In this document: positions 1-64,000 of the stretch, piece after piece | How positions within the stretch are numbered: the stretch's first letter is position 1 | Layout: the number at the start of each line of letters is the position of its first letter | NCBI RefSeq assembly: GCF_012999535.1 | Contig: NZ_JABBWV010000018.1 | Coordinates: 1-64,000, forward strand | Direction: 5' to 3' | Length of the DNA: 64,000 bases | Origin: Microbispora sp. H11081 | Lineage (GTDB): Bacteria > Actinomycetota > Actinomycetes > Streptosporangiales > Streptosporangiaceae | Position numbers and translations under genes: made by a program | The notes under the pieces: model-generated | The model's database searches: none | Seen by the model: the letters and a program-made list of their open reading frames with translations, nothing else | What the model was told of the DNA's origin: nothing

Positions 1-79
1 CGTCGGCCACCACCAGCGCACGTCGGCATCCAGGCAGCACCGCTGACCTCGGCGCGGACCGGGGGAGCAGGGTGATTGC

Positions 80-129
80 TCCGCCTGAAAAGCGGAAGGT
101 CGGCAGTTCGACCCTGCCCCTGACCACCA
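80..129 (+). tRNA. 3' half of a tRNA (Phe-like, GAA); probable att-site remnant
   Basis: The stretch folds as the 3' half of a tRNA: anticodon stem TCCGC/GCGGA around loop CTGAAAA (anticodon GAA), a five-base variable region, a perfect T-arm GGCAG-TTCGACC-CTGCC, acceptor strand CCTGACC, discriminator A and an encoded CCA ending at 129. The partner 5' acceptor strand GGTCAGG is not present upstream. The nearest candidate, GGACCGG at 56-62, leaves two mismatches and forces the D-arm to share bases with the anticodon stem. A 3' tRNA fragment is what remains at one end of an element integrated into a tRNA gene. A degenerate but complete tRNA is the alternative. Confidence 0.55.
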
Positions 130-147
130 CCCTTGAACAGCCCAAAC

Positions 148-177
148 GCCCCGAGCCCATCACGGCCGGGGCTTTTT
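148..177 (+). terminator. Rho-independent terminator after the tRNA fragment
   Basis: A perfect six-base stem GCCCCG/CGGGGC (148-153 with 167-172), extended inside by GCC/GGC, is followed directly by five T residues. It lies 18 bases after the CCA end of the tRNA fragment, the normal place for a tRNA terminator. This suggests that sequence to the right of about 130 is the native downstream flank. Confidence 0.75.
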
Positions 178-186
178 GTTTTGCGC

Positions 187-208
187 TGACAGCAACAGTG
201 ACAGCAAC
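187..208. repeat. Two direct copies of TGACAGCAAC, 12-bp period
   Basis: TGACAGCAAC occurs at 187-196 and again at 199-208. Short direct repeats of this kind close to a tRNA 3' end resemble arm-type integrase or excisionase binding sites of actinomycete integrative elements. No integrase gene is in the window, so the role is inferred from position. Confidence 0.5.
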
Positions 209-325
209 GTCTTTTGAACCGCGCCGAGGTCGGTGAAGTCATTGGGCTGGACGACCCGCTCGGCGCTATCGGGCGTGAGACGAGGGCGGATCGAGAGGTA
301 GCCGGTAGTCGGACGGGCTGTTGGG

Positions 326-880
326 TCAACTCTCGGCGAGTCGTGCCTTCTTGACCTTGTTGCCGCAGGTGTTCATGGAACACCAACGGCGGTTGGCTCC
401 GCGGCTGGTGTCAAGGAAGAGCCCCGCGCATCCGGGGCCTTCGCAGCTCTTGATGCGGTTGCGGTCGGGGCCCCCGATGATGTGGATGGCATCTGTGGCC
501 AGGATCCCGAGGGCGTCACCGACAGGCGTCGTCTTGGTCAGGTGCCATCGTGCGAGATCGCCTTCGAGCGCGGCCTTCGCGTGCCCATCGGCCGCGACCG
601 TGTTGAGAGTGCGGACATCCTTCGAATCGGGCTGTTCATCTGCGACGATCGCCGATCCGATGCGGTAGATCGCCTCGCGCAACTCGATTGCGTCCTTCAA
701 ATCGGTCGGCGACACGTCCGTCACTGCAAGCCCTGTCGCCTGCAGCCACATCTTCAGTCGTGCGGGGTCGGTCAGCCGCTCTCGCGGAGCCATGCCGGCG
801 CGATCGCTGACAGTGGCGGTGAACCGGAAAGCCAGGACCTCGTTGTCCATGCGGAACACGCGACGTACGTCCTCGGTCAT
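326..880 (-). CDS. CGNR zinc-finger (ABATE-type) transcriptional regulator
   Basis: The protein has an N-terminal stress-induced ABATE-type domain (FRFTATVSDR near the start) and a C-terminal CGNR zinc finger with pattern CEGPGC...RRWCS...CGNK, which gives the four cysteines expected to bind zinc and DNA. About 184 residues is normal for the family. The ATG at 880 was chosen because GGAGG lies five bases upstream; a further in-frame ATG at 907 lacks such a site. It is divergent from a dehydrogenase gene at 995, an arrangement typical of a local regulator controlling its neighbour. The ligand is unknown. Confidence 0.85.
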   Translation of the reverse strand: MTEDVRRVFRMDNEVLAFRFTATVSDRAGMAPRERLTDPARLKMWLQATGLAVTDVSPTDLKDAIELREAIYRIGSAIVADEQPDSKDVRTLNTVAADGHAKAALEGDLARWHLTKTTPVGDALGILATDAIHIIGGPDRNRIKSCEGPGCAGLFLDTSRGANRRWCSMNTCGNKVKKARLAES

Positions 881-994
881 TCCAGCCTCCGGGGTGAGCA
901 ACAGCACATTTGAACCGTCTTAGCCGGTTCGACAATAGGGTATCCCCATGACATCGTGGAACTGTCTAAGGTGGTTCACAGAGAGGGTCCTCCC

Positions 995-1864
995 ATGAGT
1001 GACATCGCGGTCGTCGGCCTGGGAGCGATGGGACGGCCCATCGCACGCAACCTCTTGAGAGCCGGGTACGACGTCGTGGTGTGGAACCGCTCCGACGGGC
1101 CCGCGGACGAGCTTGTCGCGGCCGGTGCCCGTCGAGCCGCCTCGGTCGCGGAGGCCATGCAATCGCCGGTGGTCTTCTCGGTCCTGGCCGATGACCGGGC
1201 CGTCGCCGAGACGTTCATCGACTCCGGTGTTCTCGCTCAGGCCCCGGGCGGGACCATCCACGTCAACCTCGCGACGGTGAGCGCCGGCCTGGCTCGCCGG
1301 GCCGGCGCAGCGCACGCTGAGCATGGTGTCGGGTATGTCGCGGCACCGGTCTTCGGCCGTGTTCCGGTCGCCGAAGCCGGAGCACTCAACATCCTCGCGG
1401 CGGGCGAGCAGGAGCTGATCGACCGCGTGCAGCCGCTCTTCGACGTGATCGGCTCGCGGACCTGGCGACTCGGCGACCGTCCGGAGCAGGTCAACATCGT
1501 GAAGATTCTCGGGAACTACCTGATCGCCTGCGCGATCCAGTCGCTGGGCGAGGCTGTCAGCCTCGCGGAAGGCGCCGGTGTCGACTCGGAGCAGTTCGTC
1601 GAACTGCTGACCTCGACGCTCTTCCCGGGAGTCGTCTACACCGGCTACGGGTCGATGATCGCCGAACGGCGCTACCAGCCGCCCGGATTCACCACGGTCC
1701 TGGGCCGCAAGGACGTCCACCTCGCGCTCGACGCAGCGGACGACCACGACATTCCGCTCCCGATCGGTGAACTCCTGCGGACTGTCTTCGATCAGGCCAT
1801 CGCCGACGGTCGCGGGGCGGACGACTGGGCGGTCATCGCGGAACAGCAGCCGCGGCGAGCTTAG
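995..1864 (+). CDS. NAD(P)-dependent beta-hydroxyacid dehydrogenase family oxidoreductase
   Basis: This 289-residue protein begins with a Rossmann fingerprint (GLGAMGRPIARNL) and carries the second all-helical domain of the 3-hydroxyisobutyrate dehydrogenase / imine reductase superfamily. The catalytic lysine position is kept in VKILGNYL, matching the KxxGN pattern. It would oxidise a beta-hydroxy acid or reduce a related carbonyl or imine; the substrate cannot be read. The start at ATG 995 puts a purine-rich AGAGAGG upstream and gives a standard N-terminus directly before the Rossmann strand; an in-frame ATG at 956 would add 13 atypical residues. Divergent from the CGNR regulator. Confidence 0.85.
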   Translation: MSDIAVVGLGAMGRPIARNLLRAGYDVVVWNRSDGPADELVAAGARRAASVAEAMQSPVVFSVLADDRAVAETFIDSGVLAQAPGGTIHVNLATVSAGLARRAGAAHAEHGVGYVAAPVFGRVPVAEAGALNILAAGEQELIDRVQPLFDVIGSRTWRLGDRPEQVNIVKILGNYLIACAIQSLGEAVSLAEGAGVDSEQFVELLTSTLFPGVVYTGYGSMIAERRYQPPGFTTVLGRKDVHLALDAADDHDIPLPIGELLRTVFDQAIADGRGADDWAVIAEQQPRRA

Positions 1865-1895
1865 CCCGCGTGCCGGACGAGATTCCGGCGCCGGG

Positions 1896-2300
1896 TCAGG
1901 CGCCTGGCGCTTCGAGCACCTGCTTCAGCCGGGTGAGGTCGGCCTGCACGAGGCCCGCGTCGCGGGTGAAGTCCTCGTCGCTCACGCCCGGAAGGCGACG
2001 CAGGGTGAAGACCACCTCGCAGCCGTCGCCGTCCGGGATGACCCGCATCGGGTTGTGGACGACCTCTCCGGAGGGCAGCGTGACCTCATGGTCGAGGACG
2101 CCGTACGTGTTGCGCTCCACGAAGGCGAAGCCGACCCGTCCCGACGGGGTCTCCACGAACCACTGCCCATCGACGTTCTCCACCGCCTCGCCGAGCCCGG
2201 GAGCCCACGTGGGGAGGTTGGCCGGGTCCGACGCGTATTCGTAGACCTCGTCCGCCGGCCGGTTGATTCGCTCGCTGATGTGCCGTGATTCCGCAGCCAT
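1896..2300 (-). CDS. SRPBCC (START/Bet v1-fold) family protein
   Basis: The 134-residue sequence starts with the usual first strand and helix of polyketide cyclase/START-like proteins (HISERINRPADEVYEYASDPANLPTWAPGL), continues through alternating strands, and ends in a long helix (DAGLVQADLTRLKQVLEA). Such proteins bind hydrophobic ligands in a helix-grip cavity; neither a catalytic role nor a ligand can be assigned. GAGG lies four bases upstream of the ATG. It stands alone on the minus strand, convergent with the dehydrogenase and followed upstream by the short-chain dehydrogenase gene. Confidence 0.8.
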   Translation of the reverse strand: MAAESRHISERINRPADEVYEYASDPANLPTWAPGLGEAVENVDGQWFVETPSGRVGFAFVERNTYGVLDHEVTLPSGEVVHNPMRVIPDGDGCEVVFTLRRLPGVSDEDFTRDAGLVQADLTRLKQVLEAPGA

Positions 2301-2352
2301 GCACCTCAGTATTCCGGCGATGGCTTTCGGGCAGGGCCGGCGTTGACGCGAC

Positions 2353-3060
2353 TCACCAGGGAAGAGGGCCCTCGGCGTCGAAGTAGCCCCCGGTGGGGCC
2401 GTCCTGGCCCACCTGCGCCATGCGGACGATGATCTCGGCGCCCTCCTCGACGGTCTGCGTGCCCGTGTGCCCGTTCAGGTCCGTGTCGGTGTATCCGGGC
2501 TCCACCGCGTTGATCCGCATGTCCGGGAACGCCTTCGCGTACTGCACGGTGATCATGTTGACCGCGGCCTTCGACGCCGGGTAGGCGACTCCCGGATACG
2601 CGTACGCCGGTGAGCCGGGGGTCGCGGCGACGGAGAGCGAGGCCAGGCCGCTGCTGACGTTGACCACGACCGGCGCGGCGGACCGCTCCAGCAGGGGCAG
2701 GAACGCGTGGGTGACGCGCACCAGGCCGAAGACGTTCGTCTCGAACACGTGCCGCATCATGTCGGCGGTAGTTCGCGCGGCGCCGGTGACGGCGTTCGTC
2801 TCCGTGCGCTCCTCGATGCCGGCGTTGTTGACCAGCACGTCCAGCCCGCCGTCCGCCTCGACGGTCTTCGCGGCGGCGGCCACGGACGCCTCGTCGGTGA
2901 CGTCGAGGAGGACCCAGCGCGCGCCCAGCCGTTCGGCGGCCCGGCGCCCGCGCTCGGCGTTCCGGCTGCCGATGTAGACGGTGTGACCCGCCGCGACGAG
3001 GCGGCGGGCGGTCTCGAAGCCGAGTCCCTTGTTCGCTCCGGTGATCAGTGTTGTCGTCAT
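2353..3060 (-). CDS. Short-chain dehydrogenase/reductase
   Basis: A classical SDR of 235 residues: TGANKGLGFE cofactor motif at the N-terminus, NNAG in the fourth strand region, and a YxxxK catalytic pair in VAYPASKAA, preceded by the VNVSS serine. The end (GGYFDAEGPLPW) matches SDRs often paired with XRE regulators. It probably reduces a carbonyl compound with NADPH in the cytoplasm; the substrate is unknown. It is divergent from the XRE/MmyB regulator at 3163 with about 100 bp between them, and this regulator/SDR pairing is common in actinomycetes. Confidence 0.88.
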   Translation of the reverse strand: MTTTLITGANKGLGFETARRLVAAGHTVYIGSRNAERGRRAAERLGARWVLLDVTDEASVAAAAKTVEADGGLDVLVNNAGIEERTETNAVTGAARTTADMMRHVFETNVFGLVRVTHAFLPLLERSAAPVVVNVSSGLASLSVAATPGSPAYAYPGVAYPASKAAVNMITVQYAKAFPDMRINAVEPGYTDTDLNGHTGTQTVEEGAEIIVRMAQVGQDGPTGGYFDAEGPLPW

Positions 3061-3162
3061 GGCTCCAGCGTCCGCCCGGGCCGTACGGCCTGCCAGTGAC
3101 CCCCGCTTCCTGGGACTTCCGGTACCAGGCAGGACCGCGCCCGGCGGTGCAGACTTGGGTGC

Positions 3163-4002
3163 ATGGCGACGACGGAGTTCGGCGGAGCGGTGCGCCGCTG
3201 GCGCGACCGCGCCTCACCCAAGGCCGCCGGGCTGCCCGGCGGCGGGCACCGGCGCGCGGCCGGGCTGCGCAGGGAGGAACTGGCCATGCTGGCCGGGATC
3301 TCCGTCGACTACGTCACGCGGCTCGAACAGGGCCGCGCGTCCAACCCGTCGGCGCAGGTCGTCGAGGCCCTGGCGAGGGCCCTGCGGCTGTCCGGCGCCG
3401 AGCGCGCGCACCTGTTCCGGCTGGCCGGGCTGGCGCCGCCCGGCCCTGAGACGGTGCCGGCGTACGTCACCCCCGGCGTGCAGCGGATGCTCGACCGGCT
3501 GGCCGGCACACCCGTCGCGGTCTACGACGCGGGCTGGACTCTGCTCATCGCGAACCCGCCGTACGCCGCGCTGATGGGGGATCCGTCCGGATGGCGCGGG
3601 GACGAGCGCAACGCGGTGTGGCGGCATTTCCTCGGCCCCGGAAGCCGGGCCCGGCACACCCCGGAGTCGCTGCGGGCGTTCGAGACGGCCCTGGTCTCCG
3701 ACCTGCGCGCGACCTGCGACCGCTACCCGGCCGACCAGCGGTTGCGGCGGCTGGTCGCGGATCTGCACGCGCGCAGCGACCGATTCGCCGAGTTGTGGGA
3801 CTCCGGCACCGTCGGGCAGCACCAGTCCGGACGCAAAACCATCGACCATCCGGACGTCGGCCCCGTGACCCTGGACTGCGACGTGCTCACGGTGGCGGGC
3901 AGCGACCTGCGCGTCATGGTCTACACCGCCGAGCCCGGAAGCGAGGACGCCGAGCGACTCGCGCTGCTCACCGTGCTCGGCACCCAGTCGCTCACCGGGT
4001 AG
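3163..4002 (+). CDS. XRE-family regulator with MmyB-like ligand-binding domain
   Basis: The first 75 residues form a Cro/C1-type helix-turn-helix (LRREELAMLAGISVDYVTRLEQGR is the core region) and residues from about 100 to 279 form the MmyB-like domain (PVAVYDAGWTLLIANPPYAALMG, then VWRHFLGP). In this family the C-terminal domain binds a small hydrophobic molecule, often a fatty acid, and modulates repression of an adjacent SDR gene. Here the SDR at 2353-3060 is divergent, so mutual control from the shared 100-bp region is likely. Length and domain order are normal. Confidence 0.9.
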   Translation: MATTEFGGAVRRWRDRASPKAAGLPGGGHRRAAGLRREELAMLAGISVDYVTRLEQGRASNPSAQVVEALARALRLSGAERAHLFRLAGLAPPGPETVPAYVTPGVQRMLDRLAGTPVAVYDAGWTLLIANPPYAALMGDPSGWRGDERNAVWRHFLGPGSRARHTPESLRAFETALVSDLRATCDRYPADQRLRRLVADLHARSDRFAELWDSGTVGQHQSGRKTIDHPDVGPVTLDCDVLTVAGSDLRVMVYTAEPGSEDAERLALLTVLGTQSLTG

Positions 4003-4079
4003 CCACCGGTACGCCGGAGGCGCGTCTTGTGACCGTTGCCTGCCGAGCCGTCCGCATCAGAACCAGAACCGCTGACGGT

Positions 4080-4970
4080 TCACCGCGCCGGTTCCGTGAA
4101 GTCGCCGACGTGGTCCCTGGCCCACTGCGCGAACGGCAACGCGGGCCGGCCGGTCAGCCGTGCCACGGTGTCGGTGACCGGCTCGGGATTGGCCACCATA
4201 GCGGCCTGACCGGTGATGATGGAGGCGACCATCTCCACGGGCAGGCCGGGAAACAGCTCAGCGGCGGCCTCGGCGGAGTCGATCTCCTCGAAGCGCAGCG
4301 CTCGGCCGAGCGCCGCGCCGATGGCGGCGAGTTGCTCGACCTGCGTCAGCTGTTCTGGGCCGGTCAGGTGATAGGCCATGCGGTGGTGCCCGTCCTCGGT
4401 CAGGGCGCGCAGCGCCACCGCGGCGAGGTCGGCCTCGTGCACCAGGGCGCGCCTGGCATCGGGGAGAAACCAGCGCAGCACGTCAGACCGGCGGATCTGC
4501 CACGCCCAGGCCAGTGTGTTGGCGGCGAACCCGCTCGACCGCAAGAACGTGTACTCGGCGGCCGAGGCGGCGATCAGGCCCTCCAGATGGGCATGGGAGC
4601 CGATGATGCCCCCGTCAGGCTCGGCACGATGGTCTGGTTCGTCCGGCACGCCGTGGGCGGAGAGATAGACGATCCGCCGGGCACGCGCGGTCAGCGTCGG
4701 CACCAGGTTGCGCGCCGCCCTGTCGGCCGCCACGGACGGGAAGACGAGGAAGACCGCGTCCACGCCGTCCAGGGCGGCACTCAGCGTGTCGGGGATGGCG
4801 AGGTCGCCGCCGACGACCTCGGCTTTCGGGCCGAGGGCCGCCGACGCGGCCGCCGGATCGCGGGACAACGCACGTATCCGCACGTCTCCCGCACCGGCCA
4901 GTTGGGCGACGACCTGTCCGCCCACCCGACCGGTCGCCCCGGTCACCAAAACCGTCTGCTCGCTCGTCAT
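4080..4970 (-). CDS. NmrA-like NAD(P)-binding oxidoreductase
   Basis: The 296-residue protein opens with an extended-SDR nucleotide motif (VLVTGATGRVGGQVVAQL) and follows the NmrA/HSCARG pattern with no classical catalytic YxxxK, as expected for atypical SDRs that act as quinone reductases or redox sensors. It is divergent from a SoxR-like MerR regulator at 5082. A MerR-type promoter with a 19-bp spacer at 5026-5056 reads into it, so it is almost certainly the target of that regulator. In streptomycetes, SoxR targets include NmrA-type oxidoreductases, which supports the link. Confidence 0.85.
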   Translation of the reverse strand: MTSEQTVLVTGATGRVGGQVVAQLAGAGDVRIRALSRDPAAASAALGPKAEVVGGDLAIPDTLSAALDGVDAVFLVFPSVAADRAARNLVPTLTARARRIVYLSAHGVPDEPDHRAEPDGGIIGSHAHLEGLIAASAAEYTFLRSSGFAANTLAWAWQIRRSDVLRWFLPDARRALVHEADLAAVALRALTEDGHHRMAYHLTGPEQLTQVEQLAAIGAALGRALRFEEIDSAEAAAELFPGLPVEMVASIITGQAAMVANPEPVTDTVARLTGRPALPFAQWARDHVGDFTEPAR

Positions 4971-5025
4971 GTCGATCAGCTCCCGTTCCCGTCCTCCGGT
5001 GGCCCGCAGCCGCGGGACGTCCTGG

Positions 5026-5056
5026 ACGCTAGGGGTTCACGTGCACTTGAAGGCAA
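5026..5056 (-). promoter_or_regulatory. MerR-family promoter with 19-bp spacer and central palindrome
   Basis: On the minus strand a -35 TTGCCT (5051-5056) and a -10 TAGCGT (5026-5031) are separated by exactly 19 bp, the overlong spacing that marks MerR-activated promoters. The near-palindrome TTCAAGTGCACGTGAA (5036-5051 on the minus strand) overlaps the spacer and is symmetric except for one base pair in each half. It reads toward the NmrA-like gene. Confidence 0.75.
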
Positions 5057-5081
5057 GCTCCGCACTCGACACGATTGACGG

Positions 5082-5513
5082 ATGAGTCTCGACTGGCACG
5101 TCACCGGACTGACCGTCGGCCAGGTCGCCGAGCACATGCGGATCGCCCCGTCGGCCGTGCGGTGGTACGCCGACCAGGGATTGCTCCCCCACGAGCGGAG
5201 GGCCGGCAACCAACGGCGCTTCTTCGCCGACGTGTTGTGCAGGGTCGCGATGATCCGCGCGGCGCAGAAGGTGGGGCTCAGCCTCGGTGAGATCCGTGCG
5301 GCCCTGGACGCGTTGCCGCCAGGGCAGCCGCCGACACGTCAGGACTGGGAACGACTGGCCGCCCACCTGCGCACCACGCTGACCGACCGCATCGACGAAC
5401 TGTCCGCCCTGCTCGACGCGCTGACGGTCCGGCAGCCTGACGACGCCCCATCGCCTCAGCCGCTCGACCGTTCACCGTCACTGCGGCGAGCGGGAACACG
5501 CCTCGCCACCTGA
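5082..5513 (+). CDS. SoxR-like MerR-family regulator lacking the [2Fe-2S] cysteines
   Basis: The N-terminal winged helix and dimerisation helix follow SoxR closely (TVGQVAEHMRIAPSAVRWYADQGLL, then GNQRRFFADVLCRVAMIRAAQKVGLSLGEI). SoxR proteins end with a cluster of four cysteines holding the [2Fe-2S] redox centre; here the equivalent stretch reads LDALTVRQPDDAPSPQPL and contains none. The other two reading frames do not recover cysteines, so this is not a simple frameshift. The regulator should still bind its operator and twist the 19-bp-spacer promoter, but cannot sense redox through that cluster. It is divergent from its likely target, the NmrA-like gene. Confidence 0.85.
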   Translation: MSLDWHVTGLTVGQVAEHMRIAPSAVRWYADQGLLPHERRAGNQRRFFADVLCRVAMIRAAQKVGLSLGEIRAALDALPPGQPPTRQDWERLAAHLRTTLTDRIDELSALLDALTVRQPDDAPSPQPLDRSPSLRRAGTRLAT

Positions 5514-5539
5514 CCTGAGCCGCGGACGTACGGCACGGG

Positions 5540-6166
5540 TCAGGGCGGCGTCGCGGCGCACGCGATGATGCGGGCTCTGAGCTCGCCGAACGCCACGGGG
5601 GTGGGGACGATGGTCCGCAGCCGCGCCAGCGACACCCGCGTCTGGGCGCCCAACGTCGCGTCCAGGGTCGTGGTCGGCGTGACGTAGAACTCCCACTGGT
5701 CCAGGTCGAGCGGGTCGACCGTCGCTTTGTCGGTGTGGTGGAGGAGGCAGAAGACGTAGACGCGGCTCGGCCGGACGGGTACGGCCGCGACGCTGTCCGT
5801 ACGGGCATCCCAGCCCCTGGCCGGGGCGACATCGAACCCGATGCGTGAGGGCCGCTGCTGGCTCCACGACTGCAGGTAGGCCGCCGACTTGACCTCGATG
5901 TCCAGCCCGCCGGGCAGCCGCAGGTCGACCGCGTCCCATTCCGTACGGACACCGTCGGCGGCGTCCATGGCCAACGCGACGATGTACTCGGCGAGGACAC
6001 CACGCAGGCTGTTGCTCATCACGTCGGAGCACGCCCACGCCCAGAAGTCCTTCAGGGAGGCGCCGGCCGCCGCGCCGCCCCGCGTGAAAGGCTCGGCGCC
6101 CGACCTGCGGGGGACGGTCAGGGCGGCTAGCGGCACGCGGCCGGCGGTCGCCTCGGAGTCGAGCAT
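5540..6166 (-). CDS. Uncharacterised protein with PD-(D/E)XK-like nuclease signature
   Basis: The 208-residue protein contains EWDAVDL, then LDIEVKSAAYLQSWSQ about a dozen residues later, the D...(E)xK arrangement of PD-(D/E)XK folds, followed by a VYVFCLLHH strand and LDQWEFYV. This is a conserved hypothetical family, and whether it cuts DNA is not known. ATG 6166 is preferred because AAAGGA lies eight bases upstream; an in-frame ATG at 6208 lacks a site. It is divergent from an AraC-type regulator. A solitary restriction-like or repair nuclease is possible, as is a degenerate non-catalytic member. Confidence 0.6.
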   Translation of the reverse strand: MLDSEATAGRVPLAALTVPRRSGAEPFTRGGAAAGASLKDFWAWACSDVMSNSLRGVLAEYIVALAMDAADGVRTEWDAVDLRLPGGLDIEVKSAAYLQSWSQQRPSRIGFDVAPARGWDARTDSVAAVPVRPSRVYVFCLLHHTDKATVDPLDLDQWEFYVTPTTTLDATLGAQTRVSLARLRTIVPTPVAFGELRARIIACAATPP

Positions 6167-6252
6167 CACGGATGTCCTTTCGATGACGAGGTGGGGGGGC
6201 CGCCGCATCGCCCAGCGCGCGTGCGGAACGGGACGCGGCGTATCCTTCGCCC

Positions 6253-6966
6253 GTGGGACTGCGGTTCGAGACGCGCCGGTCCGACTCGCCGTGGGTCGAG
6301 ACCGTGTGGACGTGCACGAGCGAGCAGGTCACCGCGATGACGTCCGTCGCGGGGGTGTGGTGCGGCCTGGTGTTCTGGGAACAGGCCGGCCGGACGTACG
6401 CCGGCATCACCGGTCCCGAGACCCGGACAGGCACCGCCCCGGTCCCGGAGGACGCGACCTTCATGGGCATCGATCTCGCCGTGGGCGTCTCGTTGCGGGC
6501 CGTGCCTACGCCGGCGCTGGTCGACGGCGGCGTTCGGCTCCCCACCGGCACCGCACGCCGGACGTTCCTGCTGGACGGCGCGTGCTGGGAGATGCCAGGT
6601 CTGGACGACGCGGAGGCCCTGGTCGACGGTCTCGTCCGGGCCGGGGTGGTGGTCCGTGACCCGCTCGTCGCCGAGGTGCTGGGGGGCCACCGTCCGGCCG
6701 TCTCCGGGCGTACGGTCGAACGCCGGTTCCGCGCCGCGACCGGACTGACGCGGGGCGAAATCCAGCGGATCGAGAAGGCCCGCACGGCGGCGGGGTTGCT
6801 CGCCGCGGGCGACGCGGCCGCCGACGTCGTCGCCAAGCTCGGCTACTTCGACGAGCCGCACCTGGCCCGGGCGCTGCGCTCCTACGTCGGACGCACCGCG
6901 AGGCAACTGCGTGCGGGCTCGGGCGGCGCGATCGCCCTCGACCTGGGTCAACGCCTGACGTCGTAG
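6253..6966 (+). CDS. AraC-family transcriptional regulator
   Basis: The C-terminal 100 residues are a two-HTH AraC domain (TVERRFRAATGLTRGEIQRIEKARTA, then VVAKLGYFDEPHLARALRSYVG). The N-terminal half is a cupin-like sensor region of the type found in short actinomycete AraC proteins. The GTG at 6253 has no visible ribosome binding site, and TATCCT at 6241-6246 lies seven bases upstream, so the message may be leaderless. Its 3' end overlaps the convergent DHFR-fold gene by 19 bp. The sensed molecule is unknown. Confidence 0.82.
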   Translation: MGLRFETRRSDSPWVETVWTCTSEQVTAMTSVAGVWCGLVFWEQAGRTYAGITGPETRTGTAPVPEDATFMGIDLAVGVSLRAVPTPALVDGGVRLPTGTARRTFLLDGACWEMPGLDDAEALVDGLVRAGVVVRDPLVAEVLGGHRPAVSGRTVERRFRAATGLTRGEIQRIEKARTAAGLLAAGDAAADVVAKLGYFDEPHLARALRSYVGRTARQLRAGSGGAIALDLGQRLTS

Positions 6967-7526
6967 ACCAGCTTCAGGATCCCGTTCGAGTAGCTCTCCG
7001 ACTCCCGCAGCGTCAGCATGTGCTTGTCCCGGTCGGCCCGGCCGAACAGGCTCTTCCCCGCGCCGAGCAGCACGGGGAAGACGAGCAGGTTGTACTGGTC
7101 GATCAGGCCCGCGTCGGACAGCCGCCGGGCGAGCTCCGCGCTCCCGTGGATGAAGATCGCGCCGCCCTCGCCCTCCTTGAGTGCCGCGACGTCCTCGGTC
7201 GAGCGCAGGATCGTCGTCGGCCCCCACCCGTCGACGAGGTCGTCGTCGGACAGCGTGGCCGACACCACGAACTTGGGCAGATCCTTGTAGTCGGCGTGGT
7301 CCTCCGAGCCGGGCCAGACCGGCGCGAACGCCTCGTAGCTGCGGCGGCCGAACATCAGCGCCGTCGTGTCGGCGAGTTCCTCGCCCTTCAGCGACCACGC
7401 CTCCGGGACGAAATCGAGGTCCTTGAACACCCATCCGCCGCTGCGGTGCTCTTCCCCCGGCCCGCCGCCGGGGGAGTCCACGACGCCGTCCAGCGACATG
7501 AAACCGGTGTAAACGAGATTACGCAT
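6948..7526 (-). CDS. Dihydrofolate reductase-fold (RibD C-terminal-like) protein
   Basis: The 192-residue sequence matches the RibD C-terminal/DHFR-like family: opening strand LVYTGFMSLDGVVDSPGG, the FGRRSYEAFAPVWPG region, FVVSATL, and IFIHGSAELARRL with a GS nucleotide-binding turn, ending in LGAGKSLFG. Members are NADPH-dependent reductases of unknown substrates and are very common in actinomycetes. It is convergent with, and overlaps, the AraC gene by 19 bp. Confidence 0.87.
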   Translation of the reverse strand: MRNLVYTGFMSLDGVVDSPGGGPGEEHRSGGWVFKDLDFVPEAWSLKGEELADTTALMFGRRSYEAFAPVWPGSEDHADYKDLPKFVVSATLSDDDLVDGWGPTTILRSTEDVAALKEGEGGAIFIHGSAELARRLSDAGLIDQYNLLVFPVLLGAGKSLFGRADRDKHMLTLRESESYSNGILKLVYDVRR

Positions 7527-7946
7527 CGTGCCGTCTCCTCACGTTCAGGCGAACTGCTGGGTCCACGTTAGAGGCATTCGCGGCGGCCGTCTTGGACGAA
7601 AACGACAACGGACACGACGGCGGGTCCAGAACGCGCACCTGTTTCGGAGTGCCGGCCTTCTGTGGCTGGGGCCCGCCCAACGGGGCAGGCGGCTCTGAAG
7701 CCGGAGGGAATGCCGGCTTTGCCGAGCCGCCCCATTGGCTGTCGCAGCGGTCTGCCGCGTATTGCCCGAATGGCGAAATGTCGCCGTATCGCCGGGAAAC
7801 GTTGATCTATTTCACGGGACGTTAAGCGCGGGAACTCCTATCCTGGGGGGCTCACCCCCACTCGCGCCACCGCGCGTGCTCCCGGCTCGAACCCCAACTC
7901 TTAAGAGCCGCTTGCCCGCCCACGGCGCACTCGTCAGGAGCCGACG
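7527..7946. other. 420-bp intergenic region with possible promoter modules
   Basis: No convincing gene is present. The segment 7757-7826 is poorer in GC and contains GTTGATCTATT (7804-7814) and TCGCCGTATC (7781-7790), both of which recur in the intergenic region near 45.3-45.4 kb. GGAAC at about 7830-7834 resembles an ECF-type -35 element. The region should carry the promoter of the gene at 7947, whose ATG is preceded by CAGGAG. Confidence 0.45.
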
Positions 7947-9215
7947 ATGGACAACGAGATTCAGCTGATCAGTGACGGCGAAGGACTGGCGGTCATCGGG
8001 CATCCGACGGCTGTCGAACGTTTTTTGGTCTCCGAAGGGCTGCCGTCGAAGGATCTCGGTCTGCGGCGGCTTCGATTCGTTCTCAAGGCCGGGGGCGGGG
8101 TCGCACGGGCGGGTTCCGAGATCGCCGCCGACTCGGGTCGCTGGGTGAAGCTGACCAAGGAGTCCGCGCAGCTCGTCGAGAAGTACGGGTTGCGGGAAAG
8201 TTCGAAGTCGGGTCTCAAATCCGGTGTGCTGAAGGGAAAGAACGGCCAGATCAAGGGGTTCGTCGAATTCGCGAAGTCGCCTGGATCGATCGCGACCAAC
8301 CCGGCGATTCTGGCCGGCGCCGCGGGCATCATGGCGCAGCTCGCGATGCAGCAGACCATGAAGGAAATCACCGACTATCTCGCCGCGATCGACGAGAAGG
8401 TCGACGACGTGCTCCGCGCCCAGAAGGACGCCGTGCTGGCGGACATGATCGGAGTGGACCTCGTGATCGAGGAGGCGATGCTCATCCGGGAGCGGGTGGG
8501 CCGGGTCTCCGATGTCACGTGGTCGAAGGTGCAGGCCACGTCGATGACGATCGCGCGAACCCAGGCGTACGCGTTGCGGCAGCTCGACGCGCTTGCCGAG
8601 AAGGCGGAGCGCGAGACGAGGATCGGTGATCTGGCCAAGATCTCCAGGGAGGCCGAGCTCAGGATCCAGGAATGGCTCGCGGTTCTCGCTCGCTGCTTCC
8701 AGCTTCAGGACGCGCTCGCCGTGCTCGAACTCGACCGGGTGCTGGACGAGTCTCCGGAGGAACTGGACCGGCATCGCCTCGCGCTTCGGGCCGCACGGCA
8801 GAACCGGCTGGAGCTCATCTCACGGAGCACCGAACGTCTGATGGCCCGCATGGAGGCGGCCGCCGTCCTGGCCAACACGAAGGTGCTGCTGCATCCGACC
8901 ACGTCGCGGGCCGTGGTGCAGTCGAGCGACCAGGTCGCCGTCGCCGTCGTCGGCTTCCAGGGGCTGCTCGGGATCGAGCGCGATCGGCTGTCGCTGGAGG
9001 CGAGGCGATGGGTGGACGCCGCCGTGGAGGTACGGGACAAGGTGCTCGAAACAGGAGCAGAGGGCGTCGACGCCGCCATCCACCTCGGCAACGAGACCCT
9101 CGACCGGGCCAGATCGGTGACGGGCAAGCTCTCCAGCGGGCTCCCCAGCGGGCTCGCCGACCTGGCGTTCCGCCGGCGGGGCGACGACAAGGAACGCGAC
9201 AGGCCGGCCGAGTGA
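7947..9215 (+). CDS. Uncharacterised coiled-coil protein with a hydrophobic segment
   Basis: The family is not recognised. The 422-residue protein has an N-terminal globular part (residues 1-70, LISDGEGLAVIGHPTAVERF), a Lys/Gly-rich stretch around 85-105, one hydrophobic segment near 113-135 (ATNPAILAGAAGIMAQLAMQ) and then about 250 mostly helical residues with heptad-like spacing. The tail is charged (RRRGDDKERDRPAE). CAGGAG precedes the ATG. The layout, a small domain, a membrane-inserting helix and a long coiled coil, resembles membrane-associated or toxin-like helical proteins, but no function follows. It is monocistronic: hairpins and a new promoter separate it from the next gene. Confidence 0.75.
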   Translation: MDNEIQLISDGEGLAVIGHPTAVERFLVSEGLPSKDLGLRRLRFVLKAGGGVARAGSEIAADSGRWVKLTKESAQLVEKYGLRESSKSGLKSGVLKGKNGQIKGFVEFAKSPGSIATNPAILAGAAGIMAQLAMQQTMKEITDYLAAIDEKVDDVLRAQKDAVLADMIGVDLVIEEAMLIRERVGRVSDVTWSKVQATSMTIARTQAYALRQLDALAEKAERETRIGDLAKISREAELRIQEWLAVLARCFQLQDALAVLELDRVLDESPEELDRHRLALRAARQNRLELISRSTERLMARMEAAAVLANTKVLLHPTTSRAVVQSSDQVAVAVVGFQGLLGIERDRLSLEARRWVDAAVEVRDKVLETGAEGVDAAIHLGNETLDRARSVTGKLSSGLPSGLADLAFRRRGDDKERDRPAE

Positions 9216-9253
9216 CCACCCGCTCGGCGGGGCCGCCGACATTCGGCATTCTC

Positions 9254-9283
9254 TTGACGATCGTCAAAACAGTGCCATAGCTT
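9254..9283 (+). promoter_or_regulatory. Promoter with palindromic operator over the -35 box
   Basis: The -35 TTGACG (9254-9259) and -10 TAGCTT (9278-9283) are 18 bp apart, upstream of the secreted hydrolase gene. The -35 lies inside a perfect 14-bp palindrome TTGACGATCGTCAA (9254-9267), a position where a TetR- or MarR-type dimer would block polymerase. The regulator is not identifiable. Confidence 0.65.
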
Positions 9284-9337
9284 CGTGGGGTTCCGCGTTC
9301 ACAGGACCAGCCCCCTCCCGGGAACGGAGCGCTTTTC

Positions 9338-10783
9338 GTGCCTCGACGCCGCCTCCTTCGCATTCCGACCGCCGTCGTCGGCTCTCTCGCCCTCGCCGCG
9401 GTCACCCTGACCGGAACCGCCGGGGCCGCGACGGACACCCGGGCCGCGACCGGCGTCACCGCCGCGGCCACCATCCCCTCGCACCTGTCCGGCACCCTCG
9501 CCGACGGCGCCACCTGGATCGCCGACGTGCCCGCCAACTGGAACGGCACGCTCCTGCTGTACAGCCACGGCTATGGTCCGCTCGTCGCGCAGAACGCGCC
9601 TTCCGACGAGGCCCGTACGGCCCTGCTCGCGGCGGGCTACGCGCTCGCCGGTTCCTCGTTCGACCCGCAGGGCTCGTGGTGGGCGCTGGAGAGCGCCGCA
9701 CGCGACCAGTTCGCCACCCTCGACGCCTTCAGCAGTGCGGTTCGCCGGCCGTCCCGCACCCTGTCGGTCGGGCTGTCCATGGGCGGCCTGGTCAACGCCC
9801 AGATCGCCCGCGACGGAGCCGGCCGCGTCGACGGGGCGCTCGGGCTGTGCAGCCTCGTCGCGGGTGGCGTCGACCTGGACGACTACCAGTACGACGCCGA
9901 GTACACGATCGCCTCGCTGCTGTTGCCCGGCCAGGATGTGAAGCTCACCGGGTTCGCCGACGAAGCGGACGCGGGCGCCACGGCGCAGCGGCTGACCGAC
10001 GCGGTGATCGCCGCGCAGGCCACCCCGCAGGGACGGGCCAGGATCGCGCTCGCCGCCGCCTACCTCAACCAGACCGACTGGGCTCCCGGCCAGAGTCAGC
10101 CGGCGCCCCACGATTACGAGGGGCAGGAGGCCCAGCAGTACGCCTGGCTCGCCCAGGGGGTGCTCGGGTTCATCGAGCATGGCCGCTGGTCCATCGAGCG
10201 GTCCGCAGGGGGCAACACCTCCTGGAACGCCGGGCTCGACTACGCGGCGCTGCTGCGCGACTCCAAGCACGCCGCCCAGGTGCGGGCCCTGTATCGCAAG
10301 GCCGGACTCGACCTGCGCGCCGACCTGGACACGCTGACCCGCGGCGCCACCCTGCAGGCCGACCCGGAGGCGCGGCGCAGGCTGGAGGCGTCCTCCACCG
10401 CCGGTCAGGGCCTCGCGGTGCCGCTGCTCAACCTGCACACGATCGCCGACGAACTCGTCCCGGTGGAGCAGGAGGCGAAGTTCGCAGAACGGATCAGGGC
10501 GGCCGGTGACGAGCGGCTGCTCCGGCAGGCGTACGTCGCCCGCCAGGGTCACTGCAACTTCACCACGGCGGAGATCGTCGCGGGCGTGCGGGCGATCGAC
10601 AAGCGGGTCACGACCGGCCACTGGGGCGACGTCGCAGAGCCCGCGGCCCTGCAGCGCTCCGCTCTGTCGCTGAACCTCGGCGGGGCCGCCTTCGTCCGCT
10701 ACCGGCCCGACCGTCTCGTCGTCGGCCGGCAGTCCTCCCCGCACGGTCCGAAGACCCCGCCGGGTCCGGCCGGACCCAGGTGA
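9338..10783 (+). CDS. Secreted alpha/beta-hydrolase
   Basis: A twin-basic signal peptide (MPRRRLLRIP then a hydrophobic core ending TAGAA) precedes a 450-residue alpha/beta-hydrolase. The nucleophile elbow is GLSMGG, the acid is probably the Asp in HTIADELVP, and the catalytic His is in RQGHCNF. A lid-like insertion lies between about residues 190 and 330. The substrate is unknown; an extracellular esterase or peptidase-like hydrolase is most likely. It starts with GTG at 9338. The proline-rich C-terminus (SPHGPKTPPGPAGPR) is unusual. Two hairpins follow the stop codon, and a palindrome-containing promoter precedes it, so it appears to be a regulated single gene. Confidence 0.8.
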   Translation: MPRRRLLRIPTAVVGSLALAAVTLTGTAGAATDTRAATGVTAAATIPSHLSGTLADGATWIADVPANWNGTLLLYSHGYGPLVAQNAPSDEARTALLAAGYALAGSSFDPQGSWWALESAARDQFATLDAFSSAVRRPSRTLSVGLSMGGLVNAQIARDGAGRVDGALGLCSLVAGGVDLDDYQYDAEYTIASLLLPGQDVKLTGFADEADAGATAQRLTDAVIAAQATPQGRARIALAAAYLNQTDWAPGQSQPAPHDYEGQEAQQYAWLAQGVLGFIEHGRWSIERSAGGNTSWNAGLDYAALLRDSKHAAQVRALYRKAGLDLRADLDTLTRGATLQADPEARRRLEASSTAGQGLAVPLLNLHTIADELVPVEQEAKFAERIRAAGDERLLRQAYVARQGHCNFTTAEIVAGVRAIDKRVTTGHWGDVAEPAALQRSALSLNLGGAAFVRYRPDRLVVGRQSSPHGPKTPPGPAGPR

Positions 10784-10787
10784 TCCC

Positions 10788-10846
10788 CTTCCCCGCGCCT
10801 ATCCGGGGGGCGCGGGGAAGCGGAGGGTCTCCCGCGCGGGGGACCC
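10788..10846 (+). terminator. Tandem hairpins downstream of the hydrolase gene
   Basis: A 12-bp stem CTTCCCCGCGCC/GGCGCGGGGAAG (10788-10799 with 10809-10820) is followed by a 9-bp stem GGGTCTCCC/GGGGGACCC (10825-10833 with 10838-10846). Neither has a clear T-tract, as is common for high-GC terminators. Confidence 0.6.
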
Positions 10847-10926
10847 TGTGCCCGGCCCGGACGCGTCGGCTGCCGGGGGAGATCCGCACCGGCTCGCGGG
10901 AGATCCTTGCCGTGTAAGGATGACTC

Positions 10927-11610
10927 ATGAGCAAGATGACCGGACAGCAGATCGCGGACGAAGGGCTGGACGGGTGGGCCTACCTGCTCGGTGGCCTGCA
11001 GACCCGCATCCACACGAAGAACTTCGCGACAGGGCTCTCTGTCGTCAACGCCATCGGCGCGGCGGCCGAGGAGATGGACCACCATCCCGACCTCGACCTG
11101 CGTTACACCCATGTGGACGTCCGGTTGACCAGCCACGACGCGCACGCGGTCACAGAACGCGACATCCGGTTGGCCCGCGTCGTCTCCTCCATCGCGGCCG
11201 ACGCCGGAGTGCGGTTGGAGGCGTCGAGCGTGTCCCGGCTCGAACTCGCCCTCGACACCCCGGCCAGAGAGTCGGTCATGCCGTTCTGGGCCGCGGTGCT
11301 GGCGATGGATCCGTCCGGCCCTGACGCCGGAGACGAGATCCGCGACTCGGCCGGCGTCCTGCCGACCGTGTGGTTCCAGACGTCAGGCGGCGAGGAGCCC
11401 CGCCAGCGCTGGCATCTCGACGTGTGGGTGGACCCCGCGCAGGTCCGGTCCCGGATCGACGCGGCGCTCGCCGGCGGCGGCACGCTGGTCAGCGACGAGG
11501 AGGCGCCGAGTTTCTGGGTGCTCGCCGACGCCGAGGGCAACCGGGTCTGCCTGTGCACGTGGCAGACCCCCGGTCGAACGACCACTGAACGACCACTGAA
11601 CGACCACTGA
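10927..11610 (+). CDS. Pterin carbinolamine dehydratase-like / VOC (glyoxalase-fold) fusion protein
   Basis: Residues 1-95 match 4a-hydroxytetrahydrobiopterin dehydratase: EEMDHHPDLDLRYTHVDVRLTSHD holds the HHP and later His residues of the active site. Residues about 105-220 form a glyoxalase/bleomycin-resistance (VOC) domain (LELALDTPARESVMPFWAAVLAM ... FWVLADAEGNRVCLCTW). This two-domain fusion is widespread in actinomycetes, but its reaction is not settled. The last 12 codons lie in an 11-bp tandem repeat, which shifts frame at each copy, so the tail sequence depends on repeat number. There is no ideal ribosome binding site; AAGGA lies close to the ATG. Confidence 0.82.
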   Translation: MSKMTGQQIADEGLDGWAYLLGGLQTRIHTKNFATGLSVVNAIGAAAEEMDHHPDLDLRYTHVDVRLTSHDAHAVTERDIRLARVVSSIAADAGVRLEASSVSRLELALDTPARESVMPFWAAVLAMDPSGPDAGDEIRDSAGVLPTVWFQTSGGEEPRQRWHLDVWVDPAQVRSRIDAALAGGGTLVSDEEAPSFWVLADAEGNRVCLCTWQTPGRTTTERPLNDH

Positions 11611-11641
11611 ACGACCACTGAACGACCACTGAACGACCGCT
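11576..11641. repeat. 11-bp tandem repeat GAACGACCACT, five exact copies plus one variant
   Basis: Exact units lie at 11576-11586, 11587-11597, 11598-11608, 11609-11619 and 11620-11630, then a variant GAACGACCGCT at 11631-11641. The array begins inside the 3' end of the dehydratase/VOC gene and runs past its stop codon (11608-11610). Because 11 is not a multiple of 3, gain or loss of units changes the reading frame of the tail. Confidence 0.95.
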
Positions 11642-11776
11642 GGCCGGTCGTCGCGGCGCTGTCGCCCGTGAACGGCGGACGCCCCGGGCGGCCACGCCGC
11701 GGGGCGCCCTGAAACCCTCGGACCCGGTCGAGACCCGCCGCAGAACCGAATCCGGTGATCCGCCATCTAACGGACC

Positions 11777-14700
11777 ATGACAGCAGACGCGCTGCGCCCG
11801 GGGGATCCGGCGAGGCTGGGTCGCTACCGGCTGGCCGGCAGGCTCGGCGCGGGCGGCCAGGGCGTCGTCTACGAGGGCTACGACGAGGTGGCCAACCGCG
11901 TGGCGGTCAAGGTCCTGCACGCCTACCTGCCCGGCGACTCTCTCCTGCGCCGCCGCTTCACCCGGGAGGTCGCCGCGGCGCGGCAGGTGGCGTCGTTCTG
12001 CACGGCCCGCATCCTGGACCACGACCTCGAAGGCGAGCGCCCCTACATCGTCACCGAGTTCGTCCCCGGTCCTAGCCTGCGGGCGGCGGTGCGGGAGGAG
12101 GCCCCGCTCTCGGGCGACTCGTTGCACCGGCTGGCGGTGGGCATCGCCACCGCGCTGGCCGCCATCCACCAGGCGGGGGTGGTTCATCGTGATCTCAAGC
12201 CGGAGAACGTCCTGCTGGGGCCCGGCGGGCCACGAGTCATCGACTTCGGCATCGCCAGGGCCGCGGGCCTGTCGTTGACCTCGCTGGGGGAGCTGGCCGG
12301 CACCCCGATGTACATGGCGCCGGAGCTGTTCTCCGGAGGACGCGCGGAGCCGGCGGCCGACGTGTTCGCCTGGGGCGCGGTGGTCCTGTTCGCCGCGACG
12401 GGACGCGACGTGTTCCTCGCCCCGACGACGTTCGCGGTCATCAACCGGCTGCTCAACCACGACCCCGACGTCGACGTCCTGCCCGGGAGGCTGCGGGAAC
12501 TGGTGCGCGCCGCGCTGGCGAAGGACCCGTCCGCGCGTCCGTCCGCGCAGGCTCTGCTGCTGGCCCTGCTCGCCGGAAGCGGCGACGAGGCCGGTGACGA
12601 AGTCGGCGGCTGTGGTGAAGGCGGCGGTGGTGAAGCGGACGGCGGTGGACGCGCGGCGCTGGCCGAGGGCGCCCAGGCCGCCGCCGTCGTGCGGCCACCG
12701 GGTGGGCTGGCCGACGAGCCGACGCTCGGCGCGGTGGCCGAGCAGTGCTACGCCGGGCTGTCGCCGTCCGAGCGCCAGGTGGCACGCGACCTGCTGCTGC
12801 GCCTGGTGGACGTCCGTGACCGCGACGAGGCGCCGCGCGTCGCCGCCCTGGACGAACTGGTCGAGGTGCGGCACGCCGAGCGGGTGCTCGCGGCACTCGA
12901 AGAGGCCATGGTGGTCCGCCGCGAGGGGGACACGGTCGTCATCGGGAACGCCGCCCTGCTGTACGCCTGGCCCAGGCTGCACGCATGGGTGACCGGCGAC
13001 CGCGAGGCGCTCGGCCGTCATCGCGAGCTGGGCGAGGCCGCCCGGCGGTGGGCGCGGAACGGCCGGCGTACGGAAGACCTCCTTCGCGGCACCGCGCTGC
13101 GCCAGGCGCTGGAGTGGACGGCCACCACGCGTCTGACGCTGAACACCACCGAGCGGACGTTCGTCGAGGTGAGCAGGGCCGCGTCGGTGCGGCAGACCAG
13201 GCGGCGCCATTTGGTCACCACCGGCCTGACGGTGCTGCTCGTCGCCTCGCTCACCGCCGGCGGCCTGGCCTGGCAGCAGTCGGTCAGGAGCGACGAGACC
13301 GGCAGGAGCCTGGCCGACGAGCGGGCAAGAGCCACGGCCCGGCGGGTGGCCCTGCAGGCGGACGCGCTGCGCGGGACGGACCCGGCGAAGGCGATGCTGC
13401 TCAGCGTGGCCGCCTACCGCGTCGCGCCGGTCCCCGAGGCCGGATCCGCCGTGCTGAGCTCGCTCGCCCAGCAGGAGCAGTCGGTCTTCGTGGATCCCGC
13501 CCCGGCCAACGAGGGTCGGGCGCTGAGCCCCGACGGCCGGACGCTGGTCAGCGTCGGCGCCGGCCGGGTGACCGCCTACGACGTGGTGACCGGACGGCCC
13601 GTCAGGACCTTCGGCGGGATCGGCGAGGCGCCCGTCACCGCCGCGATCGGCCCGGACGGTGACACGCTGGCACTCGCGCGAGGCAAGACGATGGAGCTGT
13701 GGAGCCTGCGGACCGGCGAGCGGCTGGGCGTCGGCCGGTGGGGGCCGGAGGAGATGAGGGGTGACAACGGCCGCCCTGACAGCGTGGAGTTCAGCCCCGG
13801 CGGGGGCTACATCGTCGTACGGGACAATCTCGGCGGGCCGTACACGGCGCTGTGGAACGTGGCTCGGCGGGCGCTGGAGAACCAGGGCGGGCCGGGCGAC
13901 GCGCGGCTCGGGCCTGGCGACCGCCTCGGGGTCGTCAACGGTGTGCTGCGGAGGTTTCCCGGCGGGGGAACACCGGCGGGCAAGAGGCTTCCCCGCGACC
14001 TGCAGGGGCCGGTCCACGCCTTCAGCCCCGACGGCGAACTCGCCGTCGTGCAGGACACCGCAACCAGGCTGTGGAACCTGTCCACCGGCACGTGGGACCC
14101 GCGGGTGCTCCCCGGGCTCTCCTCTGACGCGGTCTTCAGCCCCGACGGCCGTTTTCTGATCACCTTCGTGAACGAGGCGGGCGGACGCCTCACGCTGTGG
14201 CGGCTGGAGGACGCGGCCCCGATCCTCCGGCTCACCGTCGCCTCCAGGATCATCGGATCCCCGCGGCTCGACTCCGCGGGCCGCACGCTGAGAATCCTGG
14301 ACGACGCGGGCCGGGTGACCACCTACGACGTCAGCCGGCTGACCGGACCCCGGCGCGTCCTGCCTCCCGATGCTCTGCACCCGAGGTTCACCGCCTCGGG
14401 AGACGCGCTGTTCGCCCTGACGGGCGACACCGTGCGCGGATGGTCGGTGCCCGGCTTCACGGAGAGCGGGCGGCTCGGCGAACGCTTCGCACTCCGTGGA
14501 CGGGACAGGGAGGCACTGATCATGCGGGTCAGCCCCGACGGGCGGACCGTGGTCACCCTCTCCCCGTCCGACCTCAAGGGCCCCGCAATCTGGGACGCGG
14601 AGTCCGGGCGAAAGCTGGGCGAGGTGCCCTTCACCCCGGAGCCCGAAAGGGCGGACATGCAGATCAGCCCGGACGGACGCCTGCTCGCCATCAGTCACGC

Positions 14701-15391
14701 ACTGCCCAGCGACTACTACGGCCAGGGCAGCGTCGTCATCGCCGACCTCGCGCGGCGTCGGCAGGTGATGCGGTTCGGCTCCGTCGCGGGAGGCCGGCTG
14801 TCCTTCAGTGCCGACAGCAGGTTCCTCGTGACCGCCGACCCGGGAGGCGCCGACGTCATCGACCTCGTCGCCCGCAGGGTCCTTCCCCCTGACGAAGGCC
14901 CAGGGACGCTGGCCGAGAGATGGATGACGCTCGCGCCGAAGGGCTCGCTGGGCGCCTCACCGTACGGCAGCAGAGCGGTGGTCCTGTGGGACACCCGCAC
15001 CTGGCGTACGACGGGCCGGGTGTTCCGGGTGCCGGGAGACGTGGAGGGGGCCGAATTCTCCCCCGACGGGCGGATCCTGGCCGTCGCACACGACACCAGG
15101 GTGACGCTGTTCGACGTAACCGCGGGCCGCCAACTCGGCTCCGGCTGGACGGTGACCACCGGCGCGTTCGATCCGGACGCGGCGGCCGAATTCATGCCCG
15201 CTCTCGCCTTCACGGCCGACGGCTCGCTCCTCCGCGTGGTAGGACACGACGGCGCGTTCCAGGAACTGCCGGTCGACCCCGCGAAGGCCGTCCCTTCCGT
15301 GTGCGAACGGGCGGGACGCCCGCTCACACCGGAGGAGTGGCGCGAGCACGTGGGGACAGACCCGGGCTACCAGCAGGTCTGTCCCGCTTAG
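11777..15391 (+). CDS. Membrane Ser/Thr protein kinase with C-terminal WD40-like beta-propeller
   Basis: A 1204-residue Hanks-type kinase. The glycine loop (LGAGGQGVVYEG), Lys45 in VAVKVL, HRDLKPEN with Asp139, the DFG motif (IDFGIA) and APE are all present, so it should be active. After a Gly/Glu-rich linker (about 275-300) comes a region resembling the winged-helix part of nSTAND1-WD40 proteins (SERQVARDLLLRLVDVRD ... AALEEAMVV), one transmembrane helix near 480-500, a helical segment with LQADALRGTDPAKAMLLSVAAYR, and then WD40-like blades (FSPDGR repeated) to about residue 1190. The kinase is cytoplasmic and the propeller is outside. It is followed by a lipoprotein gene. Confidence 0.9.
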   Translation: MTADALRPGDPARLGRYRLAGRLGAGGQGVVYEGYDEVANRVAVKVLHAYLPGDSLLRRRFTREVAAARQVASFCTARILDHDLEGERPYIVTEFVPGPSLRAAVREEAPLSGDSLHRLAVGIATALAAIHQAGVVHRDLKPENVLLGPGGPRVIDFGIARAAGLSLTSLGELAGTPMYMAPELFSGGRAEPAADVFAWGAVVLFAATGRDVFLAPTTFAVINRLLNHDPDVDVLPGRLRELVRAALAKDPSARPSAQALLLALLAGSGDEAGDEVGGCGEGGGGEADGGGRAALAEGAQAAAVVRPPGGLADEPTLGAVAEQCYAGLSPSERQVARDLLLRLVDVRDRDEAPRVAALDELVEVRHAERVLAALEEAMVVRREGDTVVIGNAALLYAWPRLHAWVTGDREALGRHRELGEAARRWARNGRRTEDLLRGTALRQALEWTATTRLTLNTTERTFVEVSRAASVRQTRRRHLVTTGLTVLLVASLTAGGLAWQQSVRSDETGRSLADERARATARRVALQADALRGTDPAKAMLLSVAAYRVAPVPEAGSAVLSSLAQQEQSVFVDPAPANEGRALSPDGRTLVSVGAGRVTAYDVVTGRPVRTFGGIGEAPVTAAIGPDGDTLALARGKTMELWSLRTGERLGVGRWGPEEMRGDNGRPDSVEFSPGGGYIVVRDNLGGPYTALWNVARRALENQGGPGDARLGPGDRLGVVNGVLRRFPGGGTPAGKRLPRDLQGPVHAFSPDGELAVVQDTATRLWNLSTGTWDPRVLPGLSSDAVFSPDGRFLITFVNEAGGRLTLWRLEDAAPILRLTVASRIIGSPRLDSAGRTLRILDDAGRVTTYDVSRLTGPRRVLPPDALHPRFTASGDALFALTGDTVRGWSVPGFTESGRLGERFALRGRDREALIMRVSPDGRTVVTLSPSDLKGPAIWDAESGRKLGEVPFTPEPERADMQISPDGRLLAISHALPSDYYGQGSVVIADLARRRQVMRFGSVAGGRLSFSADSRFLVTADPGGADVIDLVARRVLPPDEGPGTLAERWMTLAPKGSLGASPYGSRAVVLWDTRTWRTTGRVFRVPGDVEGAEFSPDGRILAVAHDTRVTLFDVTAGRQLGSGWTVTTGAFDPDAAAEFMPALAFTADGSLLRVVGHDGAFQELPVDPAKAVPSVCERAGRPLTPEEWREHVGTDPGYQQVCPA

Positions 15392-15464
15392 GCGGGCGTG
15401 GGCACTCCCGACGCCGATCCGCGCGAGGGTGAACCAAGGCGGGCGTGCTTACGTGGTGTGGGGC

Positions 15465-16217
15465 ATGAGACTACGGATGATCCTGCTCGTGGCGGTGATG
15501 GCGTTGACCGCGGCCTGTGGAGGAGCGGAGCCGGACACGTCGGCGGCCGCGGCGGACGACGGGCCGCCGAAGCCGGTCGCCCTGTGGGGCGCCGAAGGCG
15601 GGTTCGTGACCGCGACGATGAACGTGCTGCGTCCGCCGAGGGTGGTGCTGTACGACGACGGCCTGGTGGTCGTCGACGCGAGCAGGCAGTTGACGCTCAC
15701 CGATGCCGAGGCGGGCGAGGTGGTCGCGCGGATGGAGACGGACCTGACCGGGCAGCCGCCGACGGCGGAGCCGAAGCCGGGTGCTCCCTCGGTGTCGGAC
15801 GTGCCGGACACCGTCCTCGGCGTGCGGGGGAAGGACGGGAAGATGCTGGAGGTCAGGGTCCCCGCCCTGGAACAGCTCGCGGACTTCTACCCGAAAGGGC
15901 TGGTGGACGCGAAGAAGCTGATGGAAGGCCTGGCGACCAGGGCCGCCGAGGAGGGCGCCGCTTATGTCGCCGGTCGCGTCCGGATCGTCGCCGAAGGGGC
16001 CCCGTCGGCGGAGGGCACGCCGTCGCCCTGGCCCGTGGGCGTTCCGGAGCCTCCCGGCGCGGTGGACCCGGTCTGGCAGGAGGACGTCGAGGGGGCGGCG
16101 GTGGATGCGATCACCAAGGCGGTTCCCGCCGGGCAGGAGTATGGCCGGTCGCTCTTCACGACCGGTTCTGGGACCGTCGTGGTGCTGTCCTGGCGCTACC
16201 TGCTGCCCCACGAGTAG
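15465..16217 (+). CDS. Putative lipoprotein
   Basis: The ATG at 15465 gives a short basic N-terminus, a hydrophobic core and the lipobox LTAAC, so the mature protein should be lipid-anchored outside. The 250-residue remainder (VLYDDGLVVVDASRQLTLTDAEAGEVVARM ...) is acidic with no recognised domain. An in-frame ATG 36 bases upstream would put twelve extra residues before the signal peptide and is less likely. It lies 73 bp after the propeller kinase gene on the same strand, so the two may be co-transcribed, and an external partner or substrate of the kinase propeller is conceivable. Confidence 0.75.
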   Translation: MRLRMILLVAVMALTAACGGAEPDTSAAAADDGPPKPVALWGAEGGFVTATMNVLRPPRVVLYDDGLVVVDASRQLTLTDAEAGEVVARMETDLTGQPPTAEPKPGAPSVSDVPDTVLGVRGKDGKMLEVRVPALEQLADFYPKGLVDAKKLMEGLATRAAEEGAAYVAGRVRIVAEGAPSAEGTPSPWPVGVPEPPGAVDPVWQEDVEGAAVDAITKAVPAGQEYGRSLFTTGSGTVVVLSWRYLLPHE

Positions 16218-16320
16218 TCATGGGACGTGGGTGGCGTAATGGATTAGTCACCCTACGTATATGGTCGCGTACGGTGACCTCTCGGCAGCATGGAGTCTCC
16301 CCGAGAGAACGGAGACGCAT

Positions 16321-16848
16321 GTGGCCAGTGAGTTCCAGCGGAGAAAGGTCAGCGGAGTCTTCCGGGCGATGGACGTGGACGGCGACGGCCGGCTGACCGA
16401 GGCGGACTTCCAGGCGCTCGCCCACCGTTGGACGGCCGTCGCGGGACCCGCCGATCCGGAGCTGCTCGCCTCCGTCATGACCGGGTGGTGGCCGGTGCTC
16501 AGGGCCGCCTCCGACCGGAACGGCGACGGCGCGGTCACGCTCGACGAGGTGCTCGTCGTCGTGGACGCCCTCGACGAGCGGGCGGACGCCGTCTCCGCCA
16601 CCGCCGACGTGATGTTCGAGGCCGTCGACCTCGACGGAGACGGCCTGATCTCGCGTTCGGAGTACGGCGCGCTCATCGAGACGTGGAACGGCACGCCGAC
16701 GGCGACCGACGAGATCTTCCCCCGCCTGGACCTGGACGGCGACGGCCACCTCACCCGCGACGAGTTCCGCACCCACTGGACGGAGTTCTGGGCGGGCGAC
16801 AACCCGAACGCTCCCGGCAGCTACGTCTTCGGCGCACTGGTGGAGTAG
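16321..16848 (+). CDS. Calerythrin-like EF-hand calcium-binding protein
   Basis: Four EF-hand loops are intact and regularly placed: DVDGDGRLTEADF, DRNGDGAVTLDEV, DLDGDGLISRSEY and DLDGDGHLTRDEF, each with Asp/Asn at positions 1, 3 and 5 and Glu/Asp at 12. The 175-residue length from GTG 16321 matches prokaryotic calerythrin-type proteins. GGAG lies eight bases upstream of this GTG, whereas the upstream ATG at 16261 would add residues without a Shine-Dalgarno sequence. It is probably a cytoplasmic calcium buffer or sensor. It is a single gene on the plus strand. Confidence 0.87.
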   Translation: MASEFQRRKVSGVFRAMDVDGDGRLTEADFQALAHRWTAVAGPADPELLASVMTGWWPVLRAASDRNGDGAVTLDEVLVVVDALDERADAVSATADVMFEAVDLDGDGLISRSEYGALIETWNGTPTATDEIFPRLDLDGDGHLTRDEFRTHWTEFWAGDNPNAPGSYVFGALVE

Positions 16849-16998
16849 CCGGGGCCGGCTCCGCGAGTTCACTCTCTCCTGCTCCATGCGCGCGGCTGTC
16901 CGCGACGTCGCTGGTCGGCGGCTCGCGCGTGTCACAGATGGGGGGTCTGTCCTGTCTTGTCGGCAGACCGGAACTCTCTGTTGACCAGGAGGTGTGCT

Positions 16999-17928
16999 GT
17001 GGATGCCGTAAGAGTGCCCGATTTGACCGGCAAGGTGGCCGTGGTGACGGGCGGTAGCGACGGTCTTGGTCTCGGCTTGGCCACGCGTCTGGCCCGAGCC
17101 GGGGCCGAGGTCGTGCTGCCGGTCCGCAATCCCGCCAAGGGAGACGCCGCCGTCAAGCAAATCCAGTCGGCGGTGCCGGGGGCCGCCGTCTCCACTCGCG
17201 AGCTCGACCTGGCGTCGCTGAAGTCGATCGAGGCGCTCGCCGCCACCCTTCGGCGCGAGGCCCGCCCGATCGACATCCTCGTCAACAACGCGGGGGTGAT
17301 GGCCCCCGCCACCCGGCAGACCACCGCGGACGGCCTGGAGTTGCAGTTCGGCACCAACCACATCGGCCACATGGCGCTGGTGGCACGACTCCTGCCGCTG
17401 CTGCGCCTGCGAGGGGCACGGGTCACCACGATGTCCAGCAGCGCCGCCCGCTCCGCCGCCATCGACTGGGCCGACCCGCAGAGCGAACGGAAATACTCGC
17501 CGGTCCGCGCGTACGGACAGTCGAAGCTGGCCAACCTTCTCTTCGGGCTCGAACTCGATCGGCGTAGCACGGCCGGCGGGTGGGGCGTCGTCAGCAACGT
17601 CGCCCATCCCGGCACGACCCTGACCAATCTCTACGCGTCCGGCCCGAACCTGGGCCGCACGCGCCCCGCACCGTACGAAAAGATCATGAAAGGGCTCCTC
17701 CGGCTGGGCCTGTTCGTGCAGACGGTCGACGCGGGGCTGCGGCCGGCCCTGTACGCGGCCACCAGTCCGCAGGCGCGGGGCGGCCGTTTTTACGGCCCCG
17801 ACGGCTTCGGCCAGTTCACCGGTGGGCCGACGGAGCTGTCCCTCTACAAGTCGGTCCAGGTCGAGCGGGACGCGGCCCGGCTGTGGACCGTCTCCGAGCG
17901 GCTGGCCCGGGTCGAGTTCCCCGTCTGA
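16999..17928 (+). CDS. Short-chain dehydrogenase (retinol dehydrogenase-like)
   Basis: The 309-residue SDR has [12 protein letters not shown] for cofactor binding, LVNNAGVM, the catalytic Ser in TMSSSAA and Tyr/Lys in AYGQSKLAN. The long C-terminal part with HPGTTLTNL fits the protochlorophyllide/retinol dehydrogenase-like SDR group. GTG 16999 is preceded by AGGAGG six bases upstream, which decides the start. It is convergent with an ECF41 sigma factor 17 bp away. ECF41 sigma genes typically sit beside oxidoreductase or carboxymuconolactone decarboxylase genes, so this SDR is a candidate target. Confidence 0.88.
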
Positions 17929-17945
17929 GAAGAGGACGGGCCGGC

Positions 17946-18845
17946 TCAGGACAACGCGGCGATCTTGGCGGGGTTCATCAGCCACAGCACCTGGTCGATG
18001 CCCTCGCCGGAGGCGTTGACGGTGAGGACCGTGAACGGTTCGCCGTCGCGGCTCAGCAGCGCGGCCGCCTGCCCGTTCACGTCGGCCCACTCCACCTCGA
18101 CCCCGGCCCAGAACCGGTCCGCGAACGCCCTGACGTACTTCGCGACCCGGAACGCGCCGACCACGGGGATGCGCGAGGCCCGGACCGCGCCGCCGCCGTC
18201 GGAGTAACTGACGACGTCCGCCGCGAGCAGTTCTTCCAGCGCGGCGAGGTCGCCCGAGCGGGCGGCGACGACGAAGGCGGTGAGCAGCCTGCGCTGTTCC
18301 GCTCGGCTCACGGGTGCCCGGCGCCCGGAGGCGATGTGCTTGCGCGCCCTGCTGACGAGTTGCCGCACCGCGACCTCGCTCGTCTCGATGATCTCGGCGA
18401 TCTGCCGATAGGGATAGTCGAACGCCTCACGCAGCACGTAGGCCGCGCGTTCCGTGGGCGTGAGCCTCTCCAGCAGGAGCAGGACCGCGAAGCCGAGGGC
18501 TTCGCCTCGCTCGGCGCCGAGGTGCGGGTCGTCGCCGGTGGCTACGGGTTCGGGGAGCCACGGGCCGATGTACGTCTCGCGCCGGACCCGGGCGGACTGC
18601 AGGGCGTTGATGGCGAGGCGCGTGGTCACCGTCGCGAGGAACGCCGCCGGGTCGGTCACGGTGTCGCGGTCGTACGCCTGCCAGCGCAGCCAGACGTCCT
18701 GCAGCAGGTCTTCCGCCTCGGTGGAACTGCTCAGGATCCGGTACGCGATGCCGAACAGGCGTGGCCGCACGCTCTCGAAGGTGGCCGCCGCCTGGTCGAG
18801 GTCTTCGGTCCCGCTACGACGGCTCCCCGCACCGATATCCCCCAT
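17946..18845 (-). CDS. sigJ: ECF41-type RNA polymerase sigma factor (SigJ-like)
   Basis: Sigma-70 region 2 (RLFGIAYRILSSSTEAEDLLQDVWLRW) and region 4 (REAFDYPYRQIAEIIETSEVAVRQLVSRARKH) are followed by a SnoaL-like C-terminal domain of about 110 residues. The family markers are present: WLPEPV in the linker, a DGGG motif in the C-terminal domain, and NPAK in place of NPDK near the end. In ECF41 factors this domain acts as a built-in control element instead of a separate anti-sigma factor. It starts at ATG 18845. It is convergent with the SDR at 16999-17928. Confidence 0.92.
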   Translation of the reverse strand: MGDIGAGSRRSGTEDLDQAAATFESVRPRLFGIAYRILSSSTEAEDLLQDVWLRWQAYDRDTVTDPAAFLATVTTRLAINALQSARVRRETYIGPWLPEPVATGDDPHLGAERGEALGFAVLLLLERLTPTERAAYVLREAFDYPYRQIAEIIETSEVAVRQLVSRARKHIASGRRAPVSRAEQRRLLTAFVVAARSGDLAALEELLAADVVSYSDGGGAVRASRIPVVGAFRVAKYVRAFADRFWAGVEVEWADVNGQAAALLSRDGEPFTVLTVNASGEGIDQVLWLMNPAKIAALS

Positions 18846-18956
18846 GGTGATGGCCCCGTTCCGTCGGCCGATGGACCTCTACAGGTTTTCACCTGCCCGT
18901 CCGGGGCTTCGAAGGGGGGATCGCCGGTCAGAGGCCGCGCCTCCCGCCGTACGCCG

Positions 18957-20006
18957 TCAGGAGACGACGGCGGAACGCCGCGGGATCCGGCCAGGACGGC
19001 TGCCGGGCCCGCGCCGGCGCCGGGCGGCGACGGCCGCGACGGCGAGCAGGCAGACGGCGAGCAGGCAGACGACGAGCAGGACGAGCAGCAGCGCCCACGG
19101 CGGGGCCCACGCGTCCGTGGCGCTCTCCACGGCGGCGAGCGGGGCGACGGAACCGGCCGCGTCGGTGAGCAGCGGGACGAGGGTGACCGTCCCCGTCAGT
19201 CTCAGCGCGGGAGTCACCCCGTGGACCGGCACGGAGACCCGCCAGGCCTCGCCAGGGAGCAACTGCGGCGAATCGGCGACCCCCTCCGCGCGGACGCCCC
19301 AGCGGCCGAACGGCCCGGCCACGGACACCGCCTGCCGGGCGGAGACGATGCGGTTGCCGGTGTTGCGGATCGTGTACGTGACGGTGGCGTCGCCCTTCCC
19401 CAGCGGGCTGGGCGTGCCCGAATAGCCGACGCGGAGGTCCTCCACCGACAGGCTCGGCCTCAGCGGGCCGCCCACGCGCAGCCGCAGGCGGATGCCGAGA
19501 CGGGGCCCGTCCGCCGCTCCCGCCGAGGCCGGTGCGGTGACGATGCCGCCCATGTGCTCGCCGGGCGCGGCGTCGTCAGGAAGGGTGACCGCGAACGGCA
19601 CCTCGGCCGACTCGCCGGGCGGGACGGTCACGTCGGGCCGGTCCACCCGCACCCACGTGCCCACCCCGGCCTGCTTCGCGTCCCTGCCGCGCAGGTCGAG
19701 CCGGCCCTGGGCCGTGGTGAACCCGTCCGCGGCGTACACGAGGAGGTGGAGCGGGGTCGTGCCGTGGTTGGTGATCACGAGACCGTCCTGGATCCGCCCG
19801 CCCGGGTCCAGGGTGTAGCTGTAGTTCGGCCGGCCGGACCCGAAGTCGTTGGAGGCGGTGGTGACCGTCCAGGAGGTTTCGCCGTCCGCCGCCGCGGCAG
19901 GGGCCGCCCCCAGGGAGAGGAGGCCGAGCGCGGCGAGCAGCGCCGCGACGACGGCGCGGGTCAGGGAGCCTGCTGCGGCTGTCGTACGGGGTCTCGGCGG
20001 GCGCAT
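18957..20006 (-). CDS. Secreted, C-terminally anchored protein (WxL-interacting/DUF916-like)
   Basis: A signal peptide (ends PAAAAD) is followed by extracellular beta-sandwich sequence typical of DUF916-like proteins (WTVTTASNDFGSGRPNYSYTLDPGG, ITNHGTTPLHLLVYAADGFT, VTYTIRNTGNRIVSARQAV), and then one transmembrane helix (WALLLVLLVVCLLAVCLL) with an Arg-rich cytoplasmic tail. ATG 20006 has GAGGA eight bases upstream; ATG 20012 is a near alternative. It is the third of three minus-strand envelope genes (HupE-like, metallophosphoesterase, this), spaced 106 and 78 bp, which may form one unit. Function is unknown; probably an extracytoplasmic binding or scaffold protein. Confidence 0.78.
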   Translation of the reverse strand: MRPPRPRTTAAAGSLTRAVVAALLAALGLLSLGAAPAAAADGETSWTVTTASNDFGSGRPNYSYTLDPGGRIQDGLVITNHGTTPLHLLVYAADGFTTAQGRLDLRGRDAKQAGVGTWVRVDRPDVTVPPGESAEVPFAVTLPDDAAPGEHMGGIVTAPASAGAADGPRLGIRLRLRVGGPLRPSLSVEDLRVGYSGTPSPLGKGDATVTYTIRNTGNRIVSARQAVSVAGPFGRWGVRAEGVADSPQLLPGEAWRVSVPVHGVTPALRLTGTVTLVPLLTDAAGSVAPLAAVESATDAWAPPWALLLVLLVVCLLAVCLLAVAAVAARRRRGPGSRPGRIPRRSAVVS

Positions 20007-20084
20007 CTGCATGATCCTCGGGTGGTTTCGGGGGAGTGGGGCCGGATCGGCTGAGCGGGCCGGCCCCACTCGCCCTCGGTCGTC

Positions 20085-21707
20085 TTACTGGAGCCAGTCG
20101 GACTCGGCCACGGCCGGCTTGCCAGGCTTGCCAGGCTTGCCGGGCTTGCCGGGCTGGGCGGGTCCACCGGGCTTGCCAGGCTCACCGGGCTTGCCGGGCT
20201 CACCGGGCTTGCCGGGCTCGGGCTTGCCGTTGTTCGTGTGGATCACGACCTGGTCGACGAGGGAGCCGACCGGCGGAGCGGCGGTCGCGCCGTTGTCCGG
20301 GCCGCACCACGACTCCTGGCCGAGCTCGACCGCGGCGTTGGGGGCGGCGCAGGTGCCGCTGCGGATGTTCTCGACCACGAGCTTGTCGCCGCGCACCTGA
20401 ACCCGCACGTACGTGCGCACGTGCTCCTGGTTCTCGACCGAGTTGGCCCAGTGGCTCTTGGGGTTCAGCGGGTCGGGACCGTAGTTCGGGTCCTTGGTGG
20501 TGTCAGGAGCGGTCAGGTCGTAGTACTTCGAACCCGACGCCGAGTTGGCCGTCACGTAGATGACGCCACCCGGGCCCTGGGTCACCTCGGTGGCGCCCGG
20601 CTGCTCGTCCTTGTTCGCCTTCTGGCCGTTCTTGATCACGTAGCTGCGGGAGTAGCTGTGGTCGTGACCCTGCAGGACCAGGTCGACGCCGAGGTTGGAG
20701 AAGGCCGTCGGGAAGTCCTGGCGGCGCAGCTTGTTGTCGCCGTCGTTCGCGTGGCTCGCGGGCGAGTAGATCGCGTGGTGGTAGATCAGCACGGTGTGCT
20801 TGGCGTCCTGGCCGTGCTTGTTGACGACGTCGGTGACGTAGTTGATGTGCGCGGCGTCCGACCCGTTGGCGTACGCGTTGCTGTTGAGGTCGATGAACAG
20901 GATGTTCTTGTACTTGAACCAGTAGTCGCCGCCCGACCGGGTGGCCGCGTCGCCGTTGTAGTACGGCGTGGAGCGGTCGGTGTTCGGCGTCCAGAAGTGC
21001 TGCTCGTACGCCTTGCCGCCGACGTCGTGGTTGCCGATGGTGGCGACCCACGGATACTGGCGCAGCTTGTCAGAGGCGAGGAACGCGTTCCACTGCGTCT
21101 CGTTGTTGGCGCTCTCGATCTGGTCGCCGCCCGAGACCAGCAGCTCGGCCTTCGGGGTGCTTGCGAGGGCGACGTTCAGGGTGTCGGCCCAGCCGGCGCC
21201 GTCCTTCGCCACGTCGCCCGACGAACCGATCTGCGGGTCGCCGAAGAACAGGAAGTCGAAGTTGTTGCCGTTGAAGTTCTGGGTCGTGAAGGAGTACGTC
21301 GCGGACCAGGCGCCCGGGGTGCCGACGCGGTAGGAGTACTCCGTGTTCTGCTTCAGGCCGTCGATCGTGGCGTGCCCGTTGTAGCCGCCGTTGACGGTGT
21401 TCGCCGCCACGGTGGCGGGGAAGGTGACGGAGTTCTTGGGGAACTCCCCGCGCACGAGCTGCTTGGTCGGCGCGACCTGCACCACCTGGGCGGTGCCGGC
21501 CGAGGCGTACCACGACACGACCCGCTGCGCCTGGTCGGCGCCGACGCCGAGGACGATGCCGGTGACCGTCGCGCCGGAGTCGGCGTGGGCCGCGGTCGAG
21601 AGGCCGCCGCCGATAACGGTGGTCGCGGTGAGGGCCGCCGCTGCGGCGCCGAGGGCTGCCCGGCGCAGGATGTACCCGGGGTTTTGAGTCCCCTTGTCGA
21701 GCTTCAT
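20085..21707 (-). CDS. Secreted purple-acid-phosphatase-like metallophosphoesterase with collagen-like tail
   Basis: A signal peptide (ends STAAHAD) leads to a fibronectin-type N-terminal domain (residues about 45-140) and a metallophosphoesterase domain with the metal-binding blocks GDPQ, GGDQIE, GNHD, HHAIYS and GHDHSYS in order. The last 45 residues are a GKP/GEP collagen-like repeat ending AVAESDWLQ. It should hydrolyse phosphomonoesters or diesters outside the cell. ATG 21707 is chosen because GGGAAG lies just upstream and it directly precedes a normal Tat-like signal (RRAALGAAAAAL). No LPXTG or membrane anchor follows the tail, so release or wall association through the repeats is inferred. 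Confidence 0.88.
   Translation of the reverse strand: MKLDKGTQNPGYILRRAALGAAAAALTATTVIGGGLSTAAHADSGATVTGIVLGVGADQAQRVVSWYASAGTAQVVQVAPTKQLVRGEFPKNSVTFPATVAANTVNGGYNGHATIDGLKQNTEYSYRVGTPGAWSATYSFTTQNFNGNNFDFLFFGDPQIGSSGDVAKDGAGWADTLNVALASTPKAELLVSGGDQIESANNETQWNAFLASDKLRQYPWVATIGNHDVGGKAYEQHFWTPNTDRSTPYYNGDAATRSGGDYWFKYKNILFIDLNSNAYANGSDAAHINYVTDVVNKHGQDAKHTVLIYHHAIYSPASHANDGDNKLRRQDFPTAFSNLGVDLVLQGHDHSYSRSYVIKNGQKANKDEQPGATEVTQGPGGVIYVTANSASGSKYYDLTAPDTTKDPNYGPDPLNPKSHWANSVENQEHVRTYVRVQVRGDKLVVENIRSGTCAAPNAAVELGQESWCGPDNGATAAPPVGSLVDQVVIHTNNGKPEPGKPGEPGKPGEPGKPGGPAQPGKPGKPGKPGKPAVAESDWLQ
20115..20229. repeat. 9-bp repeats encoding the GKP/GEP collagen-like tail
   Basis: On the plus strand the unit GGCTTGCCA/G recurs about ten times with CACCGG and GGCTCA variants, coding Gly-Lys-Pro and Gly-Glu-Pro on the minus strand. 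Such arrays vary in length by slippage. Confidence 0.9.
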
Positions 21708-21813
21708 TGCTTCCCATCCGTTTGTTCGTATTGGAGCGATTTGCACGATTTCGGGGCTTGGTGTCACGGAGATGAACGGCGGGCAGGCGGACCGTTGCGC
21801 GTGATGGAAGATC

Positions 21814-23037
21814 TCAAACCCCGAGGATTCGCTGCACGAACCACATAAGCCCCATCGCGGACACCCCCGCCGCGATCGCCCCGGTCGCCCACAGGCCCGC
21901 GATCGGCCGGCGGTGACGCAGCAGGGCGAGCAGCGGGAAGACGGCCACGATGATCGCCAGTTGGACGACCTCGATGCCCACGTTGAAGACGAGCAGCGAC
22001 CCCAGGAGCGTCCACGACCAGGCCTGGTCGATGCCCAGCGCCGCGGCGAAGCCGAGGCCGTGCACGAGGCCGAAGCAGAAGACCACCGCGAGCCGCGTCC
22101 AGCCCGCGCGGTCGAGGCCGAGGCGGCCGTGCCCTGTCGTCTCGAGATCCGTGGCGTGCGAGCGGCGCCGCCAGATCCGCCACAGGTGCCAGCCCGCGAC
22201 GACCGCGATGGACAGGGCGATGACGGGCTCGACGAACGCCGCGGGCACCTCCACGAGGCCGAGGGCGGCGAAGACGAAGGTCACCGAGTGGGCCAGCGTA
22301 AAGGTCGAGGCCGCCAGCACGATCTCGCGCAGGCGGCGTGACCCCGCGATGAGCGCCAGCAGGAACAGGATGTGGTCGAGCCCGCCGAGCAGGTGCTCGG
22401 CCCCGAGCCGGAAGAACTCCCAGAACCGCTCGAACCACGACTGCTGCGTGGAGAAGGATCGGTGCTGGGCGTCGAGGGCCGTGCTGCCCGACGTCAGGTC
22501 GAGGTCGTAGGTGACGATCGTCTTGCTGTCGCGCACGTAGCCCTCGGAGCCGGGGAACAGCGCGCTGCGCACCTCGTGCGCTCCCGACGTGGACTCCGGG
22601 CACCGGTAGTCGAGCACCACACGCGCGTACGGGACGCCCTCGCGCTGTCCGATCGTGAAGCCGCCATCCCTGACGGGGGCGCACGCCGCGCCGCCTGCGG
22701 TGACGCCGAAGCGCTGGGTCACGTACGTGACGACCGAGCCGGCATGGGCTTCTAGCGCCGCGGCCTGCTGGGCGGTGTCACCGGCGTCGAACGCCGCGGT
22801 GCCGGCCCTGAAGAGCGGGTCGTCCTTCGCCGCGTCGGCGGCCGAGACGACGAGCAGGTCGTACTCCAACTGGATGCCGGCGCGGACGTGCCCGCTCGCG
22901 GGCGAGGCGAGGTCGACGTAGACCGTCGAGGTGAAGCCGTGGGCGAGAGCCGGCAGGGCGGACAGGGCGCTGAACAGGACGGCCACGGCTGCGGCGGCGA
23001 TGGCAGCACAAACACGACGCCGAGCGGCGGGGGACAT
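21814..23037 (-). CDS. HupE/UreJ-family membrane protein with secreted N-terminal domain
   Basis: A signal peptide (ends LPALAHG) is followed by about 190 extracellular residues and then six to seven hydrophobic segments. The HupE/UreJ-2 signature GAEHLLGGLDHILFLLALI is followed by FTLAHSVTF, then by a second FGLVHGLGFAAALG. The histidines in these repeats suggest metal or ion handling, but the transported species is unknown. ATG 23037 has AAAGGAG a few bases upstream. It is the first gene of a minus-strand trio with the metallophosphoesterase and the anchored protein. Confidence 0.83.
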   Translation of the reverse strand: MSPAARRRVCAAIAAAAVAVLFSALSALPALAHGFTSTVYVDLASPASGHVRAGIQLEYDLLVVSAADAAKDDPLFRAGTAAFDAGDTAQQAAALEAHAGSVVTYVTQRFGVTAGGAACAPVRDGGFTIGQREGVPYARVVLDYRCPESTSGAHEVRSALFPGSEGYVRDSKTIVTYDLDLTSGSTALDAQHRSFSTQQSWFERFWEFFRLGAEHLLGGLDHILFLLALIAGSRRLREIVLAASTFTLAHSVTFVFAALGLVEVPAAFVEPVIALSIAVVAGWHLWRIWRRRSHATDLETTGHGRLGLDRAGWTRLAVVFCFGLVHGLGFAAALGIDQAWSWTLLGSLLVFNVGIEVVQLAIIVAVFPLLALLRHRRPIAGLWATGAIAAGVSAMGLMWFVQRILGV

Positions 23038-23205
23038 ATGACTCCTTTGGGGATTGGTGTACGAAATCTGGTTGATTGGGGTGAACAGCCGGTATCGCCG
23101 GCACGAACCCATGGCGAATCACGTCCGGCGGACGCTGCCAGCGCATCGGACATGAGGTAGGAAATAGGCGCAGTTCCCCGCAGCCGCCTTCGAAGGACGA
23201 TCCGC

Positions 23206-23880
23206 ATGCGCTCTCGGCTTCTGCCTGCCCGCACCCTGGCCGTGGCAGTGGCGGCGACCACCCTGCTGGTCAGCGGATGCGGCTCAGGCGACGACTGGTC
23301 GCGGCCGCACGCGAAGCCGACCGCCGTCGGCACCCCCGGCGCGGGCTTCTTCCCGGCCGCGTCACCCGCGCCGGAGGCGACGATCACACCGGGGCCCGGC
23401 TCGTGGAGCGGGGTCCGCCCGCCGGAGGGCTACCGCGTGGTGCTGCTCACCGCGGGGGAGGACCGCCAGACCAGGACGCTCGTGGACGCGGTGAAGGAGT
23501 GGGCCGAGGAGGAGCGCGTCAGCCTCAGGACCGTCACGGCCACGCGGCCGGACCAGTACGTGCCGAGCATCGGCAGGGCGATGGAGATGAAGCCCGACCT
23601 CATCGTCAGCGCCGGTCAGGACCTCGTCGACGCACTGGCCCTGGTCACCCCCAACCACCTCGACCAGCGCTTCCTCGTGGTCGGCGCGGAACTGGCCGAG
23701 CCCACCGCGAACGTCACCGCCGCCGACTGGGCCGGTGCGTCGTTCCGCGGCGAGGGTCTCGGCATGTCCTCGACGTACGACCCGGCCAGCTTCACTCCCG
23801 AGCGCGCCGGGCGTGCCCTGCGGGCCGGGGTCACGGCGGTGCTCACCGGCATGACCGGCATCGTGCTCTGGCTCGACTAG
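23206..23880 (+). CDS. Lipoprotein with BMP-like substrate-binding fold
   Basis: The signal peptide ends in lipobox LVSGC. The mature part contains a periplasmic-binding-like pattern (YRVVLLTAGEDRQTRTLVDAVKEWAEEE, then KPDLIVSAGQDLVDAL, then FLVVGAELAEPT) reminiscent of basic membrane protein (BMP) lipoproteins. At 224 residues it is shorter than typical BMP nucleoside-binding proteins (about 330), so it holds roughly one lobe. No ABC transporter genes are adjacent. It is divergent from the HupE-like gene and stands alone. Confidence 0.72.
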   Translation: MRSRLLPARTLAVAVAATTLLVSGCGSGDDWSRPHAKPTAVGTPGAGFFPAASPAPEATITPGPGSWSGVRPPEGYRVVLLTAGEDRQTRTLVDAVKEWAEEERVSLRTVTATRPDQYVPSIGRAMEMKPDLIVSAGQDLVDALALVTPNHLDQRFLVVGAELAEPTANVTAADWAGASFRGEGLGMSSTYDPASFTPERAGRALRAGVTAVLTGMTGIVLWLD

Positions 23881-23990
23881 TTGCGCTGTCCATCAACGCT
23901 CACCAGGGTGGAGGGAGCGGAGCTTCCTTCCCGGCGCAGTGACCGACCCGGCCAAGCGCGATCAGGGCCGGGGGACGAGTTCCGCCAGGA

Positions 23991-24617
23991 TCACGGCCGG
24001 ACGGCCAGCACCCGGAAGCCGATCCCGCGTGCCGTGCGCGTCACCGACTCGACGTCGAAACCGGCCTGCCGCAGGTACGGCACGGGGTCGCGGGTGAGAT
24101 AGTCGGCCGCGGACCGCAGGAACAGCGGTTCGGCCAGCCGCATCCCGGCCCGGATGACCGGGTTGCTCGACGGCCCGTGCTCGGCCAGCACGAACCGCCC
24201 GCCGGGCTTGAGCACGCGGTGGGCCTCGCGCGCGGCGGCCGCCGGGTCCGGAATCGTGCACATCGCGAACGTGGACACCACCGTGTCGGCGACGCCGTCG
24301 GCCAGGTCGAGGCGCTGCGCGTCGCCCTGCCGCAGCTCCACCCGCTCACCGAGGCCGTCCCGCGCCGCCCGCCGCCGCGCGAGTTCCAGCATGCGCGCGG
24401 ACAACTCGATCCCGACGACCGTGGCATCGGCGTCGTACAGGGGGAGGTTGAGCCCGGTGCCGACCGCGATCTCCACGACGTGACCGCGCGCCTGGCCGAC
24501 GGCCCATTCCCGGCTGCCGGGGAAGAGGCGGCGCTCCCAGGCCAGCATGGCGCCGTCGTACCTGTCCGCCATCCGGTCGAACACGCGGCGTACGTCGGTG
24601 TTCGTGGTAGCCCTCAT
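23991..24617 (-). CDS. Class I SAM-dependent methyltransferase
   Basis: The 208-residue protein has the UbiE/COQ5-like methyltransferase pattern: VVEIAVGTGLNLPLY (motif I), VVGIELSARMLE (motif II acidic end), VVSTFAMCTIPDP (motif IV) and LKPGGRFVLAEHG. It probably methylates a small lipid-like or quinone-like acceptor; the substrate is not determinable. It is a stand-alone minus-strand gene. The start at ATG 24617 gives a typical N-terminus (VRRVFDRMADRYD). Confidence 0.85.
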   Translation of the reverse strand: MRATTNTDVRRVFDRMADRYDGAMLAWERRLFPGSREWAVGQARGHVVEIAVGTGLNLPLYDADATVVGIELSARMLELARRRAARDGLGERVELRQGDAQRLDLADGVADTVVSTFAMCTIPDPAAAAREAHRVLKPGGRFVLAEHGPSSNPVIRAGMRLAEPLFLRSAADYLTRDPVPYLRQAGFDVESVTRTARGIGFRVLAVRP

Positions 24618-24672
24618 GAACCGACCCTACCCACCGGAAGTCCGGCGAACGGGACTCATGGCGGCGTGACGG

Positions 24673-25317
24673 TCAGTACGCCACGGTGAAGCGGGTCCGG
24701 TGGTGGCGCGGCCGTTCCGCCTCGTCGAGCAGCGCCACCGCGAGGTCTTCCATCGAGATCCGGGACTCGCCGTCGGCGTCGACCAGGAGCTCGTCGGCGC
24801 CGACGCGGTACCGGCCGGTCCTGTCGCCGGGGACGAGCAGGTCGGGCGGGCTCAGGTAGGACCAGTCCGCGGTGGGGTGGGCCCGGCAGGCCGCGAGCTG
24901 GTCCACGCAGGCCGACGCGATGGGCAGCAGGAAGGGCGGGTAGCCCGGCCGGTCCATCAGGCGGCCGCCGTCCTCGACGGTCAGGCTGCCCGCGCCGCCG
25001 ACGAGCAGCAGCCGTACGCCGGTCTTGGCGGACGCGGTGAGCAGCGTGGTGGCGACGGCGACCAGCCCGGCCTCGTCGCCGGGGGACGGGCAGGTCGCCG
25101 TGATGACCACGTCCTGCCCGGTGATCGACGCGACGACGTCGTCGACGTCGGTCGCGTCGCCGGCGCGCACGCGCAGGCTGCCGGGCCCCTCGCCGGGCAG
25201 CCCGATCAGCCGCACCGCGGTCCTGGCCACGCCGGTCACCTCGTGTCCGCGCGACACGGCCTCGGCGACCACCCGCCTGCCCACGTTCCCCGTCGCCCCG
25301 AACACCGTGATGCGCAT
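24673..25317 (-). CDS. NAD(P)-binding reductase (NmrA/SDR_a5-like)
   Basis: A 214-residue atypical SDR with nucleotide motif VFGATGNVGRRVVAEA and the shorter layout of NAD(P)H-binding (YwnB-like) proteins, with LLLVGGAGSL in the middle. ATG 25317 is selected because AAGGAG lies eight bases upstream; the in-frame GTG at 25326 overlaps that site. It is 39 bp downstream of the MFS transporter gene on the same strand, so both are probably co-transcribed, divergently from the NRPS operon. A role in processing or detoxifying the exported compound is possible but unproven. Confidence 0.82.
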   Translation of the reverse strand: MRITVFGATGNVGRRVVAEAVSRGHEVTGVARTAVRLIGLPGEGPGSLRVRAGDATDVDDVVASITGQDVVITATCPSPGDEAGLVAVATTLLTASAKTGVRLLLVGGAGSLTVEDGGRLMDRPGYPPFLLPIASACVDQLAACRAHPTADWSYLSPPDLLVPGDRTGRYRVGADELLVDADGESRISMEDLAVALLDEAERPRHHRTRFTVAY

Positions 25318-25356
25318 GCCTGACACTCCTTCTCGAATCCGGGTGGTCCGAACCGG

Positions 25357-26547
25357 CTAGACCCGCTTGGCGGCGGACACCACGAGCGACGTCAGGACGA
25401 CGAGCGCCGCCGCGGCCCACAGCACGCCGGTCACGGCGACCATCCCCACGATGACGCTGCCGAACAGCGCGCCCAGCGCGATCGCCAGGTTGAACATGCA
25501 GGTGTTGAGCCCGGTGGCGGCCTCGATGCCCTGCGGCGCCGCTTTGATGATCCAGGTCTGCACGCTCACCGGCAGGCCGCCGAACGCGAAACCCCACATG
25601 ATCAGCAGGACGGAGCCGGTGACCGGGGTGCCGCCGAGGAACGGGAACGCCGCCAGGATGGCCGCGAGCGCGACGCTGACCACGATGATCGTGCCGCGCA
25701 CGTCGCGGCCCGCCCAGGAGCCGGCGATGAGGTTGCCGGCCATCCCGGCCACGCCGTACGCCAGCAGCAGCGGGCCGACGAACGTCGCGCCGACCCCGGA
25801 GACGTCCTGCAGGATCGGGCTGACGAACGTGAACGCGCCGTAGTGCCCGGACACCAGCAGGAACGTGGCGATGACGCCGACCCGTACGGCGGGCGTGCGC
25901 AGTTGCTCGCCGAGCGTGCGCAGCCTGACCGGCTCGGACGCCGGCATCCGCGGCAGCAGCACGGCCAGTGCGATGACCAGCAGGAGCGCGACCACGGCGA
26001 CCGCGCCGAAGGCGACGCGCCAGCCGGTGAGCTCGCCGACGAGCGTGCCGGCGGGGACGCCGAGGACGTTGGCGGCCATGGCGCCGAAGAAGATCAGCGA
26101 GGTGGCCTTGGCGACGTGCGCCGCCGGGACCAGGCGGACGCCGAGCCCCGCGGCGAGCGCCCAGAACCCGCCGATGCTGACGCCCACGAACAGCCGCGCC
26201 ACCATGAGCACGGCGTACGAGGGAGTCAGCGCGGACACGACGTTGGCCACCAGCGCCAGCAGGATCAGGCCGAGCAGGACCACCCGCCGGTCCAGCCCGC
26301 GGATCGCCACGGGCAGCAGCGGGGCGGTGACGGCGGCGACCAGGCCGGACACGGTCACCATGAGGCCGACCTCGCCGTCGGAGACGCTCAGCCCGCCGCC
26401 GATGGCGGTGAGCAGGCCCATGGGCAGGTTCTCGACGGTCACCACCAGGAAGGTCCCCAGCGCGACGGCGATCACGGCGAGCCAGTTCTTGATGGGCACG
26501 CGATCCGGTCTGTCGGTGCCGGCGGAGACGGACTCGATGACGGTCAT
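25357..26547 (-). CDS. MFS transporter (drug/metabolite exporter type)
   Basis: About 396 residues with twelve hydrophobic segments. The N-terminal half holds the family A-motif region (LLPVAIRGLDRRVVLLG) and FVGVSIGGFWALAAGLGVRL, and its overall pattern is that of the AraJ/PucC-like drug-efflux MFS group. ATG 26547 has AGGAGG seven bases upstream; the in-frame extension to 26631 would add 28 residues of non-membrane sequence and is rejected. The gene is divergent from the TrpF-like/NRPS operon across a 463-bp region, so it is the obvious candidate exporter for that pathway. Confidence 0.87.
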   Translation of the reverse strand: MTVIESVSAGTDRPDRVPIKNWLAVIAVALGTFLVVTVENLPMGLLTAIGGGLSVSDGEVGLMVTVSGLVAAVTAPLLPVAIRGLDRRVVLLGLILLALVANVVSALTPSYAVLMVARLFVGVSIGGFWALAAGLGVRLVPAAHVAKATSLIFFGAMAANVLGVPAGTLVGELTGWRVAFGAVAVVALLLVIALAVLLPRMPASEPVRLRTLGEQLRTPAVRVGVIATFLLVSGHYGAFTFVSPILQDVSGVGATFVGPLLLAYGVAGMAGNLIAGSWAGRDVRGTIIVVSVALAAILAAFPFLGGTPVTGSVLLIMWGFAFGGLPVSVQTWIIKAAPQGIEAATGLNTCMFNLAIALGALFGSVIVGMVAVTGVLWAAAALVVLTSLVVSAAKRV

Positions 26548-27010
26548 CTGGTTCCTCCTGTGCGCGTGGGCTGGGGGTCCGTGCGGGGGAGCGCCAGGCG
26601 AACGGCCGGCGACGGCGGGAGGCGGCCTCATCGGGCACTCCGAAAACGAAGGCTAGTTCCGCGTTTTTCGCCGGGTCAACGAAATCTGTCAATCGCCGGG
26701 GGCCGGCCGTTTTCCGGTAGGGGTCGGGCGGGGTTGCCCGCGCTATTTCTCCCGCCCGGATCGGGGCACCCGAAAAGTCCTCAGGTGTCCTGGATTGTCC
26801 TGACATGCTTGTGGGGCCGACAGGGGTTGTGAGAAAAGCGCGCGGAAGCCAATTCTGAATATGCCTCGCAAGGCCGGGAAATTCGCGCCGATACGAATTC
26901 CAGCGCGAAAAGGCCGCACTGTCGCGGGCAGCTCGATGCCATCGTTTCATGGCCGATTGCAATTCGTTTCCGACCGAGGCCGCTCAGGCCGGTTCGAAAG
27001 GCGGGTCAAC
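26548..27010. promoter_or_regulatory. 463-bp divergent regulatory region between MFS gene and NRPS operon
   Basis: No gene is convincing here. The right part (26640-27000) is less GC-rich than its surroundings, as expected for promoter and leader sequence. It includes a doubled TGTCCTG-like motif (near 26786 and 26797) and several AT-rich blocks (AATTCTGAATATG, GCAATTCG). The TrpF-like gene thus appears to have a leader of perhaps 100-200 bases. I could not fix -10/-35 elements with confidence. Confidence 0.5.
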
Positions 27011-27703
27011 ATGCAGGGACTTATCCAGGTGGCCGGTGTCATCGATCAGGCCGAGGCCGACCTGATCCGGGAGGAAGGCGCGGACTGGCTCGGCTTCGCC
27101 TTGCGGCTGCCGGCCAAGAACGAGGACCTGTCGGAGGCGGACGCCGCGGCGATCATCGACGAGATCCAGCCGGAGCACAGGGGTGTGGTGATCACCTATC
27201 TGACCGACGCGGAGGAGATCAAGACCTTCTGCGAGGAGCTCGGCGTCACCGCGATCCAGCTGCACGGAGACGTGCCCGTGGAGGAACTGCGCACCCTCCG
27301 GCGCATCGCGCCCGACCTGTACGTGCTCAAGAGCCTCGTAGTGAAGAAGGACAACCTCGACGAGCTGCGGACGATCGTCGACGAGGCGGCCGAGTGGGTC
27401 GACATGTTCATCACCGACAGCTTCAACCCGGCCACCGGCGCCAAGGGCGCCACCGGACTGCTGCACGACTGGTCGGTCAGCGCGGAACTGGTCAGGATCT
27501 CGCCCAAGCCGCTGATGCTCGCCGGCGGGCTGAACCCGGACAACGTCGCCGCCGCGATCGCCGAGGTCCGCCCGGCCGCCGTGGACGCGCACACCGGCCT
27601 GGAGGACCCGGTCACCCGCCGGAAGGACCGGCAGAAGGTGCGCACGTTCGTCGACGAGGCCCGCAGGGCCTTCGCGGAGCTGGGGGCGGGTGAGAAGGCA
27701 TGA
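27011..27703 (+). CDS. TrpF-like (phosphoribosylanthranilate isomerase fold) protein without the catalytic Cys
   Basis: The 230-residue TIM-barrel protein follows TrpF along its length: GADWLGF, VTAIQLHGDVP, ITDSFNPATGAKGATGLLHDWS, LMLAGGLNPDNV and AVDAHTGLED. TrpF normally begins KICG, whose Cys is the general base; here the motif is QVAG, so residue 8 is Ala. The general-acid Asp is kept (Asp136 in ITDS). It therefore probably cannot act as a normal tryptophan-pathway isomerase, although the phosphate-binding end is intact. ATG 27011 follows AAAGGCGGG; upstream codons are leader. It is the first gene of the NRPS operon and overlaps the next gene by ATGA. Confidence 0.8.
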   Translation: MQGLIQVAGVIDQAEADLIREEGADWLGFALRLPAKNEDLSEADAAAIIDEIQPEHRGVVITYLTDAEEIKTFCEELGVTAIQLHGDVPVEELRTLRRIAPDLYVLKSLVVKKDNLDELRTIVDEAAEWVDMFITDSFNPATGAKGATGLLHDWSVSAELVRISPKPLMLAGGLNPDNVAAAIAEVRPAAVDAHTGLEDPVTRRKDRQKVRTFVDEARRAFAELGAGEKA

Positions 27704-28371
27704 CGATGACGGCCGCGCCCGCGCTCGGCACCGTGCACCTGCTGCCGCAGACCCGCCAGCTCCGGGCGCTCCACACGATCATCAGGGACCGGCACGTGGC
27801 GCGCGAGCAGTTCGTCGCGGCGTCGGGCCGGATCATCCGCCAGCTCATGGAGACGGCGCTCGACCTCCTGCCGTACGAGCCGTGGGATGTCCCCACCCCG
27901 GTGGGCCGCACCTACCCCGGCCTGCGCCACGCGTCGGCGATCTGCGGCGTGCCGGTCGTACGCGCGGGGGAGAGCATGGAGCCCGAGCTGCGAGCGATCA
28001 TGCCGGGAGTGCCGATCGGCAAGATCCTGATCCAGCGCGACAAGGTGACGAAGCTGCCGCGGCTCTACTACTCCGCGCTGCCTGCGGACATCGACCGGCG
28101 GCAGGTGCTGCTGATGGACCCGATGCTGGCGACCGGCGGCACCGCGCTGGCCGCGATCGAGGTCCTGCTCGGCCGGGGCGTCGAGGTGGACGACATGGTG
28201 TTCGTCACCCTGCTGGCGGCGCCGGAGGGCATCGCGGCGGTCCACGCGCGCCACCCCGGCCTGCGGATCGTCACGTCGGCCGTCGAGGAACGGCTGAACG
28301 AGAACGCCTACATGGTCCCCGGCATCGGCGATTTCGGCGACCGGTACTTCGGCACGGACATCACGCGATGA
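27700..28371 (+). CDS. upp: Uracil phosphoribosyltransferase
   Basis: The PRPP-binding loop VLLMDPMLATGGTA, the uracil-pocket region near the end (YMVPGIGDFGDRYFG) and VVRAGESMEPEL place this in the UPRT family, which makes UMP from uracil and PRPP. The start ATG at 27700 overlaps the stop of the TrpF-like gene (ATGA), with a second ATG two codons on. Placed inside an indigoidine/C-nucleoside operon, it is more likely a pathway or self-resistance enzyme than the housekeeping copy. In the minimycin system a UPRT has been described as raising the UMP pool to protect the producer; I recall this from the literature and have not checked it here. Confidence 0.88.
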   Translation: MTMTAAPALGTVHLLPQTRQLRALHTIIRDRHVAREQFVAASGRIIRQLMETALDLLPYEPWDVPTPVGRTYPGLRHASAICGVPVVRAGESMEPELRAIMPGVPIGKILIQRDKVTKLPRLYYSALPADIDRRQVLLMDPMLATGGTALAAIEVLLGRGVEVDDMVFVTLLAAPEGIAAVHARHPGLRIVTSAVEERLNENAYMVPGIGDFGDRYFGTDITR

Positions 28372-28386
28372 ACGCCGGGGGAACAA

Positions 28387-31300
28387 ATGATCATCACTTC
28401 AGTCACTGAGGCGAGGCGGCAATCACAGGAGGACGTCTGCCTTCCCGATCTGCTCGAAGCACAGGCCGAGGCGCGCCCTGACGAGACCGCGGTCGTCTGC
28501 GGCGACCGGCGGCTGACCTTCCGCGAACTGGCGGAGGGCGGCGCGGCCCTCGGCGCCCACCTGCGGGAGCTCGGCGTCGGCCTCGACGAATGCGTGGGAC
28601 TGTTCGTCGAGCCGTCGATCGACCTGATGGTCGGGGTGTGGGGCATCCTGCGAGCGGGCGGCGCGTATCTCCCGCTGTCCCCCGAGTATCCCGAAGAGCG
28701 CCTCCGCTACATGATCGAGGACGCCGGCGTGCGGGTCGTCGTCACGCAGGACGAGCTCACGGGCAGGCTGACCGAGCTGGCGCCCGCGGGGACGAGGATC
28801 GTCACCCTCAAGGACGCGGCGCGGTCCGCCACCTCGCCGGGAGGCGACCGTCACCCCGGCCTGCGGCCGGGCAACCTGGCCTACGTCATCTATACCTCCG
28901 GCAGCACCGGCAAGCCGAAGGGGGTGATGATCGAGCACCGCAGCATCGTCAGCCAGATGCGGTGGCTGCGTTCCGGCTACGGCATCGGCCCCGGCAGGAC
29001 CATCCTGCAGAAGACGCCGATGAGCTTCGACGCGGCGCAGTGGGAGATCCTCGCGCCGGTCTGCGGCTCGGTGGTCGTCGTGGGCCCGCCGGGGGTCTAC
29101 CGGGACGCGGAGCGGCTCATCGACGTCATCAGGACGCACGACGTCACCACGCTGCAGTGCGTGCCGACGCTGCTGACGGCGCTCGTGGACACCGAGGAAC
29201 TGCACCGCTGCACGTCGCTGACGCAGGTCTTCACCGGAGGCGAGGTCCTGTCGAAGACGCTGGCGACGAGCTTCTTCGACACACTGCCCGGGTGCGAGCT
29301 GGTCAACCTGTACGGGCCCACGGAGTGCACGATCAACTCCTCCGCGTACACCGTGGACGGGGAGAGCGTCGGCGAGGGCCCGCACGCGATCTCGATCGGC
29401 GCGCCGGTCGACCACACCGCCTACCACATCCTCGATCTCGGCGGGTCCGAGGTGGCGGTCGGCGAGATCGGCGAGCTGTTCATCGGCGGCGTGCAGGTCG
29501 CCCGCGGCTACCTGCACAGGCCAGAGCTGACCGCCGAGCGGTTCGTGGACAACCCGTTCGGCGAGGGCAGGTTGTTCAGGACGGGCGACCTCGCGTACTG
29601 GAACGCCGACGGCACCGTCCAGTTCGTCGGCCGCGCGGACAACCAGATCAAGCTGCGCGGGTTCCGGGTCGAGCTGGACGAGATCAAGCTGGCGATCGAG
29701 ACCCACGAGTGGGTCAAGCACGCCGCCGTCATCGTCAAGGACGACCCGCGCACCGGATTCCAGAACCTGATCGCCTGCGTCGAGCTGAATCCCAAGGAAG
29801 CGGCCCTGATGGACCAGGGCAACCACGGCGCGCACCACCAGTCCAAGGCGAGCAGGCTCCAGGTCAAGGCGCAGCTGTCCAACCCCGGAGTCCGGGACGC
29901 CGCCGAACTCGACGGCAGGCCGGTCGTCGACCTGCCGGGCAGGCAGGCGACCGCGCGGCAACGCGCGCTCGCGTTCGCCCGCAAGACCTACCGGTTCTAC
30001 GAGGGAGGGGAGGTCGGCCGGGGCGACATCCTGAAGCTGCTGGCCAGGCGGGCCGAGGGCGCGGAGTCCCGCGGGCTGGACACCCTCGGCCTGGCGGAGC
30101 TCGGCGAGATCCTGCGCCACTTCGGCCAGCACATCAGCGAGGAGCGGCTGCTGCCGAAGTACGCGTACGCCTCGCCCGGGGCGTTGTACGCGACGCAGCT
30201 GTACCTGGAGATCACCGGGATGGACGGCCTGCCGTCCGGCTGCTACTACCACCACCCCGTGCACCACAGGCTCGTGCTGGTCGGGCCGGCCGCCGGAGGC
30301 CCTGAGCCTCGGGTGAAGCTGCACTTCGTCGGCAAGAAGCGGGCGATAGAACCGGTCTACAAGAACAACATCCGGGAGGTCCTGGAGATCGAGACCGGTC
30401 ACATGGTCGGTCTCTTCGAGGACGTGCTGCCCGCGCACGGCCTGGACATCGAAGCCCTGGAGTACGCGCCGGCCACGAAGGACCGCCTGGACTGCGCCGC
30501 CGCCGACGACTACTACCTCGGCACGTTCGAACTGGTCCCGTACGCCGGGCCGCGCCCCGACGAGGTCGACCTCTACGTCCAGGCGCATCCCGGCAAGGTC
30601 CCCGACCTGCGGGCGGGGCAGTACGCCTACGAGAACGGGCGGCTGCGGCTGATCTCCGACGAGCTCATACTCAAGAAGCAGGTCATCGCGATCAACCAGC
30701 AGGTCTACGACCGGGCGTCCATCGGCGTCTCGGTGGTCAGCAGGAACGACGAGGACTGGCTGCGCTACATCGACCTCGGCCGCGTGCTGCAGCGCCTGTC
30801 GATGAACGACGTCAACATCGGGTTCATGTCGTCCGGATACAGCTCGAAGTCCGGCGACGACCTGCCCTCGGCCCGCAGGATCGACGGCATCCTGCGCTCG
30901 CTCGGCCGGCCCGTCGGCCCGTCCTACTTCTTCATCGGCGGCCGGGTGAGCGACGAGCAGCGGTTGAGCGAGGGGATGAAGGAGGACGCAGTCCACATGA
31001 AGGGACCGGCGGAGATGATCAGGGACGACCTGATCAACTTCCTCCCGGACTACATGATCCCGAACAAGGTCGTCGTGCTCGACCGGCTCCCTTTCGCGCC
31101 GAACGGGAAGATCGACGCCAAGGCGCTGGCCGATTCCGACGCGACTAACGTGGACAACGACGACCGGCCGTACGTCGCGCCGCGGACTCTCACGGAACGC
31201 CGGATCGCCGAGCTGTGGAAGAAGGCGATGAAGCGGGAGACCGTGTCGATTGAGGACGACTTCTTCGCCGCGGGCGGGAATTCGCTCATCGCCGTCGGGC

Positions 31301-32475
31301 TGATCAACAAGATCAACCGTGAGTTCTGCGGCTCGCTGCCCCTCCAGGTGCTGTTCGACTGCCCCACGATCGAGAAGCTCGCCAGGCGGGTCGACGGAGG
31401 CGGCTCCGAGGCGTGCTCACGGCTGGTGCCGCTGCAGGGGGAGGGCGCGGGACGGCCCGTCTACTGCTGGCCCGGCCTCGGCGGATACACGATGAACCTG
31501 CGCACGCTGGCCGCCAGGATGGGCGCCGCCCGGCCCTTCTACGGCGTCCAGGCGTACGGGATCAACCCCGAGGAGGTCCCGTACGCGACCATCGGCGAGA
31601 TGGCGGCCGAGGACGTCAAGGCGATCCGGCGGGTGCAGCCGTCCGGGCCGTACACACTGTGGGGCTACTCCTTCGGCGCGCGCGTCGCGTTCGAGGCCGC
31701 CCACCAGTTGGAGCAGGCCGGCGAGCGGGTGGACCACCTGTTCCTGATCGCGCCCGGCTCGCCGAAGGTCGGCTCGGCGAGCGCCGCCGGGCACGAGCGC
31801 GAGGCGGGCTTCGGCGACCCGGCGTACGTGACGATCCTCTTCTCGGTCTTCGCGGGCACGATCAGCGGGCCGCTGCTGGAGCGGTGCCTGGCCGAGGCCG
31901 TGGACGAGGAGAGCTTCGCGGCCTTCGTCCACCGCAACTTCCCCGAACTGGACGTCGACCTGGTGCGCCGGATCACGCGTGTGGTGGCGGAGACGTTCGA
32001 GTTCAGCTACACCTTCCGCGAGCTGGCCAGGCGGCGGATCGCCGCGCCGATCACCATCTTCAAGGCCAGGGGCGACGACTACTCGTTCCTGGAGAACAGC
32101 AGCGGCTACTCGGCGACGCCGCCGGTGGTCGTCGACCTGGAAGCCGATCACTACGGCCTGCTCAGGGAGCCGGACATCGACGAGCTGGCCGAGGCCATCG
32201 GGGATCGTCTCGGGACCCACCGTAAGGAGATCATCATGCCGCACGTGAGCATCAAGCACTTCCCCGTGCCCCTCAGCGAGCAGCAGCACTCCGAGCTGGT
32301 CGCGGCCGTGACCAAGGCGATGACGAGCGCCTTCGGATGCGAGGAGGGCTCGGTGTCGATCATCCTGGAGCCGGTCGCGAAGGAGCTGTGGGACGAGAAG
32401 GTCTACATCCCGGAGATCCTCAACCAGAAGCACCGGCTGAACAAGCTGCCCAACTACGGCCCGGCCGGGAACTGA
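28387..32475 (+). CDS. indC: Indigoidine synthetase-type NRPS (A-Ox-T-TE) fused to a PptA-like tautomerase
   Basis: The 1362-residue protein closely follows BpsA/IndC. An adenylation domain for L-glutamine (about 20-475; IYTSGSTGKPKGVMIEHRS) is interrupted by an FMN-type oxidase domain (about 480-870; CYYHHPVHHRLVLV, YDRASIGVSV). Adenylation resumes to Lys908 (NGKIDAKAL), followed by a thiolation domain with Ser966 (GGNSL) and a thioesterase with Ser1095 (GYSFGA) and His1255. It should oxidise and cyclise glutamine to 5-aminopyridinedione, which dimerises to the blue pigment. BpsA ends after the thioesterase; here the frame runs on through a 79-residue tautomerase domain (1284-1362). Confidence 0.92.
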   Translation: MIITSVTEARRQSQEDVCLPDLLEAQAEARPDETAVVCGDRRLTFRELAEGGAALGAHLRELGVGLDECVGLFVEPSIDLMVGVWGILRAGGAYLPLSPEYPEERLRYMIEDAGVRVVVTQDELTGRLTELAPAGTRIVTLKDAARSATSPGGDRHPGLRPGNLAYVIYTSGSTGKPKGVMIEHRSIVSQMRWLRSGYGIGPGRTILQKTPMSFDAAQWEILAPVCGSVVVVGPPGVYRDAERLIDVIRTHDVTTLQCVPTLLTALVDTEELHRCTSLTQVFTGGEVLSKTLATSFFDTLPGCELVNLYGPTECTINSSAYTVDGESVGEGPHAISIGAPVDHTAYHILDLGGSEVAVGEIGELFIGGVQVARGYLHRPELTAERFVDNPFGEGRLFRTGDLAYWNADGTVQFVGRADNQIKLRGFRVELDEIKLAIETHEWVKHAAVIVKDDPRTGFQNLIACVELNPKEAALMDQGNHGAHHQSKASRLQVKAQLSNPGVRDAAELDGRPVVDLPGRQATARQRALAFARKTYRFYEGGEVGRGDILKLLARRAEGAESRGLDTLGLAELGEILRHFGQHISEERLLPKYAYASPGALYATQLYLEITGMDGLPSGCYYHHPVHHRLVLVGPAAGGPEPRVKLHFVGKKRAIEPVYKNNIREVLEIETGHMVGLFEDVLPAHGLDIEALEYAPATKDRLDCAAADDYYLGTFELVPYAGPRPDEVDLYVQAHPGKVPDLRAGQYAYENGRLRLISDELILKKQVIAINQQVYDRASIGVSVVSRNDEDWLRYIDLGRVLQRLSMNDVNIGFMSSGYSSKSGDDLPSARRIDGILRSLGRPVGPSYFFIGGRVSDEQRLSEGMKEDAVHMKGPAEMIRDDLINFLPDYMIPNKVVVLDRLPFAPNGKIDAKALADSDATNVDNDDRPYVAPRTLTERRIAELWKKAMKRETVSIEDDFFAAGGNSLIAVGLINKINREFCGSLPLQVLFDCPTIEKLARRVDGGGSEACSRLVPLQGEGAGRPVYCWPGLGGYTMNLRTLAARMGAARPFYGVQAYGINPEEVPYATIGEMAAEDVKAIRRVQPSGPYTLWGYSFGARVAFEAAHQLEQAGERVDHLFLIAPGSPKVGSASAAGHEREAGFGDPAYVTILFSVFAGTISGPLLERCLAEAVDEESFAAFVHRNFPELDVDLVRRITRVVAETFEFSYTFRELARRRIAAPITIFKARGDDYSFLENSSGYSATPPVVVDLEADHYGLLREPDIDELAEAIGDRLGTHRKEIIMPHVSIKHFPVPLSEQQHSELVAAVTKAMTSAFGCEEGSVSIILEPVAKELWDEKVYIPEILNQKHRLNKLPNYGPAGN
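32236..32475 (+). CDS. Tautomerase (PptA/4-oxalocrotonate type), internal in-frame start within the NRPS gene
   Basis: The last 79 codons of the NRPS gene encode MPHVSIKHFPVPLSEQQ..., matching the PptA (YdcE) tautomerases of about 77 residues in length and ending. In this superfamily the catalytic base is the free N-terminal proline exposed by Met removal. The internal ATG at 32236 is followed by a Pro codon and preceded by AAGGAG (32224-32229) six bases upstream, an ideal ribosome binding site. The linker codons HRKEII that join it to the thioesterase are simply this leader read as protein. A separately translated, active tautomerase is therefore likely in addition to, or in place of, the fusion. 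Confidence 0.65.
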   Translation: MPHVSIKHFPVPLSEQQHSELVAAVTKAMTSAFGCEEGSVSIILEPVAKELWDEKVYIPEILNQKHRLNKLPNYGPAGN

Positions 32476-32484
32476 GGGGCGACG

Positions 32485-33426
32485 ATGACTCGCAATCACG
32501 GGCGCGTCCCGCTGGTGTTCAGCGAGGAGGTCGCGGACGCCCTCGCCGAGGGCCGGCCGGTGGTGGCGCTGGAGTCGAACGTCATCACCCACGGCCTGCC
32601 CTATCCGGACAACGCCGCCACCGCGCGCAAGGTCGAGGACGCGGTGCGCGCCGGGGGCGCGGTCCCGGCCACGATCTGCGTCGAGGGCGGCAGGATCAGG
32701 GCCGGCATGACGGACGAGGACGTCGAGCGGTTCGCCTCGACGCCCGGAATCCCCAAGGTCAGCAGCAGGGACCTGCCGGTGGTCCTGGCCCAGGGCGGGC
32801 TCGGCGCGCTGACGGTGGCCAGTTCGGTGGTGGCGGCGGAAATCGCCGGCATCCCGTTCTTCTCGTCGGCCGGCATCGGCGGTGTGCACCGGGGCGCGGA
32901 GAAGACGATGGACGTCTCCTCCGACCTGATCCAGTTCACCCGGTCGAAGGTGGCGGTCGTCTGCGCGGGGGCCAAGAGCATCCTCGATCTGGGTCTGACC
33001 ATGGAGTTCCTGGAGACCCACTGCGTGCCGGTGGTGTCGTACCGGTCGGACGACTTCCCCGCGTTCTACTGCGTGTCCAGCGGCATCCGCAGCCCGCAGC
33101 GGCTGGACGACGAGGCGGTGATCGCCCGGGCGGTGGAGAACCACTGGGCGCTGGGCAACCACAGCTCCTTCCTGATCACCACCCCCGTGCGGGAGGAGGA
33201 CGCGATCGACGCGTCGGAGGTGGACGCCGTCATCACCGGCGCGATCGCCGCCGCCGAGCGGGACGGGGTCCGCGGCAACGCGATCACGAAGTACCTCATG
33301 CGCGCCGTGGACGCGGCCACCGAGGGCCGGTCGTCCAGGGCGAACATGTCCGTGCTCGTCAGCACCGCCGAGGTCGGCGGCCGGCTGGCGGCGGCCCACG
33401 CGCGGTATCTGCGGGAGACCGCCTGA
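32485..33426 (+). CDS. indA: Pseudouridine-5'-phosphate glycosidase (IndA/PsuG family; candidate C-glycosynthase)
   Basis: The 313-residue protein shows the full PsuG pattern: [15 protein letters not shown] (catalytic Glu), [10 protein letters not shown] (Lys), [21 protein letters not shown] (His), [10 protein letters not shown] (the second Lys) and [11 protein letters not shown] (Asn). PsuG cleaves or forms the C1'-C5 bond of pseudouridine 5'-phosphate; homologues (AlnA in alnumycin, IndA-type proteins in C-nucleoside pathways) join ribose 5-phosphate to other carbon acceptors. Immediately after the indigoidine-type NRPS (9-bp gap), it probably C-ribosylates an NRPS-derived ring. PsuG partners such as PsuK or a HAD phosphatase are absent nearby. 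Confidence 0.9.
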
Positions 33427-33434
33427 TCCGCTCC

Positions 33435-33473
33435 CGCACCGCCCCGGACGCCGGCAGGCTCCGGGGCGGTGCG
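33435..33473 (+). terminator. Hairpin ending the NRPS operon
   Basis: A perfect 14-bp stem (33435-33448 with 33460-33473; core CACCGCCCCGGA/TCCGGGGCGGTG) starts eight bases after the glycosidase stop codon. There is no T-tract, as usual in high-GC actinomycetes. Confidence 0.75.
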
Positions 33474-33590
33474 CTGCCTCCCGGAACGTGGGGGAGGGCC
33501 TGATTCGTCGGACACGATCTAGCGCGGGAGCCGGTTCGCGCGGTACAAACGTCCCACACCTCTCGCATCGCCCTGTTAGACGCCGGGCCC

Positions 33591-33610
33591 GCGAGAGAGC
33601 GCTCTCTCGC
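33591..33610. promoter_or_regulatory. Perfect 20-bp palindrome, LacI-type operator
   Basis: GCGAGAGAGC/GCTCTCTCGC is a perfect palindrome centred on a GAGCGCTC core, close to the CebR/CelR-type LacI-family operators of actinomycetes (AGCGCT core). It lies 28 bp before the start of the secreted beta-helix gene, where a repressor would block transcription. The sugar-responsive regulator is not known; the LacI protein at 60.5 kb is one candidate in the window. Confidence 0.75.
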
Positions 33611-33638
33611 TGCGTGCGCAGCGGAAAGGACGACCCGT

Positions 33639-35660
33639 ATGACGACCCGGAATCCTGACACTGGGAGTCCAACGAGGCGGCGTTCCGGCCCCCGGCTGAT
33701 CGGTCGCGCGTTCGCGGCCGGTCTCGTGCTGGCGACCGCCGTCGTGACGGCGGGAGCGACGGCCGCCGGCGCCGCGCCTGGCCACGGCGACCAGGCCGGC
33801 CAAGGCGCGCACGGCAACCCCGCCGGTCCGGCGGGTCCAGGGGGTCCCGGGGGTCCGGGGGGTCCGGGGGGTCCGGGGGGTCCGGGGAACCACGGACCCG
33901 TCGACCTGGGGCCGAACGTCACCGTCTTCGACCCGAGCATGCCGGTCGACCAGATCCAGGCGACCCTGGACGCGGCGCACGCCGCCAGGGTCGACGACGA
34001 GATGGGCACCGAGCGGCACGCCTACCTCTTCAGGCCGGGCACGTACGGCACCGCCGAACGCCCCCTCCAGATCAAGGTCGGTTACTACACCGAGATCGCC
34101 GGCCTGGGCGCCTCGCCCACCGACGTCGTCATCAACGGCAAGGTCGAGGTCTACAACCGCTGCCTGGAGAACAACGGCACAGGCAACTGCCTCGCGCTCG
34201 TCAACTTCTGGCGCACGCTGTCGAATCTCTCGATCAACGTCAACGCGGCGGGCCAGGACGGTTGCCGCCAGTCGGCGAACTTCTGGGCCGTCTCCCAGGC
34301 CGTCTCCATGCGCCGCCTCAACGTCACGGGCGGGAGTCTGTCGCTGATGGACTACTGCACGGCCGGCCCGCAGTACGCCAGTGGCGGCTTCATCGCCGAC
34401 TCCCGGCTGCCGTCCGTCACCAACGGCTCACAGCAGCAGTGGCTGACCCGCAACACCGAGGTCGCCGGGTGGTCCAACGCCGTGTGGAACCAGGTCTTCT
34501 CGGGCGTCACAGGCGCGCCCGACGACTCCGGCTTCCCCGACCCGCCGTACACGACGATCGAGAAGACCCCGCTCAGCCGGGAGAAGCCCTTCCTGTTCAC
34601 CGACCCGCAGGGCAGGCTCGCCGTCCGCGTGCCGGCCGCCGCGCGGAACACGAGCGGCGTCACGTGGGCCGAGGGCATGACGCCGGGCCGTACGGTCCCG
34701 CTGTCGGACTTCTTCGTCGCGAAGCCGTCCGACTCCGTGCAGGTCATCAACAGCCAGCTCGCGCGGGGCAAGAACCTGCTGCTCACGCCGGGCGTGTACG
34801 ACGTCGCGCGGAGCATCGAGGTCAAGCGGCCCGGCACGGTGGTCCTCGGCATCGGGCACGCCACGCTCACCGCGGTGGGCGGCGCGGTCCCGGTCGACGT
34901 CGCCGACGTCCCCGGCGCGGTCGTCGCCGGAGTCACCATCGACGCGGGCACGCAGAAGTCGCCGGTGCTGCTGCTGGTGGGCAAGGAGCACGGTGGGCCA
35001 GGCGGCAAGCACGGCCATCGGGCGCCGGGGAACGACCCGACGACCCTGTCCGACGTGTACTTCCGCGTCGGCGGCCCGCACGTCGGCAAGACCGAGATCG
35101 CTCTCGAGGTCAACAGCGACGACGTGCTGATCGACCACACCTGGGTGTGGCGCGCCGACCACGGCGTCGAGGGCTTCACCGACACCGAGCGCTGGAACAC
35201 CAACATCGGCCGCTACGGCGCGGTCGTCAACGGCGACCGCGTGACGGCGACCGGCCTGTTCGTCGAGCACTTCCAGCGCTACAACACGGTGTGGAACGGC
35301 GAGGACGGCACGACGATCCTCTACCAGAACGAACTGCCGTACGACCCGCCCACCCAGGCCGACTGGATGAACGGCGACGTCGAGGGCTACGCCGGCTACA
35401 AGGTCGGCGACCGGGTGAAGAGGCACCAGCTCTACGGCGCGGGCGTCTACGTCTACAACCGGAACAATCCGCAGATCCACACCGAGAACGGCTTCGAGGT
35501 CCCGCGGACGCCGGGCGTGAAGCTGCACCACATCATGACCGTCAACCTCGACGCGGGGACGATCGACCACGTCGTCAACGGCGTCGGCGACGCGGCCGAC
35601 ACGACCAAGGTCGGCGCGCCGCAGTTCATCGTGGACTACCCGGCCCCGGCGGCCCAGTAG
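33639..35660 (+). CDS. Secreted right-handed beta-helix protein with collagen-like linker
   Basis: A signal peptide (ends TAAGAAPG) is followed by a (GGP)n collagen-like linker at about residues 60-84 and then some 580 residues of parallel beta-helix sequence: short repeats such as AYLFRPGTYGTAERPLQIKVGYYTEIAGLG and LLLTPGVYDVARSIEVKRPGTVVLGIG. The pattern fits proteins annotated as adenylyl-cyclase or GH55-like in actinomycetes, which probably act on extracellular beta-glucan; the enzyme activity is not proven. A perfect LacI-type palindrome lies just upstream, which favours carbohydrate-responsive control. A hairpin follows the stop. Confidence 0.78.
   Translation: MTTRNPDTGSPTRRRSGPRLIGRAFAAGLVLATAVVTAGATAAGAAPGHGDQAGQGAHGNPAGPAGPGGPGGPGGPGGPGGPGNHGPVDLGPNVTVFDPSMPVDQIQATLDAAHAARVDDEMGTERHAYLFRPGTYGTAERPLQIKVGYYTEIAGLGASPTDVVINGKVEVYNRCLENNGTGNCLALVNFWRTLSNLSINVNAAGQDGCRQSANFWAVSQAVSMRRLNVTGGSLSLMDYCTAGPQYASGGFIADSRLPSVTNGSQQQWLTRNTEVAGWSNAVWNQVFSGVTGAPDDSGFPDPPYTTIEKTPLSREKPFLFTDPQGRLAVRVPAAARNTSGVTWAEGMTPGRTVPLSDFFVAKPSDSVQVINSQLARGKNLLLTPGVYDVARSIEVKRPGTVVLGIGHATLTAVGGAVPVDVADVPGAVVAGVTIDAGTQKSPVLLLVGKEHGGPGGKHGHRAPGNDPTTLSDVYFRVGGPHVGKTEIALEVNSDDVLIDHTWVWRADHGVEGFTDTERWNTNIGRYGAVVNGDRVTATGLFVEHFQRYNTVWNGEDGTTILYQNELPYDPPTQADWMNGDVEGYAGYKVGDRVKRHQLYGAGVYVYNRNNPQIHTENGFEVPRTPGVKLHHIMTVNLDAGTIDHVVNGVGDAADTTKVGAPQFIVDYPAPAAQ
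33825..33888. repeat. 9-bp GGGTCCGGG tandem repeats (Gly-Pro linker)
   Basis: The unit GGGGGTCCG recurs five to six times and encodes Gly-Gly-Pro repeats. Homogeneous guanine runs make this array prone to slippage and to assembly error. Confidence 0.92.
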
Positions 35661-35682
35661 CCCTGTAGCCGGTAAGCCCGGT

Positions 35683-35709
35683 GGGCCGGAGTCCCCGCGA
35701 CTCCGGCCC
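35683..35709 (+). terminator. Hairpin between the beta-helix and sortase genes
   Basis: A perfect 11-bp stem GGGCCGGAGTC/GACTCCGGCCC (35683-35693 with 35699-35709) with loop CCCGC sits between two convergent genes and could end transcription from both sides. Confidence 0.7.
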
Positions 35710-35777
35710 GCTCGTGTCCCCGGTCGTCGCCGCTCCCCGCGGCCTTCCGTCTCTGCGTACGCGCACCCGGGGCCGCG

Positions 35778-36458
35778 TCATCTGCCCGAGGCCGACCGGG
35801 TGGAGGGCGCGACGGCCTTCGGGCGGTGGGTGGCGACGAGGCGGGCGTAGACGATGATGTTGTCGCGGTAGTGCCCGCCGGCCCTGTCGAAGTCGCCGCC
35901 GCACGTGATCAGGCGCAGGACGGGGGTCTTGACCATCCCGTAGACCTTGCGGGTCGGGAAGCTGTCCTTGGGCACGCTCTCCAGGGAGTCCACCTCGAAG
36001 ACCGCCCGCGTGCCGTCCTTCCTGGAGATCCGCACCGTGTCGCCGGGCCGCAGGGCCCCCAGCTTGAAGAAGACGCCCGGCCCCTTCGTCGAGTCGACGT
36101 GACCGGCGATGACGGCGGGACCGCGTGCGCCTGGCGACGGCCCGAGCCGATACCAGCCGGCCTCGTCGACCCGGTCGAGCGGCGGGACCTCCAGCGTCCC
36201 GTCGGGGTTCTTTCCCAAGCTCATCAGCGTGGTCCGAACCCCGATCTTGGGGATCTCCAGCAGAACCGGCGGCGACGGCGGCAGCGCCCGCGTCGTGCTC
36301 TTCGGCTGCGCGCGCGGGGTCGAGACACTGGCGGGAGGAGCGGGCGGCGGCGCCGCCCGATCGTCACCCGCGAGGCCGGCGGCGACCGTGACCGCGACGG
36401 CGGCGGTGGCGGCGACCGAGGTCAGGCCCAGCAGGACGGCGACGGTGGCCTTACCCAT
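35778..36458 (-). CDS. Class F sortase
   Basis: After an N-terminal membrane helix (VAVLLGLTSVAATAAVAVTVAAG) and a Pro-rich linker comes a sortase core with the His of AVIAGHVDS, the Cys of LRLITCGG and the Arg of YRDNIIVYA, in the right order. It should be anchored with its active site outside, transferring LPXTG-type substrates. ATG 36458 is preferred (AGGA nine bases upstream) over the ATG run at 36491. No LPXTG-bearing protein is evident in the window, so its substrate is elsewhere. It is divergent from the glycosyltransferase operon at 36597. Confidence 0.88.
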   Translation of the reverse strand: MGKATVAVLLGLTSVAATAAVAVTVAAGLAGDDRAAPPPAPPASVSTPRAQPKSTTRALPPSPPVLLEIPKIGVRTTLMSLGKNPDGTLEVPPLDRVDEAGWYRLGPSPGARGPAVIAGHVDSTKGPGVFFKLGALRPGDTVRISRKDGTRAVFEVDSLESVPKDSFPTRKVYGMVKTPVLRLITCGGDFDRAGGHYRDNIIVYARLVATHRPKAVAPSTRSASGR

Positions 36459-36596
36459 TCGATCACGTCCTGTATACGAGGCCATCATCACAGTGGATTG
36501 CAGGTTGATGCAGTACGGCCCCCTCCGTCACCCATGTAACCTATAGGAGGTTATTAGGCATCTGGGGTAGTTTGCAGGGAGCTGGACGGTTTTTCA

Positions 36597-37850
36597 ATGG
36601 TTCAGTCAACTCTGCGCACACCCCCGCGTACCCAGCATGACGACGGGCACGGGCCGGCCCACCCCGGCCAGGCGCGCACCTCGGCCCCCGCGGAAGCCCC
36701 CGCGGAGGCCCCCGTGGAAGCCCTCACGCAAGCCCGGACCGGAAGGCGCCGCGCCAAGATCCGCGGAGACGGCAAGCGGGACCTGCCGGCGGTCGACCCC
36801 GCGCGGATGCACGTCACCGTGCTGGTCCCGGCGCACAACGAAGAGGACCAGATCGCCGAGACGATCGTCTCCCTGCACGGCCAGCGGCGCAGGCCCGACC
36901 GCCTCATCGTGATCGCGGACAACTGCACCGACAGGACCGAGGAGATCGCCGCCGCGCACGGCGCCGAGGTGATCAGGACGGTCGGCAACCGCCACAAGAA
37001 GGCGGGCGCGCTCAACCAGGTGCTCGAAGTCCTGCTGCCCCAGCTGGGACCCCGGCACGCCGTGCTCGTCATGGACGCGGACTCGGCGCTCGAAGCCGGT
37101 TTCATCGACAACGCCGTCCGCCGGCTGGCCACCGGCGAGCTGGCCGCGGTGGGAGGCACCTTCACCGGCAAGCCGGGCGGCGGGCTGGTGGGCATGTTCC
37201 AGCGCAACGAGTACGCGCGCTACGCCAGGGACGTGCGGCGGCTGCGCGGGAAGGCGCTGGTCCTCACCGGGACGGCGACGCTCTTCCGCGCGGACGCGCT
37301 CAAGGAGGTCGTCAGGGCCCGCCGCGGCGGCCGTCTCCCCGGCCGCGACCAGGTGTACGACGTACGCGTCCTGACCGAGGACAACGAGCTCACCCTGGCG
37401 CTGCTGCACCTGAGGTTCCGCATCCTGTGTCCTGCGGACTGCACGCTCACCACCGAGGTCATGGAGACCTGGAAGGACCTGTTCAAGCAGCGGCTGCGGT
37501 GGAAGCGCGGGGCGCTGGAGAACCTCACCGACTACGGCTGGACCCGCGTCACGTTGCCCTACTGGGGCCGGCAGCTCCTGTCGCTGATCGGCATCATCGT
37601 GATCTTCACGTACCTGGGCGCCACGGCATGGTCGATCGTGGTGGCCGGCGCGCTCAACCTCCACCCGCTCTGGCTTGGGGTCACGGTCATTTTCATGATC
37701 GAGCGGATCGTGACCGTACGCAGCAGGGGCGGCAGGCAGATGGCCATAGCCGGGCTGCTGTTCGTCGAAATGATCTTCGATGTCTACCTGCAAATAGCAC
37801 AGGCGAAAGCCTTCTGGGACGCCGCATGGCGTCGGGAAAGGAAATGGTGA
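36597..37850 (+). CDS. Processive family 2 glycosyltransferase (membrane)
   Basis: The 417-residue protein contains VLVPAHNEEDQIAETI (nucleotide-sugar site), VMDADSAL (DxD), the TEDNELTLALL acceptor-base motif and QRLRWKRG (the QxxRW motif), all diagnostic of cellulose/hyaluronan-synthase-like enzymes, followed by three or so C-terminal membrane helices. The N-terminal 55 residues are disordered with an EAPAEAPVEA repeat. It probably polymerises and exports a surface glycan. The stop overlaps the coding start region of a small membrane protein, and the class F sortase gene is divergent. Confidence 0.88.
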   Translation: MVQSTLRTPPRTQHDDGHGPAHPGQARTSAPAEAPAEAPVEALTQARTGRRRAKIRGDGKRDLPAVDPARMHVTVLVPAHNEEDQIAETIVSLHGQRRRPDRLIVIADNCTDRTEEIAAAHGAEVIRTVGNRHKKAGALNQVLEVLLPQLGPRHAVLVMDADSALEAGFIDNAVRRLATGELAAVGGTFTGKPGGGLVGMFQRNEYARYARDVRRLRGKALVLTGTATLFRADALKEVVRARRGGRLPGRDQVYDVRVLTEDNELTLALLHLRFRILCPADCTLTTEVMETWKDLFKQRLRWKRGALENLTDYGWTRVTLPYWGRQLLSLIGIIVIFTYLGATAWSIVVAGALNLHPLWLGVTVIFMIERIVTVRSRGGRQMAIAGLLFVEMIFDVYLQIAQAKAFWDAAWRRERKW

Positions 37851-37852
37851 AT

Positions 37853-38017
37853 ATGTACAACAACCCGCCCATCGGGGGCGTCGCTGCGGGCTTCGGTGGT
37901 GCGGCGCTGACCGCGCCGTTCGTCGGCTGGAACGCTCTATGGTTCGCCCTGGGCCTGTTCACGCTGGTGTCGGCCGCCGTGGCGGTGAAGCGGATCATCC
38001 CGAAGCGGGAGTCCTGA
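37853..38017 (+). CDS. Small single-pass membrane protein coupled to the glycosyltransferase
   Basis: A 54-residue protein (MYNNPPIGGVAAGFGG...) has one hydrophobic helix (LWFALGLFTLVSAAVAV) and a basic end KRIIPKRES. ATG 37853 lies three bases after the glycosyltransferase stop and has AAAGGA ten bases upstream; an in-frame ATG at 37844 overlaps that stop. The gene is too short for most gene finders. The close coupling suggests a helper subunit of the synthase. The hydrophobic-helix-plus-basic-tail layout looks like the end of a sortase sorting signal but lacks an LPXTG motif. Confidence 0.65.
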   Translation: MYNNPPIGGVAAGFGGAALTAPFVGWNALWFALGLFTLVSAAVAVKRIIPKRES

Positions 38018-38054
38018 TCTCGTGAGTGAAGACCGGCCGCGCGGGGACGGCCGG

Positions 38055-39392
38055 TCACCCCGAGCCGGTGTCGGCGCCCTGCGCGCCGCGCTCCACCGCC
38101 CGGCCCTGCCGTCCCCCGGCCCCAACCCCGGCGCCGGCGCCGCCGGCGGGGGTCCCGCCCCCGCGCAGGACGGCCACCGCCACGACGGCGGGCACCAGGA
38201 TGACCGCCGCCGCGACGTTGACCGCGCGGAAGCCGCCCGCGGCGAGGATCGGCCCGGCCAGCGCGGCCGCCGCGGCGCCCGCGTAGTTCATGCCGGCGTC
38301 CGTCGCGCCCTGCAACGGCACCCGTACGTGGTCCGGCGCGACGCCGGTGAGCAGCGCGGACCCTGAGATCATCGACGCCGACCAGCCCATGCCGAGCACG
38401 GTGAGCGCGAGCGCGGTGAGCGCGCTGCCCTCGGGGTCGGACGCGGCCACGAAACCGAGCACGACGGCCGCGACGAGCATCAGCATTCCCGCGCACGCGG
38501 TCCTGACCGCGCCGAGCCGGTCGGCCAGCCACCCGAAGACCGGGCTGAAGGCGTACATGCCGAGCACGTGCAGGCTGATCACGACGCCGACCAGCCGCAG
38601 CGACATGCCGTGGTGCTGCATGTGGAGCGGCGTCATCACCATGACCATCACCATCATCGCGTGCGCGACCGCGACGAGCACGACCGCGAACCGCGCCACG
38701 GGATGGGCCGCGGCCCACCGCAGCGCCGTCGCCGCGCCCGCCGTCCGCGTACGGCGGTGGCCCGCCTCGGCAGGGGCCGGCGCGGACGGCCGTGCGGCGG
38801 GCCGGAGGAACAGCGCGATCACCGTGCCCGCCAGGGCGAAGGACACGACGGAGACCAGGTAGGGCCCGGCGAGGGCGGGCAGCCCGAGACGGCTGCCGAA
38901 CCGGTCGGCCGCGTCGCTGAGGTTGGGGCCGGCTACGGACCCGATCGTGGTGGCCCAGATGACGATCGACATCGTCCTGGCCCGGGAGGCGGGGGCCGCG
39001 CCGTCGGCGGCGGCGTACCTGGACTGCAGGTTCACCGCCTGGCCGACGCCGAACATGGCCAACCCGGCCAGCAGCACGACGAGCTGGGAGACGACGGCGG
39101 CGGTGACGATCAGCGCGCCGCCGAGCACGGCGATGGCGTACCCCAGGGTGAGCGAGCGGCGCCGCCCATGCCTGGCCGCGACGCCGGCCAGCGGCACCGC
39201 GGCGACGGCCGCCCCGAGGACGCCGGCGGCCTGGCCGAGCCCGGCGACGGAGGTGCCGCCGATCCGCTCCACGAGCAGCCCGCCGACCGCGAAGCCGGAG
39301 GCGACCGCGACCCCGCCGAGCAGGTTTCCCGTGACGAGGACGCCGATGCGGCGGGTGCCGGGCCGTGACCCGCCCGGGTGGGCTTCGCTCAT
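38055..39392 (-). CDS. MFS transporter
   Basis: A 445-residue protein with twelve hydrophobic segments and a central loop (PAARPSAPAPAEAGHRRTR) is a typical MFS carrier. GVAARHGRRRSLTLG is the A-motif loop after helix 2. The His/Met-rich helix (VAHAMMVMVMVMTPLHMQHHGMS) is unusual and could reflect substrate or metal contacts. Substrate unknown. It is convergent with the small membrane protein of the glycosyltransferase unit. ATG 39392 is the only reasonable start. Confidence 0.87.
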   Translation of the reverse strand: MSEAHPGGSRPGTRRIGVLVTGNLLGGVAVASGFAVGGLLVERIGGTSVAGLGQAAGVLGAAVAAVPLAGVAARHGRRRSLTLGYAIAVLGGALIVTAAVVSQLVVLLAGLAMFGVGQAVNLQSRYAAADGAAPASRARTMSIVIWATTIGSVAGPNLSDAADRFGSRLGLPALAGPYLVSVVSFALAGTVIALFLRPAARPSAPAPAEAGHRRTRTAGAATALRWAAAHPVARFAVVLVAVAHAMMVMVMVMTPLHMQHHGMSLRLVGVVISLHVLGMYAFSPVFGWLADRLGAVRTACAGMLMLVAAVVLGFVAASDPEGSALTALALTVLGMGWSASMISGSALLTGVAPDHVRVPLQGATDAGMNYAGAAAAALAGPILAAGGFRAVNVAAAVILVPAVVAVAVLRGGGTPAGGAGAGVGAGGRQGRAVERGAQGADTGSG

Positions 39393-39901
39393 CGTCCGGA
39401 CCCGCCGCGTGTTCCCGACCGGCTCGTGACACGTTCACGACGCTCCGCGCCCACCACCCCGGAACCATCCTTCCCGCCGCGCCTCGTCCGGTTGGCTCCG
39501 GAAAGCGACACCTGATGATAAGTCCGGCATGTGGTGTTGCTCGTGCTGGGTGCCGCGCGCATTCCGGGGGGCGGCGAGATGGCCAGGGAAATGGGCACCG
39601 CCCTCCTCGTCGCGGAAGACGAGGAGGGCGGGCTTCTAGCGGTTTTCGCCGTAACCACACCGGGCGGCATTCATGGCGATGAGCCGCGGGGTTGCGCCTG
39701 ACGTGGTCAGGCGCTTGCCATAAAGCCTCTCATGTCGTGGCCGAACGCTCGATGCCGCCAGATGCAACAAACCGCCCCGATCGCGCAAAAGCCGCCTGCG
39801 TCGTGAGCGGTGTCCGCTCCTGGAGATCCGTTTCGGCAAAGTCTTTGTGAGGCCCCGGGCGAATCCGGATGACCCCGCGTGTGCCCCCCTACGGTTGGGG
39901 C
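39393..39901. other. Intergenic region with two long perfect hairpins
   Basis: No gene is well supported. Two inverted repeats stand out: a 12-bp perfect stem GCCCTCCTCGTC/GACGAGGAGGGC (39600-39611 with 39618-39629, six-base loop) and an 8-bp perfect stem GCGCCTGA/TCAGGCGC (39694-39701 with 39707-39714). Neither has a T-tract. The segment 39640-39850 is GC-poorer than its surroundings, so promoters or a small RNA could be present. Confidence 0.6.
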
Positions 39902-40678
39902 ATGCAGCGACAGCCCTACGTGAAACGGCGGCGGTCAGGCCTCACCTACCAGCTGACCTACGCTCTGCGCCACCCCGGCCGGGTCCTGCCGCACCTGCGG
40001 CGGATGACCCGTGACGCGCGACTGCGGATGACGACCCCGGATCACGTGTCCTACTACCGCGAGGTCATGCGCGCCGACATCGCCGAGATGAGCGCGGACG
40101 CCGCGATCGGCAGCCACGGCAGGGAGAGCTGGCTGCGGATCGGCAAGATGCAGTTTGACTACCTGCGCGCGCACGGCCTCACGCCGCGCGACCGCGTCCT
40201 CGACATCGGCTGTGGCAACCTGCGCCTCGGCTGGCGGCTGATCGAGTATCTGGAGCCTGGCAACTACTACGGCGTCGACATCTCGCCCGAGATCCTGCTC
40301 GCCGCCGCGGACACCGTCGCCCGGCGCGGGCTGCAGTCACGCCTGCCGCACCTGACCGTGGTGGACGACCTCACCTTCGCCTTCCTGCCCGACGACCACT
40401 TCACCGTGATCCACGCGCACAGCGTGTTCTCCCACAGCCCGATCGAGGTGATCGACGAGTGCCTCCGGCACGTCGGCCGCGTCCTGCATCCCGACGGGTT
40501 CTTCGACTTCACCTTCGACCGTACGGAGAAGGCCGAGCACCACGTGCTGCGCGAGGACTTCTACTACCGGACGGAGACGCTCGTGGACCTCGCCGCGCGG
40601 TACGGCCTCACGGCGAGGTTCATGGACGACTGGGAGCGGACCCGGCACAAGCAGTCCAAGCTACGCGTCACCCGCTGA
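39902..40678 (+). CDS. Class I SAM-dependent methyltransferase
   Basis: The 258-residue protein has RVLDIGCGNLRLGWRLIEYL (motif I), YYGVDISPEILLAA, FTVIHAHSVFSHSP and VLHPDGFFDFTFD, a methyltransferase-11/25 pattern, with a basic N-terminal segment of about 70 residues that resembles methyltransferases placed next to glycosyltransferases. ATG 39902 was chosen since it follows GGTTGGGG; an in-frame start at 39869 is possible. Substrate unknown. It is a single gene. Confidence 0.83.
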   Translation: MQRQPYVKRRRSGLTYQLTYALRHPGRVLPHLRRMTRDARLRMTTPDHVSYYREVMRADIAEMSADAAIGSHGRESWLRIGKMQFDYLRAHGLTPRDRVLDIGCGNLRLGWRLIEYLEPGNYYGVDISPEILLAAADTVARRGLQSRLPHLTVVDDLTFAFLPDDHFTVIHAHSVFSHSPIEVIDECLRHVGRVLHPDGFFDFTFDRTEKAEHHVLREDFYYRTETLVDLAARYGLTARFMDDWERTRHKQSKLRVTR

Positions 40679-40762
40679 CGCGACCGCGTAGGCGTAGCGC
40701 AGGGCGTTGTCCCACGCTCAGGCCCGCTTCACGACACCTTCCGGCAGTGGAATGGTTGCGCT

Positions 40763-41749
40763 GTGCGCGCGTCCCGGTTGCTGTCGATCCTGCTGTTGCT
40801 GCAGTCGCGCGGCCGGCTGACGGCCCGGCAGCTCGCCGCCGAGCTGGAGGTCAGCGTCCGCACGATCTACCGGGACGTCGAGTCGCTGCACGCGGCGGGC
40901 ATCCCCCTGTACGGCGAGGCCGGGCACGAGGGCGGCTATCGCCTGATGGACGGCTTCCGGACCCGGCTCACCGGCCTGACCGAGGGGGAGGCGGGCGCGC
41001 TGTCCCTGGCCGGGCTCCGGGGGCCGGCAGCGGACCTCGGCCTCGGCGCTCTGCTGGCCGCGGCCGAGTTGAAGATCGAGGCAGCGCTCCCGGCCGGTCT
41101 GCGTGAGCAGGCGCGGCTCGTGCGTGAGCACTTCCATCTCGACGCGCCAGGCTGGTACTACGACGGCGACCGGTCGCCCCACCTGCCGGAGGTCGCCGAG
41201 GCCGTCTGGAACGCCAGGGTCGTCCGCGTCCGCTACCGCCGCTGGACCGAGCCCCGAGAGGTCGAGCGGCGGCTGGAGCCGTACGGGCTGGTCCTGAAGG
41301 CGGGCAAGTGGTACGTCGTGGCGCGGTGCGACGGCGCGTTGCGCACCTACCGCGTCGGCCAGATCCTCGCGCTCACGGTGACCGGCGAGACGTTCGAGCG
41401 CCCGGAGGGCTTCGACCTGGCGGATCACTGGCGCGAGCACCTGGCGGGCTTCCGGTCGCGGCTGGTGCGCGGGCACGCGGTGATCCGGCTGTCCGAGCGG
41501 GGCAGGGAGCGGCTCGGTGAGGTCATGAGCTCGGTGGTCGCCACCGCCGTGGCCGGGACGGCGGGCCCGCCGGACGAGCGGGGCTGGGTCACCGCCACCG
41601 TGCCCATCGAGTCGGTGACGCACGCGCGGACCGAGTTCCTCAAGCTCGGGGCCGAGGTGGAGGTCCTGGAACCGGCCGAGTTGCGGGACGAGATGGAGGC
41701 GACCGCGCGGGCGCTCGCGGCCCTCTATCTGCCGCCTTCGCGGCTTTGA
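40763..41749 (+). CDS. YafY-type HTH/WYL-domain transcriptional regulator
   Basis: A DeoR-like winged helix at the N-terminus ([28 protein letters not shown]) is followed by the WYL domain ([49 protein letters not shown] in overview; WY and the Arg residues are kept) and a WCX C-terminal extension. WYL regulators respond to nucleic-acid or nucleotide ligands and often sit beside defence or stress genes. Here the 3' end runs directly up to a two-gene unit of unknown function starting at 41887, about 140 bp away. It starts at GTG 40763. Confidence 0.87.
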
Positions 41750-41886
41750 TGATGAAAAGCGGCCTTAATTCGAGATCGGCCCCGATAGAAGGTGATACCA
41801 ACTCGGCGAGCGCCCTGACAGGGTTCGGTTCGAGTTCTATCCTTGACGGCGTCACTGACAGACTTCTCGCGATTGCGGGAGAAAAA

Positions 41887-43377
41887 GTGCCCAGAACCAC
41901 GCGTACGCCGCGAAGGGAGAAAGCGCGAAGCGAGGGCGCGCGAGTGGACGGGCTTCGTGATCCGGATGTCGAGACCTTCGTCGGCATGATGGGGACGCGC
42001 ATCCGCGCGGACGCCGAGACGGTCGGAGTCGACCTCCGGACGCTGGAGATCCAGGTAAGACTGCACCTGCCCCGGTTGAGCAGGCCGGCCATCGCCGGCT
42101 GGTCTCCGGACAAGGTGTACGAGGAGATACGGCTGCAGGCCGTCGTCAGGGCGGCCCAGGTGCGTCAGTCCGCGCAGGACGCGGCGGACCAGGCGCACGC
42201 CTCCGTGCTCCTCAACGTGCACAAGGCACACCGCGACCTGAGCCTGTCGTTCACCGACGGCTACCGCACCCGCCTGCGCTTCGCCGAGGTCAGGCCGAGC
42301 GTGGGCCATCTCGTGCAGTCGAGGCTGCACTACCTGCACAGCGAGAGGGCCGACACCGTCGCCCAGTTCGGGCTGTTCCTGCCGGGCGCGACGCTGCCGC
42401 TCACGTACGTCGCCTTCTCGCGCTGCGACCGTCAGTACGTCCTGGACGCGCTCACCGGGCACGGGCTGGACGTGAGTCCGGACCGGATAATGGTCCTGAC
42501 GAGAATGCACGGGCTGGCGGGAATTCCGGCGAACCTGATGAGCCTGACGATCGCCCACGCGGCCCGGCGGATCAGGGCGGAAAACGCCGGGGATTATGTC
42601 ATCACGGCATACAACCCGATGCTCGGATTCGACGGCACCGCGTTTCTCGCGTCGGGTTTCACGCCGATCGCCCTTTCACCGGTGGCCTATCGCTACGACG
42701 ACAAAGGCCTTTTCCAAACACGCCGGATATCCGGTGATTCGGTGCCCCAACTCCTGGACACCCCGGACAACGTGCTCATGGTCCTCGGCGTCACCGCGGC
42801 GGCGAAGCGGAACGTCGCCGGGATCGGAGACCTGATCAGGGTGTCGCACCGGATCCACTCCGGCGGCGACCTCGTGCGACCCGTCAAGACGGACTTCACC
42901 GCGCCGGAGTGGACCGAGCGCCTGCTCGGCTACCGCAGGACCCTGGAGCCCTGCTGGTCGGACCGCACGGCCCATCCCCGGTATCAGGAGCCGACGGTCG
43001 CGGCGGGCGACCCCCGGGGGCAGTGCGGCGTCACCTCCGTCTGGCTCGCCCGCAGGCTGCGCACCGACCTGCTGCTCGAACCCGTGTACTGCTACGGGCG
43101 CCTGCGGGTCGGCCGCGACGACGCCGAGGACGTGAGCCACCACTGCTGGGTCGAGATCGGCCCCTCCCACGACCCCCGGCGGTTCGTCCTCGACCTCACC
43201 GGCGACCAGTCGGAGGGCGTACGCGAGCCGATCGTCCTGGGCGAGCACCGGGCGCTCGCCGGCCGGGGCCTGCGGTACGAGGCGGCGGCGCGCCTGCGCC
43301 TCGACGAACTGCCGAAGGACCGGGTCTGGCCGCGTTTCCTGGCGATGGAGGACCGGCTGCGGGAGGCCGAGAGATGA
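41887..43377 (+). CDS. Uncharacterised two-domain protein: acyltransferase-like plus YunG-like cysteine domain
   Basis: About 496 residues. The middle (roughly 110-300) resembles GNAT/Mom-type acyltransferases: LTRMHGLAGIPANLMSLTIAHAARRI followed by ITAYNPMLGFDGTAFLASGFTPI. The C-terminal part has a Cys (QCGVTSVWLARRL), His (SHHCWVEIG) and Asp (FVLDLTGDQ) in the order of YunG-like and transglutaminase/papain-like folds. The combination is not familiar to me. GTG 41887 is chosen because GGAG lies five bases upstream and the preceding 130 bp look like promoter sequence. The next gene starts in its stop codon (ATGA), so the pair is translationally coupled. Confidence 0.6.
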   Translation: MPRTTRTPRREKARSEGARVDGLRDPDVETFVGMMGTRIRADAETVGVDLRTLEIQVRLHLPRLSRPAIAGWSPDKVYEEIRLQAVVRAAQVRQSAQDAADQAHASVLLNVHKAHRDLSLSFTDGYRTRLRFAEVRPSVGHLVQSRLHYLHSERADTVAQFGLFLPGATLPLTYVAFSRCDRQYVLDALTGHGLDVSPDRIMVLTRMHGLAGIPANLMSLTIAHAARRIRAENAGDYVITAYNPMLGFDGTAFLASGFTPIALSPVAYRYDDKGLFQTRRISGDSVPQLLDTPDNVLMVLGVTAAAKRNVAGIGDLIRVSHRIHSGGDLVRPVKTDFTAPEWTERLLGYRRTLEPCWSDRTAHPRYQEPTVAAGDPRGQCGVTSVWLARRLRTDLLLEPVYCYGRLRVGRDDAEDVSHHCWVEIGPSHDPRRFVLDLTGDQSEGVREPIVLGEHRALAGRGLRYEAAARLRLDELPKDRVWPRFLAMEDRLREAER

Positions 43378-44480
43378 GGGCGCGGGTCGCGGAGAGGCCT
43401 CCCGGCACGGCCGGGGTCAGGCCCTCGGTGCTGCTGCTGTCGTCCGACAGCAGGAGGAGGTACGCGGAGGACGTCCTGACGGCGCTGGCCCTGCCCAGAG
43501 GGGCGATCATCCAGTTCAGGTACGAGACCGACTATGTGGCGGGCGTCCTGCAACAGGCGATCGCGGACGGCTCCGCCGTCGGCAGGCGCTGCCTCGTGGC
43601 CTTCCTGGCGGACCGGGAGTCGCCCGTGGCGGAGCCGTTCGTCGTGCCCGTGCGTTTCGCCACGGTCGTGACGACCGCCTGCGTCGCCGACATGGCCGTG
43701 TTCCGGCTCAGGGTGGACGACTACGCCAACCTGGAGGAGTTCCCGCTGGCCGAGGCGGAGATCAGGGCCAAGGGCGGCTGGTTCGTGGACAGGCTCGCGG
43801 AGGCCAACGGCGGGCGCTGGTATCCGGCCACCACCAGGTTCCCCGACCTCCACCTGCACGACAGACCCGGCGACGACCCCGTCGCATGGCTCGGGGTGGC
43901 CCGGCGGCTCGCGCGGCACCCCACCTTCCGGTCCTCCTGCTTCGTCCGCACCGAGAAACCGCTGCTCGGCAGGGACAGGACGGGCGCGCTCGACGCCGAG
44001 GGCCGCCTGCTCCTGAGCGACGGCGACACGGTGAAGATGCGGGTCAGCTTCTACTCCGAGGGCTACACGCCGGCCCAGAAACGGCTCGTCTGCGCGACCG
44101 ACGGCACCTTCCTGAAGATCGCGTCGGACGACTCCTACGACGTGGCGTCGCGCTACGACACGGTCGAGTTCTGGCTGAGGCCCGAGACGCTGGCCTACGA
44201 CGCGCTCGCGCGGGTCGGGATCAGGCTGGCCGTCGACACCAGGGCGGGCACGGCTCCCGAGGGCGACTCACTGACGACGAGCGCCGGGTTTCCCGTGGTC
44301 GTGCGCCGCTCGCGGTCGCGGCTCCTCACGCGGGTGTCGGCCAGCGCCGCCGGGGCCTTCCTCGTCGCCCTGCCCGCCATACTCGGGCCGGGCGCCGACC
44401 TGCCCTGGCGGGTGCTGTACGCCGTCTGCGGAGCGGCCCTGCTCGCCGTCGCGAACATCGTCATCTCCCACGGCCGGTGA
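43374..44480 (+). CDS. Uncharacterised protein with two C-terminal membrane helices
   Basis: The 368-residue product starts at ATG 43374, overlapping the stop of the previous gene. Residues 18-175 form an alpha/beta domain (PSVLLLSSDSRRRYAEDVLTALALPRG, CLVAFLADRE, FRLRVDDYANLEEFPL) and residues 200-320 a beta-rich part (VKMRVSFYSEGYTPAQKRLVCATDG, YDVASRYDTVEFWLRPET). The end has two hydrophobic helices (AGAFLVALPAIL and VLYAVCGAALLAVANIVI). I do not recognise the family. Its last 213 bp overlap the convergent HD-domain gene. With its partner it makes a candidate membrane-linked effector or sensor unit. Confidence 0.65.
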   Translation: MRARVAERPPGTAGVRPSVLLLSSDSRRRYAEDVLTALALPRGAIIQFRYETDYVAGVLQQAIADGSAVGRRCLVAFLADRESPVAEPFVVPVRFATVVTTACVADMAVFRLRVDDYANLEEFPLAEAEIRAKGGWFVDRLAEANGGRWYPATTRFPDLHLHDRPGDDPVAWLGVARRLARHPTFRSSCFVRTEKPLLGRDRTGALDAEGRLLLSDGDTVKMRVSFYSEGYTPAQKRLVCATDGTFLKIASDDSYDVASRYDTVEFWLRPETLAYDALARVGIRLAVDTRAGTAPEGDSLTTSAGFPVVVRRSRSRLLTRVSASAAGAFLVALPAILGPGADLPWRVLYAVCGAALLAVANIVISHGR

Positions 44481-45113
44481 CACCCCGCCGGAGAACAGGT
44501 GCGGGCGCCGTGCGAACTCCCGGCACAGCTCGTCGAACAACGGCAGCAGTGCCGGGCAGCTCATGCGGATCTTCCGCCTGGCCGTGATCTCGGTGCGCTT
44601 GTACGCGGCCCAGGTCGGCCGCAGCGGGTGGTGGTCGGCCAGCAGCACGTTGACGTGGGGGAGCAGCTTGTCGAGGGCGTAGACGAACCTGCTCTCGGGG
44701 TCGTGCTGCGCCGTGTAGCCGTACAGGTCCTCCACCAGCCAGGGGAACGTCCCGCCGAAGTCACGGCTGATGATCTCCCGCGCCTCCTCCTCGCGTACGG
44801 CCTTCTTCTCGCGTTCCGCCGGGCCGGCGTAGACCGAGACGTCCCCCGCGTGGACCTCGGGCAGGTCGTGGACCAGCGCGTACCTGGCGATCTTCCCCGG
44901 ATCCAGGGTCTCGTCGACCAGCGGGGCGAGGCAGACCGCGGCCAGGCCCAGGGCGAAGGAGTGCTCCGCGTCGTTCTCCTGCCGGGTGACGTCCTGCGGC
45001 ACCACCGAGGACCGTTCGATCGCGTACGGAGGGAATACCAGTTCGCGCATGAGGGCCATCAGCGTGCTCGCGCCGACCCGGGAGCCGGTGTTATTCGCGT
45101 CGTCCCTCGCCAT
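44268..45113 (-). CDS. HD-domain phosphohydrolase (YfbR/HDDC2-like) with long antisense tail
   Basis: The first 200 residues are an HD-domain nucleotidase-type protein: QENDAEHSFALGLAAVCL (His of the AEHS block), YALVHDLPEVHAGD (HD motif) and VYALDKLLPHVNVLL. Members dephosphorylate deoxynucleoside monophosphates. ATG 45113 has GAGG seven bases upstream. The frame continues for about 75 further low-complexity residues after RRPHLFSGG, lying antisense to the membrane helices of the convergent gene. Typical family members stop near residue 200, so a normal stop codon may have been lost. Possible roles are nucleotide-pool control or defence. Confidence 0.78.
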   Translation of the reverse strand: MARDDANNTGSRVGASTLMALMRELVFPPYAIERSSVVPQDVTRQENDAEHSFALGLAAVCLAPLVDETLDPGKIARYALVHDLPEVHAGDVSVYAGPAEREKKAVREEEAREIISRDFGGTFPWLVEDLYGYTAQHDPESRFVYALDKLLPHVNVLLADHHPLRPTWAAYKRTEITARRKIRMSCPALLPLFDELCREFARRPHLFSGGVSPAVGDDDVRDGEQGRSADGVQHPPGQVGARPEYGGQGDEEGPGGAGRHPREEPRPRAAHDHGKPGARRQ

Positions 45114-45543
45114 CGGGCCGCCTCGCATTGTTTCGCCCGTACGCGGCCACGGCGTTTCGCGCACGGCCTTGTCGTCAGAGTAGCGGAGCATTCGACAACG
45201 CAGCGCGGAGTGTTTCCAATGAATGGTCGCGAAAAGCCGAATACCAGTTCGGTAATCGGCAGTTCCGCATTTCGGGCCGCATAATCCCGGGGCGATATCG
45301 GGACGGCCGCCCCGGGCTCCTTCGCGCCGGCGGCCTACATGTTGATCTATTGACAGGGCGCTTCTCTGACCTGCAGCGACGCGGGCGTATGGCCTTTGGC
45401 CTGGGGAAATGCGGTCTCGCCGTATCTCATTAGATGAGCCATACGGCTGTGGCAAGCGAACGGGCCAGGTGCACGAACACCTGACCCGCTCCAAGTCCCA
45501 TCACCTGCCAGCGTCGATCATGAGGCCGCCCCCGTAAACGGGC
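45114..45543. other. 430-bp intergenic region with two hairpins and shared motifs
   Basis: Two inverted repeats are clear: 45419-45447 (GCCGTATCTCAT against ATGAGCCATACGGC, with a 2-base bulge) and 45461-45488 (CGGGCCAGGTG/CACCTGACCCG, one mismatch, loop CACGAA). The second lies 56 bases beyond the end of the minus-strand gene at 45544 and may terminate it. GTTGATCTATT (45341-45351) and TCGCCGTATC (45417-45426) also occur near 7.8 kb. No gene is supported. Confidence 0.6.
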
Positions 45544-45945
45544 TCACGCTCCGCGGGCCTCCTGGAAGACCTCACGGGCGACGCGATAGCTGTCGAACGC
45601 CCGGGCCGCGCCCGCGTACGCCTCGATGTGCACGAACGCCTCCACGATCTCCTCCGGGGTGACGCCGTTGTTGAGCGCGATGCGCAACTGCCCGCGCAGC
45701 GGTTCGAGCGTGCCCAGGGTCGCGGCGATCGTCACGGAGACGAGGGCGCGGGTGCGGGTGCCGAGGACGTCGGTACGCGGCCACGCGTCGCCGAAGGTGT
45801 GCAGGGTGGCCAGGCGCATGAAGTCCGCGGCGTTGGCCGGCTCGCCCGGGCCGGGTTCCAGGAACGGCTCCAGTCTCCCGCCGAGCAGGCGCGCGGCGGT
45901 GTCGAGCGCTGCCTCGTAGCCGGGTTCCCGCAGGGTGTCGGTCAT
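45544..45945 (-). CDS. Carboxymuconolactone decarboxylase family protein
   Basis: The 133-residue protein has the CMD core RTRALVSVTIAATLGTLEPLRGQLRIALNNGVTPEEIVEAFVHIEAYAGAARAF (shown here only to mark the region), with the GVTPEEI helix and the His/Tyr of HIEAYAG. It has no CxxC pair, so an AhpD-type thiol peroxidase role is unlikely; a gamma-CMD-like decarboxylase or structural relative fits better. ATG 45945 has GGAAGG seven bases upstream. It is the last gene of a three-gene operon with an aldo/keto reductase and an aldehyde dehydrogenase. Confidence 0.85.
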   Translation of the reverse strand: MTDTLREPGYEAALDTAARLLGGRLEPFLEPGPGEPANAADFMRLATLHTFGDAWPRTDVLGTRTRALVSVTIAATLGTLEPLRGQLRIALNNGVTPEEIVEAFVHIEAYAGAARAFDSYRVAREVFQEARGA

Positions 45946-45961
45946 GGTGATGCCTTCCGGA

Positions 45962-46981
45962 TCAGTGCTGGGGGCGCGCGTTGAGCGCGCCATACTGGCC
46001 GCCGAGCACCTGCGCGGGGTCGAACAGGCCCGACAGGTAGGCGACGTCGTCCGCGCTCAGCGGAACGGCCGTCGCGGCGGCGTTCTGGCGCGCGTACTCC
46101 GGCCGCTTGGTGCCGGGGATGGGCGCGATGTCGTACGGCTGGGCGAGGAGCCAGGCCAGGGCCACCTGGCCCGGGGCGTGCCCGCGCTCGGCGGCGAACG
46201 CCTTCAGCCCCTCGACGAGGCGGAGGTTGCCGGCGAAGTTCTCCTCCTGGAACTTGGGCAGGGTCGAGCGGAAGTCGTCACCGTCGAACGAGGTCTGGCT
46301 GGTGAAACGGCCGGCAAGCGCGGCCCGCCCCAGCGGGCTGAACGGGACGAAGGTGATGCCCAGGTCGCGGCAGGCGGGCAGCACCTCCTGCTCCACCTCG
46401 CGGGCCCAGAGCGAGTACTCGCTCTGGAGGGCCGAGATCGGCGCCACGGCGGACGCCCGGTGCAGGATGTCCGGACCGACCGAGCTGAGCCCGATCGCGC
46501 GCACCTTGCCCGCGGTCACCAGCTCGGCCATCGCGCCGACGGTGTCCTCGATCGGCACGGTGGTGTCGTGGCGGTGGACGTAGTAGAGGTCGATGTGGTC
46601 GACGCCGAGGCGGCGCAGGCTGGCCTCGCAGGCGGCGGCCACGTACTCGGGGCGTCCGTCGAAGACCACGCCGCCGTCCGAGGGCCGCGCCCCGAACTTG
46701 GTGGCCAGGACCACCCGGTCCCGCAGCCCGCGCACGGCGCGGCCGAGCAGTTCCTCGTTGTGGCCGAAGCCCTTCTGGGACTGTCCGGTGGCCGCGCCGG
46801 CCGCGCCGTAGATGTCGGAGGTGTCGAAGAAGTCGATGCCGGCGTCGACGGCGGCGTGGATCGTGGCGATGGACTCCGCCTCGTCGGCGTCGCCGTAGAA
46901 CTGCGACATCCCCATGCAGCCCAGGCCGATCGGCCGGACGGAGATGTCGGTGTGCCCGAGGGTGATGCGGGCTTCGCGCAT
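45962..46981 (-). CDS. Aldo/keto reductase
   Basis: The 339-residue TIM-barrel protein shows [27 protein letters not shown] (catalytic Asp and Tyr), LATKFG (Lys), DLYYVHRHD (His), [11 protein letters not shown] and [10 protein letters not shown] (NADPH site), all typical of the AKR13-like group that reduces aldehydes and ketones. GGAGG lies seven bases before ATG 46981. It is 14 bp after the aldehyde dehydrogenase and 16 bp before the CMD gene, so the three are co-transcribed. Confidence 0.9.
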
Positions 46982-46995
46982 GATGGTCCTCCCTT

Positions 46996-48432
46996 TCAGG
47001 CGGCGATGGTCTTGTACTCGACGTACTGGGCGAGGCCCGCGACGCCGAACTCGCGGCCGATGCCGCTGCTCTTGTAGCCGCCGAAGGCGCCGTCGAAGGT
47101 CGGGGCGGCGCCGTTGACGGTCAACCACCCGGTACGGATCCTGCGGGCGACCTCGATGCCGTGCTCCCGGTCGGCGGTCCACACGCCGCCGCCGAGGCCG
47201 TACTCGGAGTCGTTGGCGATGCGGACGGCGTCGTCCTCGTCGTCGAACGGGATGACGACCAGGACGGGGCCGAAGATCTCCTCGCGGGCGATCCGCATGT
47301 CGCTGTCGACGTCGGCGAACAGCGTCGGACGGACGTAGTACCCGCCCTCCAGCCCGTCAGGCGTCTCCAGGCCGCCGGTGACCAGCCGGGCGCCTTCGGC
47401 GATGCCGATCTCGATGTAGGAGCGCACCCGCTCCAGCTGGTCGGCGCGGACCATCGGCCCGATGAAGGTCTCCGGGTCGGAGGGGTCGCCGACCCGGACG
47501 TCCTCCATCATGGCGGCCAGCGCCGCGACGACCTCCTCGTAGCGGCTGCGCGGGGCGAGGATGCGGGTGTGGGCCACGCAGTTCTCGGCGTTGTTGCCCA
47601 GCGACAGGGCCTGCAGGCCGGCCACGACCGCCGTCAGGTCGGCGTCCTCAAGGATGATCGAGGCGGACTTGCCGCCCAGCTCCAGGCTGACCCGCTTGAG
47701 CTGCTCGCCGGCGACGGAGGCGATGCGCCGGCCGGCCGCGGTGGAGCCGGTGAAGGCGATCTTGTCGACGCCGGGGTGGGCGACCAGGTACTCGCTGGTC
47801 TCGCGGCCCGCCGGCAGGATGCTCACCACTCCCTCGGGCAGCCCGGCCGCGTCGAAGACCTCGGCGAGCGCCAGGGCGTCCAGCGCCGTCTCCGGGGAGG
47901 CCTTCAGGACGACCGTGCAGCCGGCGAGCAGCGCGGGAACCAGCTTGACCAGGGCCGACTGGTGTGGGGCGTTCCACGGGATCACCGCCGCCACCACGCC
48001 GACGGGCTCCCGGCGCAGCCGCGTCGTGGCGTCGCCGACGGCGCCCACCTCCTCCTCCCAGCCGAGGGCGGCGGCGGCGCGCACGTACGCCTCCGTCATC
48101 TCCGGGAGGGACTGCAGGTGCGTCCAGCGGGTGAACCACAGCGGCGAGCCGTTCTCGGCGGTGACCAGGGCCGCGAACTCCTCGGCGCGGACCGCGTAGA
48201 GCTTGGAGAACCGCTCCACGACGGCGCTCCGTTCCTGCGGGCTCATCCGGGGCCAGGGGCCCTCGTCGAACGCCCGGCGGGCGGCGGCGACCGCCCGGTC
48301 GACGTCGGCGGGGGCGGCGTGCGGCGCGGTCCCGACCAGCGAGCGGTCGTGCGGGGAATGCACCTCCAGGACGTCCGCGGTGGCCGGGGCGACCCACTGG
48401 CCGCCGATGTACAGGTTCGGGTAAGTGATCAC
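46996..48432 (-). CDS. Aldehyde dehydrogenase
   Basis: The 478-residue enzyme carries [35 protein letters not shown] (cofactor and Asn regions), [11 protein letters not shown], the general-base Glu in [12 protein letters not shown], the catalytic Cys in [15 protein letters not shown] and [13 protein letters not shown]. It should oxidise an aldehyde to an acid with NAD(P)+. GTG 48432 is selected because GAGGAG lies seven bases upstream. It is the first gene of the ALDH-AKR-CMD operon, divergent from the TetR regulator with three operator copies in between. Confidence 0.9.
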
Positions 48433-48452
48433 GGAAACGCTCCTCGGATAGG

Positions 48453-48514
48453 TGTCCACCGGACCTTTACGACTATAGCGGTCCAGTGGACACGTATCAA
48501 GTGTCCGATGGACC
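48453..48514. promoter_or_regulatory. Three copies of a 13-bp TetR-type operator
   Basis: TGTCCACCGGACC (48453-48465), GGTCCAGTGGACA (48480-48492) and TGTCCGATGGACC (48502-48514) are near-palindromes with shared core GTCCA/TGGAC. The last two also form a larger inverted repeat: 48478-48493 pairs with 48501-48516 at 14 of 16 positions around a 7-base spacer. They lie between the ALDH operon and the TetR gene and cover the likely promoters of both. Confidence 0.85.
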
Positions 48515-48559
48515 GCTAATGTGGGAGCAGTCGTGATCCGCGATGCGCGAGGAGGTTCG

Positions 48560-49222
48560 ATGGACGAGGTGGAGGCGCCGTCCTTCCAGCGGGCCCGGCG
48601 GCCCGAGCACCGGGAGCTCCGCAAGCAGGAGATCCTGGACGCCGCGGAGGCGCTGCTGGCCGAGATGCCCGCCGAAGAGATCAGCCTCCGCGAGCTCGCG
48701 CGCCGGCTCGGGGTGTCCAAGACGCATGTGGTGCGTTATTTCGAGAGCCGCGAGGGCGTCTTCCTCGGGCTGCTCGCGAGGCTCCGGCTGGCCTGGCTCG
48801 ACGCGCTGGCGGACGAGTGGCCGGCCCCGCCGTGCGAGCCCGACCAGGTGATGCGGGCCTGGGCCGATTCGCTCGCCGCCCGGCCGGTCCTGTGCCAGCT
48901 GTGGAGCCTGCTGCCGGCCGTCCTGGAGCGGAACGTCTCCGCCGGCACCGTGCGCGCCTACAAGTTCAACGACCTGGAGCACCGCACCCGGCTGGCGGGG
49001 CTGGTCAGGGAGCGGGTGCCGGCCCTCGGCGCGGGTGACGCTCTCACGCTGACGCAGTACGCCGTCGTCGCGCTGGTGGGCCTGTGGTCGTTCAGCAACC
49101 CGACCCCGACCATCGTCGAGGCCACGTCCGACCCCCGGCTCGCGGGCTCCCGGGTGGACTTCGCCACCATGTACGGCGAGATCCTGCAGACCACCCTCGC
49201 CGGTCTGCTCGCCCGCGCATGA
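48560..49222 (+). CDS. TetR-family transcriptional repressor
   Basis: The N-terminal HTH is clear (ILDAAEALLAEMPAEEISLRELARRLGVSKTHVVRYFESREGVFLGLL as region; SLRELARRLGVSKTHVVRYF is the recognition part). The 160-residue remainder is a helical ligand-binding domain. ATG 48560 follows GAGGAGG. It is divergent from the aldehyde dehydrogenase operon, and the three symmetric sites between them are its probable operators, controlling both directions. The inducer is likely an aldehyde or related small molecule. Confidence 0.9.
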   Translation: MDEVEAPSFQRARRPEHRELRKQEILDAAEALLAEMPAEEISLRELARRLGVSKTHVVRYFESREGVFLGLLARLRLAWLDALADEWPAPPCEPDQVMRAWADSLAARPVLCQLWSLLPAVLERNVSAGTVRAYKFNDLEHRTRLAGLVRERVPALGAGDALTLTQYAVVALVGLWSFSNPTPTIVEATSDPRLAGSRVDFATMYGEILQTTLAGLLARA

Positions 49223-49266
49223 GCCGCCCCCGGTTCAGCGGACCGGCTGGTAGATGTAGTGCCCGT

Positions 49267-50667
49267 TCACATGTTGATCATGTGCCCGGCCAGGCCGTGG
49301 ATCGCCTCCTTCACCGCCTCGCCCAGCGTCGGATGGGCGTGCACGTTGCGCGCCACCTCGTGCACCGTGAGGTCCCACTGCTGGGCCAGGGTCAGCTCGG
49401 GCAGCAGTTCTGTCACCTCGGGCCCGATGAGGTGGGCGCCGAGGAGCTCGCCGTACTTCGCGTCGCTGAGGACCTTGACGAACCCGGTCGGGTCGCCCAG
49501 GCCGTGCGCCTTGCCGTTCGCGGTGAACGGGAACTTGACCACCTTCACGTCGAAGCCCTGCTCGCGCGCCTGGGCCTCGGTGTAGCCGAAGCTCGCGATC
49601 TGCGGCTGGCAGTAGGTCGCCCGGGGGATCATCACGTAGTCGAGCTCCATCGTCTCCGCGCCCGCGATCGTCTCGGCGGCGACGATGCCCATCGACTCGG
49701 CGGCGTGGGCCAGCATGAGCTTCGCGGTGACGTCCCCGATGGCGAAGATGTGCGGCACGTTCGTGCGGCAGCGGCCGTCCACGGCGATCGCGCCGCGCTC
49801 GGTCAGCTGGACGCCGGTGTTCTCCAGGCCGTACCCCTCGACGCGCGGCTGGAAGCCGATGGCCTGCAGCACCTTGCCGGCCTCCAGCACGGAGGTCTCG
49901 CCGTTCCTCGACACCGTTACCCGCACCCTGTCGCCGCTGTCGTCGATCGACTCGACCCGGGTTGACGTCAGCACCTCGATGCCGAGCCGCCGGTAGCGCC
50001 GCGCCAGCTCCGCCGACACCTCCTGGTCCTCCAGCGGGACGATCCGGTCGAGGAACTCGACGATCGTGACCTTCACGCCGTAGTTGTGCAGGACGTACGC
50101 GAACTCGACGCCGATGGCCCCGGCGCCCGCGATGATCACACTGTCCGGCAGCGTCTCGCTGAGGATCTGCTCCTCGTACGTCACCACGCGCTCGGACAGG
50201 GACGTGCCGGGCAGCAGGCGGGTCGTCGCCCCGGCCGCGATGATGCAGTGGTCGAACGTGACCGTCCGCACGGAGCCGTCCGCGCCGCGCACCTCCATGG
50301 AGTCCGGCCCGGTGAACGCGCCCCGGCCGTCGTACTCGGTGATGCCGTTCTTCTTCATCAGGTAGTGGACGCCCTTGACCCGCCCGTCCGCGACCTGGCG
50401 GCTGCGGCGGAACGCCGCGCCGTAGTCGAGGGTGATCGGGCCGTCCGCCTGGATGCCGAACGTCTTGGTCTCGTTCGTCAGGATGTGGGCGAGCTCGGCG
50501 TTGCGCAGCAGCGCCTTGGAAGGGATGCAGCCCACGTTGAGGCAGACCCCGCCCCAGTAACGCTCCTCGACGACCGCCGTGCTGAGCCCGAGCTGGGCCG
50601 AGCGGACCGCGGCGGTGTATCCGCCGGGCCCGGCGCCGAGGACCACGACATCGTAATGATCGGTCAT
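49267..50667 (-). CDS. lpdA: Dihydrolipoyl dehydrogenase
   Basis: The 466-residue flavoprotein has the FAD motif [20 protein letters not shown], the redox disulfide in [13 protein letters not shown], the NAD motif [40 protein letters not shown] and the C-terminal active-site His/Glu in [13 protein letters not shown]. It re-oxidises dihydrolipoamide of the pyruvate/2-oxoglutarate dehydrogenase complexes. It stands alone, without E1/E2 genes next to it, as is usual for the shared E3 of actinomycetes. Start at ATG 50667. Confidence 0.95.
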
Positions 50668-50792
50668 GTACCGGACCCTACGCCGCCGGGACGGTCCGGC
50701 CCGCGCGGGGGCCGTCCCATCGCGGCGCCGGATGGACCGGGCCGCCGCGGGTAAGGGCGACGTACGCCGACCAGAGGGAGGAGTGACGGACC

Positions 50793-51191
50793 ATGAGCGA
50801 GTTCGAGCGTTCGCGCAGGATGCCCGCGCCGGCCGACCAGGTCTTCAGCCGGGCGTCCGACATCGGCGGACTCGATCTCTGGATGCCCCGCGACCTGCAC
50901 GTGCACGCGGAGGAGCCGCCGGCGGTCACCGTCCACGAGGACGCGACCGGGCAGGACGAACGCGCGCTGCTGCGGGCCGAGCGGGAGCAGCTGCGGATGG
51001 AGTGGGGCACGCGTGACGTGGACCGGTACGCCGGATGGCTGCAGGTGGCCGGCATCGACGACGACAGCAGCGACGTGACGGTCCACCTGTCCTTCTTCGA
51101 CGAGGGGCACACGCCCCCGGCGGAGACGGTCGAGCGGGCCCTGGACGAGAGCCTCGAACGGCTGGCCGAGCAGGTGCGCCAGGCGGCCTGA
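50793..51191 (+). CDS. SRPBCC family protein
   Basis: The 132-residue sequence shows a START/Bet v1-like layout: [30 protein letters not shown] at the N-terminus, strand-rich middle and an amphipathic C-terminal helix ([22 protein letters not shown]). A GAGGAG lies about a dozen bases upstream of the ATG. Divergent from lpdA. Ligand and role are unknown; it is related only in fold to the SRPBCC protein at 1896-2300. Confidence 0.75.
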
Positions 51192-51201
51192 CCACCCGCG
51201 C

Positions 51202-51417
51202 CTATTCGGCCGCGCCCGGGTCGTCGGCCTCCTCCTCCCCGTGTCCCCGTCCCGCGGCGGGGGCGGGGGGCAGGGGAGGCGCGAACGACGAGGCCCGGGC
51301 GCCGGCCAGGCCGAGCACCTGGCGTATCCACGCCTCCAGGCCCGTCGGGTCCGGCGGCGCGAGTGGGTCCTGCCGGCCGGGTTCCCCGGGCCCCCGCCCG
51401 GGAGCGGCCGCGGTCAC
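51202..51417 (-). CDS. Possible small hypothetical protein
   Basis: A 71-residue frame begins at GTG 51417, four bases past the stop of the luciferase-fold gene, and could be translated by coupling. It is rich in Pro, Gly and Ala with one amphipathic helix (GLEAWIRQVLGLAGARAS) and an acidic end. There is no recognised family, and the composition could be chance in high-GC DNA. Confidence 0.3.
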   Translation of the reverse strand: MTAAAPGRGPGEPGRQDPLAPPDPTGLEAWIRQVLGLAGARASSFAPPLPPAPAAGRGHGEEEADDPGAAE

Positions 51418-51421
51418 GCCG

Positions 51422-52345
51422 TCACGCCAGGAGCGCGGGGGCCAGCAGCCGCAGGTGCTCCAGCTGGAGGTCGACCGAGTCCGCGAGCGGCTGGACGCAC
51501 ACGTGGTCCGCGCCCGCGTCGTGGTGGGCGCGGATCCGCTTGGCGATCTTCTCGGGATCGCCCTGGGCCACGATGGCGTCGACGAGCCGGTCGCTTCCGC
51601 CGTCCGCGAAATCGTCGTCGGAGAAGCCCAGGTCACGGAGGTTGTTCACGTAGTTGGGCAGGGACAGATAGGCGGCGGTGTACGCGCGGGCGATCTCCCG
51701 CGCGCGGCCCGCGTCGGTCTCGAGCACCACCGCCTGCTCGGGCGCCAGCACAGGATCGGGGCCGAGGATCTCGCGCGCCTTCGCGGTGTGCTCCGGCGGC
51801 ACGAAGTAGGGGTGCGCCCCCTGAGCGCGCTCCGCGGCCAGTTCGAGCATCCCGCGCCGCAGCGCCGCCAGCAGCAGTGGCGGCGTCTCGGCGAGCGGCA
51901 CGTCGATGGACGTCCGGCTCATCGCGTCGAGGTAGTCGCGCATGTACGACAGCGGCGCGGAGTATTCGTGGCCCCGGCCGGTGACCATGGGCTTGTGGCT
52001 CACACCCAGGCCGAGCACGAACCGCCGGTCCCACGCCTCCGCGAGGGTCGCCGCGCCGTTGGCGGCGGCGACGGCGTCGCGGCCGTAGATGTTGGCGATG
52101 CCGGTGGCGACCTCCAGCCGCTCGGTCGCCGACAGCAACAGCGCGGAGTGCGTGAACGCCTCCCGTCCCGTGGGGGTCTCGCCGACCCACAGGGTGGGAT
52201 ATCCGAGTTCCTCGATCTCCGCGGCGGCCTTCCTGACCCGGGCCGCAGGGGTCACCGCCAGCGAGGACAGCCACACACCCGTACGGCCGAGGCGGCGCCT
52301 CAGCTCGGCGGCTCCGACGGTGGGCGGTCGCGTGCGCTCGGTCAT
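51422..52345 (-). CDS. LLM-class (luciferase-like, F420-type) oxidoreductase
   Basis: The 307-residue protein shows the bacterial-luciferase TIM barrel: GVWLSSL at strand 1, EIEELGYPTLWVGE, ATGIANIYGRDAVAAANGAATLAEAWDRRFVLGLGVSH (positions of the flavin-type cofactor pocket) and the C-terminal HHDAGADHVCVQPL. This matches the actinomycete TIGR03620-like F420-dependent group. Oxidoreductase substrate unknown. ATG 52345 has AAGGAG seven bases upstream; longer in-frame starts upstream are rejected for lack of such a site. Confidence 0.87.
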   Translation of the reverse strand: MTERTRPPTVGAAELRRRLGRTGVWLSSLAVTPAARVRKAAAEIEELGYPTLWVGETPTGREAFTHSALLLSATERLEVATGIANIYGRDAVAAANGAATLAEAWDRRFVLGLGVSHKPMVTGRGHEYSAPLSYMRDYLDAMSRTSIDVPLAETPPLLLAALRRGMLELAAERAQGAHPYFVPPEHTAKAREILGPDPVLAPEQAVVLETDAGRAREIARAYTAAYLSLPNYVNNLRDLGFSDDDFADGGSDRLVDAIVAQGDPEKIAKRIRAHHDAGADHVCVQPLADSVDLQLEHLRLLAPALLA

Positions 52346-52776
52346 CCGAAGGCTCCTTGCCTGTCGTGAGATGTGCCATGACGTCTGTCGTGAGATCGGG
52401 CGGGGGCGGTCCCCGGGCACGCCCCCACGGCCGGTCCGCTTCGCCGGGCGGGCGCCTCTCCACGGCCGGACGGCTTCGCCGGCGGGCGCATCGCAGCCCA
52501 GCATCGCATCGCACGTGCCCGTGGGCTCGGCACCTCCCTCGTGATCGGCTCACGTGTCGGCACGCAACCTCACCACCGTACGCCTTGCTCCCGGATTCTC
52601 CGGGTACGTCAGCAGATCCGGACAAATCGGCCGTATATCCAGAGGGTGACGACAGGTCCGTCAGGCGAGCCCACGAAACGGCAAAGGCCTGTCCTGCATC
52701 TTCTCGTCCTGCGGCGGGGCCGGCGTCGCCGCATGTCTCCTGGGAGCCGACTCGCTCACTCACCAGGAGGCAGAAC
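52346..52776. other. 431-bp intergenic region with short direct repeats
   Basis: No gene is supported. CTGTCGTGAGAT occurs twice 25 bp apart (52359-52370 and 52384-52395), just upstream of the luciferase-fold gene, and could be paired operator half-sites. The words CACGGCCGG and GCTTCGCCGG also each occur twice between 52426 and 52481. The right part near 52600-52650 is AT-richer and should hold the promoter of the lipoprotein gene. Confidence 0.5.
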
Positions 52777-53343
52777 ATGAGGAAACTGCTGTATGCCGGC
52801 GCGGTCGCGATCAGCCTGCTGGCCGCCGGATGCGGCGGTGCGGGCGACGACGCCAGCCGCGTCGCCAACAACCAGCTCAACGAGTCGCAGACGCCCGAGC
52901 CCGACGAGTCCCCCACGGGGACGACGCCGTCCGCCGGAATTCCCGCGTCGCCGACCTCCCCCATCCAGGTGTCCCCCTCGGGGCCCGCGCGCATCGACGC
53001 CGCGTCCACCTCGCTCGGCACCGTGCTGGTCGGCGTGGAGGGCCGCACGGTTTACCTGTTCACCAAGGACAAGGGCGGCGTCAGCACCTGCACCAAGGCC
53101 TGCGCCGCCGCGTGGCCGCCGGTGCTCACCGCGGGCGCGCCCCAGGCCGGCACGGGCACCCGCGCCGACCGCCTCGGGACGATCCGGCTGGAGGACGGCA
53201 GCACTCAGGTGACCTACAACAAGCACCCGCTCTACTACTACGCGAAGGACCAGAAGGCGGGCGACGTGCTCGGCCAGGACCTGCACGACTTCGGCGGCGA
53301 GTGGTACGCCGTCACGCCCGAGGGCAAGAAGGCCAAGCGCTGA
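52777..53343 (+). CDS. Lipoprotein with secreted-repeat (PF03640-type) domains
   Basis: A lipobox LLAAGC follows a short signal peptide. After a Thr/Pro/Ser linker, two repeats of the secreted-repeat family are readable: GRTVYLFTKDKGGVSTCTKACAAAWPPV and VTYNKHPLYYYAKDQKAGDVLGQDLHDFGGEWYAVTPEG in overview. The paired Cys in CTKAC probably form a disulfide. Such proteins occur near heme and redox proteins, but none is adjacent. ATG 52777 has AGGAGG six bases upstream. A strong terminator follows. Confidence 0.85.
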   Translation: MRKLLYAGAVAISLLAAGCGGAGDDASRVANNQLNESQTPEPDESPTGTTPSAGIPASPTSPIQVSPSGPARIDAASTSLGTVLVGVEGRTVYLFTKDKGGVSTCTKACAAAWPPVLTAGAPQAGTGTRADRLGTIRLEDGSTQVTYNKHPLYYYAKDQKAGDVLGQDLHDFGGEWYAVTPEGKKAKR

Positions 53344-53438
53344 CGCCTCGCGCGTCCCGGACCGCGGCCGAGCCGCGACCAGCACGAGGCCGGCGCCTTC
53401 CGGGGCGAATGACCTCATCTCCACTCCCTCTCCACGCG

Positions 53439-53485
53439 ATCCGCCCTCCCGTACGGCTTCCGGTCAGCCGTACGGGAGGGCGGAT
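53439..53485 (+). terminator. Perfect 19-bp stem terminator
   Basis: ATCCGCCCTCCCGTACGGC (53439-53457) pairs without mismatch with 53467-53485 around a 9-base loop, and is followed by TCGTCTGTCTT. It lies about 100 bases after the lipoprotein stop codon and insulates it from the GAF-domain genes. Confidence 0.85.
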
Positions 53486-53595
53486 TCGTCTGTCTTCGGA
53501 TCAGGGAGCGCGTCAAAAGCGCGCGGAGACCACTAGGCTTAGGACCACTCCGCCCTGTGTCCGCGGCCGCTTCATCATTTGAAAGTGGGCTCGCG

Positions 53596-54069
53596 ATGGC
53601 ATCGGACGCGTTGTCCGTTCTGGAGAACGTCCTCACCGGCATGGCCGGCCTGTTCGGGGTCGACGGCGCCGCGTTGATGCTGCTCGACGGTCAGGACCGC
53701 CTCCGCGCGGTCGGAGCGACCGACGACGACGGCGTACTGCTGGAGTCCGCCCAGGAGGCCGTGGGCGACGGTCCCGCCATCGAGAGCGCCGCCAGCGGCG
53801 GCCTCGTCGCGATCCACGATCTGCACGCCGAGAGCCCGATGGGGTTCCCGCACGTGGCCGTCCACGCCCCGCCGGTCCGGGCCGTCCTGTCCGTACCGCT
53901 CATCGAGGACTGCGAACTCATCGGCGTCCTCGACTTCTACGCCCGTGACGGGCGCGTCTGGGGCCGGTCGGAGACGCAGGCCGGTTCCCGTCTCGGCGAG
54001 CTGATGGTCATCGTTCTCCGGGTCCTGGCAGAGAGCAGGACTGATCGAGCCCTCTCCGGGCAGTTGTGA
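53596..54069 (+). CDS. GAF-domain protein
   Basis: The 157-residue protein is a single GAF domain: LENVLTGMAGLFGVDGAALMLLDGQDRLRAVGATDD, then VRAVLSVPLIEDCELIGVLDFYARDG. GAF domains bind small ligands or cofactors and act as sensors. There is no output domain, so it must work with a partner. ATG 53596 is used; an in-frame ATG at 53557 is possible. It is followed 66 bp later by a GAF-ANTAR protein and then a STAS protein, suggesting one signalling unit. Confidence 0.82.
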   Translation: MASDALSVLENVLTGMAGLFGVDGAALMLLDGQDRLRAVGATDDDGVLLESAQEAVGDGPAIESAASGGLVAIHDLHAESPMGFPHVAVHAPPVRAVLSVPLIEDCELIGVLDFYARDGRVWGRSETQAGSRLGELMVIVLRVLAESRTDRALSGQL

Positions 54070-54135
54070 TGACCGAATCGGCGCCTCTCCCACGGGCCAC
54101 GGCGGTGCGAGGTGAGGTTCACGAGAGGATACGGA

Positions 54136-54864
54136 ATGACCCATATCGATCCTGAGGCTCTGCTCACCAGCCTGAGACGTCTGCAGAAGGACAGGGCCGC
54201 GACCGGGATCGTGCACCACCTTGAGCGCATCGTCCAGGTGGTCGACCGGCTTTTCGGATACTCAGGGGCCGGACTGATGTTCGCCGAGGAGGACCGCACA
54301 CTCCGCTACCTCGTCGCGACCGACGAACGCGGCCGCAGCCTCGAACGCGCCCAGGCGGTGACGGGCCAGGGCCCGTGCGTGGCGGCGTACGTGGGCGACA
54401 CGGCGGTCACGTCGTCCGACGTACGGACCGACCGCCGCTGGCCGGTCCTGCCCGAACTGCTGCACCCCGAGGTGCGCGGCGTCGCGGGAGTGCCGATCAG
54501 GCTCGGCGGCGTGCCGGTGGGCACCCTGAACGTCTACCAGGACGCGCCGCACGAGTGGCAGGAGACCGACACCCAGGCACTCCACGCGTACGCCCACGTG
54601 ATCGAGCAGGTCCTCGTGGCGTCCATGGAGGCGGACGAGAAGGCGGTGCTCGCCGACCAGCTCCAGTACGCGCTGGACTACCGCGTCGTGATCGAGCGGG
54701 CCGTCGGCTATCTCATGGGCAAGCACGATCTGACGGCCTCGCAGGCGTTCACCGGGCTTCGCAAGCAGGCCAGGGACAGCAGGCGGAAGGTGTCCGAGCT
54801 CGCGGCGGAGCTGCTGGGCGAGCAGAACCCGAGGAATCTTGCGAATCCAGACCACGTCGTCTGA
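54136..54864 (+). CDS. GAF-ANTAR transcription antitermination regulator
   Basis: An N-terminal GAF domain (residues about 25-165; AGLMFAEEDRTLRYLVATDE, VAGVPIRLGGVPVGTLNVYQ) is joined to a C-terminal ANTAR domain (LDYRVVIERAVGYLMGKHDLTASQAFTGLRKQARDSRRKVSELA in overview). ANTAR domains bind paired RNA hairpins and prevent termination, so this is a one-component RNA-level regulator sensing a ligand with its GAF domain. ATG 54136 is preceded by GAGAGGA. Its 3' end overlaps the STAS gene by 26 bp. Confidence 0.9.
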   Translation: MTHIDPEALLTSLRRLQKDRAATGIVHHLERIVQVVDRLFGYSGAGLMFAEEDRTLRYLVATDERGRSLERAQAVTGQGPCVAAYVGDTAVTSSDVRTDRRWPVLPELLHPEVRGVAGVPIRLGGVPVGTLNVYQDAPHEWQETDTQALHAYAHVIEQVLVASMEADEKAVLADQLQYALDYRVVIERAVGYLMGKHDLTASQAFTGLRKQARDSRRKVSELAAELLGEQNPRNLANPDHVV

Positions 54865-55225
54865 GGCCGGCATCCTCGTCTCCGTGAGCGGCGACCTCGA
54901 CGCGTTGAGCGTGCCGGAGTTCCGCGCCCGCCTGCGGCTGACGCTGGAGACGCACCGGCCAGGGCGCGTCGAGGTCGACCTGGCCGGCGTCGGCTTCCTC
55001 GACTGCGCGGGCGCGCGGAGCCTCCTGTGGGCCGACGCGTGCGTACGGGAGTGGGGCGGCGGGGTGGTTTTCGTCCGCCCCGCCCCGCTCGTGCTGCGGC
55101 TGCTGCGACTGCTGGGGTTCGACGCGGTGCTGTCCGTCCGCGTGGCGTCGCCCGTGGTGCCGCCCGTGGTGCCGCCCGTGCCGCGTCCCCAGCCCACGGC
55201 CGAGGCCGGCCCCCGGCCCGGCTGA
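54839..55225 (+). CDS. STAS-domain protein (anti-sigma factor antagonist-like) lacking the phosphorylation serine
   Basis: The 128-residue protein has a STAS fold (ILVSVSGDLDALSVPEFRARLRLTLE; VEVDLAGVGFLDCAGARSLLWA). In SpoIIAA/RsbV-type antagonists the loop reads D-S-S-G with a serine phosphorylated by the anti-sigma kinase; here it is D-C-A-G, so that switch is missing. The tail carries a VVPPVVPPVPRP repeat. The TTG start at 54839 follows GAGG four bases upstream and overlaps the GAF-ANTAR gene, which implies coupled translation. Confidence 0.78.
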   Translation: MRIQTTSSEAGILVSVSGDLDALSVPEFRARLRLTLETHRPGRVEVDLAGVGFLDCAGARSLLWADACVREWGGGVVFVRPAPLVLRLLRLLGFDAVLSVRVASPVVPPVVPPVPRPQPTAEAGPRPG

Positions 55226-55252
55226 CCGGCCGTACGCCGCATGACCGGCTGT

Positions 55253-55297
55253 ATGTGGCGTCACGGGCGTACGTCGCGTCACGGCGGTACGCCACAT
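55253..55297. repeat. Inverted repeat between STAS gene and pyrD
   Basis: ATGTGGCGT (55253-55261) pairs perfectly with ACGCCACAT (55289-55297) across a 27-base loop that itself contains CGTACGTCGCGTCACGG-type copies of the surrounding words. It could act as a weak terminator or as a binding site upstream of pyrD. Confidence 0.45.
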
Positions 55298-55346
55298 GAC
55301 GGGCCGCGGCCCGGACGAGGCGTGACCGGGCGATAGTCTTGCCGTG

Positions 55347-56399
55347 ATGTATCGACTCGTGTTCACGCAGGTCCTGAGCCGCCTCGACGCGGAGACCGTC
55401 CACCATCTCACGGTCAGGCTGCTCCGCCTGCTCGGGATGTTCCCGCCTCTCGTGCGGCTGCTGCACCGGCTGCTCGCGCCGAGGGCGGAGTCGCTGCGCG
55501 TGCAGGCGTTCGGCGTCCACTTCGCCTCGCCGTTCGGGCTCGCCGCCGGGTTCGACAAGGACGCCGGATGCGCCGAGCCGCTCTCCGCGCTCGGCTTCGG
55601 GTACGTCGAGGTCGGCACGATCACCGCGCATGCCCAGCCGGGCAACCCTCGGCCGCGGCTGTTCCGCCTGACGGAGAGCCGGGCGATCGTCAACCGGATG
55701 GGCTTCAACAACGCGGGCGCGGCGGCGGCCGCCAAGCGCCTGCGCAGGGTGCGGCACATTCCGGCCGTGGTCGGCGTGAACATCGGCAAGACCAAGGTCG
55801 TGCCCGAGTCCGAGGCCGTGCGCGACTACGTGGCCAGCGCCCGCGAGCTGGCGCCGCTCGCCGACTATCTCGTGGTCAACGTGAGCTCGCCCAACACCCC
55901 GGGCCTGCGCGACCTGCAGGCCGTGGACCGCCTGCGGCCGCTGCTCGCGGCGGTCAAGGAGGCGGCCGGGCGCACCCCGCTGCTCGTGAAGATCGCGCCG
56001 GACCTGGCGGACGAGGACGTGGACGCCGTGGCCGAGCTCGCCGTGGAGCTCGGGCTGGCGGGCGTCATCGCGACCAACACCACGATCAGCCGCGAAGGGG
56101 TCGAGAGCACCGAGACGGGCGGCCTGTCCGGACGGCCGCTCAAGGCCCGCTCCCTTGAGGTGCTGCGCCGCCTGCGCCAGAAGGCGGGCGACCGGCTCAC
56201 GCTGGTCTCCGTCGGCGGCGTGGAGGACGTCGACGATGTCTGGGAGCGGCTGCTGGCCGGCGCCACCCTCGTGCAGGGATACACCGGCCTGATCTACGAG
56301 GGCCCCCTGTGGCCGTCGCGGATCAACCGCCAGCTCGCCCGCAGGCTGCGGCGGCACGGCTACGGCTCGGTCCGCGAGCTCGTCGGCCGCACCGCCTGA
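55347..56399 (+). CDS. pyrD: Dihydroorotate dehydrogenase (quinone), class 2
   Basis: The 350-residue enzyme has the class-2 N-terminal membrane-association helices (residues 1-45), then [46 protein letters not shown], the catalytic-base serine in [26 protein letters not shown] and [27 protein letters not shown] for FMN binding. It oxidises dihydroorotate with quinone in pyrimidine synthesis. GTG 55344 and ATG 55347 are adjacent; ATG is used here. It is not in a pyr operon; a copper-chaperone-like gene follows 29 bp later. Confidence 0.94.
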
Positions 56400-56428
56400 G
56401 TTCCCTCATCCCGGATATGGAGATCGCC

Positions 56429-56626
56429 ATGAGCGTGAAGACCTACACCGTGCAGGGCATGACCTGCGGCCACTGCGTAAGCTCGGTCAAGGAGGAGGTC
56501 GGCGAGATCCCCGGCGTCACCGGCGTCGAGGTCGACCTGGACAGCGGCCGGCTCGACGTCTCCGGTGACGTCGCCGACGACGCCGTGCGCAAGGCCGTCG
56601 AGGAGGCCGGCTACACCCTCGCCTGA
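56429..56626 (+). CDS. Heavy-metal-associated domain protein (CopZ-like)
   Basis: A 65-residue protein consisting of one HMA domain with the metal site MTCGHC and the typical ferredoxin-like pattern (KTYTVQGMTCGHCVSSVKEE, VTGVEVDLDSGRLDV, VRKAVEEAGYTL). It should carry Cu(I). ATG 56429 has GGAG six bases upstream; the ATG at 56417 is rejected. It follows pyrD closely, but no copper ATPase gene is near. Confidence 0.92.
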   Translation: MSVKTYTVQGMTCGHCVSSVKEEVGEIPGVTGVEVDLDSGRLDVSGDVADDAVRKAVEEAGYTLA

Positions 56627-56772
56627 GCCCGGCCGCGCCCTTGCCGTGCCCTTGCCGTGACCGGCCGGGCTGACGGCACGCCGCTCATGTGCGTGGAAAG
56701 TACGAGATCATGCGGGGGCGGGAGCAGCACGGCCCGCACCGACAAGCACTGTCAAGCGAGCGGCCCCCACGC

Positions 56773-57243
56773 ATGAGCGCGATCTACGACCAGGCCGACG
56801 GCGAGCGGATCGCCGTGGCGGACAGCGGTGACTCCGTGAGCATCGTCAACCGCTCCGCGAGGATCGTCATCGCGAAGAAGGACGCCCGCCGCCTCGCCGA
56901 GCGGGTCCTCGCGGCGGCGGGCCGGATGGCCGTCGTCCTGTTCCCGCCCGCCCTGCGGAAGGACACCCTGTCGGTCTCCGCCCCCTCCGGACGCTGGAAG
57001 GTCCGCGTCTCGCCCAAGAACGGCGCACGCGTTCTCGTGGAGGCCGACGCGCAGGGTCTCGGCCCGGACGAGGCCTACGAATTCGCGGCCGCCGTCGCGG
57101 TGGCCGCCCGCCACATCGGCGACGCCGAGGCCGCCGACCTGAGCCTGACCACGCGGATCCGCGAGGTCATCGACGCCCATCAGGGCCTGGACGCGGAGAA
57201 GGTCGCCGCCGCCATCGTCGCCGAGGTCCTCGACGGAACCTGA
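56773..57243 (+). CDS. Conserved hypothetical protein
   Basis: The 156-residue protein is not recognised. It has a beta-rich first half (GERIAVADSGDSVSIVNRSARIVIAKKDARRLAERVL; SVSAPSGRWKVRVSPKNGARVLVEADAQG) and a helical C-terminal half ending AAIVAEVLDGT. It has no signal peptide and no obvious catalytic motif. The ATG at 56773 gives a compact N-terminus; an upstream ATG at 56689 would add an unlikely basic stretch. It is a single gene, convergent with the hexosaminidase. Confidence 0.65.
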   Translation: MSAIYDQADGERIAVADSGDSVSIVNRSARIVIAKKDARRLAERVLAAAGRMAVVLFPPALRKDTLSVSAPSGRWKVRVSPKNGARVLVEADAQGLGPDEAYEFAAAVAVAARHIGDAEAADLSLTTRIREVIDAHQGLDAEKVAAAIVAEVLDGT

Positions 57244-57350
57244 CACCGGCCCCACCGCACACCAGAACGCGTCACCTGAGCACATCACCGGAAGGCGACG
57301 GCTGGGACGGTGCGGTTCAGGGATGGCGGGACGGCGGGCGTGGACTGGCG

Positions 57351-58988
57351 TCACATGCTGGGGCGGGTGGAGTCGGCGGACTGGCTGAGCTCGTGCAGGT
57401 GGCGCATCACGTCCTGCACGGCGACGTCGCCGGGGCGGTGGCGGCGCCATCCGGCGCCGCCCCGCTGCCACGGCCGGGGTCCGGACAGCGGGCGATACTC
57501 CACTCCGAACGCGTCCAGCCGCGCGAGGTGGGCGTCGAGACGGCGTAAGAAGTCCTCGGCGGCCGGGCCGCCGGTCCAGGCGATCTCGGCCGCCGCGCAG
57601 CCCCGGGGCCAGGCGCGGTAGTCGAGCGCCCGCCCGTCCGGGATGTGCTCGCTCCACAGCTGGAACTGGACGCCGACCACCCTGGCGCGCTCCTCCTCGA
57701 GCCACGCCGGCGGCGCGGGGGCGAAGGCCGCCACGTCGGCCACCGTGATCGCGTCGCCCAGACCGGCCGGTTCCTCCGGCGAGGCCGCCTCGGCGTAGTC
57801 GAAGTACATCGGGAAGACCGGCGTCGCCACCACGTCGTGCCCGGCCGCCGCGGCCCGGCGGCCGACGTGCTCGCCGCGCCACGGCATGACGATCGTGTCA
57901 GGCCGCAGCCCGCCGCTGACGAACGCCTCGTCCCACACGACCGTACGGCTGCCGCGTCCGGCCAGCGCGTCGGCGAGCCGCCGCAGGAACCACGCGTGCA
58001 GGTCGCCGACGCTTTCCAGGCCGAGCGAGGCCTGGTAGGCGGAGATCTCGGCCGACGCCGCCCAGTCGTCGAGCACGCACTCGTCGCCGCCGATGTGGAA
58101 GTACGGCACGTCGCCCAGCGCGTCGGAGATCTCGGCGAACACGGTGGTCAGGAAGTCGACGGTCGCCGGAAGCGGGGACAGGATCGCCGGCGAGATGCCC
58201 CACCGGTCCAGCACCTCGTAGCGCTCCCGTGGCCGGGCGGCCAGCGCGGGGTAGGCGGCCAGCACGGCGGAGGCGTGCCCCGGCACGTCGATCTCCGGCA
58301 CGACCGTGACCGCCCGCGCCCGGGCGTACGCCGCGATCTCCGTCAGGTCGGCCAGGGTGTAGTGGCCGCCGTGGGGGACGTCGTCGAAGGCCGGTTCCTC
58401 GCCCCTGTGGCTGGTGATCGTCCGCGGGCGGTGCGAACCCACCTCGTGCAACAGCGGGAACGCCCTGCTCTCCACCCGCCAGCCCTGGTCGTCGGCCAGG
58501 TGGAGGTGCAGCCGGTTCAGCTTGTGCGCCGCCATCAGGTCGATCATGCGCAGCACCTCCCGCTTGGGCAGGAAGGTGCGCGCCACGTCGAGGTGGGCGC
58601 CGCGCCAGGAGAACCCGGGGGCGTCCTCCACCCGGCCGCAGGGGACCGTCCAGGACGTTCCGGGCACGAGAGCCGACCTGAACGCCTCTGCCGGCAGAAG
58701 CTGCCGCAGCGTCTGCCCGGCGTAGAAGGCCCCCGCCGGGTCCGCGGCCGTGATCCGGACGCCGTCTCCCGCGATCGTCAGCGCGTACGCCTCCGGCCCG
58801 AGCCCGGGGTCCTCCGCCACCCGTACGGCCGCCGTGGCGGCGTCTCCGGGCCTCAGGCCGAGCACGGGGAGCGCGAGCCGTACGGCGTCGGCGAGCGGGG
58901 CGGGGCCCGACACGACGGAACCCGGCGCGATCTCGGCGGACCCGGCGCCCGTCTCGGTCAGCCTCGGCCGGGGAAGCAGGTGGTCCAT
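57351..58988 (-). CDS. Family GH20 beta-N-acetylhexosaminidase
   Basis: The 545-residue enzyme shows the GH20 pattern: SWRGAHLDVARTFLPKREVLRMID, NRLHLHLADDQGWR, VVPEIDVPGHASAVLAAYP, the catalytic Asp-Glu pair in YFHIGGDECVLDDW, TVVWDEAF and the closing Trp in QFQLWSEHIPDGRALDYRAWPRG. It removes terminal GlcNAc or GalNAc. There is no signal peptide from ATG 58988, so it is cytoplasmic and may act on imported chitobiose or muropeptides. An amidase gene lies upstream. Confidence 0.92.
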   Translation of the reverse strand: MDHLLPRPRLTETGAGSAEIAPGSVVSGPAPLADAVRLALPVLGLRPGDAATAAVRVAEDPGLGPEAYALTIAGDGVRITAADPAGAFYAGQTLRQLLPAEAFRSALVPGTSWTVPCGRVEDAPGFSWRGAHLDVARTFLPKREVLRMIDLMAAHKLNRLHLHLADDQGWRVESRAFPLLHEVGSHRPRTITSHRGEEPAFDDVPHGGHYTLADLTEIAAYARARAVTVVPEIDVPGHASAVLAAYPALAARPRERYEVLDRWGISPAILSPLPATVDFLTTVFAEISDALGDVPYFHIGGDECVLDDWAASAEISAYQASLGLESVGDLHAWFLRRLADALAGRGSRTVVWDEAFVSGGLRPDTIVMPWRGEHVGRRAAAAGHDVVATPVFPMYFDYAEAASPEEPAGLGDAITVADVAAFAPAPPAWLEEERARVVGVQFQLWSEHIPDGRALDYRAWPRGCAAAEIAWTGGPAAEDFLRRLDAHLARLDAFGVEYRPLSGPRPWQRGGAGWRRHRPGDVAVQDVMRHLHELSQSADSTRPSM

Positions 58989-59070
58989 GCCGCCGATGAT
59001 GCCAAACCCCACCGACAACCTCGCCACCCCTCGACAGCCCTCCTGGAAGCCGTCAGGGCGGGGCGGCGGT

Positions 59071-59113
59071 CCCCGGACGACCCCCGGACGACCCCGGACG
59101 ACCCTCGGACGAC
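59071..59113. repeat. Four copies of an 11-bp CCCCGGACGAC repeat
   Basis: Units lie at 59071-59081 and 59082-59092 (exact), 59093-59102 (one base shorter) and 59103-59113 (CCTCGGACGAC). They fill the gap between the hexosaminidase start and the end of the amidase gene. The period equals that of the array at 11576-11641. Confidence 0.9.
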
Positions 59114-59118
59114 GGGGG

Positions 59119-60036
59119 TCAGTGCGTGGAGGTGAGGTATTTCTCGAGGCCCTGCGCCAGGGACTCGGCCATGCGCTGGCGGAACGCCCGGTCCTTGAAC
59201 CTGGCGGCGTCCGTCGCGTTGCGCATGTTGCCGCACTCGATGAAGATCTTCGGCACCGTCGACAGGTTGAGCCCGCCGAGGTCGTTGCGGTAGTTCAGCG
59301 CCTGCTTGCCGATGTAGTTCGAGTACGGCAGGCCGGTGCCCTGATGGAAGGCGTCCCGCACGTCCCTGCCGAGCCGCGCCGACCTGTCCACCACCGCGTC
59401 GACCGGTCCGCCGATCTTCTTCGGCATGATGATGTGGAAACCGCGGAGGTTCGCCGCCGCGCCGTCGCCGTGGATGGAGATGGCCGCGTCCGCCTTGTTC
59501 TCGTTCCCGATGGCGGCCCGCCGGTCGATGCAGGGGCCCCACGCGGTCTTGCTCGACCGGGTGAGCTTGACCGTGGCCCCCTTGGCCTTCAGGAGCTTCG
59601 CGAGCCTGTTGGACACGTCCCAGGTGAAGGCCGCCTCGGTGTAGCCGTCGTTGGTCGACGTGCCGGTCGTGTCGCAGGCCTTCTTCTGGTTGGAGATGTC
59701 GACGAGCTTGTTGATCTCCCGGGCGTGGCGGAAGTTTCCGCCGTTGTGGCCGGGGTCGATCACGACGGTCCTGCCCGCCAGCGGCTCGGCGGCGGTCGCG
59801 GAGGCGGTGGCCGTACGGGTGCCGGGGACGGTCGTGATGTCCGTCTCGGACCCGGCGGGCTCGGACGCGCCCTGCTCCGACGTGCCGGATGCCCGGTTCT
59901 GGGTCGCGGCCGGCTGCCCCACCTGGGGCGTGGCGGGGGCGGAGGCCCCCGTGTCGGAGACCTCAGCGCCGCCGCAGGCGACGGCTCCGACCCCGCACAG
60001 GGTCAGGGCTGCGGCGGCGAGTGGTCGTCTGATCAC
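59119..60036 (-). CDS. N-acetylmuramoyl-L-alanine amidase (Amidase_3), exported
   Basis: The protein starts at GTG 60036 with a short basic start and hydrophobic segment ending AVAC, a weak lipobox, so it is secreted or lipid-anchored. After an 80-residue Thr/Ala/Gly-rich linker comes the zinc amidase domain: VVIDPGHNGG (His), HAREIN, ADAAISIHGDGA (His) and IFIECGNMRN (Glu). It cleaves the lactyl-peptide bond of peptidoglycan. GGGA lies eight bases upstream of the GTG. It is the gene upstream of the GH20 hexosaminidase on the same strand, and the two could cooperate in wall turnover. Confidence 0.88.
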   Translation of the reverse strand: MIRRPLAAAALTLCGVGAVACGGAEVSDTGASAPATPQVGQPAATQNRASGTSEQGASEPAGSETDITTVPGTRTATASATAAEPLAGRTVVIDPGHNGGNFRHAREINKLVDISNQKKACDTTGTSTNDGYTEAAFTWDVSNRLAKLLKAKGATVKLTRSSKTAWGPCIDRRAAIGNENKADAAISIHGDGAAANLRGFHIIMPKKIGGPVDAVVDRSARLGRDVRDAFHQGTGLPYSNYIGKQALNYRNDLGGLNLSTVPKIFIECGNMRNATDAARFKDRAFRQRMAESLAQGLEKYLTSTH

Positions 60037-60102
60037 GGTCGAAATCCCTTCCCGGAGGTATGGTCTCCCCAACCTAACCGGAACACCGTTGTGATCAGAC
60101 CG

Positions 60103-60369
60103 TTATGCCGGAAACCTGCCCGCCCATGCCGGCTCGGGCACCTCCTGCCGGTGCAGGAGAGCGGCCAGCTCACGGGCGTCCTCGGCGTCGAGGCCCAGCA
60201 CCACGCGGGGCCGTCCCCAGGGGTGGTCGATCGAGTGGGCGACGTAGCTCGCCACCGACTCGGCGACGTCCTCCCCGTTGAGCCCCCGGCTCTCCCTCCA
60301 GTGCGCCCAGGCCCGCTCCAGCTCGCCGGCGGCCCGCTGCGCGCACGAGACCAACTCAGGATCACGCAT
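60103..60369 (-). CDS. Small hypothetical protein
   Basis: An 88-residue acidic, mainly helical protein (AQRAAGELERAWAHWRESRGL; DAEDARELAALLHRQEVPEP) with a GRPRVVLGL strand in the middle. It has no signal peptide or known motif. The start at ATG 60369 is the only one available. It sits between the amidase and LacI genes on the same strand. Confidence 0.6.
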   Translation of the reverse strand: MRDPELVSCAQRAAGELERAWAHWRESRGLNGEDVAESVASYVAHSIDHPWGRPRVVLGLDAEDARELAALLHRQEVPEPAWAGRFPA

Positions 60370-60482
60370 GAATCCCCCCGATTCACGTCGCCGGCCGGCG
60401 GGCAGCCCTTCCGCGACCCGCCGGGGGCCGGCGCCACCGTTGCAGTCAACACCCGCCGCGAGGGGACACGTCGGTCATTGAC

Positions 60483-61586
60483 CTAGCTTTGGCCACTACT
60501 TGGAACTGGCCCGGTGCTGCGCCGTACGACGAGTTGCGGGGTCACCTGCCGCAGCCTGGCGGTTTTGCCCGGCTCGGTGATGCGGTCGCTGAGCAGGGCC
60601 GCGGCCGAGCGGCCCATGGCCCGCCTGGGCTGGTCCACGCTGGTCAGCGAGACGTGGGTGACGGCCGCGAGGTGCGTGTTGTCGTACCCCACGACCGAGA
60701 TGTCCTCGGGCACGCGCAGCCCCAGCTCGCTCGCCGCGGTCAGCACGCCCATGGCGACCATGTCGTTCGCCGCGAAGATCGCCGTCGGCCGGGGGTCGCG
60801 CTTCAGCAGCGCCAGCGCCGCGCGCCGGCCGCCCTCCTCGCTGAAGTCGCCGTGCTCCACCATGATGTACGGCGCCAGCGCGTGGCGGCGCATGGCCACC
60901 AGGTAGCCCTCACAGCGGCACCGGGCGGCCGACGACGGCGCGCCCTCGATGTGCGCGATGCGCCGGTGCCCCAGCTCCACGAGGTGGTCGACGGCCAGGC
61001 GGGCGCCGAGCTGGTCGTCGTCGACGACGATGTCCACGCCCTCGAGTTCGACGTCGCGTTCCCCCACCACCACGGTCGGGGTGTAGGCCGCGGCCTCGGC
61101 CAGCGTGTCGCTGGACGGCGCGACCCCGAGCAGGACGAGTCCGTCCACGCGTAACTCCAGGAAGGCCTCGACGGCCTCGTCCTCGAACGCCGGGTCCCAC
61201 CGGCCGCTGCCGATCAGCAGCCGCAGCCCGTCGCCGTGCAGGCTCTCCTGCAGGCCGTCGAGGAACTCCGCGTAGAAGGGGTTGTGCAGGTCGGCCACGA
61301 GCGCGCCCACCAGGTGGGTGCGCCCCTCGACCAGACTGCGGGCGACCGCGTTGGGGCGGTAGCCGAGCTCCCGGGCGGCCTGGAGCACGGCCTCCCTGCG
61401 GTGCTCGCTCACGTGCGGTGAGCCCCGCAGCACGAGAGACACGAGCGACTTGGACACTCCTGCCCGCTCGGCCACGTTGCGGATGGTCGGGCGGGGCCGA
61501 GGGCTGAACCCATCGGACAGTCCGCCGGCAGGGGTTTCGACCCCGACGTCTTTCCGGGCAGTGGTCTGCATGGACGGTCCTGACAT
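60483..61586 (-). CDS. LacI-family transcriptional regulator
   Basis: The HTH (TIRNVAERAGVSKSLVSLVLRGSPHVSE) with hinge (NAVARSLVEGRTHLVGALVADLHNPFYAEFL) is followed by a periplasmic-binding-like sugar domain (VDGLVLLGVAPSSDT, GERDVELEGVDIVVDDDQLGARLAVDHLVELGHRRIAHI and IFAANDMVAMGVL). About 30 residues precede the HTH. ATG 61586 has GGGGAG four bases upstream. It is divergent from a TetR gene, with paired CGATCG sites between. It may also act on the AGCGCT-type palindrome at 33.6 kb, but this is not shown. Confidence 0.9.
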   Translation of the reverse strand: MSGPSMQTTARKDVGVETPAGGLSDGFSPRPRPTIRNVAERAGVSKSLVSLVLRGSPHVSEHRREAVLQAARELGYRPNAVARSLVEGRTHLVGALVADLHNPFYAEFLDGLQESLHGDGLRLLIGSGRWDPAFEDEAVEAFLELRVDGLVLLGVAPSSDTLAEAAAYTPTVVVGERDVELEGVDIVVDDDQLGARLAVDHLVELGHRRIAHIEGAPSSAARCRCEGYLVAMRRHALAPYIMVEHGDFSEEGGRRAALALLKRDPRPTAIFAANDMVAMGVLTAASELGLRVPEDISVVGYDNTHLAAVTHVSLTSVDQPRRAMGRSAAALLSDRITEPGKTARLRQVTPQLVVRRSTGPVPSSGQS

Positions 61587-61628
61587 GGTTCTCCCCACGA
61601 TGCGTGGACGTGCACCTGACACACCAAA

Positions 61629-61677
61629 CGATCGAGTTGCCCAGAGGGTACGGGTTGAGTGTCCTAAGACACGATCG
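61629..61677. promoter_or_regulatory. Pair of CGATCG sites 43 bp apart upstream of lacI
   Basis: AAACGATCGAG (CGATCG at 61629-61634) and ACACGATCGTTC (CGATCG at 61672-61677) are separated by 43 bp centre to centre, about four helical turns. LacI-type proteins bind sites with a central CG, often as spaced pairs, so autoregulation by the adjacent gene is plausible. Confidence 0.5.
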
Positions 61678-61808
61678 TTCCTCTAAACGGGCGTTGGGAA
61701 GGTTAGCCCTATGGCGGGTACGGCGGTGGAGCCGGGAGGGGGTTCGCGGAGAAACCCTTGATCCGGCCGGTCCCCATCGTTTGGGGACGATTCGCTAGGG
61801 TGCGGAGT

Positions 61809-62489
61809 GTGGGTGCCACACGCCAAGCGGAAGACGGTGCACGACCGGCGCGCCGCAGGCTCAGCGTCGACAGGCGGCGGGAGGAGCTCATCGCCGCCGC
61901 GCTCGAGTTGTTCAGCAGGCACGACGCGGAGGACGTCTCGATCGACGACGTGGCGGCTTCCGCGGGGGCGTCCCGGGCGCTCGTCTACCACTACTTCGGC
62001 GGCAAGCAGGAGCTCTACGTGGCGGCCCTGCGCAGCGCGGCGGCCGAACTGCGGGCACGCTTACAGCCCCAGGGCGAGGGCGGGCCGCTGGAGCAGCTCA
62101 GCTCGGGACTGACGCGATACTTCGACTTCGTCGAGGAGCACGCGGCCGGCTTCGCGGCGTTGCTCAGGGGAGGCCCGGCCAACCGTGCCGGGGAGGTCGG
62201 TGAGATCGTCGACGGGGTGCGCCAGCGCATGCTGCGCATGATCGTTCACCAGATGGGGGTCGAGGAGCCGGGCCCGGCGTTGCGCGTCACGCTGAGGTCG
62301 TGGGTCGCCTCGGTGGAGACGGCCGGCCTCGACTGGCTGGAGCATCGTGACATGGATCGGGGCGAGCTGGAACGCCTGCTGGTGGACCAGATGGTCGCGC
62401 TCCTGCGGGCGGCGAGCGGGCACGATCCCGGGGTGAGGGTGCTGCTGGAGAGCCTGCCGGCCGAACCGAACCGTGAGGCCGTTTCCTGA
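61809..62489 (+). CDS. TetR-family transcriptional regulator
   Basis: The HTH region (LIAAALELFSRHDAEDVSIDDVAASAGASRALVYHYFGGKQELY in overview) is canonical, followed by a 150-residue helical domain. The start is uncertain. GTG 61809 lies about 11 bases after TAGGGT, a fair -10 element, so a leaderless message is possible; a TTG at 61758 with GGAG six bases upstream would add 17 residues. It is divergent from the LacI gene and convergent with bldC. Confidence 0.83.
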   Translation: MGATRQAEDGARPARRRLSVDRRREELIAAALELFSRHDAEDVSIDDVAASAGASRALVYHYFGGKQELYVAALRSAAAELRARLQPQGEGGPLEQLSSGLTRYFDFVEEHAAGFAALLRGGPANRAGEVGEIVDGVRQRMLRMIVHQMGVEEPGPALRVTLRSWVASVETAGLDWLEHRDMDRGELERLLVDQMVALLRAASGHDPGVRVLLESLPAEPNREAVS

Positions 62490-62879
62490 TCAGCCGGGAG
62501 ACGGATCTTCGGGAGCGTCCGGGGAACGCCCGAGGGCACGCACGACAAGGCGCACCGGTGGGGAAAGGGGGAACCGCCACATGGTCGTTCAGGCGGGGAG
62601 GCGCCGGGCGGGCGGCGCCGACCCCAGACCCTCCCGTGACGGGGTAGTGGCCACGGGAGCGTGACACCTCCGTCCCCTGGGGGACGGCCTGTCGCTTCCG
62701 GCCGAGGCAGACGGAAGCGGGCGAGAGGAGCAAGGCACTGACCGCTGTCCCTACGGGACGTACGCGGACAGCGCGTGCCGGTCCTGGCCGGCGATCCCCT
62801 CGCTGTGTCCGTTGGTGGACGCGCTCACATCCCCGACGCGAGCGCGCCGTTGTTCCCCCCTGACGTGACGGCCCACGTC
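62490..62879. terminator. Convergent intergenic region with several hairpins
   Basis: No gene is supported in these 390 bp. Perfect stems occur at 62670-62687 (CCGTCCCC/GGGGACGG), 62693-62719 (CGCTTCCG/CGGAAGCG) and 62743-62773 (CGCTGTCC/GGACAGCG, with an alternative inner GTCCC/GGGAC). They sit between the convergent TetR and bldC genes and probably terminate both. Confidence 0.6.
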
Positions 62880-63083
62880 CTACTCGGACCGCTGCTGCGG
62901 AATCCCCGCGAGCAGCGCCCGAACCTCGGTCTCCCGGTAACGCCGGTGTCCGCCGAGGGTGCGGATGGACGTCAACTTGCCCGCCTTCGCCCACCGCGTC
63001 ACGGTTTTGGGGTCGACGCGGAACATCGTGGCGACCTCAGCCGGGGTGAGCAGTGGCTCGGCCTCGGGTGTACGAGCTGACAT
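62880..63083 (-). CDS. bldC: BldC, MerR-type developmental regulator
   Basis: The 67-residue protein is a single winged-helix (excisionase/MerR-like) domain: LLTPAEVATMFRVDPKTVTRWAKAGKLTSIRTLGGHRRYRETEVRALLAGIPQQ in overview, almost the same as BldC of Streptomyces. BldC binds DNA head-to-tail at direct repeats and controls the onset of sporulation. ATG 63083 is preceded by GGAGGAGAGG. The long upstream region (63084-63564) is AT-rich for this genome and should contain its promoter. Confidence 0.95.
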   Translation of the reverse strand: MSARTPEAEPLLTPAEVATMFRVDPKTVTRWAKAGKLTSIRTLGGHRRYRETEVRALLAGIPQQRSE

Positions 63084-63564
63084 TTGTGCGGCCTCTCCTC
63101 CGTGTGGACCGCCGGCAGCGATCCTGCGACTTGTCTGGCGCAAGTGCGCACAAGCCGGCAGGCTCCCCGTCACGTCGCACAGAGCGGCGTCCGACGGCGG
63201 TGAGAACGGGCTCGCAGCTCTCCGCTACGGGCTCCTCCTCCACCGCCTGGTGGGGCACCTCTCTGGACCGCTCCGATCGGGTAAAACCTGTCGGTCATGG
63301 CACTGTCACGGATGTCCTTCAATGATCCAAAACGTGCGGTTTCTAGGACCATTTACGGCATCACCCGATGTGACCATACAGCCACGTAGCGCGATTGGCG
63401 AGCCCTTAGGGCACAACGTCTCGACCACGGGTTGATGTCACGCTGGGTGATTCTAGCGACACGTTTCGTGGTATCGCAGTGAAAACGGCAAACTACTCAG
63501 TTCGTAGATGTGAGATCGACTATGTCATGACCAGAATCGGCAGGTCACGTCGTCTTCATGACCG
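63084..63564. promoter_or_regulatory. Long upstream region of bldC
   Basis: About 480 bp without a gene. The part from 63290 to 63545 has clearly lower GC than the rest of the window. A TAGAAT hexamer on the minus strand at 63450-63455 is a candidate -10 element, which would give bldC a leader of roughly 360 bases; no good -35 accompanies it. The left part (63100-63280) contains several imperfect hairpins. Confidence 0.5.
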
Positions 63565-64000
63565 TCAGTTTGCCGATTCCAGGGCGCGGATCGACCTCCA
63601 GCGGAGGATGACCCGCTGATACATCGCGTAGGCAAGTTCTTCCTGACCGTTGTCCAAACCCGCCAGGGCCGTCGCGACCTCGGCCACCGACTGGTCGCCC
63701 TGGAGAGTCCGGTCGTCCATGAGGTGCACGAGGCCGCCGTAGTCGAGTTCCACCAGCGAGTGGGGGTGGAACTCCTCCAGCCAGCGGCCCACCTCCTCGA
63801 CCTCGGTGAGGGCCGCCACCTGACCCACGTGCCTGCGGATCACCACGAGCGCCCGCGCCACCCGGCGGCGGGCCTGGGCCATCGAGGTGACGTACAGCAT
63901 GTTCCTGGGCGGGGCGGCGGTGGTCTGCGCGCCCGGCTCGGCCGGCTGCTCCGAGCCCAGCACGAGCCACCGCTCTGCCGAGTCGAACGGCACGAACCAC
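63565..64000 (-). CDS. Conserved hypothetical protein, probably cut by the window edge
   Basis: The readable 142 residues from GTG 63993 (MPFDSAERWLVLGSEQP...) are preceded in frame by Trp-Phe, so the real start may lie beyond the window. The sequence is helical with ARRRVARALVVIRRHVGQVAALTEVEEVGRWLEEF and VELDYGGLVHLMDDRTLQGDQSVAEVATAL, ending in RVILRWRSIRALESAN. The family is not recognised; it is the gene upstream of bldC on the same strand. Confidence 0.65.
   Translation of the reverse strand, partial: WFVPFDSAERWLVLGSEQPAEPGAQTTAAPPRNMLYVTSMAQARRRVARALVVIRRHVGQVAALTEVEEVGRWLEEFHPHSLVELDYGGLVHLMDDRTLQGDQSVAEVATALAGLDNGQEELAYAMYQRVILRWRSIRALESAN

Follow-up and report, generated by a model that had tools for sequence, protein, structure and literature searches.

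Tautomerase-fused synthetases of the indigoidine type have already been published, namely IndC of S. chromofuscus and MinA of the minimycin pathway of S. hygroscopicus JCM 4712, the latter with a 'Tau domain' (PMC3992020, PMC8724604, PMC12766979), and fused synthetases also appear in PMC5818174. For the minimycin Tau domain a tautomerising role has been proposed, in preparation for C-glycosylation by MinB (PMC8724604). The available passages of these four papers make no mention of an internal start. Among the matches listed in the open-licence literature, we found no account of internal initiation for NRPS genes or for tautomerases with an N-terminal proline; in the available passages on indigoidine synthetases and tautomerases, the sole one on start codons concerns the curation of a survey. 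The NRPS-tautomerase fusion itself is known and is not new.

In the tautomerase superfamily the N-terminal proline acts as the catalytic base. A survey of the superfamily includes uncharacterised members without Pro-1, so a Pro-1-free mechanism is conceivable here as well. Here we describe a fused gene of Microbispora sp. H11081 in a stretch of 64,000 nucleotides (contig NZ_JABBWV010000018.1, positions 1 to 64,000), called the window below, and compare its junction with those of its relatives.

Materials and Methods

Junctions between thioesterase (TE) and tautomerase were collected in two sets. Of the 102 loci in the first, 39 were distinct fused and 42 distinct separate junctions, 11 had no TE in reach and 10 were duplicates (8 fused, 2 separate). 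The second comprised 56 further loci, with 28 duplicates and 28 distinct new loci (9 fused, 16 separate, 3 without a TE). L054 was left out because of a frame change inside its TE and its long branch in the TE tree. The final rows were 47 distinct fused junctions, from Actinomycetota and Rhizobium plasmids, and 58 separate ones. The start (GTG) and Shine-Dalgarno (SD) energy (-7.7) of L054 itself nevertheless match the pattern given below.

A locus was scored as fused when TE and tautomerase lie in one frame with no stop between them. An open frame ahead of the tautomerase was rejected as proof of fusion since it can differ from the TE frame, as it does at L012, L043, L062, L069, L070, L125, L143, L146 and L149, and also at L139. 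The search alignment has Met in the first column of all 10 rows, which could slightly favour Met. Eight fused groups were assigned by hand from the TE tree, in which some separating branches are weakly supported. The rows are related by kinship and are not independent: GTG rows occur in four groups, and the two TTG rows are sisters.

Results

An open reading frame of 1362 aa runs on the forward strand of the window from 28387 to 32475, from ATG to TGA, with no internal stop, in agreement with the first-pass annotation, which had reported none between the NRPS and the tautomerase. Pfam models passing their cut-offs place AMP-binding (PF00501) at residues 23-376, PP-binding (PF00550) at residues 938-1002 and the best stretch of Thioesterase (PF00975) at residues 1023-1139, with the A, T and TE domains all in one chain. 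Residues 481-860 match no Pfam model and are a putative Ox domain, recognised as a region that related loci share at 52-94% identity. Judged by its domains, the NRPS part is predicted to be an indigoidine synthetase of the BpsA/IndC type. With Ox as a putative assignment, an A-Ox-T-TE synthetase is followed by a C-terminal tautomerase, the domain order given in the available descriptions of IndC and MinA.

The TE domain occupies 31453-32217 on the forward strand; its natural end was set by relatives with separate genes, in which the last TE residues are ...RLTP or ...RLGA. Six linker codons (HRKEII, 32218-32235) separate it from an internal Met. They contain the SD core AAGGAG at 32224-32229 and a 6 nt spacer to the internal ATG at 32236, which is followed at once by a Pro codon (ATG CCG); all these elements had been claimed from the first reading and all were found. 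The internal ORF that begins there (32236-32475, forward strand) encodes 79 aa including the start Met, with Pro next. Its identification as a PptA-like tautomerase was borne out by PF01361, which covers residues 1285-1335 of the fusion (26.0 bits there, 29.1 bits when the domain is scored by itself; cut-off 22), and by a profile match to E. coli YdcE, the nearest solved relative (E 1.2e-15). The PptA equivalog NF002324 scored 70.8 bits, below its cut-off of 83, and we therefore call the protein PptA-like rather than PptA. The PF14552 profile had no match in this genome.

The neighbouring genes, also on the forward strand, encode an Indigoidine_A protein of the pseudouridine-5'-phosphate glycosidase type (MinB-like, 32485-33426) 9 nt downstream of the fused ORF, a uracil phosphoribosyltransferase (UPRTase; MinD-like, 27700-28371) upstream of it and, further upstream in the operon, a TrpF-like protein (26861-27703, with homology from about 27011). 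The names MinB and MinD follow the available text of a review (PMC8724604). The window locus shares with the min cluster an NRPS with Tau beside MinB-type and MinD-type genes. Two differences set the window locus apart: the TrpF-like gene is present, and no MinC (a phosphatase domain plus a C-terminal domain) turned up in the operon or among 6 further ORFs of the window scanned between 24.0 and 37.9 kb. The locus is not classed as a min cluster.

The search for the same fusion in other genomes, suggested at the outset, recovered the 47 distinct junctions. Within the genus, 10 of 15 genomes (this one included) carry a fused copy and the remaining 5 gave no match; the in-frame fusion also occurs in Sphaerimonospora, Streptomyces, Phytohabitans and Rhizobium plasmids, and in the families of Phytohabitans and Amycolatopsis. 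Since the fusion recurs, the missing stop is not a sequencing error. A sequencing or assembly artefact, for which no supporting evidence was found, is refuted by so many distinct junctions from many genomes.

On the TE tree, loci switched between the fused and the separate state 7 or more times (bootstrap 7-9), and 3 of these switches are forced by starred branches. Several separate pairs overlap (L125, through TGATG; L143, L146 and L095, by 13 nt), so loss of the stop would be a small step. This might suggest that only the free tautomerase matters, the stop loss being neutral and the NRPS-attached copy functionless, and such a reading also accommodates a start and SD that are kept while the protein sequence of the linker varies. 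However, none of the 23 rows of the main fused clade shows a break in the in-frame fusion, and linkers of 51-90 nt have stayed open in several fused rows. We consider a purely neutral fusion rather unlikely.

Taken in the window gene by itself, the internal site is unremarkable. Its SD energy ranks 5 among 60 in-frame NTG codons and 3 among 20 in-frame ATG codons, and RNA folding at its junction (L016) is -7.7 versus -7.2 for synonymous recodings, which is not more open and is ordinary when taken alone (z 0.36). The site stands beyond chance only across relatives. A standard start codon (ATG, GTG or TTG) lies directly before the catalytic Pro codon in 45 of the 47 fused junctions, the codons being ATG in 29, GTG in 14, TTG in 2, CTG in 1 and CGC in 1. 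Where this residue is Val, its codon is GTG in 14 of 14 cases; elsewhere in the same rows GTG accounts for 145 of 387 Val codons. Switches between ATG and GTG occur inside one fused group. All nine fused junctions of the second set, two of them from Rhizobium plasmids, have the same pattern, the set having been sampled after the pattern was known.

Mean SD energy was -8.9 at fused junctions, -9.9 at separate ones and -3.5 at other TE codons, and at 40 of 47 fused junctions the SD falls in the best tenth of positions in its own TE. With L083 left out, 22 of the 23 main-clade rows remain; at each of columns -11 to -8, 21 or more of them share one letter (A, G, G, A in order), and most other linker columns vary. 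The two junctions without a standard start, L080 and L083, have the two weakest SDs of the 47. The SD was not stronger than a synonymous-recoding null (mean -8.3, 39 rows); the residues KE, QE or EE alone would give that strength, and SD strength was rejected as evidence beyond the amino acids. RNA at fused junctions folded at -7.0, compared with -16.4 within the TE and -8.5 where separate tautomerases start, so that it is as open as the RNA at separate tautomerase genes. Relative to synonymous recodings, folding at the fused junctions was weaker in 35 of 47 rows, and the group mean was weaker in all 8 groups.

The agreement of SD strength with its null would be expected if only the fusion were made, with a domain that works or is structural without a free N-terminus and with start and SD as relics or amino-acid by-products. 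In L083, where the codon is CTG and an SD is absent, the fused domain is well conserved, and no second tautomerase turned up in that genome at E 0.01; in addition, the published pathway, in the text available, shows Tau acting in cis (PMC8724604). The protein sequence does not explain, however, why Val is always GTG at this position, why Leu is TTG, why ATG and GTG switch within one group or why the junction RNA is open, and we regard a fusion-only gene as improbable. Release of the tautomerase by proteolysis before Pro, with the Met removed, would likewise yield a free Pro, and the linker is predicted to be disordered (pLDDT <50 at residues 264-270 of the structure model, which are the linker and Met). 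Yet linker residues vary between groups, and what is preserved are the letters of the start codon and the SD-like purines, which makes this route very improbable.

Discussion

The start signal is kept at the same spot in many relatives, and one gene therefore probably makes both the fusion and a free enzyme. As a whole, we think it likely that a single gene yields an NRPS-tautomerase fusion and a free, Pro-1-active tautomerase, having lost a stop and kept a start. An ancestral coupled pair, NRPS then tautomerase, would have lost the stop between its members, and ribosomes would then read through to make the A-Ox-T-TE-Tau chain. The tautomerase's own SD and start would have stayed in the linker, where ribosomes would also initiate, giving a free tautomerase of 79 codons whose N-terminal Pro is exposed by removal of Met. 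Within the fusion the Pro nitrogen is part of an amide bond, which probably leaves the fused copy without activity by the usual mechanism; this copy may instead tether free subunits, or assemble with them, near the TE. The first-pass annotation had proposed both products from one frame. Start, SD and open RNA are indeed kept across several fused groups; the two proteins themselves we infer.

The free tautomerase probably tautomerises the ring that the TE releases and probably helps to pass this ring on to the product of the following gene, the Indigoidine_A/MinB-type enzyme. Tautomerisation of the product had likewise been suggested at first and agrees with the published proposal for Tau in the minimycin pathway (PMC8724604); steering of the product to monomer or dimer is a guess. 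More tentatively, a Tau domain silent in cis could capture free Pro-1 copies made from the internal start, the gene then encoding both anchor and enzyme, and selection might have preserved this two-product design in several of the fused groups, in Actinomycetota as well as in Alphaproteobacteria. Should the two-product explanation be true, drawings of the NRPS that show the tautomerase acting in cis would have to be revised, and a heterologous construct with a recoded linker would lose its active tautomerase unnoticed.

Free-standing counterparts are known: E. coli YdcE/PptA (1gyj, 1gyx, 1gyy) is encoded by a gene of its own, as is the 4-oxalocrotonate tautomerase of the Leisingera indigoidine operon, igiF, in the available account (PMC5014874). 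Internal in-frame products are described in other settings. According to the text at hand, Cas11b made from cas8b of Haloferax volcanii works with the long product, in an archaeal CRISPR complex unlike the window gene (PMC11899642). In the Rpn genes-within-genes, as excerpted, the C-terminal part is separately translated from an internal ribosome binding site and start, as proposed here, and short and long forms assemble, a tetramer being mentioned; the proteins are different and the short form inhibits a nuclease (PMC10327210). LmbN of Streptomyces lincolnensis combines an NRPS-related domain with a second enzyme whose ribosome binding site and start lie inside the frame, as in the window gene, in unrelated proteins (a carrier protein and an isomerase). 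Both products were demonstrated by western blot, and the small one is reported to remain when the upstream frame is stopped (PMC4351081). The available LmbN text interprets the internal start as a mark of recent fusion and names no chemical requirement for a free N-terminus, unlike the tautomerase here. If our explanation is true, product chemistry, through the free N-terminal Pro, explains why the internal start has outlasted gene fusion more than once.

The fused gene and its junction

ORF 28387-32475 is a single frame of 1362 codons that encodes an indigoidine-synthetase-type set of adenylation, carrier and thioesterase (TE) domains followed by a tautomerase at the C-terminus (PF01361 in Pfam), confirming the in-frame fusion without a stop codon proposed in the first-pass annotation. 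The TE of separate-gene relatives ends in ...RLTP or ...RLGA; in the window gene this end is followed by the six codons HRKEII and then by ATG CCG at 32236. The Shine-Dalgarno (SD) motif claimed for this linker was also found, AAGGAG on the forward strand at 32224-32229, 6 nt 5' of the ATG. Among solved structures, E. coli YdcE (1gyj) is closest to this tautomerase (profile E 1.2e-15). Because the NCBIfam PptA model scores it at 70.8, under the cut-off of 83, we call it PptA-like.

At the codon before AAG (window 32221-32229), GGT, CGT, AGT and TGT were observed. It ends in T in 10 rows (L001-L006, L015, the window junction L016, L018 and L024), giving GTAAGGAG with an out-of-frame TAA that might be a relic of an old stop; L007 has GAC there.

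The tautomerase-NRPS fusion is already known from the literature. A superfamily survey lists a tautomerase motif appended to indigoidine synthetase (PMC5818174), the tautomerase is fused to IndC in S. chromofuscus and separate in S. albus J1074 (PMC3992020), and a 2025 paper treats fused and unfused clusters of Streptomyces and myxobacteria (PMC12766979). We found no mention of an internal start in the passages on the fusion in these papers or in a review (PMC8724604).

Distribution of fused and separate tautomerases

Genomes were searched with a 10-row tautomerase alignment (A1) at thresholds of 1e-10 for the window's own family and 1e-15 for all other draws; the draws overlap with one another. 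Matches were obtained in 19 of 250 genomes of the own family, 18 of 229 in the order draw, 11 of 394 in the class draw, 40 of 392 in the Streptomyces draw, and 26 of 239, 8 of 220 and 21 of 220 in the families of Streptomyces, Phytohabitans and Amycolatopsis, respectively. Ten of 15 genomes of the own genus had a match, and all ten carry a fused copy; some additionally contain a second tautomerase type as a separate gene (L027-L030), and L031 has no TE in reach. A plasmid search using TE plus tautomerase as query gave 223 matching records; in 28, the match covered at least 80% of the query. Six records were fetched. The Rhizobium plasmids pAtK84c (L161, 1498-9208) and pTiK1_93 (L162, 1474-9170) carry a fused synthetase beside cysteine-synthase-type and nickel-transport genes and one further protein, a DMT transporter in L162; L162 also has a cupin.

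With duplicates, loci without a TE and L054 removed, 47 fused and 58 separate junctions were kept. The same fusion, which the annotation had suggested looking for, recurs across the compared genomes. The fused gene L054 has a frame change in its TE (L106, ~4586-4601, reverse strand), either an error or a broken gene. Seven changes between the fused and the separate state are needed on a TE tree of these 105 rows (bootstrap 7-9), and starred branches force at least 3 of them; the program itself describes its support values as rough. Fusion, or loss of fusion, therefore happened several times. Separate pairs range from a 268 nt gap to overlap (TGATG in L125, 13 nt in L095), and in both L143 and L146 the stop codon of the TE starts 10 nt beyond the tautomerase start. 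These arrangements make the fusion look like the extreme case of translational coupling.

Conservation of the internal start codon

The codon before the Pro codon was ATG in 29, GTG in 14, TTG in 2, CTG in 1 and CGC in 1 of the fused junctions, compared with 37 ATG and 21 GTG in the separate genes. Val at this position is encoded by GTG in 14/14 rows, and elsewhere in the same rows by GTG in 145 of 387 Val codons; the naive probability is ~1e-6, a value that ignores relatedness. Codon 4 of the tautomerase in these rows is GTC (9), ATC (4) or GTG (1). TTG makes up 3% of Leu codons, and both TTG rows are sisters on the tree. Six of the eight fused groups have a standard start in every row, as do 22 of 23 rows of the main group (the main clade), the exception being L083. 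In L080, a single-row group, the standard start is lost and the tautomerase is also shortened by a stop. Nine distinct fused junctions were sampled after the pattern was seen, among them those of S. clavuligerus pSCL4, a plasmid of S. mirabilis and both Rhizobium plasmids. Each has ATG or GTG at this position and an SD energy between -7.9 and -11.2 kcal/mol.

SD energies were calculated for region -20 to -4 as duplexes with the anti-SD tail. The mean was -8.9 for fused junctions, -9.9 for separate genes and -3.5 for other TE codons, and 40/47 fused junctions score in the top 10% of positions in their own TE. Taken by itself, the site in the window gene comes fifth among 60 NTG codons and third among 20 ATG codons. 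The two weakest SDs, L080 (+0.7) and L083 (-3.2), belong to the two rows without a standard start. Columns -11 to -8 in 22 main-clade rows read A (21), G (22), G (22) and A (21), and most other linker columns vary. As evidence against a distinct SD signal, a synonymous null with fixed amino acids and TE codon usage (39 rows) gave a mean of -8.3, near the fused mean; the SD therefore follows from residues such as KE, QE and EE. Either these residues are present for the SD or the SD is present for the residues.

The mean folding energy of the 50-nt stretch surrounding the fused junction is -7.0 kcal/mol, compared with -16.4 for TE and -8.5 for separate tautomerase starts. Amino-acid composition explains part of this openness. 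Synonymous recodings gave -9.25 versus -7.18 observed; the mean fold was weaker than the recodings in 8/8 groups, with a difference of about 1 kcal/mol in some of them, and by row was weaker in 35/47, stronger in 11 and equal in 1. The window junction (-7.7 vs -7.2) and L083 (-11.4 vs -10.3) are among those not relaxed, whereas L080 is relaxed despite its lost start.

L083 is the main counter-example to the free form being always needed. Its fused domain is well conserved, with CTG and no SD, and no other tautomerase was found in its genome at E 0.01. At L104 (8973-9119), the fused tautomerase has lost its internal start and SD and is shortened by a stop; this genome has a free tautomerase on another contig.

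Operon and pathway

Upstream of the NRPS lie genes for a TrpF-like protein (26861-27703; homology 27011-27703) and a uracil phosphoribosyltransferase (27700-28371). An Indigoidine_A gene (32485-33426) follows 9 nt downstream of the fused ORF, and beyond the operon a 673-aa ORF (33639-35660) has no Pfam match at E 1e-5. The TrpF-like protein has IQVAG where aligned phosphoribosylanthranilate isomerases have VKICG, and is kept in this operon type. The Cys of VKICG, the catalytic base of these isomerases, is replaced by Ala, and the protein may catalyse another reaction in the window pathway.

Gene set and order are identical in L001-L007 (Microbispora), L015 (Sphaerimonospora), L104 and L105, and likewise next to L012 and L013, where the tautomerase gene is separate. 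In Photobacterium L014 all of these genes except TrpF occur, in a different layout; the set was not found in the flanking sequence fetched for L008, L009 and L010. The window's own genome holds another indigoidine-synthetase-like NRPS whose tautomerase gene is separate (L107, contig C12, 5469-9702); genes for a protein of the L-amino-acid-ligase type and a PLP enzyme of the PALP type lie near it. Similar-looking neighbours occur in another genome (L103) beside the free tautomerase L078.

In the reviewed minimycin pathway, MinA has the order A-Ox-T-TE-Tau (Ox, oxidase; Tau, tautomerase), MinB performs C-glycosylation, and Tau is proposed to produce, from the released ring, the tautomer on which MinB acts; the cluster also includes MinC and MinD, the latter a uracil phosphoribosyltransferase for self-resistance (PMC8724604). 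No MinC was seen among the scanned ORFs, which comprised the operon genes and further window ORFs. We infer a pigment or C-ribosylation branch for the window operon, which is not classed as a minimycin cluster.

Proposed mechanism and precedents

A structure model covering the TE and the tautomerase (348 residues, built from 19 alignment rows) had mean pLDDT 77.0 and pTM 0.69. The pLDDT falls below 50 at residues 264-270, the linker and Met (residue 270), and the first tautomerase strand spans 272-277. In the fusion the Pro nitrogen is an amide, which follows from chemistry and not from the model. According to the superfamily survey, experimental work so far points to the N-terminal Pro as a mechanistic imperative; the survey also lists uncharacterised members lacking it (PMC5818174).

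Most likely, judging from sequence, ribosomes would translate the whole frame and also initiate at 32236, yielding a free tautomerase that would provide the Pro-1 activity. Comparison among relatives supports this predicted two-product reading well. The fused copy, probably silent itself, may hold free subunits close to the TE or may have arisen as a side effect of losing the stop. The closest precedent comes from S. lincolnensis: in LmbN, which joins a carrier protein to an isomerase, western blots showed that an internal start works, both in the native strain and in S. coelicolor (PMC4351081). For Rpn, the C-terminal portion is translated on its own and associates with the full-length form (PMC10327210).
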